DNA from: Gemmatimonadota bacterium
GTDB taxonomy: Bacteria; Gemmatimonadota; Gemmatimonadetes; Gemmatimonadales; Gemmatimonadaceae
Assembly: GCA_021324635.1 (NCBI GenBank)
Contig: JAJPIS010000106.1
Location: 1-39,070, forward strand
DNA: 39,070 nt
Direction: 5' to 3'
Each line of letters starts with the position of its first letter. The stretch's first letter is position 1. The position numbers were made by a program, and so were the translations under genes. Of this stretch, positions 1 through 39,070 are shown one piece after another. Under the pieces are notes generated by a model. The model searched no databases and was not told the DNA's origin. It saw only the letters and a program-made list of their open reading frames with translations.

Positions 1-1
1 C

Positions 2-202
2 ACCCCCGAGCACTTCATCGCCGTCCGTGACCGCATCGGCGGCCCGGCACCGGCGGCGCTGGATACGGCGTTCGAGGAGTACGAGCGGCAGCTCGCCCTC
101 GTCACAGCCGCGTTCGACGCGCACCGGGAGCGGCTCGCCCGCGCCGCCGCAACCCTGACCGCCGCCGCCCGCCAGCAACGGACGCGAGCCGGCGCGGGGT
201 GA
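2..202 (+). CDS. C-terminal fragment, argininosuccinate-lyase-like
   Basis: The open frame runs in from the left edge and ends at TGA 200-202, so only the last 66 residues are visible. They begin TPEHFIAVRDRIGGPAPAA. This resembles the C-terminal domain of argininosuccinate lyase, where a 'PxxFVxxRxxxGGxAP' segment precedes a final amphipathic helix. The remainder is Ala/Arg/Glu-rich helix. If the match holds, the enzyme would split argininosuccinate into arginine and fumarate in the cytosol. No catalytic residue lies in this piece, so the call rests on one short motif. Other members of the fumarase/aspartase superfamily remain possible. Confidence 0.45.
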   Translation, partial: TPEHFIAVRDRIGGPAPAALDTAFEEYERQLALVTAAFDAHRERLARAAATLTAAARQQRTRAGAG

Positions 203-228
203 GCCGTGCGCGCGCGGGTCGCGCGGCG

Positions 229-546
229 CTATGGCATGCCGTCGGGCGGGCGGCGGGGCGCGGAGCGACGCGCCGGGGGAAGGCGACCCTCCGCGAGCGT
301 TCGATAGGCCGCGTACCACGTCGGTCCGACGAAGAGGAGCACGACGACCGCACCGGCGGCCGCGCCCTCCACGAGCGCCGGCACCAGCGGTGCGCCCCAG
401 AGGCGCACCGCCCCGTACCCAGCGGCCGCTCCGATGACGGCCCCGATCATCCCCCCGCGCACCATGGAGCGCCGAGCGAGCTCCCGGAGTCGATGGAGCT
501 GCTCCTCACGCCCCCGGATCTCCTCCGGCGTCGGACGAGGAGACAC
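229..546 (-). CDS. Small predicted two-helix membrane protein, unknown function
   Basis: A 105-residue protein starting at GTG 546. The N-terminus is charged (SPRPTPEEIRGREEQL) and helical, with many Arg and Glu. Two hydrophobic segments follow, around residues 30-50 (Gly/Ala-rich, GGMIGAVIGAAAGYGAV) and 60-75 (GAAAGAVVVLLFVGPTWY). The tail is basic and Pro/Arg-rich. No family is recognised. It lies 65 bases downstream of the secreted amidohydrolase gene on the same strand and may be its last co-transcribed gene. There is no clear Shine-Dalgarno sequence, so the start is uncertain. Membrane location is inferred from hydrophobicity only. Confidence 0.55.
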   Translation of the reverse strand: MSPRPTPEEIRGREEQLHRLRELARRSMVRGGMIGAVIGAAAGYGAVRLWGAPLVPALVEGAAAGAVVVLLFVGPTWYAAYRTLAEGRLPPARRSAPRRPPDGMP

Positions 547-611
547 GCGGCTACGCGCTCACGATCGGCGCTCGTCCGATGCGCCACCGGGCGCGGGCAT
601 CACCGCGGGCG

Positions 612-2039
612 TCAATCGATGCCGACGTGCCCCTTGACCGAGGCAATGAGCTTCGCCGAGTCATAGCCAACGCCGTCCTTGAACACCGTCGAGACCTTGC
701 GGATCGCCGACGGGTCGGACGCCAGATTGCCGTCGAGCACCACGAGGTCCGCTTGTTTCCCGGGCTCGACCGACCCGAAGTGATCGTAGGCGCCGAGGAT
801 CTTGGCGCCGTTGGCGGTCATGATCTGCACCACCTGGACCGGCGTGAACCCGGCCTCGGCCAGCAGCTCGAAGTTGCGCTGATCGCCGAACCCGGGCAGG
901 GCGCCGCCGATGCCCGTCGGGTCCACGCCGGCCGCCAGCATGCCGCCCCCGTCGACGAACGCCTTCTCGAACGCCATCGCGTTGTGCAGCATCTCGGTCG
1001 TGAACGGCCACTTGCCGCCGGAATCGATGTGGGCGCGCATCGCGAGATACGCCTGGCGGACCTCGGGCGCCATCGCGTCGAGCGTGCGCTGGTCGGTAAC
1101 CGGCCGGTTCGGGAAGAACGGCTCGAGCACGGCCAGGGTCGAGGTCATCGGGACATGGTGGTCGACCATCGCCTTGATGACGTCGTGCCCCGTCGTGCCA
1201 CGCGGGTTCATCGACGCCACCCGGACCATGCTCCCGGTCGGACAGACGTCCGGCTGCTTCTGCGGGTCGAAGTCGGTCGCCGTCATGAACCCGTGCTCGA
1301 GGTTGTCGATCCCCAGGCCGACGGCCTCCTCGTAAGTGACCGAGCAGAGGTGTCCCGTCACTTTCATCCCGCGCCGGTGCGCCTCGTCGATCGCGGCCTT
1401 CAGCTCGGCACGGCGAATGTCGGTGTAGGCTTTGATCCAGCTCGCCCCCTCGGACGCCCAGTAGTCGACGAAATGACGGGCCTGCTCGGGCGTCTCGATC
1501 ACGGCCATGTCGCCGCCGCCGGCGCCGCCCGTGATGTAGGGCGCCGTGACGTAGATGTGCGGCCCGGGCTCCCGGCCGGCGTCGATCGCCCGCTTGGTGT
1601 TGATGTCGGCGTACGGCGCGGTCGCGCCGGTCGTGCGGATGGTCGTCACGCCCGAGCCGAGGTAGAGGCGCGGCCCGGAGTAGCCGAGGAGGACCTGGCG
1701 CCCGCCGGCCGCGGTGTAGAAGAGGTGGTCGTGCATCCCGACGATCCCGGGGATCACCGTCCGGCCGGGCAGGTCGATCACATGCGCGCCCGGCGGCGTC
1801 TGCACCGAGGTCGCGGGCCCGACGGCGGCGATCTTGCCGTCGCGGATGATGACGGAATAATTGGTGTGCGGCGCGGCCCCCGTCCCATCGATCACGGTGA
1901 CATTGGTCAGCGCCACCACCGGATCGCTGACGGTCACGAAGTCGTGGGCCGTCTGGCTCCCGGCCTGCCCCGCGGCCCCGCGCGCCGCGACAGCGGACAG
2001 GGCAACGAGGGCGAGTGTGGGACGAATCATCCTGGACAC
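612..2039 (-). CDS. Secreted amidohydrolase (imidazolonepropionase/prolidase-like)
   Basis: The GTG start at 2039 is chosen because GGAGGA lies 8 bases upstream (2048-2053); an ATG three codons later (2030) is the alternative. The product has 475 residues. A signal peptide (MIRPTLALVALSAVAARGA) is followed by an amidohydrolase fold. The strand 'VVALTNVTVIDGTG' opens the small beta domain. 'GMHDH' supplies the HxH metal ligands (about H103, H105). A lysine in 'WIKAYTD' (about K203) sits where the carboxylated bridging Lys is found. Further His residues lie at about 230 and 249, and 'GVDPTG' probably holds the catalytic Asp. The C-terminal 'GSVEPGKQADLVVLDGN' is typical of the family. It should hydrolyse an amide or peptide-like substrate outside the cytoplasm; the substrate is unknown. 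Confidence 0.85.
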   Translation of the reverse strand: MSRMIRPTLALVALSAVAARGAAGQAGSQTAHDFVTVSDPVVALTNVTVIDGTGAAPHTNYSVIIRDGKIAAVGPATSVQTPPGAHVIDLPGRTVIPGIVGMHDHLFYTAAGGRQVLLGYSGPRLYLGSGVTTIRTTGATAPYADINTKRAIDAGREPGPHIYVTAPYITGGAGGGDMAVIETPEQARHFVDYWASEGASWIKAYTDIRRAELKAAIDEAHRRGMKVTGHLCSVTYEEAVGLGIDNLEHGFMTATDFDPQKQPDVCPTGSMVRVASMNPRGTTGHDVIKAMVDHHVPMTSTLAVLEPFFPNRPVTDQRTLDAMAPEVRQAYLAMRAHIDSGGKWPFTTEMLHNAMAFEKAFVDGGGMLAAGVDPTGIGGALPGFGDQRNFELLAEAGFTPVQVVQIMTANGAKILGAYDHFGSVEPGKQADLVVLDGNLASDPSAIRKVSTVFKDGVGYDSAKLIASVKGHVGID

Positions 2040-2157
2040 GGCGGCGGTCCTCCGGGGATCGAGTCTCGGGAAACGGGATCGGGTCAGGCACACGGTGCAC
2101 GCGGCCGGTCGGTCGAGCGCGGGACACCCTCCGTCCGCTCGCCGCGAGCCCGCCCGC

Positions 2158-4401
2158 TCACTGCACGGTGAACATCGTCATCATCTGCGCGGTCAGATGC
2201 TCCGCGATGTGACAGTGTAGCATCCAGCGCCCGGGGTTGGACAGGTCCACCAGCAGGTCGACGGCCGATCCGGCGGGGACGAGGACGGTGTCCTTCCAGA
2301 CCAGGTTCTCGTTCGGGACCCCGTTGACGGCGGTCACCAGGAACCGCTGGCCGTGGATGTGGATCGGATGCTGCATGCCATGCAGGGTCTGCCGCTCGTT
2401 GACGAGCCGCAGCTTGATCACGTCGCCCCGCCTGAAGGTCCAGCCGATGTCCATGTTCTCGCGGCCGGTGCTCGGGTCGCGCAGCACCCATCGCACCTGC
2501 CGGCTCGTCGATGCCCAGTTCATGTTGGGCATCGTCCCGCCCCACTCGACGGGCGCGAAATAGACGGAGTCGAGAAGCATCAGCTGGCGGCTCACGAATG
2601 GCAGCCCCTGGGTGTCGAGCGTCAGCACGAGGGTGCGGTCGACCGGACGGTCGAGCTGGGGCCGAAAGCGCGCGATCTCGACCGCAGCCGCCGTGTCGCG
2701 GTGGAGGACGTCGAACCTCCGCGCCGAGGCCCTGGCCGGCGCCGGCAGCACGCGCACGGTCCCGAGGGTGTCGACGAGCGGCACGAAGTGGCCGAACAGA
2801 TGGTCGAGCCCTCGCACGCGATTGAGGAGCGGCACCGATCCCGGTCGGTCGAACCGAACCTGCACGACGTAGCGCTCGGCGGGTGCGATGACGACGCTCG
2901 GTACCCACTCCTCGTGGACGAAGTTCCCCGCGTCGCTCCCCACGACCTTCATCCGGGCGCCCGGGAACGACAGGTTGAACGGCCGGGTGTTCGCGACGTT
3001 CGTGAGGTAGAACTGCACCACGTCGCCGCGGTGGACGGTCATGCGGTAGCGCGGCTCGCCGTTGACGAGCATGACGTTGCCGAAGCGTCCCTTCAAGGCG
3101 TGCGTGGCGCCGTCGGCCCCGTACGGCACGAGTCCATCGTCGCTGACGAGCAGGTCGTCGAGGATGAGCACCTGCTCGCGGTACGCGTCGGCGCGCGCCG
3201 AGCGGGCGGGTGGACGACGGACGAGGATGTTGCCGTACAGGCCCAGGTCCTGCTGGATGTCCTCCCGAACGTGCGGATGGTACCAGTAGATCCCGGCGTC
3301 GGGGAACCGCACGCGGTAGGTGAAATGCCCGCCCGGGGGGACCGCCTCCTGGGTCAACCCGGGCACGCCATCGAAGCGGTTGTCGAGTCGGACGCCGTGC
3401 CAATGGACGCTCGACGGCTGGTCGAGCCGGTTCTGGAAGTCGACGACGATCTCCGCCCCTTGCGGCACCGAGATGAGTGGGCCGGGCTGCTGGTCGTTGA
3501 AGGCGTACATGGTCACGGCGTGGCCGGCGATGGTCCGCCGGATGAGTCCCGCCGTGAGATGCAGCGTGTCGCCATCGGCCAACTGCACGATTCGATGCGG
3601 CCGGCGGGTTGGGAGCGGGCCGTGTGCCGCGGGCAGGTAGGGCGGGACGGCCGGCCGGAGGAGCATCTCCGCCGGCAGCATCTGGATCCCCGGGAGCATC
3701 GGCACCGACGACCACGCGATGCTGCTCCCGCCGCGTGAGCCCGACGACGCACCCGACGACGCAGCCGGCGACATGCCGGCCATGGCCGGCATGCTCGACC
3801 CTGCGCTCGCCGAGTCCGCCGCGGGGGACTGCCGGGTCGCACCGATGGAGAACTGGAAGAGGTCGGGCGGTTGGAGCCGCGTGCTCGGCGATCCGCCGCG
3901 GAGCACCTCCCGCCCGGCCGGCTCCCGCGAGGCCGCCGACGACTCCGCGGTCACGAGGAAGATGAAGGGGTCGATGTCCACCGGGTGCAGCGTGGTCCGC
4001 CCGTTGGTCACGATGCCGAGCTTGTGGACCGGGTACATCGTCGAGGGCGCGGCCCAGGCGACATACGTCGTATAGGGCCCGAGGGTCGCCGGATCGGGCA
4101 GCCCGGCAATGGTGGCGATCGGTGCGTAGACCGGCCGGCCGTCGGCGGTCACGGTCACCGTGAACGGGCCGGGGATGCGCCCCAGCTCCACGCGCCCGGA
4201 CGCCGCCTCGAGACCGCGGACCGGGTCGGGCACCAGGGTCATGCAGTAGAGGTCGCGGCTGGGACCGGGGCCCGCCGACGGCGGGCCGTCACAGACCTGT
4301 GCGCCAGCGGTCGGTGGCGCCGCGAGGGCGGCGGCGGCCAGCGCGAGCGCCAGGGCTGTGCGGGCCGCACCGCCCGGCGTTCGACTCAGCGCACGCGTCA
4401 T
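2158..4401 (-). CDS. Secreted multicopper oxidase with long N-terminal extension
   Basis: A 747-residue protein starting at ATG 4401, where a signal peptide begins (MTRALSRTPGGAARTALALA, Ala-rich, cut near AGAQ). Residues about 35-190 form an unrecognised domain containing C37 and C53. A Met/Ser-rich linker follows (MPAMAGM, about 204-210). The copper-oxidase part starts near 265. All trinuclear and type-1 copper ligands can be seen: HWH (333, 335), HPH (375, 377), HPIHIH (678, 681, 683) and the terminal HCHIAEH with axial Met (729-731, 735, 740). It probably couples oxidation of a phenol or metal ion to reduction of O2 in the periplasm. The real substrate cannot be read from sequence. The start lies 49 bases after the cyclophilin gene on the same strand, suggesting co-transcription. 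Confidence 0.9.
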   Translation of the reverse strand: MTRALSRTPGGAARTALALALAAAALAAPPTAGAQVCDGPPSAGPGPSRDLYCMTLVPDPVRGLEAASGRVELGRIPGPFTVTVTADGRPVYAPIATIAGLPDPATLGPYTTYVAWAAPSTMYPVHKLGIVTNGRTTLHPVDIDPFIFLVTAESSAASREPAGREVLRGGSPSTRLQPPDLFQFSIGATRQSPAADSASAGSSMPAMAGMSPAASSGASSGSRGGSSIAWSSVPMLPGIQMLPAEMLLRPAVPPYLPAAHGPLPTRRPHRIVQLADGDTLHLTAGLIRRTIAGHAVTMYAFNDQQPGPLISVPQGAEIVVDFQNRLDQPSSVHWHGVRLDNRFDGVPGLTQEAVPPGGHFTYRVRFPDAGIYWYHPHVREDIQQDLGLYGNILVRRPPARSARADAYREQVLILDDLLVSDDGLVPYGADGATHALKGRFGNVMLVNGEPRYRMTVHRGDVVQFYLTNVANTRPFNLSFPGARMKVVGSDAGNFVHEEWVPSVVIAPAERYVVQVRFDRPGSVPLLNRVRGLDHLFGHFVPLVDTLGTVRVLPAPARASARRFDVLHRDTAAAVEIARFRPQLDRPVDRTLVLTLDTQGLPFVSRQLMLLDSVYFAPVEWGGTMPNMNWASTSRQVRWVLRDPSTGRENMDIGWTFRRGDVIKLRLVNERQTLHGMQHPIHIHGQRFLVTAVNGVPNENLVWKDTVLVPAGSAVDLLVDLSNPGRWMLHCHIAEHLTAQMMTMFTVQ

Positions 4402-4450
4402 CAACAGGGGAAAGTACCGCGGACACACGCCGGCCACCCGGTCGCGCGGC

Positions 4451-5059
4451 TCAGCGTCCTCCGGACGCGCGCGCGACCCGGATGATGCGGACGGGGGGTG
4501 TGAGCCGCTGTCCGTCGGCCTGGCCGGACCAGATCGCCCGGACGACCGCCATCCCCGACGTGACACGCCCGAAGGCGCCGAACCCCTGCCCGTCCGGGTT
4601 GCGCCGGCCGCCGAAGTCGAGGGCCGGCTGGTCGCCGACGCAGATGAAAAAACTCGACCGCGCCGAGGCCGGCGTGTTGCGCGCCATCGAGATGGTGCCG
4701 TCCACGTGGTGCAGCCCGGTCGCGGTCGTCCGCTCCAGCGGGATCGGCGGGAACTGCTGGGCGTCGCGGGCGGGGTTCTCGTAGGCCTGGATGACGGCGA
4801 TCCGCACCGAGTCGGTGGGCTGGTTGTCCGCCCGAACGGTCCGGCCGAACTGTCCACCGTCGAAGAAGTGCCCGTCCACGTAGCGCAGGAAGTTGCGCGC
4901 CGTCGCGGGCGCACGCGCCGTGTCGACCGCGACCTCGATGCGTCCCTTGGTGGTCTCGATGACGACGGCCACGCCGGCGGACGCGGGCCGACTCTGCGCG
5001 GCCGCGCCGGCCGGGATGACGCCCAGTCCGATCGCAGCCGCGATCCGGTAGATCTTCAT
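4451..5059 (-). CDS. Exported cyclophilin-type peptidyl-prolyl isomerase
   Basis: A 202-residue protein beginning MKIYRIAAAIGLGVIPAGAAAQ, a clear signal peptide, which sets the start at 5059. The mature part starts with the cyclophilin strand 'VVIETTKGRIEVAVDTARAP' and continues 'TARNFLRYVDGHFFDGGQFGRTV'. Next come the usual core segments 'GTISMARN', 'SSFFICVGDQPALDF' and 'GFGAFGRVTSGMAVVRAIW'. The canonical 'FHR' and 'GNGTGG' pieces are modified ('FGRTV', longer loop), so activity may be weak or the substrate set narrow. The expected role is cis-trans prolyl isomerisation during folding of exported proteins. It is the first gene of the minus-strand group that includes the multicopper oxidase. 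Confidence 0.88.
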   Translation of the reverse strand: MKIYRIAAAIGLGVIPAGAAAQSRPASAGVAVVIETTKGRIEVAVDTARAPATARNFLRYVDGHFFDGGQFGRTVRADNQPTDSVRIAVIQAYENPARDAQQFPPIPLERTTATGLHHVDGTISMARNTPASARSSFFICVGDQPALDFGGRRNPDGQGFGAFGRVTSGMAVVRAIWSGQADGQRLTPPVRIIRVARASGGR

Positions 5060-5310
5060 CCTCGGATCATGGACGACGGAACGCGGCCCCGAAAGGGCCG
5101 CCACGCCCTCGTGATCCCCGACCGAGCGGCGAGGCCGGGGTCGAGTATCTGATCCGCGCGCCCGTCCGCTGCGCCGGGGTCGCGGAGACTGTGCGACTCA
5201 CGGTGCTCGCAGCCGGTGACGGCACCGGCGCATTCCACGCCGCCCGTGCAGGATGGAGTCTCGGCGGTGCCCGGCGTGGCGGTCCGCCGGCGCCGCGCCG
5301 GGTCCAGCCG

Positions 5311-5661
5311 TCAGTGGTCGCCCGACCGCATGCCGGTGTCGGGTGAGGCCGAGCCGGATCCCAGCGGATGGTCGGCCCGGTCGCCGTCGGCGTCGCGCTC
5401 GTAGGCGCAGTGATACGCGTACAGGATCGCCTCCGCCACTTCCGGCGCCTTCTCGGCGGGGATGCTGATCCGCAGCCCACCGGTCACTCCGATCGTCAGC
5501 GCGGTCGCGCGCGATGCCGCACTCGTCATGAGCATGCGACCGTCACCCAGATCGACGGCGAGTCCGTGCGGTTTGGATCTCGGCGCGTCGGCGGCGTGTC
5601 CCGATGGTACATCAGCGTACCAGTCCAACGGCTTCCACACGACGCGCTCGATGTAGCGCAT
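5311..5661 (-). CDS. Hypothetical protein, 116 aa
   Basis: Start ATG 5661 is backed by a strong ribosome site, AAGGAGGA, whose GGAGGA core spans 5666-5671. The protein begins MRYIERVVWKPLDWYADVP and contains 'HGLAVDLGDGRMLMTSAASRATALTIGVTGGLRISIPAEKAPEVAEAILYAYH'-type strands and helix (only segments quoted). This reads as a small soluble alpha-beta protein with no signal peptide or membrane segment. The C-terminal 20 or so residues are polar and probably disordered. I do not recognise the family. It stands alone: the repeat region lies upstream and the cyclophilin gene 250 bases downstream. The good ribosome site and protein-like composition argue that it is real. Confidence 0.6.
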   Translation of the reverse strand: MRYIERVVWKPLDWYADVPSGHAADAPRSKPHGLAVDLGDGRMLMTSAASRATALTIGVTGGLRISIPAEKAPEVAEAILYAYHCAYERDADGDRADHPLGSGSASPDTGMRSGDH

Positions 5662-5665
5662 GCCA

Positions 5666-5671
5666 TCCTCC
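5666..5671 (-). promoter_or_regulatory. Ribosome binding site GGAGGA of the 116-aa gene
   Basis: On the minus strand AAGGAGGA stands just before ATG 5661, with about 4 bases between GGAGGA and the start codon. It is one of the strongest Shine-Dalgarno matches in the window and fixes the start of the unknown 116-residue protein. Confidence 0.7.
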
Positions 5672-5844
5672 TTGAAGTGCGGCCGATGATTCCGCGGCCA
5701 CTCCCCACAGCCCACCCCGTGACGGTGTGGTCGCGCGCGCTTTCTCCTAACTATGCCCGATTCCGCCGCGCCCTTCCACTGCCAATCACCCGCCGGCCGC
5801 GCGGCGGGCTCGGCCGGACGCCGGGCGGCCCGCCCTGCCGCGCC

Positions 5845-5944
5845 GCGTCCCGCGGACGCCAAAGGAACAGGGTTTGTTGGATGGTGCAGGGGCAATTCGC
5901 GTCGCGAATTGCCCCTGCACCGCGAACAGCAACGACGCGGTGGG
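5845..5944 (+). repeat. 100-bp hairpin element, copy A
   Basis: Starts GCGTCCCGCGG and contains CCAAAGGAAC and TTGGATGGTGC. It then forms a perfect 18-bp stem (5883-5900 with 5904-5921) around a 3-base loop, GTC. It ends GAACAGCAACG...CGCGGTGGG. An inverted copy of exactly the same length lies at 6474-6573. Base changes in the stem are paired between copies, so the hairpin is conserved even where the sequence differs. Confidence 0.85.
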
Positions 5945-6009
5945 GCCGTGAAGCCGTCGTGGCACGTGGCCGCGTGGGGGGGCCGGGGGGGGGGTGGCGT
6001 GCGTGTCCC

Positions 6010-6042
6010 GGCGCACCGGGAACGGCAACGACGGGCGCGGGG
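6010..6042 (+). repeat. Partial third copy of the 100-bp element (right end only)
   Basis: The segment GCACCGGGAACGGCAACG followed by a GC-rich stretch matches the right end of the 100-bp hairpin element (GGCACCGGGAACAGCAACG). The left half and the hairpin are missing. It looks like a decayed or truncated copy. Confidence 0.5.
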
Positions 6043-6126
6043 TGACGGCGCCGTGGCCGCGGGCGTGCGGGCGTGTCGATGCCCCGACCACCGACGACGG
6101 GGGGGGGACGTCGTGACGTCCCGTGG

Positions 6127-6218
6127 GGGCGGCATGAATGCCGCCCGCCGTTCGCCGTTCGGCACATCATGCCGCGCCCCGTCCCGCGGCCTCCGTAGGG
6201 GCGGCATTCATGCCGCCC
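6127..6218 (-). repeat. Paired-palindrome (BIME-like) element, copy 1
   Basis: Two palindromes, 6127-6146 (GGGCGGCATGAATGCCGCCC) and 6199-6218 (the same in reverse orientation), bracket about 52 bp. Read on the minus strand the whole 92-bp unit aligns with 34702-34794. Both include the spacer signature 'tgccgaacgg(g)cgaacggcgggcgg'. Each palindrome has 9-bp arms and a 2-base loop. Confidence 0.8.
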
Positions 6219-6334
6219 GCTGCTGTCATTTCGCACCAATGCCTGGCCCGGCATGTCACGCCGTTCGCCGTTGCCGGTCGGCATCCACGCCGCCGTGGGC
6301 GCGGAATGCCACACCCGGGGCGGCATCGCAGGCC

Positions 6335-6440
6335 GGCCGGCATCGGTGCGGATGCAATTCGCGGGCGGTATGACGGACCGGGTCACGCATCCGTGTGGGA
6401 TGCGATCAGCGGGCGGCATGAATGCCGCCCCTACGATACG
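6335..6440 (+). repeat. Hairpin module repeats (GCATC...GATGC plus GGCATGAATGCC)
   Basis: Two successive units follow the pattern of a mini-hairpin GCATCxGTGxGGGATGC, a few bases ending in GCGGGCGG, and then the 20-bp palindrome. The second palindrome is 6411-6430, followed by CTACGATACG. In the first unit the palindrome has decayed to GCGGGCGGTATGACGG. Confidence 0.7.
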
Positions 6441-6473
6441 CCCCGTTGCCGTGGGCCGACGACGGCATCGTCA

Positions 6474-6573
6474 TCCCACGCGGCCGTTGCTGTTCCCGGT
6501 GCCGGGGGCAATCGCTTCGCGATTGCCCCCGGCACCATCCAAAAATCCCGTTCCTTTGGTGGCCGCGGGACGC
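6474..6573 (-). repeat. 100-bp hairpin element, copy B (inverted)
   Basis: Read on the minus strand it matches the 5845-5944 element end to end without a length change. It begins GCGTCCCGCGG, contains CCAAAGGAAC and TTGGATGGTGC, and ends GAACAGCAACGGCCGCGTGGG. The stem is 6498-6515 paired with 6519-6536 (18 bp, perfect), and the loop reads GAA on the minus strand. The two copies face opposite ways and enclose 529 bp. Confidence 0.85.
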
Positions 6574-6582
6574 GGCCGTCCC

Positions 6583-6683
6583 GGCATCGGGGCGGGATGC
6601 GCACGGCGGGCGGCATGAATGCCGCCAGGCATCCGTGCGGGATGCGAATCGCGGGCGGCATGAATGCCGCCCCTACGATACGA
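6583..6683 (+). repeat. Hairpin module repeats, second pair
   Basis: Two units in tandem. The mini-hairpin GGCATCGGGGCGGGATGC is followed by a palindrome at 6609-6626. A second mini-hairpin, GCATCCGTGCGGGATGC, is followed by a palindrome at 6653-6672 and CTACGATACG. The unit beginning near 6628 is nearly identical to the one ending at 6440. Confidence 0.75.
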
Positions 6684-6811
6684 CCCCGTTGCGGGCCGCG
6701 GGACGCGGGGCGTAATGCCGGGCCAGACATCGGTCCGGGATGACGATGGGGGATTGCGCGGGGCGGCGATGCGCGGCATCGTCGGCGGTCCGAACTCCAC
6801 CCACGGGCCAC

Positions 6812-6898
6812 CCGCACCGGCCCTGCCCCACCGGGCTGGCCCGCACCAGCCTGGCCCCACCGGCCTGGCTTGCACGAGCCTGGCCCGCACCTGCCCCA
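6812..6898 (+). repeat. 29-bp tandem repeat, three units, before proline dehydrogenase
   Basis: Units 6812-6840, 6841-6869 and 6870-6898 share the pattern CCGCACC(A/G)GCC(C/T)(T/G)GCCCCACCGG(G/C)CTGGC; only part is quoted. The third unit has diverged. The array ends 14 bases before the ATG of the proline dehydrogenase gene, so it lies in the leader or promoter of that gene. Confidence 0.75.
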
Positions 6899-6912
6899 GC
6901 CCCCGGATCGCC

Positions 6913-7965
6913 ATGTCCCTCGCTCGCTCGGCCCTCCTCCGTGCGTCCCGCAGCCCCTGGCTCGCCGACCAATTCCGCCGCCGGGCGTTCGCGCGCCGGG
7001 CGGTCCGCCGGTTCATGCCGGGTGAGGACCTCGAGTCGGCGCTCGGGGCGGCCCGGACGTTCGCCGATGTGGGCATCGGCAGCGTGCTCACCAATCTCGG
7101 CGAGCGCGTGACGACGGCCACCGAGGCGGATGCGGTGCGCGCGCACTACGCCGGCGTGCTCACGACGCTGCGCGAGCGTAACCTGCCCGCGCACGTGTCG
7201 GTCAAGCTCACGCACCTCGGGCTCGACGCCGACCAGGAGCGCTGCGCGCGCAGCGTCGCCGATCTCGCGGCATGCGCTGCCGAGAGCGGGTCGTTTCTCT
7301 GGATCGACATGGAGGAGTCGCACTACGTCGACCGGACGATCGAGATCTTCCGCCGCGTCCGCCTATCCCATCGCGCGGTCGGACTCTGCTTGCAGGCATA
7401 CCTGCATCGGACGCCGGCGGACCTCGATACCCTCCTCACCGACGGCGCAGCGATTCGGCTCGTCAAGGGAGCCTATCGCGAGCCTCCGGATGTCGCGATC
7501 CCGCGCAAGACGGACGTCGACGCCGTCTATCTCACCCTCGCCGGACGGCTGCTGGACCGCGCCGCGACCGGCGGCGCGACCCCGGCTTTCGGCACGCACG
7601 ACCTCGCCATTCTCGAGCAGCTCGCACGGCGAGCGGCCGGCTCTGCGGGCGGCTCCGCGGGCGGCTCCGCGGGCGGCTCCGCGGGCGGCTCCGCGGGCGG
7701 CTCCGCGGGCGGCTCCGCGGGCGGCTCCGCGGGCGGCTCCGCGGCCGCGCCGGCGGCGGACCGCGCCGGCCCCGGCACCCCGCCACCGTTCGAGGTCCAC
7801 ATGCTGTACGGCATCAAGGCGGCGGAGCAGCGTCGGATCGCCGCCGGCGGCACGCCCGTCCGCGTGCTCATCAGCTACGGCGCCCAGTGGTTCCCCTGGT
7901 ACATGCGCCGCCTCGCCGAGCGCCCCGCGAACGTCTGGTTCGTCGTGCGCAACCTGGTGTCCTGA
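6913..7965 (+). CDS. Proline dehydrogenase (FAD-dependent), monofunctional
   Basis: A 350-residue protein starting at ATG 6913 (MSLARSALLRASRSPWLADQ). It oxidises L-proline to pyrroline-5-carboxylate and passes electrons to the respiratory chain. PRODH barrel motifs appear in order: SVKLTHLGLD (K98), WIDMEESHYVD (about 130-140), GLCLQAYLHRT (158-167), RLVKGAYRE (182-190), GTHD (227-230), FEVHMLYGI (293-301), and near the end YGAQWFPWYMRRLAERPANV, which carries the proline-binding arginines. Between GTHD and FEVHML sit nine Gly-Ser-Ala-Gly units (residues 243-278), an unusual flexible insert inside the barrel made by a 12-bp minisatellite. No P5C dehydrogenase lies nearby. No clear ribosome site is seen; the leader carries the 29-bp repeats. 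Confidence 0.92.
   Translation: MSLARSALLRASRSPWLADQFRRRAFARRAVRRFMPGEDLESALGAARTFADVGIGSVLTNLGERVTTATEADAVRAHYAGVLTTLRERNLPAHVSVKLTHLGLDADQERCARSVADLAACAAESGSFLWIDMEESHYVDRTIEIFRRVRLSHRAVGLCLQAYLHRTPADLDTLLTDGAAIRLVKGAYREPPDVAIPRKTDVDAVYLTLAGRLLDRAATGGATPAFGTHDLAILEQLARRAAGSAGGSAGGSAGGSAGGSAGGSAGGSAGGSAGGSAAAPAADRAGPGTPPPFEVHMLYGIKAAEQRRIAAGGTPVRVLISYGAQWFPWYMRRLAERPANVWFVVRNLVS
7639..7746 (+). repeat. 12-bp minisatellite, nine units, inside proline dehydrogenase
   Basis: The unit GGCTCCGCGGGC is repeated from 7639. The first unit has one change (T for C) and the ninth ends in GGCC. Being a multiple of three, the array keeps frame and encodes (Gly-Ser-Ala-Gly)8 plus Gly-Ser-Ala-Ala. The near-perfect identity of the units suggests recent expansion. 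Confidence 0.95.
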
Positions 7966-8101
7966 CGGCCGCTCGACGCGAACTCGATCGAGTTCAGCCT
8001 CCAGACCCCGGACCTGGGTGAGGCACAGGACGAGCTCCCGGTCCGCCACAGCCTCGACGGCGTCGCCACCGAGATCACCGCCGACACGATGTTCGCCCAG
8101 C

Positions 8102-8135
8102 GTGTGGGAGCCTCGCGCGCGGGGCTAGGCCACAC
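8102..8135. terminator. Possible hairpin terminator between convergent genes
   Basis: GTGTGG (8102-8107) pairs with CCACAC (8130-8135), and an inner AGCC/GGCT pairing extends the stem. It lies between the end of proline dehydrogenase (7965) and the end of the minus-strand paa operon (8154). There is no T-tract, so the assignment is tentative. A 14-bp palindrome, AACTCGATCGAGTT, lies at 7981-7994 in the same gap. Confidence 0.3.
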
Positions 8136-8153
8136 CGTCGAGCGCCGGCGTCC

Positions 8154-8954
8154 TCAGCGGCCGGCAAACGCGGCGATCGCCCGTCGGGTGAAGTCCGACA
8201 GCACGAGCGACCCGCTCAGCGCGGCCCGCTGCGCGAGCAACGTCTCCCACTCGTCAGTGCCGCGCCAGAACACCGCCTTGAGCGCCGCCATCGCGTCGGG
8301 ATTGGACGCCGCGAGCCGCCGCGCGAGCGCACCCACGGCCGCGTCCAGCGCCTGCGTATCCGGTACCACCTCGGCGTACAGGCCGTGCCGCTCCGCCCAC
8401 GCCGCGTCGCGCCAGGTCGCGGCATCGATCGCGAGGGCCTGGAACGGTCCCACGCCGATCTTTCGTTCGATCGCCGGCCCGACGACGAACGGCCCGATCC
8501 CCACCGCCAGCTCGCTCAGCCGCACGGCCGCGTCGGCCACCGCGATCGCGTAATCCGCCGCCGCCACCACACCCACCCCGCCCCCCACGGCTTTGCCGTG
8601 GACGCGCGCGATGATGAGCTTCGGGCAGCGACGCATGGCGAGGATCAGCCGGGCGAACCCCATGAAGAACTCCGAGCCCGTGTCCGCGTCGCCAATGCGC
8701 GTCAGCTCCTCGAAGGACGCACCGGCGCAGAACGGCCCCGGAGGCCTGCTCCGCAGCACGATGACCCGCGCCGCCGCGTCTGCGCCCGCGGCCTCGACGG
8801 CCGACGTGAGGCTGCGGAGCAAGCTCCCGGGCAGCGAGTTGCCCTTGGGGTGTGAGAACGTGAGCGTGGCGACGCCGTCGGCCGTCTCGACCGAGACGGC
8901 GCCGGGCACCGGTGCGGCCGGCGGTGTCGAGGGTGACGCAGGGGCGCCCGACAT
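8154..8954 (-). CDS. Crotonase-family protein (enoyl-CoA hydratase/isomerase-like)
   Basis: A 266-residue protein starting at ATG 8954, 5 bases after the E1 gene. It is the last gene of the paa operon. Crotonase landmarks are 'VATLTFSHPKGNSLPG' (CoA-site strand), 'PFCAGASFEEL' (oxyanion region) and 'RVHGKAVGGGVGVVAAADYAIAVADAAVRLSEL'. The Glu that usually follows GGG (rat E144) is replaced by Gly (about G128). The second Glu (E164 equivalent) is kept at about E148 in LSELAVGIGP. A normal hydratase uses both, so isomerase, hydrolase or atypical activity is possible. It could take the PaaF place (2,3-dehydroadipyl-CoA hydration), but the missing Glu argues against a simple assignment. Confidence 0.82.
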   Translation of the reverse strand: MSGAPASPSTPPAAPVPGAVSVETADGVATLTFSHPKGNSLPGSLLRSLTSAVEAAGADAAARVIVLRSRPPGPFCAGASFEELTRIGDADTGSEFFMGFARLILAMRRCPKLIIARVHGKAVGGGVGVVAAADYAIAVADAAVRLSELAVGIGPFVVGPAIERKIGVGPFQALAIDAATWRDAAWAERHGLYAEVVPDTQALDAAVGALARRLAASNPDAMAALKAVFWRGTDEWETLLAQRAALSGSLVLSDFTRRAIAAFAGR

Positions 8955-8959
8955 CGGAC

Positions 8960-11104
8960 CTATGCGGCGAGCACGCGCTCGATCGCCTCGGCGACGCGAT
9001 CGGCGTCCGGGAGGACGGCGTCGAGCAGGATCTCGTGATACGGCATCGGGACGTCGGCGACCGCCAGGCGCTCCACCGGCGCGTCGAGCCACCAGAAGGC
9101 CTCCCGCGCGACCGTGGCCGCGATCTCGCTCCCGAACCCCGCCGTTTGCGTGTCCTCGTGCACGATCAGGCACCGTCCGGTGCGCCGCACGCTCTCGAGC
9201 ACCGCGTCCCGGTCCCAGGGTGCGATGGTGCGCAGATCGAGGAGGTCCACCTGGTCGGTAAACCGGTCGGCGGCGGCCGTGCACCGGTGGACCATCGCCC
9301 CCCAGGTCACGAGCGTGATGCCGCGTCCCTCCCGGAGGCGGCTCGCGCGGCCGAGGGGGAGCACGTACTCGTCGCCGGGATAGCGCGCGCTCCCGTCGCT
9401 CGTCATGAGGAGCGAGCGATGCTCGAAGAAGATGCTCGGGTTGGGGCTGCGCATGGCCGCCCGCAGGAGTCCGACCGCGTCCGCCGCGTTCGACGGGACG
9501 AGCACCTGCCAGCCGATCGCGTGCGCCCACGTCACCTCGCTGCTGAGCGAGTGCCAGGGATCGCCCACGTCCTTCCCGAACCCACCCGGCATGCGGACGA
9601 CGATCGGCGCCGCGAACTGGTTGTGGGTCCGCCACCGCATCGTCCCACAGTTGTTCAACTGCTCGGTGGCCGGGTCGGCGTACTTCCGAAACTGGATCTC
9701 GGCCACCGGCACGAGCCCGGCCACCGCCATACCGACCGCCCGGCCGATGATCCCCTCCTCGGACAGACTGGTGTCGAAGACGCGGTCCGGGCCGAACCGC
9801 TTCTGGAGTCCTTCGGTGACGAGGTGCACGCCGCCCTTGACGCCCACGTCCTCGCCGAACACCACCAGCTTGGGGTTCGCCGCCAGCTCCGAGGCCAGCG
9901 TCCGGCGCACGGCCTCGGCGAAGCGCACCACGGGTCCCTCCGCCGCCGCCTCGGCCCGCCCACCCAGCGCGACGCGCTCGGCCGCCGACAGCCCTCCGAT
10001 CGGCTCGGGATCGCCCGGCCGGGGCGTCTCGGCGTACACGAACCGCCGCACGGTCGCGGGGTCCGGCGCCGGCCGGCCGCGCGCGGCGGCCAGCGCGGCG
10101 GCCACATCGCCCTCCACCTCACCCTCGAGCACGCGCCACTCCTGCGGCGTCATCACCGCGGGGACGATGTGCGCCCGCAGCCTGGGGAGCGGATCGCGCT
10201 CCCAGTCGGCGGCGATCTCGGCGTCCGTCCGATAGCCGCGCTGGTTGTCGGGACCGGAGTGATTGCAGAGGCGCGGCACGGTGAGGCGGATCAGCGCCGG
10301 GCCGCGCCCACCGCGCACGTGCGCGACGACCTCGTCCAGCAGTCGCGCCGACTCGGCGGGGTCGGTGCCGTCGCCATCGCGCACGAACAGGTTGCCGAAC
10401 GAGGCGAGGTTGGCCGCGATGTTCCCGCCCGGGGTCTGCATCTCCCCGCGCACCGAGATACCGAGCCCGTTGTCCTCGATGTAGAAGAGCATCGGGAGCG
10501 ACAGGGTCGTCGCCATCGTGAGCGCAGACCAGAAGCCGTTGGTGGCGACCGATGCCTCACCGCCGAGCGCGACCGCGATCGAGCCCGCATGGCGCTCGTC
10601 GCCGAGGACGTGGCGGTGATATCGAATCGCCTGAGCCCACCCGGCCGTCGGCGTGAACTGCCCGCCGACATCTCCGGCCATCGGGAGCACCACCGGCCCT
10701 CCGCCGGGGCGCGGCGGAAGGTTGCACACGACGCCGATGTCGCGGCCGGAGCTGAAGCCACCCGTTCTGCCGAGCGGGCTCGCCAGCGCGTCGTCGATCG
10801 ACAGGCCGAGCGCGAGCAGAAGCGGCCGGGAGCGATAGTACGCGCCCGCGGCGTCGCCCGGGCGGTCGAGCAGGGAGCCGAGGAGTACCTGTGCGACCTC
10901 GTGCCCGCGGGCCGAGAACTGGTAGAGGACCAGGTGCTCACGCGGGACGCCCGCCTTGTTGCGGTTCGTCGACTCCTCGATGTCGTCGAGCGCGCGCGAG
11001 ACGAGGGCGTGATAGGCGATCCGGCGCCAATCGCGGGATGGGCCGGGCGCACGGTCGCGCGCTGCGTCGCCGCGCCCGGCCACGGGCACCGAGTGGGTCG
11101 TCAC
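8960..11104 (-). CDS. 2-oxoacid dehydrogenase E1, fused alpha and beta subunits
   Basis: A 714-residue thiamine-diphosphate enzyme. Residues about 30-400 are the alpha part, with a TPP/Mg site in 'GGEASVATNGFWSALTMA...FYIEDNGLGIS'. Residues about 405-714 are the beta part, with FGEDVGVKGG, FDTSLSEEGIIGRAVGMA, PVAEIQFRKYADPA and the C-terminal transketolase domain DLRTIAPWDRDAVLESV. It decarboxylates a branched-chain or aryl 2-oxoacid and reductively acylates an E2 lipoyl domain. No E2 or E3 gene is in the window. The gene sits 7 bases after paaD and 5 before the crotonase gene, hence in the paa operon. Phenylpyruvate to phenylacetyl-CoA is an attractive but inferred role; branched-chain oxoacids are the default family substrate. 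Confidence 0.87.
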   Translation of the reverse strand: MTTHSVPVAGRGDAARDRAPGPSRDWRRIAYHALVSRALDDIEESTNRNKAGVPREHLVLYQFSARGHEVAQVLLGSLLDRPGDAAGAYYRSRPLLLALGLSIDDALASPLGRTGGFSSGRDIGVVCNLPPRPGGGPVVLPMAGDVGGQFTPTAGWAQAIRYHRHVLGDERHAGSIAVALGGEASVATNGFWSALTMATTLSLPMLFYIEDNGLGISVRGEMQTPGGNIAANLASFGNLFVRDGDGTDPAESARLLDEVVAHVRGGRGPALIRLTVPRLCNHSGPDNQRGYRTDAEIAADWERDPLPRLRAHIVPAVMTPQEWRVLEGEVEGDVAAALAAARGRPAPDPATVRRFVYAETPRPGDPEPIGGLSAAERVALGGRAEAAAEGPVVRFAEAVRRTLASELAANPKLVVFGEDVGVKGGVHLVTEGLQKRFGPDRVFDTSLSEEGIIGRAVGMAVAGLVPVAEIQFRKYADPATEQLNNCGTMRWRTHNQFAAPIVVRMPGGFGKDVGDPWHSLSSEVTWAHAIGWQVLVPSNAADAVGLLRAAMRSPNPSIFFEHRSLLMTSDGSARYPGDEYVLPLGRASRLREGRGITLVTWGAMVHRCTAAADRFTDQVDLLDLRTIAPWDRDAVLESVRRTGRCLIVHEDTQTAGFGSEIAATVAREAFWWLDAPVERLAVADVPMPYHEILLDAVLPDADRVAEAIERVLAA

Positions 11105-11111
11105 GTGGCGC

Positions 11112-11657
11112 TCAGATCGCCTTGAACCGCTCGAACGGCTGCCGACAGTGCTCGCAGAACATCACCGCCTTGCATACGGTCGGGCCAAACTCGCTCCGTT
11201 CCGTCGTCGCGCTCGACCCGCAGTACGGACAGCGCACCCGCGGCTCGCGGCGCCGGAGCGGGACGAGGTCGGGGGACTCGCCGTCGCGGATCACATCCGC
11301 GGGCGGGGGCGGCGCGATCCCGTAGGCCGCGAGCTTCGCGCGTGCAGCCTCGCCGATCCAGTCGGTCGTCCAGGCCGGCGAGAACACTGTCCGGACGGTC
11401 ACCTCCGGCCAGCCCGCGGCGCCCAGTGCGGCGACGATGTCGCGCTCGATGACGCGCATCGCCGGACACCCCGAGTAGGTCGGCGTGACGGCGACGGTCA
11501 CCCGGCCCTCGTCATCCACCTCGACGTCGCGCACGATCCCCAGCTCGACGACGCTGAGCGCCGGGACCTCCGGATCCATCACCTGGTCCAGCACGCCCCA
11601 TATCGGCTCGGCCGTGCCGGCCGCCGTCACGACGTCGCCCCCCGGCCGCGTCACCAT
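11112..11657 (-). CDS. paaD: PaaD, DUF59/zinc-finger factor for the phenylacetyl-CoA epoxidase
   Basis: A 181-residue protein starting at ATG 11657, overlapping the end of paaC by 7 bases; a GTG at 11654 would give a 4-base overlap. The N-terminal MIP18/DUF59 domain has 'VLDQVMDPEVPALSVVELGIVRDVEV' and 'TPTYSGCPAMRVIERDI', the cluster-assembly Cys motif. The C-terminal zinc ribbon has CPYCGSS and CEHC. PaaD is needed to make active PaaABC epoxidase, probably by delivering or repairing its metal or Fe-S centre. Length is close to the usual value of about 165. Its place directly after paaC supports the call. Confidence 0.92.
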   Translation of the reverse strand: MVTRPGGDVVTAAGTAEPIWGVLDQVMDPEVPALSVVELGIVRDVEVDDEGRVTVAVTPTYSGCPAMRVIERDIVAALGAAGWPEVTVRTVFSPAWTTDWIGEAARAKLAAYGIAPPPPADVIRDGESPDLVPLRRREPRVRCPYCGSSATTERSEFGPTVCKAVMFCEHCRQPFERFKAI

Positions 11658-12472
11658 GTGGCGCCGGGGTTCGAGCGCTGGAGGATCTGCATCTCGGCCA
11701 GCAGGTGCCCGAGATGCTCCGTGTGCCGCCCCACGCGACCCCCGCGCTGCATGTAGCCGGACTCCGGGACGCGCAGCGTCGCGCGCCGCACGACATCGGT
11801 CACCTGTGCGCGCCAGGGCGCCTCCAACGGCGCCAAATCGGGGACGAGCCCGGCGCCGACGAGTATCTCGTCGACCGCATCGGTGAGGAACATCTCCCCC
11901 GTGTACCGCCAGAGATCGTCGAGCGCGGCCTGGGCGCGCCCATGGCTCTCGGCCGTGCCGTCGCCCAGCTTGAGCAGCCACTCGCCGGCGTGGCGCACGT
12001 GGTATCTCGTCTCCTTGAGCGCTTTGGCCGCGATGCCGGCCAGCGCCGGATGCGTGCTCCGCGTCAGTCCCTCGAGCTGATAGTAGGCGGCGACACCGAA
12101 GAGGAAGTGGCGCACGATCGTGACCGCAAAGTCGCCGCGCGGCAGCTCGACGAGCAGCACGTTGCGGTAGTCGATCGCCTCCCGCAGGTAGGCGAGCGCG
12201 TCCTCATCGCGCCCCGCACCCTCGGTCTCGCCGGCGAGCCGGAGAAAGAGCGTCGCCTCACCGATCAGGTCGAGCGCGATGTTGGCGAGCGCGATGTCCT
12301 CCTCCAGAATGGGCGCGTGACCGCACCACTCCGAGAGCCGGTGGCCGAGCACCAGGCGGTCGTCGCCGAGGCGAAGGAGGTACTGGACGAGGGCCGCGCG
12401 CAGTGCCGGGTCGAGGGCGGGCACCGCGCCAGGCTCGCCCTTCCGCTTCGCGGGATGCGCGGTCGATGCCAT
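11651..12472 (-). CDS. paaC: PaaC, structural subunit of phenylacetyl-CoA 1,2-epoxidase
   Basis: A 273-residue protein starting at ATG 12472, only 2 bases after paaB. It has the ferritin-like all-helical fold of PaaC: 'LVQYLLRLGDDRLVLGHRLSEWCGHAPILEEDIALANIALDLIG' (in pieces) near the start, then 'YRNVLLVELPRGDFAVTIVRHFLF' and 'ALKETRYHVRHAGEWLLKLGDGTAESH'. PaaC pairs with PaaA in the multicomponent oxygenase and lacks a full diiron site in known members; it stabilises PaaA and helps bind CoA. The N-terminus has about 20 extra polar residues relative to the usual 248-residue protein. Confidence 0.95.
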   Translation of the reverse strand: MASTAHPAKRKGEPGAVPALDPALRAALVQYLLRLGDDRLVLGHRLSEWCGHAPILEEDIALANIALDLIGEATLFLRLAGETEGAGRDEDALAYLREAIDYRNVLLVELPRGDFAVTIVRHFLFGVAAYYQLEGLTRSTHPALAGIAAKALKETRYHVRHAGEWLLKLGDGTAESHGRAQAALDDLWRYTGEMFLTDAVDEILVGAGLVPDLAPLEAPWRAQVTDVVRRATLRVPESGYMQRGGRVGRHTEHLGHLLAEMQILQRSNPGATW

Positions 12473-12474
12473 GC

Positions 12475-12819
12475 TCAGACCCGTACGCCGCGCGGCACGC
12501 TGTAGAACTGGGGGTGCCGGTACGGCTTGTCGTTCCCCGGGTCGAAGAACGGGCCCACGTCCTCCGGGGTCGAGGCCGTGATGGCCGCGGTCGGCACGAC
12601 CCAGATGTTGACCGCCTCGCCGCGGCGGGCGTACACGTCGCGTGCGTTCTGGAGCGCGGCCTCGGCGTCCACCGCGTGCACACTTCCGGCGTGCTCGAAT
12701 GGCGCGCCGCCGGGCGGCTGCACGAACACCTCCCAGAGCGGCCACTGATCGCCGGGCCCCGCAGAGGGGGAAGCGGCCGACCCGGCGCCGTCTCCACGCG
12801 GTGGCGCCCGGTCGCTCAT
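12475..12819 (-). CDS. paaB: PaaB, small subunit of phenylacetyl-CoA 1,2-epoxidase
   Basis: A 114-residue protein. ATG 12819 is preferred because it leaves a 22-base gap after paaA; an upstream in-frame ATG at 12879 would overlap paaA by 38 bases. After a low-complexity lead (PPRGDGAGSAASPSAGPG) comes the PaaB core: 'WPLWEVFVQPPGGAPFEHAGSVHAVDAEAALQNARDVYARR', then 'VNIWVVPTAAITAS' and 'KPYRHPQFYSVPRGV'. PaaB bridges PaaAC heterodimers into the larger epoxidase assembly. The N-terminal extension is longer than in the 95-residue E. coli protein. Confidence 0.93.
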   Translation of the reverse strand: MSDRAPPRGDGAGSAASPSAGPGDQWPLWEVFVQPPGGAPFEHAGSVHAVDAEAALQNARDVYARRGEAVNIWVVPTAAITASTPEDVGPFFDPGNDKPYRHPQFYSVPRGVRV

Positions 12820-12841
12820 ACGCGCGATGGTTGCTGCCACG

Positions 12842-13798
12842 TCATGCCGCGGCGGCCGACCCGCCCGACTCGGCGGCACGCTTGGCGGCGTAGGCCGCGG
12901 CCGCCTCGCGCACCCACGCGCCGGAGGCGTGGGCCTCGTTGCGGGCCGCGAGGCGCTCGCGATTGAGCGGACCGTCGCCGTGGATGACGCGGTCGAACTC
13001 GGCCCAGTCGATCGGGCCGAAGTGCCAATCCTTGGTCGCCTCGTCGTAGCGAAGCGCCGGGTCGGGGAGCGTCAGGTCGATCGCCCTGGCCTGCGCGACG
13101 GTGAGGTTCACGAACCGCTGCCGCAGCTCGTCGTTGCTCTTGCGCTTCACGCCCCAGCGCGTCAACTCGGCCGAGTTGGGGGAGTCCTTGTCCGACGGCC
13201 CGAACATCATGAGCGAGGGCCACCACCAGCGATCGACCGCATCCTGCGCCATGCGCTTCTGGGCCGGCGTGCCGGCGGCGAGCGTGGCCATGATCTCGTA
13301 GCCCTGCCGCTTGTGGAAGTTCTCCTCCTTGCAGATCCGGATCATCGCCCGCGCGTACGGCCCGTACGATGCCTTGGCCAGCATCGTCTGGTTGACGATC
13401 GCCGCGCCGTCCACGAACCACCCGATGGCGCCGATGTCGGCCCAGGTGAGCGTCGGGTAGTTGAAGATGCTGGCGTATTTCGCCTTGCCGGTCAGCAACT
13501 GGTCGATCAGCTCGGCCCGACTCACACCCAGCGTCTCCGCGCCGCAGTAGATGTACAGCCCGTGCCCGGCCTCGTCCTGCACCTTGGCCAGCAGCCCCAT
13601 CTTGCGGCGGAGGGTCGGCGCCCGGGTGATCCAATTCCCTTCCGGCAGCATCCCGACGATCTCGGAGTGGGCATGCTGGGACATCATCCGGATGAGCTGC
13701 TTCCGGTACCGCTCGGGCATCCAGTCCTTGGGCTCGACCGTCTCGCCCGCCGCGATCCGGGCCTCGAACTCGCGCTGTGCTGCCGCGTCATCTGGCAT
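12842..13798 (-). CDS. paaA: PaaA, catalytic diiron subunit of phenylacetyl-CoA 1,2-epoxidase
   Basis: A 318-residue protein starting at ATG 13798, preceded by GGAGGAGGCGGGAG, of which GGGAG is well spaced. It uses O2 to epoxidise the aromatic ring of phenylacetyl-CoA. The ferritin-like core carries diiron ligand motifs in '[22 protein letters not shown]' (in pieces; ExxH) and '[11 protein letters not shown]' (ExxH), with further helices '[22 protein letters not shown]' (in pieces) and '[17 protein letters not shown]'. Length matches the family (about 309). No PaaE reductase gene follows paaD, so electrons must come from a reductase encoded elsewhere. Confidence 0.96.
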
Positions 13799-13860
13799 CG
13801 TCACTCCCGCCTCCTCCGTCCGACCTGCCAACCGGCGACTCACCCCTAAATCTATCCCGC

Positions 13861-16026
13861 TCAGGTCACTCGCGCGGGCGCATCACCGCGCTGCGTGCGC
13901 TGCATGACGCCAGGCTGCGCGAGCGCGGCCGGGGCCTCGCTGCCCAGATCCCGCGCCAGCGCCGCGCCCGACTCCGGGAGCCCGGCGCCGGACCGCCGCC
14001 GCACCAGTGTCAGGATCGTATACACCGCCACCGGCTCGTCATGCTGGTTGGTGACCTCCACGTCCCAGGCGACCACACCCTGGGGCACCTGCCCCTCGCG
14101 ATCCTCTTTTACCGTCTTCTGCTTGCACGTCAGTCGGGCCCGGATCGTGTCGCGGACATAGACCGGCTTCACAAACCGGAGGCTCTCCAGGCCGTAGTTG
14201 GCCAGCACCGGCCCATAGGCCGGATCGACGAACAGCCCGGCGGCGGCCGAGAGCACGAAATACCCGTGGGCCACCCGCCGCTCGAAGATCGACTGCTTCG
14301 CGGCCACCTCGTCCATGTGCACGTAGAAGAAGTCCCCGCTGATCCCGGCGAAGTTGACGATATCGCTCTCGGTCACGGTCCGGCCGTGCGTCCGCAGCGT
14401 CTCGCCGATCTCCAGCTCCTCGAAGTACTTGCGGAACGGGTGGACCCGGTCGTGATGCTCCGCCGCCTTGGGCAGCCACTCCCGGGTGACGGCCGCCAGC
14501 ACCGTCGGTGAGCCCTGGAGGGCCGTGCGCTGCATGTAGTGCAGGACGCCACGGACCCCGCCCATCTCCTCCCCCCCGCCGGCTCGACCCGGGCCGCCAT
14601 GGACGAGGTGGGGGAGGGGTGACCCGTGGCCGGTGGACTCCTTGGCGCTCGTCCGGTCGACGATCATGATCCGCCCGTGGTAGGCGGCCGTGCCCAGCAC
14701 CACCGTGCGGGCGGTGTCGGGGTCGGCGGTGAAGAGCGAGCCGACGAGCGACCCCCGGCCGAGCTTGGCGAGCTCCACCGCCTCGTCGAGCGAGGCGTAC
14801 GGCATCACCGTGTTGACCGGCCCGAAGGCCTCGACGTCGTGCGGCGCCCGTCGGTCGAACGGCCGGTCATCGTAGAGGAGCACCGCTGGGAAGAACGCAC
14901 CGCGCTCGGGGTCGGCGCCGACCACGTCCAGCCGGTCGAAGCCGCCGTACACGATCTCCGCCGCGGCGCGCAGCTTCTCGAGGCTCTGCCCGACTTCTCG
15001 GACCTGCGCCTTCCCGGCGAGGGGCCCCATGCGCACCCCGTCGACAGCCGGGTCACCGATCGTGACGCCGCTCAACCGTTTCCCGAGAGCCGCGATCACA
15101 TCGTCGACCATCGACGCCGGGACGATCGTGCGCCGGATCGCCGTGCACTTCTGGCCGGCCTTGACGGTCATCTCGCGCACGACCTCCTTGACGAAGAGGT
15201 CGAACTCGTCCGTGCCCGGGCGCGCGTCGGGGGCGAGCATCGAGAAATTGAGCGAGTCCGCCTCCTGGTTGAACCGGACGGAGTGTTCCACCATCGCTCG
15301 CCCTGTCTTGAGCGCATGCCCCGTCGCGGCCGACCCGGTGAAGGCCACCGCGTCCTGGCAATCCACGTGATCCAGGAGATCGCCGGCACTCCCGCAGAGG
15401 AGCTGGAACGCGCCCGGAGGAAGGAGCTCCGAGTCGACCATCGCGCGGGCCACCGCCTCCGTCAGGTAGGACGTCACCGTGGCCGGCTTCACGATCGACG
15501 GCACGCCGGCGAGGAGCGCCGTCGACATCTTCTCGAGCATCCCCCAGACGGGGAAGTTGAACGCGTTGATGTGCACGGCCGCCCCCTCGAGTGGCACGCA
15601 GATGTGCCGCCCGACGAAGGTGCCGTTCTTGGAGATCGCCTCCATCGATCCGTCGACGTAGAAGCGCTCGTCGGGAAACTCGCGGCGACCACGGCTCGCA
15701 TACGCGAACAGCGTCCCGATCCCCCCGTCGATGTCGATCCAGCTGTCCGACCGCGTCGCCCCGGTTGCGCGCGAGAGGTCGTAGAACTGCTCCTTCCGCG
15801 CCGTCAGATACTGCGCGAGCGCCTTGAGCATCCGCGCCCGCTCGTGGAAGGTGCGCGCGCGCAGGGCGGGACCCCCGACCGTCCGAGCGTAGTCGAGCAC
15901 CGCCCTGAAGTCGATCCCCTCGGTGCTCGCCTCGGCGACCTTCTCGCCGGTGACGGCATGGAAGAGATCCGTGCCCTTCCCGGATCCCCGAACCCACGCC
16001 CCCCGCACGTAGTTCTCGAGCCGCAT
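13861..16026 (-). CDS. paaZ: PaaZ, oxepin-CoA hydrolase / aldehyde dehydrogenase fusion
   Basis: A 721-residue bifunctional enzyme. Residues 1 to about 530 are an NADP-dependent aldehyde dehydrogenase with [25 protein letters not shown], 'FTGSAATG', general-base Glu in [10 protein letters not shown] and catalytic Cys in GQKCTAIRR. Residues about 540-690 are a MaoC-like hotdog hydratase with '[18 protein letters not shown]', which holds the Asp and His of the (R)-hydratase site. The hydratase domain opens the oxepin-CoA ring, and the dehydrogenase domain oxidises the resulting aldehyde to 3-oxo-5,6-dehydrosuberyl-CoA. Both catalytic sets look intact. The C-terminal tail (about 40 residues) is extra and polar. 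It lies 75 bases after paaY and 62 before paaA. Confidence 0.95.
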
Positions 16027-16101
16027 TGACCCTGCCTGTCGTGGTGACGTTGGAGTGCTACCGAAGTACCGCCGAGAGCTGCCGCGTGGTGGCGAGTGCC
16101 G

Positions 16102-16743
16102 CTACGGGCCGCCGGTGTCGCCGTCGCCGCGCCCGTCGCCGGCCGCGCCGCGCCGCTCGTGCCACGTCTCGTACACCGCACCCTGCTGCCGCGGACCGGG
16201 CGGCGGATCGCGGAGCGGCTCGCACGGCACGAGCGCGGCGCGGAACCGCGCCGGGAGCTGCTGGTAGAGACGGGTCCCGTCACTCTTCCAGGCGAGCATC
16301 TCGTCGCTGACGTCCTTCACGATCCGGGCCGGATTGCCGACGACGACTTTGCGATCGGGGATCCGCATGTCGGCCGGCACGAAGGTGAGCGCACCGACGA
16401 TGCATCCGGCGCCGACGACGGCGCGGTCCATCACGACCGCATTCATCCCCACGAGCACGTTGCGCCCGATCCGGGCGCCGTGAATCACCGCGCCGTGGCC
16501 GATGTGGGCCGCCGCCTCGAGCACGACCGTGACCCCGGGAAAGGAGTGGATGACACACGTCTCCTGCACGTTGCATCCGTCCTCGATCACGACTCCCCCC
16601 CAATCGCCCCGGATCGCCGCCGACGGCCCGACGTACACGTCGCGGCCGATGGTCACGTTTCCGACCACGGTGGCGTTGGGGTGGACGAAGGCCGACTCGT
16701 GAACGACCGGCTGGAGCCCCTCGAACGCGTAGAACGTGGCCAC
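16102..16743 (-). CDS. paaY: PaaY, hexapeptide-repeat thioesterase of the gamma-carbonic-anhydrase family
   Basis: A 213-residue left-handed beta-helix protein. Hexapeptide repeats run from 'FVHPNATVVGNVTIGRDVYVGPSAAIRGD' (in pieces) through 'IGRNVLVGMNAVVMDRAVVGAG'. Metal-binding His residues appear in VIHSFPG, AHIGHGAVIHGA and nearby. PaaY homologues hydrolyse dead-end CoA adducts, notably 2-hydroxycyclohepta-1,4,6-triene-1-formyl-CoA, and so protect the pathway. The last 25 or so residues (ERRGAAGDGRGDGDTGGP) are low-complexity and probably disordered. It follows paaJ by 7 bases. Confidence 0.9.
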   Translation of the reverse strand: MATFYAFEGLQPVVHESAFVHPNATVVGNVTIGRDVYVGPSAAIRGDWGGVVIEDGCNVQETCVIHSFPGVTVVLEAAAHIGHGAVIHGARIGRNVLVGMNAVVMDRAVVGAGCIVGALTFVPADMRIPDRKVVVGNPARIVKDVSDEMLAWKSDGTRLYQQLPARFRAALVPCEPLRDPPPGPRQQGAVYETWHERRGAAGDGRGDGDTGGP

Positions 16744-16750
16744 AGGCCGC

Positions 16751-17977
16751 TCAGACGCGCTCGATGACGGTCGCCATCCCCTGGCCGACCCCGACGCACA
16801 TCGTCGCCAGCGCGTAGCGCCCGCCGGCCCCGCCGCCGGCGGTGCCCTGCTGGAGCTCCCGGGCGGCGGTGAGGAGGAGCCGAGCGCCCGACATCCCGAG
16901 CGGATGCCCGAGCGCGATCGCGCCGCCGTTGGGGTTCACCCGCGGATCGTCCTCCCGCACGCCCAGCTCGCGGAGACAGGCGACGACCTGGGCCGCGAAC
17001 GCTTCGTTGAGCTCGATCACCGCCATCTCATCCAGACGCCGCCCCGCGCGGGCCAGCGCCTGACGCGAGGCCGGCACCGGACCCATGCCCATGGTGCGCG
17101 GCTCGACGCCCGCGGCGGCGACGGCCACCACGCGCGCGATCGGCTCCAGACCGTGCTCCTGGACGCCGCGCTCGGACGCGATGAGCAGGGCAGCCGCGCC
17201 GTCGTTGATCCCCGACGAGTTGCCGGCGGTCACGGATCCCCCGGCGCGGAAGGCCGGCTTGAGCGCGGCCAGCTTCGCGAGCGTCGTGTCGGGTCGGACG
17301 AACTCGTCCTGGTCGAAGCGGCGGGTCGTTCCGCGCCTCTCGCCGGGCACCTCGACGGGGGTGATCTCGGCCGTGAACCGCCCCCGCTCGCGCGCCGCCG
17401 CCGCGCGCGCCTGCGTCACGCAGGCGAACCGATCCTGATCGTCGCGCGAGATCCGGTACTCCGTCGCGACGTTCTCGGCCGTTTCACCCATCGCGTCGAC
17501 GCCGTAGCGCTGCTGCATGCGGGGGTTGACGAACCGCCAGCCGATGCTCGTGTCGTAGAGCTGCGCGTCGCGCGCGAAGGCCTTGCCGGCCTTGGAGAGC
17601 ACGTACGGGGCCCGCGTCATGCTCTCGACGCCGCCGGCAATGTACAGGTCTCCCTCGCCGGCGACGATGGCGCGCGCGGCGTGGGCGACGGCACTCATGC
17701 CGGAGGCGCAGAGCCGGTTCACGGTCTCGCCCGGCACCGAGGTCGGCAAACCCGCCAGCAGCAGCGCCATGCGGGCGACGTTGCGGTTGTCCTCCCCCGC
17801 CTGGTTGGCGCACCCCAGAATCACGTCGGTGATGCGGCCCGGATCCAGCCGCGGGTGACGCTCGAGCAGCCGCTGGATGACGAGCGCCGCCAGGTCGTCG
17901 GGACGCACATCGCTCAGGCTCCCGCCGAACGACCCGATCGGTGTCCGTACCCCGTCGACTATGTACGCCTCAGCCAT
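16751..17977 (-). CDS. paaJ: Thiolase, 3-oxoadipyl-CoA / 3-oxo-5,6-dehydrosuberyl-CoA type
   Basis: A 408-residue thiolase. ATG 17977 ([15 protein letters not shown]) is preferred because GAGGAG lies about 10 bases upstream; ATG 17986 would add three residues. It overlaps the end of the thioesterase gene by 8 bases. The nucleophilic Cys is C90 in [12 protein letters not shown]. The second set is '[19 protein letters not shown]' (His) and [10 protein letters not shown] (Cys). '[12 protein letters not shown]' and 'LNEAFAAQ' are also typical. It cleaves 3-oxoacyl-CoA with free CoA, releasing acetyl-CoA, and is used twice in the phenylacetate route. The symbol rests on operon context; pcaF enzymes are nearly identical in motif. 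Confidence 0.92.
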
Positions 17978-18530
17978 CGCTCCCATGCTCCTCAGTGCGC
18001 TCCCCCGTGCGCTGCCCCGTGCTCTGCCCCGTGCTCTCCGCGAGCAGCTCGCGCTGCGTGCGATAGACGGTCCCTCGAAAGATGGCCACCGTCGAGCCGT
18101 CCTGCTTCCGCACCATTACGCGATAGAAGGCCAGCCGACCCGCCACCCCCTCCTCCTCGGCCGTCGCCGTCAGCACGTCACCGACCGCGACCGGCGCCAC
18201 GTACGAGATGCCGTTCTCGATGCTCATCGTCACGCGCCCGTGCGTGTTCGACGCGAACGCCAGCGCGCTGTCGGCGAGCGCGAACGTCACGCCGCCGTGG
18301 CACACACCGAATCCGTTGAGCATCTCGTCCCGCACCGCCGCTCGCACCCGACAGGTGCCCGGCGCGAGCGCGACAACGTCGAGTCCGAGCCAGGCGCTGA
18401 ATCGGTCACGCGCCCGCATCGCCTCGACGAGCCGCTCGGCGGTCGCCTGGGCCGCGCCCGGCGCCCTGCCCCGCACCGCCGCGCCCTCGTCCTCGCGCTC
18501 CGGCCCCGCGTCGCCCCGGCGCCCGGTCAC
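17970..18530 (-). CDS. paaI: PaaI, hotdog-fold phenylacetyl-CoA thioesterase
   Basis: The start is taken as GTG 18530, which overlaps the paaH stop in a GTGA quartet. The product has 186 residues, longer than the usual 140 or so. The core carries 'FSAWLGLDVVALAPGTCRV' and the active-site segment 'NGFGVCHGGVTFALADSAL' followed by AFASNTHGR. PaaI hydrolyses ring-hydroxylated phenylacetyl-CoA that has stalled, which frees CoA. The first 35 residues (GRRGDAGPEREDEGAAVRG) are low-complexity. The C-terminus is a 12-bp repeat read as TGQSTGQRTGERTEE. Both ends therefore look like recent low-complexity growth around a normal domain. Confidence 0.9.
   Translation of the reverse strand: MTGRRGDAGPEREDEGAAVRGRAPGAAQATAERLVEAMRARDRFSAWLGLDVVALAPGTCRVRAAVRDEMLNGFGVCHGGVTFALADSALAFASNTHGRVTMSIENGISYVAPVAVGDVLTATAEEEGVAGRLAFYRVMVRKQDGSTVAIFRGTVYRTQRELLAESTGQSTGQRTGERTEEHGSDG
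17995..18042 (-). repeat. 12-bp minisatellite at the 3' end of paaI
   Basis: Four units on the plus strand, GTGCGCTCCCCC, GTGCGCTGCCCC, GTGCTCTGCCCC and GTGCTCTCCGCG, run 17995-18042. In frame on the minus strand they add a polar Thr-Gly-Gln/Glu repeat tail to the thioesterase. The array ends 9 bases from the start codon chosen here for the next gene's alternative ATG (17986). Confidence 0.8.
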
Positions 18531-19753
18531 CCGGGCGTCCCCTCGCCGACGTTCGCCCTTTGCCAGTCCCCGAGGCTCGTCGGCCCCTCGCGCACGATCC
18601 GCCGGAGCAGCACGCTCGGGCGGTACCGATCCTCGCCGTAGGCGTCGTGGAGCGCCGAGAGCTGGCCGAGCACCCAGTCGAACCCGAGCTCGGCGCCCCA
18701 CGCCAGGAGACCCCTGGGGTAATTTACTCCCTTGGTCACCGCGAGATCGATGTCGGCGGGGGACGCGACGCGCCAGTGGACGGCCTCCACCGCGCCGTTG
18801 ATCAGCATCACGAGTATCCGGTGGACCAGGCCCAATCCCGATTGCCGGTCCGTCCGCGGCTCGGGGCGCACGGCGCCGTCGCTGTAGTCGTAGAAGCCGC
18901 GCCCCGTCTTTCGGCCGAGCCGCCCCGCGTCGACGAGCCGCTGTTGGGTCACCGACGGCGTGAAGCGCGGATCGTGAAAGAGGCCCTCGTACACGGATGT
19001 CGTGACGGCGAAGTTCACGTCCTGTCCGATCAGGTCCATGAGCTCGAACGGCCCCATCCGAAAGCCGCCCAGCTCACGCGCCGCCCAATCGATCGTCGCG
19101 ACGTCGGCGATCCCCTCCTCGTAGAGCCGCAGCGCTTCGCCATAGAATGGTCGCGCGACGCGGTTGACGATGAAGCCGGGGGTGTCCGCGGCGACGACGG
19201 TGGTCTTCTTCCATCCGTCGACGAGCGCGCGCGCGCCGGCGGTCACGGCGGGGTCGGTACCCACCCAGGGCACGATCTCCACCAGCGGCATGACGGGCGC
19301 CGGATTGAAGAAATGGACCCCGAGCACGCGCTCGGGGCGCGGGCTCGCCGCCGCCACGCGCGCGATCGGCAGCGACGACGTGTTGGTCGCGAGCACGCAG
19401 TCGGTGCCGACGATCGCGCCGACCCGGGCGAAGAGCGCGCACTTGACGTCCATGTTCTCGACCACGGCCTCTATCACCAGGGCGCACGGCTCGAAGGCCT
19501 GGAGTCCGTCCTCGGCCACCGCCCGGTACCGCACCCGCGCGGCGATCGCCGACGCCCGGCTCCCATCGAGCCGCCCCCGCTCCACCTCCCGCTGCATCGC
19601 CCGCTCGAGACCCGTGCGGGCGCGCTCCAGCGCGCCCCGGCTCTCGTCCACCAGTACCACCGGGTGCCCGTTCGTCGCCGCCACCTGGGCGATCCCGGCA
19701 CCCATCGCGCCGGCCCCCAGCACGCCGACGGTGGTGCCCTCGACGAGCGGCAT
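18527..19753 (-). CDS. paaH: 3-hydroxyacyl-CoA dehydrogenase (3-hydroxyadipyl-CoA dehydrogenase)
   Basis: A 408-residue NAD-dependent enzyme starting at ATG 19753, 3 bases after paaG. The Rossmann fingerprint is 'VGVLGAGAMGAGIAQVAATNG' (in pieces, residues 9-28). Later 'LATNTSSLPIARVAAASPRPERVLGVHFFNPAPVMPLVEI' (in pieces) holds the catalytic Ser and His. 'DTPGFIVNRVARPFYGEALRLYEEG' (in pieces) starts the first C-terminal 3HCDH domain and 'KGVNYPRGLLAWGAELGF' lies in the second. It oxidises (S)-3-hydroxyadipyl-CoA to 3-oxoadipyl-CoA. It is shorter than the 475-residue E. coli enzyme but keeps both C-terminal domains. Its TGA overlaps the paaI GTG start by 4 bases. Confidence 0.93.
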   Translation of the reverse strand: MPLVEGTTVGVLGAGAMGAGIAQVAATNGHPVVLVDESRGALERARTGLERAMQREVERGRLDGSRASAIAARVRYRAVAEDGLQAFEPCALVIEAVVENMDVKCALFARVGAIVGTDCVLATNTSSLPIARVAAASPRPERVLGVHFFNPAPVMPLVEIVPWVGTDPAVTAGARALVDGWKKTTVVAADTPGFIVNRVARPFYGEALRLYEEGIADVATIDWAARELGGFRMGPFELMDLIGQDVNFAVTTSVYEGLFHDPRFTPSVTQQRLVDAGRLGRKTGRGFYDYSDGAVRPEPRTDRQSGLGLVHRILVMLINGAVEAVHWRVASPADIDLAVTKGVNYPRGLLAWGAELGFDWVLGQLSALHDAYGEDRYRPSVLLRRIVREGPTSLGDWQRANVGEGTPG

Positions 19754-19756
19754 CGG

Positions 19757-20545
19757 TCAGCGTCCCCTGAACGTCGGTGGACGCTTCGCCTGGAAGGCGC
19801 GCACGCCTTCGGTGTAGTCCGCCGTGCGCCCGGCGTCGCGCTGGAGCGCCGCCTCGAGCGCGAGCTGCGCCGGGAGGTCGTTGCCGTACGACGCGTTCAG
19901 CGCCCGCTTGATCAGTCCCAGCGCGTGAGTCGGTTGGGCGGCCATGCGTCGCGCCAGCTCCCGGCAGTGGTCCGTCAGGAGGGGTGGGGCAACAGTCTCG
20001 TAGATCATCCCCCAATCGCGCGCCTGCTGTGCGCTCACCCGATCGCCGAGCATCATGAGCGCCGCGGCGCGCGCCACGCCCACGAGGCGCGGCAGCACGT
20101 ACGTGCCGCCGTTGTCCGGGATGAGGCCGATCTTGATGAACGCCTGCATGAACGACGCCGTCTCGGCGGCGACGACGATGTCGCACGCGAGCGCGATGTT
20201 CGCGCCGGCGCCCGCCGCGACCCCGTTGACCGCAGCGAGCACCGGCTTCTCGAGCCGCCGCATGCCCAGGATGAGCGCGTTGTATCCCTCGACCACCGCC
20301 CCGAGGTCCGGCGCCGCCGATCCGTCGGGCGGAACAGCCTCGGCCAGGTCCTGCCCAGCGCAGAACGCCCGTCCCGCCCCCGTCAGCAGGACAGCGCGGA
20401 TGGTCTCGTCCGACGCGGCCCCTTCGATCGCATCCCGCAACTCCGCCACCATCCGGCGGTTGCAACTGTTCAGCACCTCGGGGCGATTCATCGTGAGTGT
20501 CAGCACCCCGCCGTCCACCTCACGGAGGACGAACTGGTAGTCCAT
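19757..20545 (-). CDS. paaG: PaaG, epoxide isomerase of the crotonase family
   Basis: A 262-residue protein, the usual PaaG length. It converts the ring-1,2-epoxide of phenylacetyl-CoA to oxepin-CoA and also shifts a double bond later in the pathway. Family features are 'VLTLTMNRPEVLNSC', 'AFCAGQDLAEA' (oxyanion hole), 'GVAAGAGANIALACDIV' where the hydratase Glu is absent as in PaaG, and the characteristic FIKIGLIPDNGGTYVLPRL with the catalytic Asp at about D144. It is the first gene of the operon, transcribed away from the molybdenum hydroxylase pair across a 205-base gap that should hold both promoters. Confidence 0.93.
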   Translation of the reverse strand: MDYQFVLREVDGGVLTLTMNRPEVLNSCNRRMVAELRDAIEGAASDETIRAVLLTGAGRAFCAGQDLAEAVPPDGSAAPDLGAVVEGYNALILGMRRLEKPVLAAVNGVAAGAGANIALACDIVVAAETASFMQAFIKIGLIPDNGGTYVLPRLVGVARAAALMMLGDRVSAQQARDWGMIYETVAPPLLTDHCRELARRMAAQPTHALGLIKRALNASYGNDLPAQLALEAALQRDAGRTADYTEGVRAFQAKRPPTFRGR

Positions 20546-20750
20546 GCGCGCCTCGGTCTCGGGTTGCGTGGCGGCCGATCGGGAGCCGCCGTCCTGAGCA
20601 GTGCGCCTGCAAGATAGGCGGATTCGGCTGTCTTCGCGGTGCCGCCGACCCGGGGGGAGGCGCCCTCGCCCCGCTCCGGGGCACGGTGTAAGATTTCCGA
20701 CAACACACCGGTTCCCCCGGCACTACGGGCTCTCGGCCCGGGAGCGTTGC
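20546..20750. promoter_or_regulatory. Divergent promoter region, paa operon and iorAB-like genes
   Basis: The only space for the promoter of the 12-gene paa operon (minus) and the molybdenum hydroxylase pair (plus). AT-richer spots resemble -10 boxes: TATCTT read on minus at 20611-20616, and TAAGAT on plus at 20689-20694. No convincing -35 box or palindromic operator was found, so exact starts are not assigned. No PaaX, PaaR or other regulator gene is adjacent. Confidence 0.35.
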
Positions 20751-21224
20751 ATGAGCGCCTTCACCGTCACCGTCAACGGGCGCGCGCACGCCGTCGATGT
20801 TGCGCCCGACACGCCGCTGCTCTGGGTGATCCGTGACCATCTCGACCTGACCGGCACCAAGTTCGGCTGCGGGATGGCGCTGTGCGGCGCCTGCACCGTG
20901 CACCTCGACGGCGCCCCGGTCCGCTCGTGCAGTGTTCCGATCGCCGCCGCGGCCGGCAAGCGCGTGACGACGATCGAAGGACTCGCCGGCGACGTCGGGC
21001 ACCGACTCCAGGAGGCCTGGATCGCCGAGGAAGTCCCGCAGTGCGGGTACTGCCAGTCGGGTCAGATCATGTCCGCGGCCGCGCTGCTCGCCAGGACACC
21101 GAGGCCGACCGATGCCGACATCGACGCCGCGCTGTCCGGCAATATCTGCCGCTGCGGCACGTACCAGCGGATCCGGCGCGCGATCCACCGCGCCGCGCGT
21201 CCGGAGGTGTCCGATGCGCGCTGA
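20751..21224 (+). CDS. 2Fe-2S subunit of molybdenum hydroxylase (isoquinoline 1-oxidoreductase alpha type)
   Basis: A 157-residue protein starting at ATG 20751 with GGGAG six bases upstream. The N-terminal plant-ferredoxin-type cluster uses C40, C45, C48 and C60 ('[11 protein letters not shown]'). The C-terminal helical domain binds the second 2Fe-2S cluster through C98, C101, C133 and C135 ('CGYCQSG', 'CRCG'). It moves electrons from the molybdenum centre of the next gene's product to an external acceptor. It overlaps that gene by 11 bases, so they are surely co-expressed. Family members oxidise N-heteroaromatics or aldehydes; the substrate here is not known. Confidence 0.93.
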
Positions 21225-23451
21225 GCCCGCTCCGTCCGTCTCGCCCGACACCGCGTCGGCGGCCGACCCGCGTCCCGCCGTCTCACGCCGCGACTTTTTG
21301 AAAGCCGGCACGACCGTCGGCGCGGGTCTCACGATCGCGTTCTACCTTCCGCCCGCGATGGTCCGGCGCCTCGCACGCAGCCCCGATCCGGCGACGCTCG
21401 CGCCCAACGGCTGGGTTCACATCGGCGCCGATGGCGTCGTGACGGTGACGGTCGACAAGTCGGAGATGGGCCAGGGCGTGACGACCGCCTATCCGATGCT
21501 CGTCGCCGAGGAGCTCGAGGTCGACCCGGCGACCGTGCGGCTCGCCGACACGCCGGAGAACCCGGCCGCGTGGGTGCGGCGTATGGGCACCGGCGGCAGC
21601 AGCAGCGTCCGGTCGTCCTACGATCTGCTGCGCAAGGCAGGGGCGACCGGCCGACTGATGCTGATCGCCGCGGCCGCCGGGGAATGGGGCGTCGCGCCCG
21701 ATGCCTGCCACGCCGACGCGGGATATGTCGTGCACTCGGCGAGCGGCCGTCGGCTCGCGTACGGCGCGCTCGTCGCCAAGGCTGCGACGCTGCCCGTGCC
21801 ATCCGATCCCCCGCTCAAGCGTCCGGAGGAGTTCAGGGTGCTGGGCCGCCGCGTGCCCCGCCGGGACACGCCGCTCAAGGTCAACGGCAGCGCGCGATTC
21901 GGCATCGACACGCGCGTGCCCGGGATGCTCTATGCGAGCATCGAGCGGGCGCCCGCGTTCGGCGGCACCGTTCGGCGCGTCGACGACGCCAGAGCCAGGG
22001 CGATGCCGGGTGTCCGGCGGGTCAGCGTCGTCGACTGGTCCGCGGACGAGAGCAGGGCGGCCCGGGCTGGCGCCGGCGTCGCGGTCGTCGCGGACCACTA
22101 CTGGCAAGCGCTCACCGCGCGGCGTGCGCTCACCGTGGACTGGGCCCCGGGCGCGGGTGCGCCGCTCGAGACCGAGACGCTGCGGGAGCGCTTCGCCGGC
22201 CTCGCGCAGCAGCCTGGCGTTCGCGCGCGTGCCGTCGGTGACGCCGCGGGCGCTCTGGCGTCGGCCGCCAGGACGATCGAGGCGGTCTACGAGGTGCCGT
22301 ATCTCGCGCATGCGCCGATGGAACCGATGAACTGCACGGCGCACGTCCGGCCCGATGGGTGCGACGTCTGGGTCTCGACCCAGGGGCAGACGGCGGCGCA
22401 GCAGGTGGCGGCGCAGGTGGCCGGATTGCGGCCGGAGCAGGTGCGCGTCCACACGACGTATCTGGGCGGCGGGTTCGGCCGGCGGAGCGAGACGGATTTC
22501 GTGGCCGAGGCGGTGCGGCTCTCCCGGGAGACGGGCGCGCCCGTGCAGGTGATCTGGACGCGCGAGGACGACATCCGGCACGATTTCTATAGGCCGACGA
22601 CGTACAACCGGTTCCGCGCCGGCCTCGACGCCAACGGCGTGCTGAGCGCCTGGTCTCATCACATCGTCGGGGCGTCGATCTCGCTCTCCAAGCACCGGGA
22701 GCTGGAGAACGGCATCGACGGCTCGCTCGTGGAAGGCGCCGCCAACCTGCCGTACGCCATCCCCAACATCCTCGTCGAGCAGACGGCGGTCGATCTCGCG
22801 ATCCCGTGCGGCTACTGGCGATCGGTCGGGAGCTCACACAACGCCTACGTCACCGAATGCTTCTTCGACGAGGTCGCTCACGCGGCCGCCAAGGATCCGT
22901 ACGAGCTCCGCCGAGGACTGCTGCGCGACCAACCGCGCCACCTGGGCGTGCTCGACGAAGCCGCCGAGCGCGCGGGGTGGGGGAAGCCGCTCGCGGCTGG
23001 CCGGTCCCGCGGCATCGCGGTCGCCGAGGCGTTCGGATCGTACGTGGCCGAAGTCGCCGAGATCTCGCTCACCGACGACGGGAAGTGCCGCGTGCACCGC
23101 GTCGTCTGCGTCGTCGACTGCGGGCCGACCGTCAACCCCGACACGATCGAGGCCCAGATGCAGGGCGGCATCGTGTACGGCCTGAGCGCGGCGCTCTACG
23201 GTGACATCACGATCGACGGCGGCCGGGTGCGGCAGGGCAACTTCAACGACTACCCCGTCCTCCGGATGAACGAGATGCCGCACGTCGAGGTGTTCATCCG
23301 GCCGAGCCGGGAGAAGCAGGGCGGTATCGGCGAGCCCGGGGTCCCCCCGATCGCCCCGGCCGTGTGCAACGCGATCCTGTCCGCCACCGGCAGCCCCGTC
23401 CGCCGGCTGCCGATCGTCCGGTCGGGGAAGTCCGGCATCGCGATGAAGTGA
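21214..23451 (+). CDS. Molybdopterin subunit of molybdenum hydroxylase (IorB type), Tat-exported
   Basis: A 745-residue protein starting at ATG 21214 with GGAGG six bases upstream, overlapping the 2Fe-2S subunit gene. A twin-arginine signal is visible ([22 protein letters not shown] at 25-26), so the folded cofactor-loaded complex is probably exported, carrying the signal-less small subunit. Aldehyde-oxidase/IorB motifs include [44 protein letters not shown] and the catalytic-Glu segment '[13 protein letters not shown]' near the end. The substrate is hydroxylated with water-derived oxygen. No cytochrome subunit or XdhC chaperone is nearby. Divergence from the paa operon hints at aromatic metabolism (inference). 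Confidence 0.93.
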
Positions 23452-23473
23452 CGACGCACTGACGGTCCCGGCG

Positions 23474-23520
23474 CGATGATCACGGGCCCACTCGCTCACC
23501 GAGTGGGCCCGTGATCATCG
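23474..23520. terminator. Bidirectional hairpin terminator, 21-bp perfect stem
   Basis: Arms 23474-23494 and 23500-23520 pair perfectly over 21 bp around a 5-base loop, CTCAC. It sits between two convergent genes (ends at 23451 and 23539), where a shared terminator is expected. There is no long T-tract, so it may work by hairpin strength alone or protect mRNA ends. Confidence 0.8.
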
Positions 23521-23538
23521 GTGCCGCCGGGCGGGCGA

Positions 23539-25185
23539 TCAGGCGAGTGGCAACTGCTCGGTGGACCGGGCGCGCCGGCCGATGAGCGAGAGGTCGGGGG
23601 CCGGGGCCGTGGACCCGACCGACCCGTTCGGCCACTGGAGGCCGCCGGATGCCGCCCGGTCAGCCTCGGCGTGCATGTAGGCGTTGGCGTCGTGGACGAG
23701 CGCACGCGCGGGGAGGTGCTCCCAGAAGGGGCCCAGATCGCGCCGTACCCGATCGGTGTAGAACGATGGGAGGGCCGTGCTCTCCCCCGCGAAGTAGCTC
23801 CGCACCGTGGGGTCGGTGTCGAGCAGCCGTCGGACCGTGCCGTAGTACTCCCGCCGGCCATGCCCCTCGCTCGAGACCGCACGCACCACGTTCATCCAGC
23901 GGGGGATCGTCTGGCGGTTGGCGCGGAGGCGGCGCCCGATCGCCCGCCACGAGAACGTGTAGCTGACCAGGTCGACGACCCGATCGTAGAACGCCGGCCA
24001 CTCGTAGTGCATCGGCTGGACGTTCATCGCCAGGTGGTTGTTCAGGAAGTGGTGCGGGAACGGCAGCACCCGGCCGGCGCGCTGGAGATCGAGGTTGAGC
24101 GGGGCGGCCCGCCCGAACGCCGAGAGGAGCGAGTAGCCAGGGAAAGCGCCGGGGGTGAGGTCGACGAAGCGCTTCGTCAGCTCGAACGGCTCGGGCCCCT
24201 CATCGCAGTCCAGACCGAGCACGAAATTGGTCTGCACGTACGGGATGAAGCGCATCACCATGTTCACATGATCCGACACCTGCTTGACCTTCTCCATCCC
24301 GACGCGCTTCCCCGTCTTGGCCTTGTTCCCGAGCGAGAACCAGGACTCGATCCCCGGGAGCATGGCTTTGAAGCCGGCGGTCTGGAGCCGACGCAATCGA
24401 TCCTCGGACAGGAGCGACAGGCTGCTCTCGGCGAGGAAGTCGATCCGTCCCGGCGGGACCACATCCTCGATCGCGGTCAGCGTCTCGTCGAACCGGACGC
24501 CGAAGTTCGGGTCGTGCCACCCGACGCGTGGCCGCCGCATCTGCCGGAGGAGGAACCGGAGATCGCTCCGCAACTGGTCGGGCTCGAGCGGTTGATGGTC
24601 GACCGTGGAGTCGATGCAGAAGCTGCACGTGTACGGACATCCGAGGCTGGCCAGCATCGGCACGAGCTTGATCGTCGGCGCCTTCTCCAGCGTCTGTGCG
24701 ACGAATTTCCAGCGGGCCTCGAGTCCCGGGAGCTGTTGCGGCTGCCGCGGCGCAGCCAGCATGACGCCGATCGGCCGGTGAGGTGCGCGCTCACGGAGCA
24801 CCTGATCGACGACCGCGCGGTCCGTGAACCCCAGCACGTAGTCGAAGTACTGGACCGAGTCTTCGGGATAGCAGCGGGCGTGCGGCCCACCCAGGACGGT
24901 GACCGCGCCGCGGGCCCGGAACAGCGCGCTGATCGCGTACGCCAGCTGCGCGCTCTCGCTGAAGGCGCCGATGAACAGGACATCGGTGTCCCTCGGCACG
25001 ACGGTCGACAGATCCTCGTAGCCGGTGTAGCACACGTACGAGACGTCGTGTCCCGCCTCCTCGCACCAGACGGCGACGACCTGCGGCATGATGCTCGCCA
25101 GGTTCGCGTTCATGAGGCGTGAATACAGGCCATGCGCCGGGCCCGTCGACACCACGTCGAGGATCCCGATCCGAAGTCGTTGCAC
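23539..25185 (-). CDS. B12-binding-domain radical SAM protein, function unknown
   Basis: A 548-residue protein starting at GTG 25185, with GGGGGG seven bases upstream. Residues about 1-140 resemble a cobalamin-binding Rossmann domain (DVLFIGAFSESAQLAYAI, VTVLGGPHARCYPED), but the B12-ligand motif DxHxxG is absent. The radical SAM cluster motif is CPYTCSFC (C183, C187, C190), followed by 'GWHDPNFGV', 'FLAESSLSLL' and 'MLPGIESW'. The C-terminal 200 residues are not recognised. Members of this class methylate or rearrange unreactive carbon centres in lipids, peptides or antibiotics. No biosynthetic partner genes are adjacent, so the substrate cannot be guessed. Confidence 0.88.
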   Translation of the reverse strand: MQRLRIGILDVVSTGPAHGLYSRLMNANLASIMPQVVAVWCEEAGHDVSYVCYTGYEDLSTVVPRDTDVLFIGAFSESAQLAYAISALFRARGAVTVLGGPHARCYPEDSVQYFDYVLGFTDRAVVDQVLRERAPHRPIGVMLAAPRQPQQLPGLEARWKFVAQTLEKAPTIKLVPMLASLGCPYTCSFCIDSTVDHQPLEPDQLRSDLRFLLRQMRRPRVGWHDPNFGVRFDETLTAIEDVVPPGRIDFLAESSLSLLSEDRLRRLQTAGFKAMLPGIESWFSLGNKAKTGKRVGMEKVKQVSDHVNMVMRFIPYVQTNFVLGLDCDEGPEPFELTKRFVDLTPGAFPGYSLLSAFGRAAPLNLDLQRAGRVLPFPHHFLNNHLAMNVQPMHYEWPAFYDRVVDLVSYTFSWRAIGRRLRANRQTIPRWMNVVRAVSSEGHGRREYYGTVRRLLDTDPTVRSYFAGESTALPSFYTDRVRRDLGPFWEHLPARALVHDANAYMHAEADRAASGGLQWPNGSVGSTAPAPDLSLIGRRARSTEQLPLA

Positions 25186-25471
25186 GAGCTACCCCCCGGG
25201 CCGGCGCGCCACGGGCGCGGCCATCAGTTTGCGAGCGCCACCAGTTGGCGAACAGCGGACGAGTCGAGCCGGCGCGCCCGCGCGCGGTCGAGCCGCTACG
25301 GGCCTGCCGTGTTGCCGTTCCACGCACTTGTGAGGAGGGACATCGGCTCGTGGCATCGATCAGCCTTGCCGACCGGCAAGTGGCCCCGCGTCGGGGTGTA
25401 AGAACGTACGCCGCAGGACAACACCCCACAAGCGGCCCGGGCCGGTGCGGACGAGTGTCCGCCGGCCGGCC
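25186..25471. other. 286-bp intergenic stretch, minus-strand leader of the radical SAM gene
   Basis: No gene is seen. A short perfect palindrome, CTTGCCGACCGGCAAG (25365-25380), could be an operator or the stem of a small terminator for the XRE gene. A near-repeat, CAGTTTGCGAGCGCCACCAG then TTGGCGAAC, lies at about 25226-25254. The promoter of the radical SAM gene is expected here but no clear -10/-35 pair was found. Confidence 0.35.
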
Positions 25472-25714
25472 TCACGATCCGTTGCGCTCGAGTGAGGGCT
25501 CGCGGGTGGCGCTGATCTTGACGATGAGCAACCCCGGGTCGACCTCGAGCGCCGAGGCGAGGCCGTCGAGCGCCTTCGCGGAGAACATGGCGACCCGCGC
25601 GTTCTCGTAGCGCGAGATCGTCGTGACGGAGATGCCACTCTTGGAGGCCAGCTCCTGCTGCGTCCACCGCTTCGCTTCGCGGAGGATCTTCACCCGGGTG
25701 CCGAGCGCGGTCAT
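25472..25714 (-). CDS. Small XRE-family helix-turn-helix regulator
   Basis: An 80-residue protein starting at ATG 25714. Residues 6-62 form a lambda-Cro/XRE DNA-binding domain: 'RVKILREAKRWTQQELASKSG' (in pieces) for helices 1-2, ISVTTISRYENAR for the recognition helix, then 'ALDGLASALEVDPGLLI'. The last 18 residues are a short polar tail. Nothing but the DNA-binding domain is present, so it may act as a dimer or with a partner. It lies between two unrelated minus-strand genes. It is not paired with a recognisable toxin gene, so an antitoxin role is not supported. Confidence 0.88.
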   Translation of the reverse strand: MTALGTRVKILREAKRWTQQELASKSGISVTTISRYENARVAMFSAKALDGLASALEVDPGLLIVKISATREPSLERNGS

Positions 25715-25815
25715 GACGGTACGCTCGGCCCGATCCCCGGCCGATCAAAGGGGTGTGGGGTGAACAGCACGTCTCGCGGGACGAACGCCCCTGCCTCCCA
25801 GCCCGAGCGGCGCGG

Positions 25816-26727
25816 TCAGGCCGGAGTGCCGGATTCGGGCTGACTCTCGCCCTCCCAGAGCCCCGCCCGCCGGCGCGACACTTCGGCCAGTGCCGACCAG
25901 TCGTGGTCACTCTGTCCGTGCGCCATGGCCTCGAGCAGGCTGTCGCGGAGCACACTCGCCAAGGGCAGCGGCGCGGCGACCGCCTCGCCGGCGGCCAGCA
26001 CGAGCCGGACATCCTTGAGGCCGAGGGCGAGCTTGAACCCGGCCGGCATGTAGCGGCGCTCGGCGATCAGCTTGGCGTAGTTCTGATAGACGGGCGCGGT
26101 GAACACGGCGTTGGTGAGCACGTCGAGGAGCGCGGCCGCGGGGACGCCGTTCCGCTCGCCGAGCGCCGCTGCCTCGGCCAGCCCTTCGATCGCCGACGCG
26201 ATGAGGAAGTTCCCGGCCAGCTTGACGACGGCGGCCCGGTGGGCCTCTCTGCCGACCGGCCAGGTTTTTCGGCTGAACGCGTCGAGCAACGGCTCGACGC
26301 GCGCGACCGAGTCCGGCTGGCCGGCGCAGACGATTTGGAGCTGGCCGGCGCTCGCCACCTCCGGGCGCCCGAAGACCGGCGCGGCCACGTACCCCAGATT
26401 GTGCGCTTCGTGGAGCGCCTCCAGCTCGCGCGTGAGGGCGACCGAGATCGTGGCCAGGTTCGCGTGCACGAGGCCACGAGGCGCCTGCTCGACCAGTCCG
26501 GGCGCCATGATGACCGCGCGCACGGCCGCGTCGTCCGCGAGCATCGAGAGGACCGCGTCGCCGGCGAACGCGTCGCGCGGCGTCGGGACCGGGTGGGCCC
26601 CGAGCTTGGCCGCCGCCTCGACCGGTCCCGGCGACCGGTTCCAGACGCGGACGTTGTGTCCTGCCCTGACGAGGTTGCCGACGATGCCGGTCCCCATCGC
26701 CCCGAGCCCAATGAATCCGATGTCCAT
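25816..26727 (-). CDS. NAD(P)-dependent beta-hydroxyacid dehydrogenase (3-hydroxyisobutyrate dehydrogenase family)
   Basis: A 303-residue protein starting at ATG 26727, preceded by a G-run (GGGGGGG) that can serve as the ribosome site. The dinucleotide fold opens with DIGFIGLGAMGTGIVGNLV, and the fourth residue set 'VWNRSPG' suggests NADP preference (Arg after Asn). The substrate segment is 'GYVAAPVFGRPEVASAGQL'. The catalytic Lys lies in 'VVKLAGNFLIASAIEGLAEA'. Close relatives include 3-hydroxyisobutyrate, tartronate semialdehyde and glyoxylate/succinate semialdehyde reductases. The 'APVFGRPE' segment looks more like the semialdehyde-reductase/imine-reductase-like group than a true HIBADH. 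The exact substrate is open. Confidence 0.88.
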   Translation of the reverse strand: MDIGFIGLGAMGTGIVGNLVRAGHNVRVWNRSPGPVEAAAKLGAHPVPTPRDAFAGDAVLSMLADDAAVRAVIMAPGLVEQAPRGLVHANLATISVALTRELEALHEAHNLGYVAAPVFGRPEVASAGQLQIVCAGQPDSVARVEPLLDAFSRKTWPVGREAHRAAVVKLAGNFLIASAIEGLAEAAALGERNGVPAAALLDVLTNAVFTAPVYQNYAKLIAERRYMPAGFKLALGLKDVRLVLAAGEAVAAPLPLASVLRDSLLEAMAHGQSDHDWSALAEVSRRRAGLWEGESQPESGTPA

Positions 26728-26779
26728 GGCACCCCCCCGTCGCATGACCCGCGCCGCCGTCGCGCGGACGCCGCCCTCG

Positions 26780-26851
26780 CATGAGCTCTCCCATGAGCTC
26801 TCAGATGAGCCCTCGAACGGGCCCTCGAACGGGCCCTCGAACGAGCCTTCA
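26780..26851. repeat. 12-bp tandem repeat, six units, at the 3' end of the diacylglycerol kinase gene
   Basis: Units of 12 bases run 26780-26851: CATGAGCTCTCC, CATGAGCTCTCA, GATGAGCCCTCG, AACGGGCCCTCG (twice) and AACGAGCCTTCA. Each carries a GRGCYC palindrome. The last unit contains the stop codon of the kinase gene, so the array begins exactly at the gene end and fills much of the gap to the next gene. Confidence 0.85.
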
Positions 26852-27223
26852 GATGAGGCGACTCACGAGCAGGCCGGCGACGATCACCGCGCCAATGCTC
26901 GCGACGAGTACCGCCCCGGCCGCGAGATCCTTGACCCGCCGCACTTCCGGGTGCGCCTCGGGGTGGAGATGGTCGACCAGCGCCTCGAGGGCCGAGTTGA
27001 CGAGCTCCAGCGCCAGCACGAGCGCGATCGCGAGCGCGGTGACGGCCCACCAGAAGGGCGGGGCTCCGCGCACCGCGAGGGCGATCACGACGGCCGCCCC
27101 GATCAGCACCTGGGTGCGGAAGCTCCGCTCCCGTCGCCAGCCGGTGCGCAGTCCCGCCAGCGCAAACCCGAGCCGGTCGCGGAACGCCCGGTTCTTCAGC
27201 GACTCGGCACCGACCGGCCTCAC
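26849..27223 (-). CDS. Diacylglycerol kinase family membrane protein
   Basis: A 124-residue protein. GTG 27223 is chosen because it overlaps the EVE gene's stop in a GTGA quartet. It matches the prokaryotic DgkA family: a cytoplasmic lead 'RAFRDRLGFALAGLRTGWRRERSFRTQ' (in pieces), then three membrane helices (about VLIGAAVVIALAV, WWAVTALAIALVLALELVNS and the C-terminal AAGAVLVASIGAVIVAGLLV). The catalytic stretch is 'ELVNSALEALVDHLHPEAHP' followed by VRRVKDLAAGAV. It phosphorylates diacylglycerol or undecaprenol (Gram-positive type) at the inner membrane. Length is right for the family. Confidence 0.9.
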   Translation of the reverse strand: MRPVGAESLKNRAFRDRLGFALAGLRTGWRRERSFRTQVLIGAAVVIALAVRGAPPFWWAVTALAIALVLALELVNSALEALVDHLHPEAHPEVRRVKDLAAGAVLVASIGAVIVAGLLVSRLI

Positions 27224-27606
27224 GCCCGCGTGAGGAACTCGTACTGGGGCGCCGTGAGCGGCACCACCGAGAGCCGCCCCTGCCGGACGAGCGGCGAGTC
27301 GGCGAAGAGCGTGTTCCCCTTGATCGTCGCGAGCGACACCGGCGCACCGAGCGCTCGCCCGACTTTGATGCGCACCTTCGGGTCCTGGGGATCCGATCGA
27401 TCCACGCCGACGACGGACGCGGTGCCGACCGCGCTCTTGTGCGTGCCGGTCTCGTAGATGACGAGGCGCGCGCCGACTTCCATCTCGCGCAGGTGCTTCA
27501 CGGCGACCGGGTTCGAGACGCCGTCCCACTCCGTGGACCCGTCGCGCTGGAGATCGGCGAACGAGTACTCGGAGGGTTCGGTCTTCAACAGATAGCTGGC
27601 CGGCAT
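27220..27606 (-). CDS. EVE-domain protein
   Basis: A 128-residue protein starting at ATG 27606 (MPASYLLKTEPSEYSFADLQ), with GGGGGTG about nine bases upstream. It is a complete EVE domain of the YTH/PUA-like superfamily: YLLKTEPSEYSF, 'TEWDGVSNPVAVKHLREMEVG' (in pieces), 'VIYETGTHKSAVGTASVVG' and 'PLTAPQYEFL'. EVE proteins bind modified bases in DNA or RNA and often accompany defence systems, but the stand-alone form, as here, is widespread and its role is not settled. It is translationally coupled to the diacylglycerol kinase gene. No restriction or defence gene lies nearby. Confidence 0.92.
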   Translation of the reverse strand: MPASYLLKTEPSEYSFADLQRDGSTEWDGVSNPVAVKHLREMEVGARLVIYETGTHKSAVGTASVVGVDRSDPQDPKVRIKVGRALGAPVSLATIKGNTLFADSPLVRQGRLSVVPLTAPQYEFLTRA

Positions 27607-27818
27607 GGGTCCGACACCCCCGTGCTGTGGAAACGATCCCGGGATCATGCCCTGGCGCCGGCCCTGGCGTCAACGCCCGACCGCTCTGGCCATTTCGCCC
27701 GGCGCGGGATAGCGTCGTGGGGAGGGCGAGCAGAGGGGGGACGGGGGCAGGGGGGCGGGGGGCCGGGGGGGCGGGGGAGCGGGACGGGTGTGCTCGTCAG
27801 CGAGTGCGCGGGGGCGTG
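27607..27818. promoter_or_regulatory. Divergent promoter region with G-quadruplex-prone tract
   Basis: This 212-base gap separates the EVE gene (minus) from the GMC oxidoreductase (plus). Its right part, 27735-27777, has six runs of 5 to 7 G separated by only one or two bases, on the sense strand of the GMC gene and about 40 bases before its ATG. A transcript starting upstream would carry it in the leader. No clear -10/-35 boxes were found. Confidence 0.5.
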
Positions 27819-29498
27819 ATGACAGACTCGACGTTCGACGCGATCGTGGTGGGGTCCGGGATCGCCGGCGGGTGGGCGGCGAAGGAGCTGACCGAGAAGG
27901 GGCTCCGCGTCGTGCTGCTCGAGCGCGGGCGGAACATCGAGCACATCTCGGGCTACGTGAACGCGACCAGAGCGCCGTGGGAGTACCCGCACCGGGGCGG
28001 GCGCACGCAGGACATGGTTCGGCGCTACCCGGTGCTCAAGCGAGACTTCCCGTTGAGCGAGCGCAACCTCGACTACTGGGCATCGGACGAGGACTCGCCG
28101 TACACCGAGATCAAGCCGTTCGACTGGTTCCGTGGGTACCACGTGGGCGGGCGATCGCTCATGTGGGGTCGCTGTAGCTTCCGATGGAGCGACTTCGATT
28201 TCGAGGCCAACGCCCGAGACGGCGTCGCGACCGATTGGCCGATCCGGTATGCGGACCTCGCGCCCTGGTACAGCTACGTCGAACGGTTCGCCGGCGTCGC
28301 CGGCTCGATCGAGCGATTGCCGCAACTGCCGGACGGCGAGTTCCAGCCCGAGATGCCGCTCAACTGCGCCGAGTCGCTGATCGCCGAGCGGCTGCACACC
28401 CGCTACCGCGGCACGCGCCGCCTGATCTCCAGTCGGACGGCGAACCTCACCCGGCCGCTGCCGGGGCGCAGCGCCTGTCAGTACCGCGACGCCTGCTCAC
28501 TCGGCTGTCCCTACGGCGGCTACTTCAGCACCCAGTCCTCGACCCTCCCCGCCGCCGTCGCCACCGGGCGGCTCACGCTTCGGCCGTGGGCGATCGTCAC
28601 CGAGGTGCTCTACGACCGGGACCGCCGGCGCGGGACCGGCGTCCGCGTGCTCGACGCGATCACGCGCGAGACGAGCGAGTACCGCGCGCGGATCATCTTC
28701 CTCTGCGCCTCGACGCTCAACACGGCGTGGCTACTGCTCCGGTCGGCGACCGACGTCTGGCCCGGCGGGCTGGGCAGCAGCTCCGGCGAGTTGGGCCACA
28801 ACCTCATGGACCATCACTTTCAGGTCGGCGCGCAGGGCCGGTTGGACGAGCTGGGCGACCGCGACGTGTACGGCCGCCGGCCGAACCCGTCGTACATCCC
28901 ACGATACCGGAATCTGTTCGGCGACAGGCGACCCTACCTCCGCGGGTTCGGCTACGAGGGCAGCGCGAGCCGGGAGGGATGGTCGCGGGCGGTGGCCGAG
29001 CTGGGCGTCGGCGGCGCGGTCAAGGATGCGGCGGCGGAGCCGGGGACGTGGACGGTCGGCGGGACGGCGTTCGGCGAGATGCTGCCGAACCACGCCAACG
29101 TGGTGACCCTCGACCACACGCGAACGGACAAGTGGGGGCTCCCGGTGCTCGCGATCGACTGCGCGATCGGCGAGAACGAGCGCCTGATGCGCAAGGACAT
29201 GGCCGCCGACATGGCCGAGATGCTCTCGGCATGCGGCGTCAAGGACGTGGAACCGTTCGACCACGAGTACCAGCCCGGCATGGGGATCCACGAGATGGGC
29301 ACGGCCCGCATGGGTCGCGACCCACGGACGTCGGTCCTCAACAAGTGGAACCAGGTCTGGGACGCGCCGAATGTCTTCGTGACCGACGGCTCGTGCATGG
29401 CATCGACCGCCTGTCAGAACCCCTCGCTCACCTACATGGCCCTCACCGCCCGCGCCGCCGACCACGCCGTGCGCGAGCTCAATCGCCGGGCCCTGTGA
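27819..29498 (+). CDS. GMC-family FAD oxidoreductase, large subunit
   Basis: A 559-residue protein starting at ATG 27819 (MTDSTFDAIVVGSGIAGGWA). The FAD fingerprint is VVGSGIAGGWAAKELTEKG, with LLERG closing the ADP-binding fold. 'YHVGGRSLMWGRCSFRWSD' is the FAD-covering loop. 'ACQYRDACSLGCPYGGYF' is a Cys-rich segment typical of the gluconate 2-dehydrogenase/cellobiose-type branch. The C-terminal catalytic region holds 'GMGIHEMGTARMGRDP' (active His) and 'VFVTDGSCMASTACQNPSLTYMAL' (in pieces; Asn). It should oxidise a sugar or alcohol and pass electrons to a membrane acceptor with the small subunit encoded next. It has no own signal peptide, so it may be exported with the partner. Confidence 0.93.
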   Translation: MTDSTFDAIVVGSGIAGGWAAKELTEKGLRVVLLERGRNIEHISGYVNATRAPWEYPHRGGRTQDMVRRYPVLKRDFPLSERNLDYWASDEDSPYTEIKPFDWFRGYHVGGRSLMWGRCSFRWSDFDFEANARDGVATDWPIRYADLAPWYSYVERFAGVAGSIERLPQLPDGEFQPEMPLNCAESLIAERLHTRYRGTRRLISSRTANLTRPLPGRSACQYRDACSLGCPYGGYFSTQSSTLPAAVATGRLTLRPWAIVTEVLYDRDRRRGTGVRVLDAITRETSEYRARIIFLCASTLNTAWLLLRSATDVWPGGLGSSSGELGHNLMDHHFQVGAQGRLDELGDRDVYGRRPNPSYIPRYRNLFGDRRPYLRGFGYEGSASREGWSRAVAELGVGGAVKDAAAEPGTWTVGGTAFGEMLPNHANVVTLDHTRTDKWGLPVLAIDCAIGENERLMRKDMAADMAEMLSACGVKDVEPFDHEYQPGMGIHEMGTARMGRDPRTSVLNKWNQVWDAPNVFVTDGSCMASTACQNPSLTYMALTARAADHAVRELNRRAL

Positions 29499-29504
29499 CG
29501 CGCG

Positions 29505-29556
29505 ATGAGCACCCGCGATGAGCACCCGCGATGCGCACCCGCGATGAGCACACGCC
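29505..29556 (+). repeat. 13-bp tandem repeat, four units, each with an ATG
   Basis: Units ATGAGCACCCGCG (29505 and 29518), ATGCGCACCCGCG (29531) and ATGAGCACACGCC (29544) lie just after the GMC stop codon. Since 13 is not a multiple of three, consecutive ATGs fall in different frames. Only the third unit's ATG (29531) opens the small-subunit gene. A change in copy number upstream of it does not alter that frame. Confidence 0.85.
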
Positions 29557-30184
29557 AGTGAGCGCCCGCCCCGAGCCGGACCGCGACTCGGCGATCGACC
29601 GACGCGAGGCGCTCCGCCGCGTCAGCGCGATCCTGGGCGGCGTCGCGCTCGTCGGCGGGAACGCGCTGTGGGCCGCCTGCCGCGACGGGCGAGGGACGCC
29701 CGAGCCCGGGGCCACCATCGGCGCGTTCACGCCGGCCGACGTGGCGTTCCTCGACGAGGTCGCCGACACGATGCTGCCGGAGACGGCGACCCCGGGCGCC
29801 AGGGCCGCGCACGTCGGCGCGTTCATGGCGCTCATGGTCACCGATTGCTACGAGCCGCGCGACCAGGATGTCTTCCGCGCCGGCATGCGCCGGCTCGACG
29901 ACGCGAGCCGGAGCGCGCACGGCGTCCCGTTCATGGCGGCGCCGGCGCCAGCACGGCTCGCCCTTCTCGAGTCGATCGACCGCGGGCAGAAGGCGTACAT
30001 GGACGCGAAGCCCACCAGCGCCCCGAGTCACTACTTCCGCATGATGAAGGAACTCGCCTTCCTCGGGTACTTCACGTCGGAGATCGGCTGCACGCGCGCC
30101 CAACGCTACGTGGAGAGCCCGGGTCGGTACGACCCGTGCGTCCCGTACGTGGCCGGCACTCCGGCGTGGGCGCGACACGGGTAG
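29531..30184 (+). CDS. Gluconate 2-dehydrogenase subunit 3 family protein, Tat-type signal
   Basis: A 217-residue protein. Start ATG 29531 lies in the third unit of a 13-bp repeat. The N-terminus has 'DRREALRRVSAILGGVALVGGNALWAAC', given here in pieces: twin Arg in RREALRR, a hydrophobic stretch, then AAC. This is a Tat-like signal, possibly lipoprotein-processed. The mature part, 'FTPADVAFLDEVADTMLPETATPGARAAHVGAF' (in pieces) and 'HYFRMMKELAFLGYFTSEIGC', is the subunit-3 fold. Such subunits escort and anchor the GMC flavoprotein outside the membrane. No cytochrome c subunit is present. It converges on ligD with only 9 bases between stops. Confidence 0.9.
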   Translation: MRTRDEHTPVSARPEPDRDSAIDRREALRRVSAILGGVALVGGNALWAACRDGRGTPEPGATIGAFTPADVAFLDEVADTMLPETATPGARAAHVGAFMALMVTDCYEPRDQDVFRAGMRRLDDASRSAHGVPFMAAPAPARLALLESIDRGQKAYMDAKPTSAPSHYFRMMKELAFLGYFTSEIGCTRAQRYVESPGRYDPCVPYVAGTPAWARHG

Positions 30185-30193
30185 CCGACCCGC

Positions 30194-32893
30194 TCAGGCA
30201 CTGTCCGCGACCTGTGCCGCGAGCTGCGCCAGCGCCCGCGGCAGGTCCGGCGTCTCCTCCAGCACGCCGAGCACCGGGTCCGCCGCCATGCCCTCCATCC
30301 GCTCGATCGCGGTCCTGATGGTGAATCGCCGCGGGTCGAGCGAGCCGTCGACCTCGTCCCACCGCAGCGGCATCGACACCGTCGCACCGGGCAGCGGCCG
30401 AACGCTGAACGGCGCGACGATGAGTTGCCCGTAGCGGTTCTGGAGGTAGTCGAGGTACACCTTGTCCCCCCGCTTCGTGACGTGCCGAGTGATGGTCGCG
30501 ACGTCGCGCAGCTCCTGCAGCACGACCCGCGCGAGAAGCTCGCCCAGCGTCCGCGACTGCGCGTACGTGAGCTGCCGCCCGAGCGGCAGCAGGATGTGTA
30601 GCCCGGTCTTCCCGGTCGTCTTGACGTAGCTCGGAAGCCCGATCGACTCGCAGAGGCGCCGCAGCGCCTGCGCCGTCCGAATCACCTCCGCGAACGGCGC
30701 CTCCTTGGGGTCGAGGTCGAGCACGCACCAGTCCGGAAGCTCCAGCGACCCGACTCGACTCGCCCAGATGTGCAGTGGGATCGTCCCGAGGTTGGCGATG
30801 TACACGAGCGCGTCCTCGTCCTCGCAGACGAAATACCGGATGTCGCGCTGCGTCTCCTCGCTCCAGATCGCGGTCGTCCGGATCCACTCCGGCGCGAACT
30901 CCGGCGCGTCCTTCTGGTAGAAGGATTTCCCCTCGATGCCGTCGGGGAACCGCGTCATGACCACGGGCCGGCCTCTCAGATACGGGAGCAGCCACCGGGA
31001 CACGGCCCGATAGTAGGCGATGAGATCGCCCTTGGTGTACCGCTCGGCGGGCCAGAAGACCTTGCCCGGATTGGAGAGGGTGACGCTCGGGCGCGCGGGC
31101 GCCTTCCGCGGCGCCCGTGGCTCCCCCGCCGCGCGCTCGGCAGGTGCCGCTGCCGGCGCCATTGTCGCGTCGCCACGCGCGTCGGCGGGACGGTCTCCGC
31201 CGGGCGCCGCCGCCGGCAGCGGGGGCCCGCCATCGTCCGCGTTGACGGGCCACTGCCGCGTGCACTCGTGTGGCCGTTTGTCGTGGCGGAGCCGGAGAAA
31301 GGCGGCATGGCGGAGCACGCCGTCCGGCGTCCACTCGGTGAAGCGGACCTCGCATACGTGGGTGGGCTCGACCCAGGTGGTGGTGCGTGTGTCCGGGATC
31401 TGCGCGCCGGGGAGCGGGTCGCGACCGCGCGCCGTGACCGGGCCCGCGCACGGCGGGCCGGCGCGCTCCGACGCCCGCAACGCCGCGTGCAGCTCGTCGA
31501 GCTGCGAGGCAGTGAAGCCCGTGCCGACCCGGCCGGCGTAGACGAGCACTCCGTCGACGACGTCCGCGAGCTGGAGCGCCCCGAAGCCGCTCCGGGTCCC
31601 CTTGGGCGCGGTGAAGCCCACGACCGCGAAGTCGCCGGTCCGCTGCGCCTTGATCTTGAGCCAGTGCGACGAGCGTCCGCCGCGATACGCCGAATCGGCG
31701 CGCTTCGCGATGATGCCTTCCAGGCCCATCTCGGTCACCCGTTGGAGGAACGTCTCGCCCTCCCGCTCGATGTGATCGAGGAACCGCACGGGACCGAGCG
31801 GCGGGAGCGTCTGACGGAGCAGCCGCTTGCGTTCCGTGAGCGCGAGGGGGCGGAGATCGAAGTCGTCGACGGCGAGCAGGTCGAAGGCGAAGAACGTCGC
31901 CGGTAGCTCGACCGCCGCCTGCCGCACGTCGATCGGCGCCGCGAGGCTGCCGCGCTGCTGGAGAAGGGCGAAGCTCGGCCGGCCCGCCGGGTCGAGCACG
32001 ACGATCTCGCCGTCGATCAGCACCCGGTCGACCGGAATCGCCTTGACGGCGCGGGCGATCTCCGGAAAGCGGGACGTGTAATCGGTGCCGCTCCGGCTGA
32101 GGAGCAGCGGCTCGCCGTGCGCCTTGCCGGCGAGCAGGCGATAGCCATCGAGCTTCAGCTCGAACACCCACCCGTCGCGCGTGAACGCGTCGTCGGCCGA
32201 ATCGGCGAGCATCGCCTCGACGCGCCGCTGGTCGACCGTCGTCCGGGCGGCGCCGGCCTGCGCGAGCGCCGTGTGGAGCGCGGCGGCCGGTCCGGCACCG
32301 GCCTTCACCTGCTCGACGGTGAGGCCGGAGAGGACCGACTCCTCGGGGAACTGGTCGCCGGGCTGCCGCACCCAGGCGTCCCGCTCCTTGATGAGGAGCC
32401 AATCCTTCTCGCTCCGCTTGATCTTCACCAGCGTCCACTTGCCGTGGAGCTTGTACCCTCTGAGCTCGAACAGCAGCTTCCCCTTCTCGAGTCCTTCGCG
32501 CGGGTCCTCGAGCGGAACCCACTCCCCGCGGTCCCACACGATCACGCCGCCGGCGCCGTAGTTCCCCGCCGGAATGATCCCCTCGAAGTCGCCGTACTCG
32601 AGCGGGTGGTCCTCGACCTTCACCGCCAGACGTTTGTCCTGCATGTCGTAGGACGGCCCCTTGGGCACCGCCCAGGAGCGGAGGACGCCCTCCATCTCGA
32701 GCCGCAGATCGAAGTGGAGCTGCCGGGCGGCGTGCTTGTGGACCACGAAGAGTCGCCCGGGGACGGGCGAGATCGTCCCGACCGGCTCCGGCGATCGGTC
32801 GGGGGATCGCTTCGCGCGATACGCGCTGAGGTGGTCGGGCGGCGCGGTGGGTTGTGATTCCGGCGGGTCGAGCGGATCACCACTTGCGGTCAT
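30194..32893 (-). CDS. ligD: LigD, three-domain end-joining DNA ligase
   Basis: An 899-residue protein with domains in Pseudomonas-type order. The 3'-phosphoesterase domain (about 45-190) has VHKHAARQLHFDLRLEM (H52, H54, H60) and 'EDHPLEYGDFEGIIP'. The ATP-dependent ligase domain (about 225-530) has nucleotidyl-accepting K247 in FELKLDGYR, 'LIDGEIVVLD', 'EGIIAKR' and WLKIKAQR. The polymerase domain (about 610-895) has 'CVLDLDPKEAPF' with metal-binding Asp residues and 'TGKTGLHILLPL'. Together with Ku it joins double-strand breaks without homology. A Pro/Ala/Arg linker of about 60 residues separates ligase and polymerase. All key residues look intact. It diverges from ku across 199 bases. Confidence 0.96.
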   Translation of the reverse strand: MTASGDPLDPPESQPTAPPDHLSAYRAKRSPDRSPEPVGTISPVPGRLFVVHKHAARQLHFDLRLEMEGVLRSWAVPKGPSYDMQDKRLAVKVEDHPLEYGDFEGIIPAGNYGAGGVIVWDRGEWVPLEDPREGLEKGKLLFELRGYKLHGKWTLVKIKRSEKDWLLIKERDAWVRQPGDQFPEESVLSGLTVEQVKAGAGPAAALHTALAQAGAARTTVDQRRVEAMLADSADDAFTRDGWVFELKLDGYRLLAGKAHGEPLLLSRSGTDYTSRFPEIARAVKAIPVDRVLIDGEIVVLDPAGRPSFALLQQRGSLAAPIDVRQAAVELPATFFAFDLLAVDDFDLRPLALTERKRLLRQTLPPLGPVRFLDHIEREGETFLQRVTEMGLEGIIAKRADSAYRGGRSSHWLKIKAQRTGDFAVVGFTAPKGTRSGFGALQLADVVDGVLVYAGRVGTGFTASQLDELHAALRASERAGPPCAGPVTARGRDPLPGAQIPDTRTTTWVEPTHVCEVRFTEWTPDGVLRHAAFLRLRHDKRPHECTRQWPVNADDGGPPLPAAAPGGDRPADARGDATMAPAAAPAERAAGEPRAPRKAPARPSVTLSNPGKVFWPAERYTKGDLIAYYRAVSRWLLPYLRGRPVVMTRFPDGIEGKSFYQKDAPEFAPEWIRTTAIWSEETQRDIRYFVCEDEDALVYIANLGTIPLHIWASRVGSLELPDWCVLDLDPKEAPFAEVIRTAQALRRLCESIGLPSYVKTTGKTGLHILLPLGRQLTYAQSRTLGELLARVVLQELRDVATITRHVTKRGDKVYLDYLQNRYGQLIVAPFSVRPLPGATVSMPLRWDEVDGSLDPRRFTIRTAIERMEGMAADPVLGVLEETPDLPRALAQLAAQVADSA

Positions 32894-33092
32894 AGTCGTC
32901 TCGAATCAGGCTATGTCGCGCACGACGCCTGCGTGCGGGCTGCCTGCGGCTGCGTGCGGCTCTCCGCGCCGAGCGTACGCTGCTCTGCGGCAGCGCGACT
33001 CGCGCCGACACGTTCTCCACAAGTTCTCCACACGCGCCATTCCTCTCCGCTCCGCTCCCGTCCCCCTCTCCCTCCCCTCAGCCCGCCCTTCC
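32894..33092. promoter_or_regulatory. Divergent ligD/ku promoter region
   Basis: The 199-base gap between ligD (minus) and ku (plus) must hold both promoters. A direct repeat, GTTCTCCACA, occurs twice in tandem near 33011-33031, and the stretch before ku is CT-rich. No confident -10/-35 boxes or palindromic operator were seen. Confidence 0.35.
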
Positions 33093-33902
33093 ATGCCCGC
33101 CCGCTCGATCGGTACGGCCACCATCTCGTTCGGGCTCGTTTCGGTTCCCGTGCACGTGTACTCCTCGGCGGAGTCGAAGACGAGCGTCTCGTTCAACATG
33201 CTGCACCGGAAGTGCGGCACGCGACTCAAGCAGCAGTACATCTGCCCCAAGGACAACGAGATCGTCGGCCGCGAGGACACGGCCAAGGGGTACGAGTTCG
33301 CGAAGGACCAATATGTGGTCTTTTCCGCCGAGGAGCTCAAGGCGCTGGAGGAGAAGGCGACGAGCGCGATCGACGTCGTCGAGTTTGTTCTGCTCGCCAA
33401 GATCGACCGCGTCTTCCTCGAGAAGGTGTACTACCTCGGGCCGGACAAGGGAGGGGACCGGGCCTATCGGTTGCTCGCCGAGGCGCTCGCGCAGACGGGT
33501 CGGGCCGCGCTCGGGCAGTACGCGGTGCGCGGACAGCAGCACCTGGTGCTCCTGCGGCCTCGGGACGGCGTGCTCGTGATGGAGCAGTTGCACTACGCCG
33601 ACGAGGTGCGGGCGACGACCGAGGTGCCGGTGGGAGCGGGCGAGGTGAAGCCCGCCGAGCTCGCGCTCGCCAAGCAGTTGATCGAGCAGGCGGCGAGCGA
33701 TGGCTTCGAGCCGGAGAAATACCGCGACAACGCGCGCGATCGCGTGCTCGATGCGATTCAGCGCAAGATCGACGGGCAGGACATCACGGCCGACGTGACG
33801 CCGGACGCCGGTGGCAAGATCATCGACCTGATGGAAGCGCTCAAGGCGAGCCTGGCTCGCGGCAAGCCGGGCGATGAGGACGCCGAGCGGAAGGTGTCGT
33901 GA
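33093..33902 (+). CDS. ku: Ku, non-homologous end-joining protein
   Basis: A 269-residue protein starting at ATG 33093 (MPARSIGTATISFGLVSVPV), the hallmark N-terminus of bacterial Ku. The beta-barrel ring continues 'VHVYSSAESKTSVSFNMLH', CGTRLKQQYICPKDN, 'VVFSAEELKALEEKATSAID', 'KVYYLGPDKGGDRAY' and 'EQLHYADEVR'. The C-terminal helix and tail run to DEDAERKVS. It forms a homodimeric ring on broken DNA ends and recruits LigD, whose gene is divergent. Length is normal (about 260-280). Its TGA stop overlaps the next gene's GTG start. Confidence 0.96.
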   Translation: MPARSIGTATISFGLVSVPVHVYSSAESKTSVSFNMLHRKCGTRLKQQYICPKDNEIVGREDTAKGYEFAKDQYVVFSAEELKALEEKATSAIDVVEFVLLAKIDRVFLEKVYYLGPDKGGDRAYRLLAEALAQTGRAALGQYAVRGQQHLVLLRPRDGVLVMEQLHYADEVRATTEVPVGAGEVKPAELALAKQLIEQAASDGFEPEKYRDNARDRVLDAIQRKIDGQDITADVTPDAGGKIIDLMEALKASLARGKPGDEDAERKVS

Positions 33903-34603
33903 AGGTTGCGGTCGGGACGAGCGGTTACGCGTTCAAGGAGTGGAAGGGCCCATTCTATCCCGAGGATCTGGCCGACGACGCGATGCTCGGCTTCTACGCC
34001 GGTCGCTACCCGACGGTCGAGATCAACAACACGTTCTACCGGCTCCCCAAGGAGCACGTGTTGCTCGGCTGGGCGGCCCAGGTACCGGAGCGCTTCACCT
34101 TCGCCGTGAAGGCGAGCCAGCGCATCACGCACCACGCGCGACTCAAGCCGGAGTCCGCGGAGCTGGTCGAGTACCTGCTCCGGACGACCGCCGTGCTCGG
34201 CGACCGCCTCGGGCCGATCCTCTTTCAGTTACCGCCGAACCTCAAGAAGGACATCGACCGGCTCCGCGCCTTCCTGGCGCTGCTGCCGAGCGACCGTCGC
34301 TTCACCTTCGAGTTTCGCCACCCCAGCTGGTTCGACGACGAGGTGGCCGCCGAGCTGCGTGCGCGCGACATCGCCCTCTGCGTGTCGGAGCAGGACGACT
34401 TCCAGTCACCGCTGCTCTGCACCGCGAGCTGGGGCTACCTGCGCCTCCACCGGTTCGACTACGCCCCCGCCGCGCTCGCCGACTGGGCCGCCCGGGTCGC
34501 GACCCAGCCGTGGCGGGAGGCGTACGTCTTCTTCAAGCACGACCACGCCGACGGCTCCGGTCCACCCGCCGCCGACGCGTTCCTCGGCGCTGCCCGGACG
34601 TGA
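33899..34603 (+). CDS. DUF72 (YecE-like) TIM-barrel protein
   Basis: A 234-residue protein. GTG 33899 overlaps the Ku stop codon in a GTGA quartet. DUF72 signatures are VAVGTSGYAFKEWKGPFYPE, 'YPTVEINNTFYRLP', 'FTFAVKASQRITHHARL' and 'LGPILFQLPPNL'. The later 'FTFEFRHPSWF' and the terminal EAYVFFKHDHADGSGP follow the family order. The fold is a TIM barrel and the biochemical role is unknown. Coupling to ku suggests co-production with the end-joining system, perhaps in processing damaged ends or nucleotides (inference). Confidence 0.92.
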   Translation: MKVAVGTSGYAFKEWKGPFYPEDLADDAMLGFYAGRYPTVEINNTFYRLPKEHVLLGWAAQVPERFTFAVKASQRITHHARLKPESAELVEYLLRTTAVLGDRLGPILFQLPPNLKKDIDRLRAFLALLPSDRRFTFEFRHPSWFDDEVAAELRARDIALCVSEQDDFQSPLLCTASWGYLRLHRFDYAPAALADWAARVATQPWREAYVFFKHDHADGSGPPAADAFLGAART

Positions 34604-34842
34604 TGACCCGGCGGCATGCATGCCGCCCCGGCATCGGTGCGGGATGCGGGTTGCGGGCGGCATGCATGCCGGGCCCGGCATCGGTGCGGGATGCGGGTCG
34701 CGGGCGGCATGAATGCCGCCCGTACGGGGGGCCGCCGGACGCGGGCGGGGTGACGTGCCGAACGGGCGAACGGCGGGCGGCATGAATGCCGCCCGTACGC
34801 GGGGCGGCCTGGCGGCCGCCCCGACCTACCGTGCGCGCCGGG
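34604..34842. repeat. Second hairpin-repeat cluster (REP/BIME-like)
   Basis: Four palindromes of the GGCGGCATGmATGCCGCC type occur: 34610-34627 (perfect, GCATGCATGC centre), about 34655-34673 (right arm broken), 34702-34721 and 34775-34794. Two GCATCGGTGCGGGATGC mini-hairpins (near 34631 and 34679) precede the second and third. The same modules occupy 6.1-6.7 kb. The cluster lies between the convergent ends of the DUF72 gene and the LVIVD gene. A final GC hairpin, GGGGCGGCCTGGCGGCCGCC-like, lies near 34801-34822 and may act as terminator. Confidence 0.85.
34702..34794 (+). repeat. Paired-palindrome (BIME-like) element, copy 2
   Basis: Two same-sense palindromes (34702-34721 and 34775-34794) flank a spacer ending TGCCGAACGGGCGAACGGC. 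The 93-bp unit aligns with the reverse complement of 6127-6218 over its full length, including the spacer. The orientation is opposite to the first copy. Confidence 0.8.
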
Positions 34843-36756
34843 TCATCCGGACGCGCGGGCGAGGTCCCGCACGGTCTCGGCCAGCGCCCGGACCCGGTGC
34901 GGGTCGGCCGCGCTCGCCACGTCCTGCTCCAGCTCCCGAGTCAGCGCGCCCAGCGCCGAGCTCCGCTCGGTGCTCGACAACCGCTCGGCGCGGTCCAGCG
35001 CGCTCGCCAGCCGAGTCGACTCCTCGTGCGAGATCCCGTCGTTCCGCACCAGCTGGTCGAGGTACGCCCGGGCGAGCGAGAAGCTCGCGGGCCAGACGAA
35101 CTTCGGCTGCCCCTGGACGTTGAGGTAGTCGAGGTGGACCGACCGGGCGGCCTCGATCTCGTTCTTCGAGAGGAAGCCACTCGGCTTGAGCTGGAAGATG
35201 TCGAGCCCGCGCGAGATGTCGGAGCCGACGATGTACCCGTTGTACCAGTAGGCCGACCAGAAGCCGCCGTCGACCAGCTTGGTGGAGTCCATCGGCCCGC
35301 GGTCGAAGAAGGCGATCTCCCGCGGGTGATCGGGGTCGGTGAACTCGAAGACCGAGATGCCGCCCTGATACCACCCCTGCACCATGATGTCGCGGCCCGG
35401 GATCGGGATCAGGGAGCCGTTGTGCGCGACGCAGTTCTCGTTGACCGTCTGCGGGGCCGGCATCTTGAAGTAGCTGTGGAAGATCATCTGCCGGTTCTCG
35501 ATCGTGTAGATCGCGTCCGCGCCCCACTCCCGCTTGTCCGTCGCGCGGCACCGCGGCTGCGACCCCCCGCCCCACTCGTCGGAGAAGATGATCTTCGTGC
35601 CCGCGTTGTTGAACGTCACCGAGTGCCAGGCGGCCATGTTGGAGTCGACGACCGTGCCGATGCGCGTCGGATTGACCGGATCGTGGATGTCGAGCAGCAG
35701 ACCGTATCCGCTGCACGCCCCGCCGGCCAGCCCGACGGCCGGGTAGGCCGTGATGTCGTGACACTGGGTCGGGCCCATGCCGAACAGGCGGCCGAACACC
35801 GACCGCGAGAGCCCCGCCTTGGCGAGCATCGCGTCCATCTGGGCAGAGTCGGCCGCCGACTCGCCATGCCGCTTGGAGCCCGACAGGTCGTTGAAGATGC
35901 GGGGTGAGCTGGCGATCGCGGCGTCCTCAGGGTGCGCCACTGGCACCTTGATGACCTCGATCCGGAACAGGGCGGTGTTGGGATTCTCGTCGAGCTTCCC
36001 GCCCGAGCAGCCCGGGAGCTCCTCGGAGGAGCGGACCGGCGCCGAGCCCGAGACGTAGACGTAGACATTGTCCTTGTCGTTCGGGTCGACGACCAGCGTG
36101 TTGGTGTGCGATCCGCGACACGTCTGCACGATCTTGATCGACCGCGGGTGCGTCACGTCCGAGATGTCGTAGATCCGGATCCCGCGTGCGCGCTCCTTGC
36201 TCACCGTGTCCTTGACGCCCTCGAGGCCGCAGTCGATGCGGCCGCTCGTCGCCTCGGCGGACACGAACAGCAGGTTCTTGTAGACCGACACGTCGCTCTG
36301 CGAGCCCGGGCAGACGTAGGCGGTCTTGAGCGTCGGCTTGCGGGGATTCGACATATCCCAGATCTGCATCCCGCTGTAGTTCCCCTGGATGACGTAGTTC
36401 CCGAGGAACGCGAGGTCGGAGTTGACGAGCCGCCGGTCGCCCGGCGTGCTCGGGTTGATGAACTTCTCGGACGGTTTCGTATTCGAGAGGTGATCGAGGT
36501 TCCAGATCGCCTCACCGGCGTCGAACCATCCGGCGTGGAGCCCGACGCGCGGATCCGGGCTCGGCGCGGTCGTCGACATGTCGGCGGCCGGCGACGGGGC
36601 GCCCCCGGCGCTCGCGCCCGCCGCTCCACCGCCCCGTCCCGACGCGCAGGCGGTGGCGGCGAGCAGGCCGATGGTGAGGGCGAGCGAGTACGGCGCGCAC
36701 CGGGCGCGCGGTCCGCGCCCGAGACCCGGCGCGCGGGGGAGTGAATGCGGTGTCAT
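34843..36756 (-). CDS. LVIVD-repeat beta-propeller lipoprotein
   Basis: A 637-residue protein starting at ATG 36756. The signal segment YSLALTIGLLAATACASG has a lipobox-like ATAC, so a lipid anchor is likely. A Gly/Ala/Ser linker follows. The rest is a propeller of LVIVD-type repeats: 'FLGNYVIQGNYSGMQIWDMSNPRKP' (in pieces), 'ARGIRIYDISDVTHPRSI', 'GYGLLLDIHDPVNPTRIG', GGISVFEFTDPDHPREIAFF and 'SRGLDIFQL'. Each has a strand, a D(P/I) turn and 'NP/HP'. The C-terminal 110 residues are a helical tail. The function of such proteins is not known; surface binding or scaffolding is usual speculation. It follows the DUF305 gene by 57 bases on the same strand, so they probably form an operon. Confidence 0.9.
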   Translation of the reverse strand: MTPHSLPRAPGLGRGPRARCAPYSLALTIGLLAATACASGRGGGAAGASAGGAPSPAADMSTTAPSPDPRVGLHAGWFDAGEAIWNLDHLSNTKPSEKFINPSTPGDRRLVNSDLAFLGNYVIQGNYSGMQIWDMSNPRKPTLKTAYVCPGSQSDVSVYKNLLFVSAEATSGRIDCGLEGVKDTVSKERARGIRIYDISDVTHPRSIKIVQTCRGSHTNTLVVDPNDKDNVYVYVSGSAPVRSSEELPGCSGGKLDENPNTALFRIEVIKVPVAHPEDAAIASSPRIFNDLSGSKRHGESAADSAQMDAMLAKAGLSRSVFGRLFGMGPTQCHDITAYPAVGLAGGACSGYGLLLDIHDPVNPTRIGTVVDSNMAAWHSVTFNNAGTKIIFSDEWGGGSQPRCRATDKREWGADAIYTIENRQMIFHSYFKMPAPQTVNENCVAHNGSLIPIPGRDIMVQGWYQGGISVFEFTDPDHPREIAFFDRGPMDSTKLVDGGFWSAYWYNGYIVGSDISRGLDIFQLKPSGFLSKNEIEAARSVHLDYLNVQGQPKFVWPASFSLARAYLDQLVRNDGISHEESTRLASALDRAERLSSTERSSALGALTRELEQDVASAADPHRVRALAETVRDLARASG

Positions 36757-36813
36757 GATGGCGTCCCTTGGCGTGACGGGTGAACGTGCGGTGCGCGCAG
36801 CGACGAGCCGAGC

Positions 36814-37554
36814 CTACTGCTCGTCGGCGGCCGCGCCGCCGAGGAGCATCCCGCGCATGCGGCCGATCTCGGCCGTCTGATCGGCGCTCACATCGGAGGC
36901 GAACTTGAACACCTTGTCGTCCTGCGCCGCCCCCTCCGAGTCGAACAGTTGATCGACCATGGTCAGGGCACCGAGGTGGTGCTGGATCATGTCGAGGAGG
37001 AAGAGGCGGTCGAACTCCGAGCCGGTCGCGTGATCGAGCGCCGTCATCTGCTCGGGGGTGAGCATGCCGGGCATGAGGCCGCCCTTCATGTCGGTCATCC
37101 CGCTCATGCCCGCCATCCCGCTCATGCCCGCCATGCCCGTCCCGTGCCCGGGCTCGAGATCCGGCTCGGGCACCGTCTCGTGCCGCTCCCGCAGCCAGCG
37201 CTGCATCGTCAGGATCTCGTCGCGCTGCGCGACGTCGATTCGCTCGCAGAGGCGACGCACATCGGGACGCGCGCCGTGGGTCGGCGCCCAGCGCGCCATG
37301 ATCACCGCCTGGGCGTGGTGGGCGATCATTCCCTGCATGAAGTGCACATCCGCCGGTGTGTACGGCGGCCGCCCGCTGTCGGCCCGCGCCTCCTCGGCGG
37401 GGGTGAGGCTCCTGCCCCCTGCCCCGCCACTCGGCGTCGCCTGCTGGGCGGCGGCGCCGGACGCCGCGACACCCACCGCGACACCCACCGCGACGCTTCT
37501 GGCGATGCCGGCGAGCAGACTCGCAGCGCGGATCGGCCGACCTGGTCTCGTCAT
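36814..37554 (-). CDS. Exported DUF305 protein, Met/His-rich
   Basis: A 246-residue protein starting at ATG 37554, with AGGGGGA about seven bases upstream. The signal peptide runs to about 37 (SVAVGVAVGVAASGAAAQQ). Two DUF305 helical hairpins carry the family hallmark: 'DVHFMQGMIAHHAQAVIMARW' (in pieces) and 'FLLDMIQHHLGALTMVDQLF', each with a Met-Ile-x-His-His core. Between them is a Met-rich stretch, GTGMAGMSGMAGMSGMTDM, made by an 18-bp repeat. The ferritin-like fold and Met/His content suggest binding of a soft metal such as copper in the periplasm (inference). It heads a probable two-gene operon with the LVIVD lipoprotein. Confidence 0.92.
   Translation of the reverse strand: MTRPGRPIRAASLLAGIARSVAVGVAVGVAASGAAAQQATPSGGAGGRSLTPAEEARADSGRPPYTPADVHFMQGMIAHHAQAVIMARWAPTHGARPDVRRLCERIDVAQRDEILTMQRWLRERHETVPEPDLEPGHGTGMAGMSGMAGMSGMTDMKGGLMPGMLTPEQMTALDHATGSEFDRLFLLDMIQHHLGALTMVDQLFDSEGAAQDDKVFKFASDVSADQTAEIGRMRGMLLGGAAADEQ
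37096..37131 (-). repeat. 18-bp direct repeat in the DUF305 gene
   Basis: CATCCCGCTCATGCCCGC occurs twice in tandem on the plus strand and encodes Ala-Gly-Met-Ser-Gly-Met twice on the minus strand. Identity of the copies points to recent duplication that enlarged the Met-rich linker. Confidence 0.8.
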
Positions 37555-37616
37555 GCGATCGTCCCCCTCTCTCCAATCGGTGTCGCGTCCCGACGCTCCG
37601 GCGGCCGCCACCGTGT

Positions 37617-37667
37617 GTACACGACATGTCCCCGGCGTGTACGCGGCGCGCGGACGGACTGTATACA
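37617..37667 (-). promoter_or_regulatory. Possible operator/promoter of the DUF305-LVIVD operon
   Basis: Upstream of the DUF305 start lies an inverted repeat, GTACACG (37617-37623) and CGTGTAC (37636-37642), with a 12-base spacer holding ACATGT. An 8-base palindrome, TGTATACA (37660-37667), also occurs and can read as a -10-like TATACA. They are unusually AT-containing for this DNA. A regulator-binding role is a guess. Confidence 0.35.
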
Positions 37668-37676
37668 ATGGCGGCG

Positions 37677-37703
37677 CCCCCTTCCCCCCTCCCGTCTCCC
37701 CCC
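37677..37703 (-). other. G-quadruplex-prone tract upstream of DUF305
   Basis: On the minus strand four G-runs of 6, 3, 6 and 5 bases are separated by 4, 1 and 2 bases. The tract is on the sense strand of the DUF305 gene, about 125-150 bases before its start and beyond the palindromes at 37617-37667. The remaining gap to 37842 holds no gene. Confidence 0.5.
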
Positions 37704-37842
37704 GCACTTGGGGGTCATCACCGCACGAGCGGAGAACGTACGAGCCCCCGCCTTCGTTGGTAAGCCTTGGGGGGGGGTCGCGTGACGGGGGCGCCCGGCG
37801 GGTGCCGAGACGCCCGTTTCAGGGCGTACCCTTGGCTGCCGA

Positions 37843-39012
37843 CTACTGGGGCGCCGGGGCCCGCCAGGGGCGCGGGGCCTCGAGGACCGGCAGCACACTG
37901 GCGAGGGTCGCGTGCGGCCACATCGAGGGGACGCCGCGGATGAACGACACGACCCCGTCGATCGGCGAGCGGATCTCGCCCGTCCGCCTGCCGAGGAAGT
38001 CGGTCGTGTAGCCCAGGAGCGCGCCGCGGGTGACCCGGGTGTCGCGGTCGACCGAGGCGAAGAAGAAGCCGGCGCTGTCGGCGGCGAGCCGGGCCCCCGC
38101 GCCGTCGAGCCAGACGGGGTGGCGGGCGGGACGAGCGCCGACCGCCTGCACGACGCAATCGAATGATGGGCCGCACCGCCGGACGCGCGGCGCGCGCCGC
38201 TCGATCATTCCGAGCTCGGCGAGGACGCTGAGCGAGCCGTCGACGAGCGCATCGACGTCCGCCGGGGCGACGATGCCGCTCCGTCCCGCCTCGGCCACGA
38301 GCACCGTCTTGCCGCGCACGAGCGCCTGGCCGGAGAGGGATCGTCCGGTCGCCGGCGCCGCGGGATCGACGTCGGTCACGATCACGTGGTCCAGCCCGAA
38401 GGCCAGCGCGAGCCGGAGCCCCGCCGAGTCCTGCGCCGCGCGGCCGCCCCGAAACCAGTAGCTGTACGGGCGGAGGTTCTCGTCGAGGTCACCACCGTGG
38501 AGGTCGACGACGACCGTCGCCGGGTCGACCACGTCGGCGGTCAGGAGCGCCAGCGCGCGCTGAGTCTGCGTCCCGGCCGCATCGCCCGGGTAGTTCCCGT
38601 TCATGCTCTTCCGGTCGACGGGGTTGAGATGCGGAGTCATCGAGAGGAACGAGGCCACGTTGACGAGCGGCACGACGATCACCGTTCCGGTGAGTCGCGC
38701 GGCGTCGAGCCGCGGGATGAGGCGCTGCATGGCGACGATCGACGTGTACTCGGTCCCGTGACTCCCGGCCACGAACGCCACGACCGGGCCGGGGCGGACG
38801 CCATTGATCACGGCCACCGGCATCGCGTAGCCCGAGTCGCTGCCGGCCGGGACGGTGATCACACCCGTCGCGGTCGCGCCGCGGGCGGCGGTGGCCGTGC
38901 CGACGGTGACGCTCGACGCGTCGCCCTGCTGCGCCGAGGCGGTGGAGACGGCGGGGGCGGCGGCGGCCAGCAGGGCCAGGAGCGTGAGAGCGGAGCGGAC
39001 GGGATCGCGCAT
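37843..39012 (-). CDS. Secreted succinylglutamate desuccinylase/aspartoacylase-family metallo-enzyme
   Basis: A 389-residue protein starting at ATG 39012, with GAGAGG close upstream. The signal peptide MRDPVRSALTLLALLAAAAP ends near SAQQ. The M14-like zinc site is complete: H85 and E88 in GSHGTEY, H172 in VVVDLHGGD, and a downstream EAG (VLVAEAGRSG) in place of the catalytic Glu motif. The mid-part 'PLVNVASFLSMTPHLNPVDRKSMNGNYPG' (in pieces) binds substrate carboxylate through Arg/Asn in this family. The C-terminal barrel-like part ends 'SPIDGVVSFIRGVPSM'. It should cleave an N-acyl amino acid or a similar amide outside the cytoplasm. No partner gene is adjacent. Confidence 0.9.
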   Translation of the reverse strand: MRDPVRSALTLLALLAAAAPAVSTASAQQGDASSVTVGTATAARGATATGVITVPAGSDSGYAMPVAVINGVRPGPVVAFVAGSHGTEYTSIVAMQRLIPRLDAARLTGTVIVVPLVNVASFLSMTPHLNPVDRKSMNGNYPGDAAGTQTQRALALLTADVVDPATVVVDLHGGDLDENLRPYSYWFRGGRAAQDSAGLRLALAFGLDHVIVTDVDPAAPATGRSLSGQALVRGKTVLVAEAGRSGIVAPADVDALVDGSLSVLAELGMIERRAPRVRRCGPSFDCVVQAVGARPARHPVWLDGAGARLAADSAGFFFASVDRDTRVTRGALLGYTTDFLGRRTGEIRSPIDGVVSFIRGVPSMWPHATLASVLPVLEAPRPWRAPAPQ

Positions 39013-39070
39013 GGACCTCTCGAGGTGGTCTGGTGCGGCTCAGGATACGAGCGGTGGCCGGCGGCGTCCA

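Follow-up and report, generated by a model that had tools for sequence, protein, structure and literature searches.

What keeps the two arms of a long hairpin matched when its sequence changes from one copy to another? The question is raised by two inverted copies of a short palindromic element in a 39,070-nucleotide stretch of a Gemmatimonadota bacterium (contig JAJPIS010000106.1, assembly GCA_021324635.1), referred to here, in its whole length, as the window. An earlier note had described two copies of exactly 100 bp, each with a perfect 18-bp stem and a 3-base loop, and had taken the matched differences between the stems as a sign of selection for structure, as in an RNA element, a transposase-bound hairpin or a non-autonomous element.

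Two copies of a hairpin element in the window

Inspection of the sequence and a repeat search placed both copies where they had been described, at 5845-5944 (plus strand) and 6474-6573 (minus strand), and recovered in each the perfect 18-bp stem and 3-base loop, with every difference between the arms of the two copies matched. The exact length of 100 bp was not upheld, the conserved core being about 92 bp (5845..5937 in copy 1 and 6482..6573 in copy 2).

Copy 1, which adjoins a gene start and has no REP directly upstream, is built in the order H2 hairpin (GCGTCC-CGC-GGACGC), box CCAAAGGAAC..TTGGAT, long hairpin and tail GCGAACAGCAACGAC. Its long hairpin (5883..5921, plus strand) has arms GGTGCAGGGGCAATTCGC and loop GTC, and can be read as 18 bp with the GTC loop or as 19 bp with 1 nt; these arms, designated stem type A, are present in at least 20 copies. 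Copy 2 has the H2 variant GGCCGCG-TCC-CGCGGCC and an 18-bp long hairpin (6498..6536, minus strand) with loop GAA on the element strand and arms GGTGCCGGGGGCAATCGC, which are carried by this copy only. When folded as single strands, both copies were much more stable than shuffled sequence (z -4.7 to -6.0).

The neighbourhood of the two copies contains several smaller repeats. GTAG-tagged REPs were located at 6195..6218 (plus strand, GTAGGGGCGGCATTCATGCCGCCC, with an H2 module before it at ~6180), at 6411..6434 (minus strand, downstream of copy 2 in the orientation of that copy) and, by the repeat search, at 6653..6676 (minus strand), as the next unit of the array, while a REP core without GTAG was located at 6608..6626 (minus strand), immediately before copy 2 when read in the orientation of that copy. 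The repeat search also revealed the tail repeat GCACCGGGAACGGCAACGACG at 6013..6033 (plus strand), a second partial right-hand box downstream of copy 1, and a REP-like palindrome without strand, GGGCGGCATGAATGCCGCCC, at 6127..6146.

Perfect stems unrelated in sequence to the element family were seen at 23474-23520 of the window (21 bp, 5-nt loop) and at L064:5643-5688 (palindromic, 22 bp, 2-nt loop). The window also contains a proline dehydrogenase gene with a low-complexity GGSA/GGSAGGS linker, about 45 aa long (7639-7780), which interrupts the match to the homologs of all six relatives (query about 243-289), and, as judged from translations only, minus-strand genes resembling a phenylacetate degradation (paa) cluster (8960-16026).

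Size and distribution of the family

A BLAST search with copy 1 returned ~40 additional copies in the source genome (4.1 Mb), and a covariance model based on 30 copies detected ~70 in all, more than 20 of which had been missed by BLAST and were outside the building set. Therefore, a chance origin of the window pair is excluded, and the many dispersed copies with covarying stems that the earlier note had named as support, instead of just two, were indeed found. The copy number is approximate, as the assembly is split into 127 contigs, with many copies located at their ends; those within a few hundred bases of an end are in C1, C5, C23, C25, C43, C48, C52, C55, C58, C59, C94, C104, C113, C115 and C125. 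Because so many copies are near contig ends, the family itself probably caused breaks in the assembly. With crude gene calls based on a simple GC-by-codon-position rule, 31 of 35 elements were intergenic, and copies were often found between convergent genes.

Outside the source genome, the covariance model detected no copies in 36 related genomes, two of them of the same genus, and BLAST over 60 genomes gave just two matches of 23-30 bases (G015 and G028). By eye, both appear to be chance matches, lying within coding-looking sequence and having no hairpin. The single match in a pattern scan of a genome contig collection, in Bacteroides, was also taken as chance, and the pattern had no match among viral contigs, plasmids or phages. 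The window had no Rfam match at the gathering threshold, and a described family with the sequence of the element was not found in the collections searched (genome contigs, Rfam, viral contigs, plasmids and phages). Among the genomes searched, the family is species-specific to the source bacterium.

REP sequences and a RAYT transposase in the same genome

The GTAG-headed REP GTAGGGGCGGCATTCATGCCGCCC occurs at 288 sites in the genome (with at most one core mismatch) and at none in 59 relatives (up to three mismatches). It resembles the REPs of known GTAG REP/RAYT systems (Nunvar 2010, PMC2817692; Di Nocera 2013, PMC3733652) in that the head GTAG is directly followed by a GC-rich palindrome, GGGCGGCATTCATGCCGCCC, in that its ~290 copies are mostly extragenic and cluster with the mostly intergenic elements, and in that the RAYT gene of the genome lies between inverted copies of it.

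This RAYT gene, at C75:2458-3117, was the only Y1 transposase (Y1_Tnp) gene found in the genome by a search that covered Y1 transposases only, and its match to NCBIfam REP_Tyr_transpos (E 1e-21, 77.4 bits) falls just under the cut-off of 80. The REP is present on one side of the gene and its inverse on the other, which is the published RAYT/REP arrangement (PMC2817692, PMC3733652), and an element copy lies ~700 bp from the gene. As the earlier note had stated, the window is without a reported RAYT, the sole one in the genome being elsewhere. In G002, G036, G031, G051 and G056, RAYT relatives lie between inverted pairs of other hairpins; those at L078-L083 and L089 mostly have their own different inverted pairs, such as GTAGGGGCGCAGCATGCTGCGCCCCTAC in G036.

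The 100-bp element, in contrast, lacks a GTAG or GTGG head of its own; its long hairpin is preceded by TTGGAT or TTTGAT. It differs from GTAG REPs also in having an 18-bp stem closed by a 3-nt loop, and its length exceeds the 20-40 bp of the REPs described (PMC2817692, PMC3733652). With respect to its neighbours, a REP was found upstream in the same orientation in 51 copies and in the opposite one in 1, with none recognisable in 15, and the distances cluster at 54 and 66-72 bp; downstream, the REP had the same orientation in 42 cases and the opposite in 3. REPINs (Bertels and Rainey 2011, PMC3116915), which are likewise RAYT-linked replicative repeats, consist of two inverted REPs in one hairpin, whereas in the present case the hairpin that follows a single REP is separate from it and unrelated in sequence, and the same-strand ratios (51:1 and 42:3) are not those of an inverted pair.

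The modules recur in the order REP, H1 (GCATCCCGCACCGATGC), H2 (GCGTCCCGCGG), box CCAAAGGAAC..TTGGAT, long hairpin, box GGGAACRGCAACGACG, variable tail and next REP. After H2-CACC, either the element or directly a GTAG REP follows, providing a pair with and without the element within the genome. Such module swapping and the recurrent REP-H1-H2-element order are shared with BIMEs, in which palindromic units and extra motifs form intergenic mosaic arrays, although the REPs here are mostly in tandem in the same orientation, in contrast to the alternating REPs of BIMEs (PMC2817692), and the extra motif bears a long perfect hairpin. Therefore, as the element lacks the GTAG head and the composite is not a REPIN, we classify the element as a mosaic module associated with REPs. 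Directly before many GTAG REPs (L026, L054, L050 and others), a second GTAG hairpin, GTAGGGGCGGCCGCCAGGCCGCCCC, was observed, and the tails after the element in L017, L031 and L037 contain short tandem arrays, for example of GGGTGACGGC and GGGGCATCACC repeats.

The junction at H2-CACC with and without the element would also fit a free-standing non-autonomous transposon (MITE-like or hairpin) with its own transposase, whose adjacency to REPs would come from the common intergenic space or from the use of H2/REP palindromes as targets. The copies without an upstream REP, such as that at 5845 in the window and that at L061:16416, which starts right after a gene stop, are in line with this explanation, and some REP families do lie within other palindromes (PMC3733652). 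We consider it unlikely, as the 51:1 orientation bias and the preferred REP spacing speak against it. In an unsystematic look at alignment A1, the hairpins were the only terminal inverted repeats noticed. The transposase search covered Y1 transposases and found one gene, so a partner of another kind may exist. Part of the dispersal could nevertheless be REP-independent, given the 15 copies without a recognisable upstream REP.

Comparison with syntenic loci of relatives

At the syntenic locus of C120, located between a conserved siroheme decarboxylase-like gene (identified by eye) and a conserved membrane-protein gene, the intergenic region is ~750 bp in the source genome and holds four REPs and an element copy. 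Its counterparts in G001 and G002 are ~265-280 bp, align to each other throughout and have no REP. As the spacer is long with REPs here and short without REP in both relatives, the comparison supports a probable insertion in this lineage, at exact points that are unreadable. The window locus gave no empty site, the proline dehydrogenase homologs of the relatives being only 37-49% identical, and the rhomboid locus had no syntenic partner.

Covariation of the long stem

In an alignment of 69 distinct rows, 98.2% of the pair cells were standard pairs, compared to 85.6% in shuffled alignments, and 13 of the 21 pairs varied on both sides. Two-sided changes occupied 166 cells versus 54 in shuffles, and the covariation score was 0.302, a value reached by 0 of 500 shuffles, versus 0.092 in shuffles; the signal was lost when the partners were slid. 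As this alignment is fitted to the structure, an ungapped count was made alongside, and in a stack of 38 39-mers positions 4-7, 11, 12 and 14 varied, nearly always as matched pairs.

Perfect stems of at least 15 bp were found in 51 of the 69 copies, with about a dozen arm sequences. Some matched stem types have one copy each, among them GGTGGCAGGGGCAATCGC and GGTGCCAGGGACAATCGC, and the mostly unrelated arm GGTGATCACGCCGGTCGC of L113 is still paired, with one wobble. Single-arm mismatches persist in a number of other copies.

This strong covariation is what would be expected of a structured RNA under selection, in which the hairpin would act after transcription as a regulatory element, an mRNA-end stabiliser or in a terminator-like manner, and purifying selection would change both arms. 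Sixteen type A copies have identical arms despite a median flank divergence of 27%, the family is mostly intergenic and often between convergent genes in the crude gene calls, and transcription is frequent among REPs in general, which may work as RNA (PMC3733652), all of which favour such a role. The terminator reading was rejected, as the stem is not followed by a T-run on the element strand. This, the lack of an Rfam match in the window, the absence of the element from all relatives searched, the persistence of single-arm mismatches and a loop that is free in both reverse-complement forms make an RNA under selection an improbable explanation.

Loop inversions and stem replacements

The loops of the perfect stems were GTC (13), GAC (13), TTC (8), GAA (5), ACA (2), GCA (2), GGA (2), TCC (2), and GTT, AAC, TAT and TTT (1 each); TGC was found in a bulged copy. 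They include five reverse-complement pairs (GTC/GAC, GAA/TTC, GGA/TCC, GCA/TGC and GTT/AAC), so that the reverse complement was present for 10 of 13 loop types, compared to a mean of 2.5 in random sets (P 0.0004, by a test that ignores the kinship of the copies). Inverted loops were found between copies 2-3% apart in their flanks (L065 and L018; L054 and L068), and L105 and L106, with flanks 1% apart, differ at all three loop bases. Two L051 copies, with GAA and TTC, would need three substitutions or one inversion. Unlike this loop, that of the REP is fixed, being TTCA in 83 of 84 GTAG REPs.

On a weakly supported flank tree, loop state was independent of the tree (5 changes versus 5.1 in shuffles), and stem type showed almost the same independence (11 versus 13.2). 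Such movement of stems between flank contexts is expected if gene conversion between copies were the only process, shuffling a few ancestral stem types as blocks with no copying from arm to arm, and window copy 2, whose stem differs while its flanks are 10-14% from type A copies, also agrees with it. As conversion alone creates no new matched stem types, such as the one-copy GGTGGCAGGGGCAATCGC and GGTGCCAGGGACAATCGC, and does not predict reverse-complement loops, we regard it as very unlikely to be the whole explanation. Block exchange between copies contributes to the stem pattern, and gene conversion can be an alternative source of block-replaced stem types.

Arm homogenisation together with spacer inversion between close copies is the pattern reported for template-switched inverted repeats, in which switching from arm to arm homogenises the arms and inverts the spacer (PMC8604942); it has also been put forward as a way in which RNA hairpins with multi-base compensatory changes arise and are maintained (PMC8794818). 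The likeness extends to the short spacer or loop, but those studies inferred the process from comparisons of species or strains at individual loci, whereas the pattern described here spans ~70 copies in one genome. Compensatory changes across the REPIN hairpin have also been reported as common (PMC3116915).

Discussion

The explanation that we favour, as reasonably probable, is that the element is a lineage-specific module of a BIME-like mosaic associated with RAYT and REP, and that template switching rewrites its long palindrome again and again. The mosaic consists of GTAG-tagged REPs, which the single RAYT would serve, the short linker hairpins H1 and H2, and the unit with the 18-bp perfect hairpin. 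The RAYT would spread the REP-bearing unit via single-stranded DNA, with the long hairpin travelling along. During DNA replication, a polymerase would copy one arm from the other, so that a change or indel would appear in both arms, and a switch from strand to strand would invert the 3-base loop; at the DNA level, such switching would largely keep the hairpin perfect. This single mechanism could account for the matched substitutions, the matched indels and the loop inversions. No clean excision, target-site duplication or transposition intermediate was seen, which counts against this explanation.

Because loop inversion with arm matching is the published signature of template switching, covariation alone is not proof of a selected RNA here. 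The proposal of a dispersed, structured and probably non-autonomous element was borne out, with many covarying copies and a RAYT/REP link; the step from matched changes to selection was not, as the reverse-complement loops and whole-loop replacements between close copies are given by template switching without selection. As the arms are far more conserved than the flanks, there may also be some selection on the hairpin as a bound DNA or RNA structure.

A bolder and rather unlikely extension is that flipping and rewriting of the hairpin belong to the life cycle of the element, for instance through its handling by a RAYT as single-stranded DNA, so that each transposition would reset its perfection and randomise the orientation of its loop. 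If true, the family would represent a new kind of composite REP element whose palindrome repairs itself. Covariation is usually taken to prove a selected RNA structure; here, together with the loop inversions, it indicates a mutational cause, and the ~70 copies in one genome are a natural replicate experiment for telling selection apart from template switching. The family also extends RAYT/REP mosaics to a lineage in which the RAYTs of several neighbouring genomes have other REP-like hairpins next to them, which suggests a fast turnover of REP sequences between related genomes.
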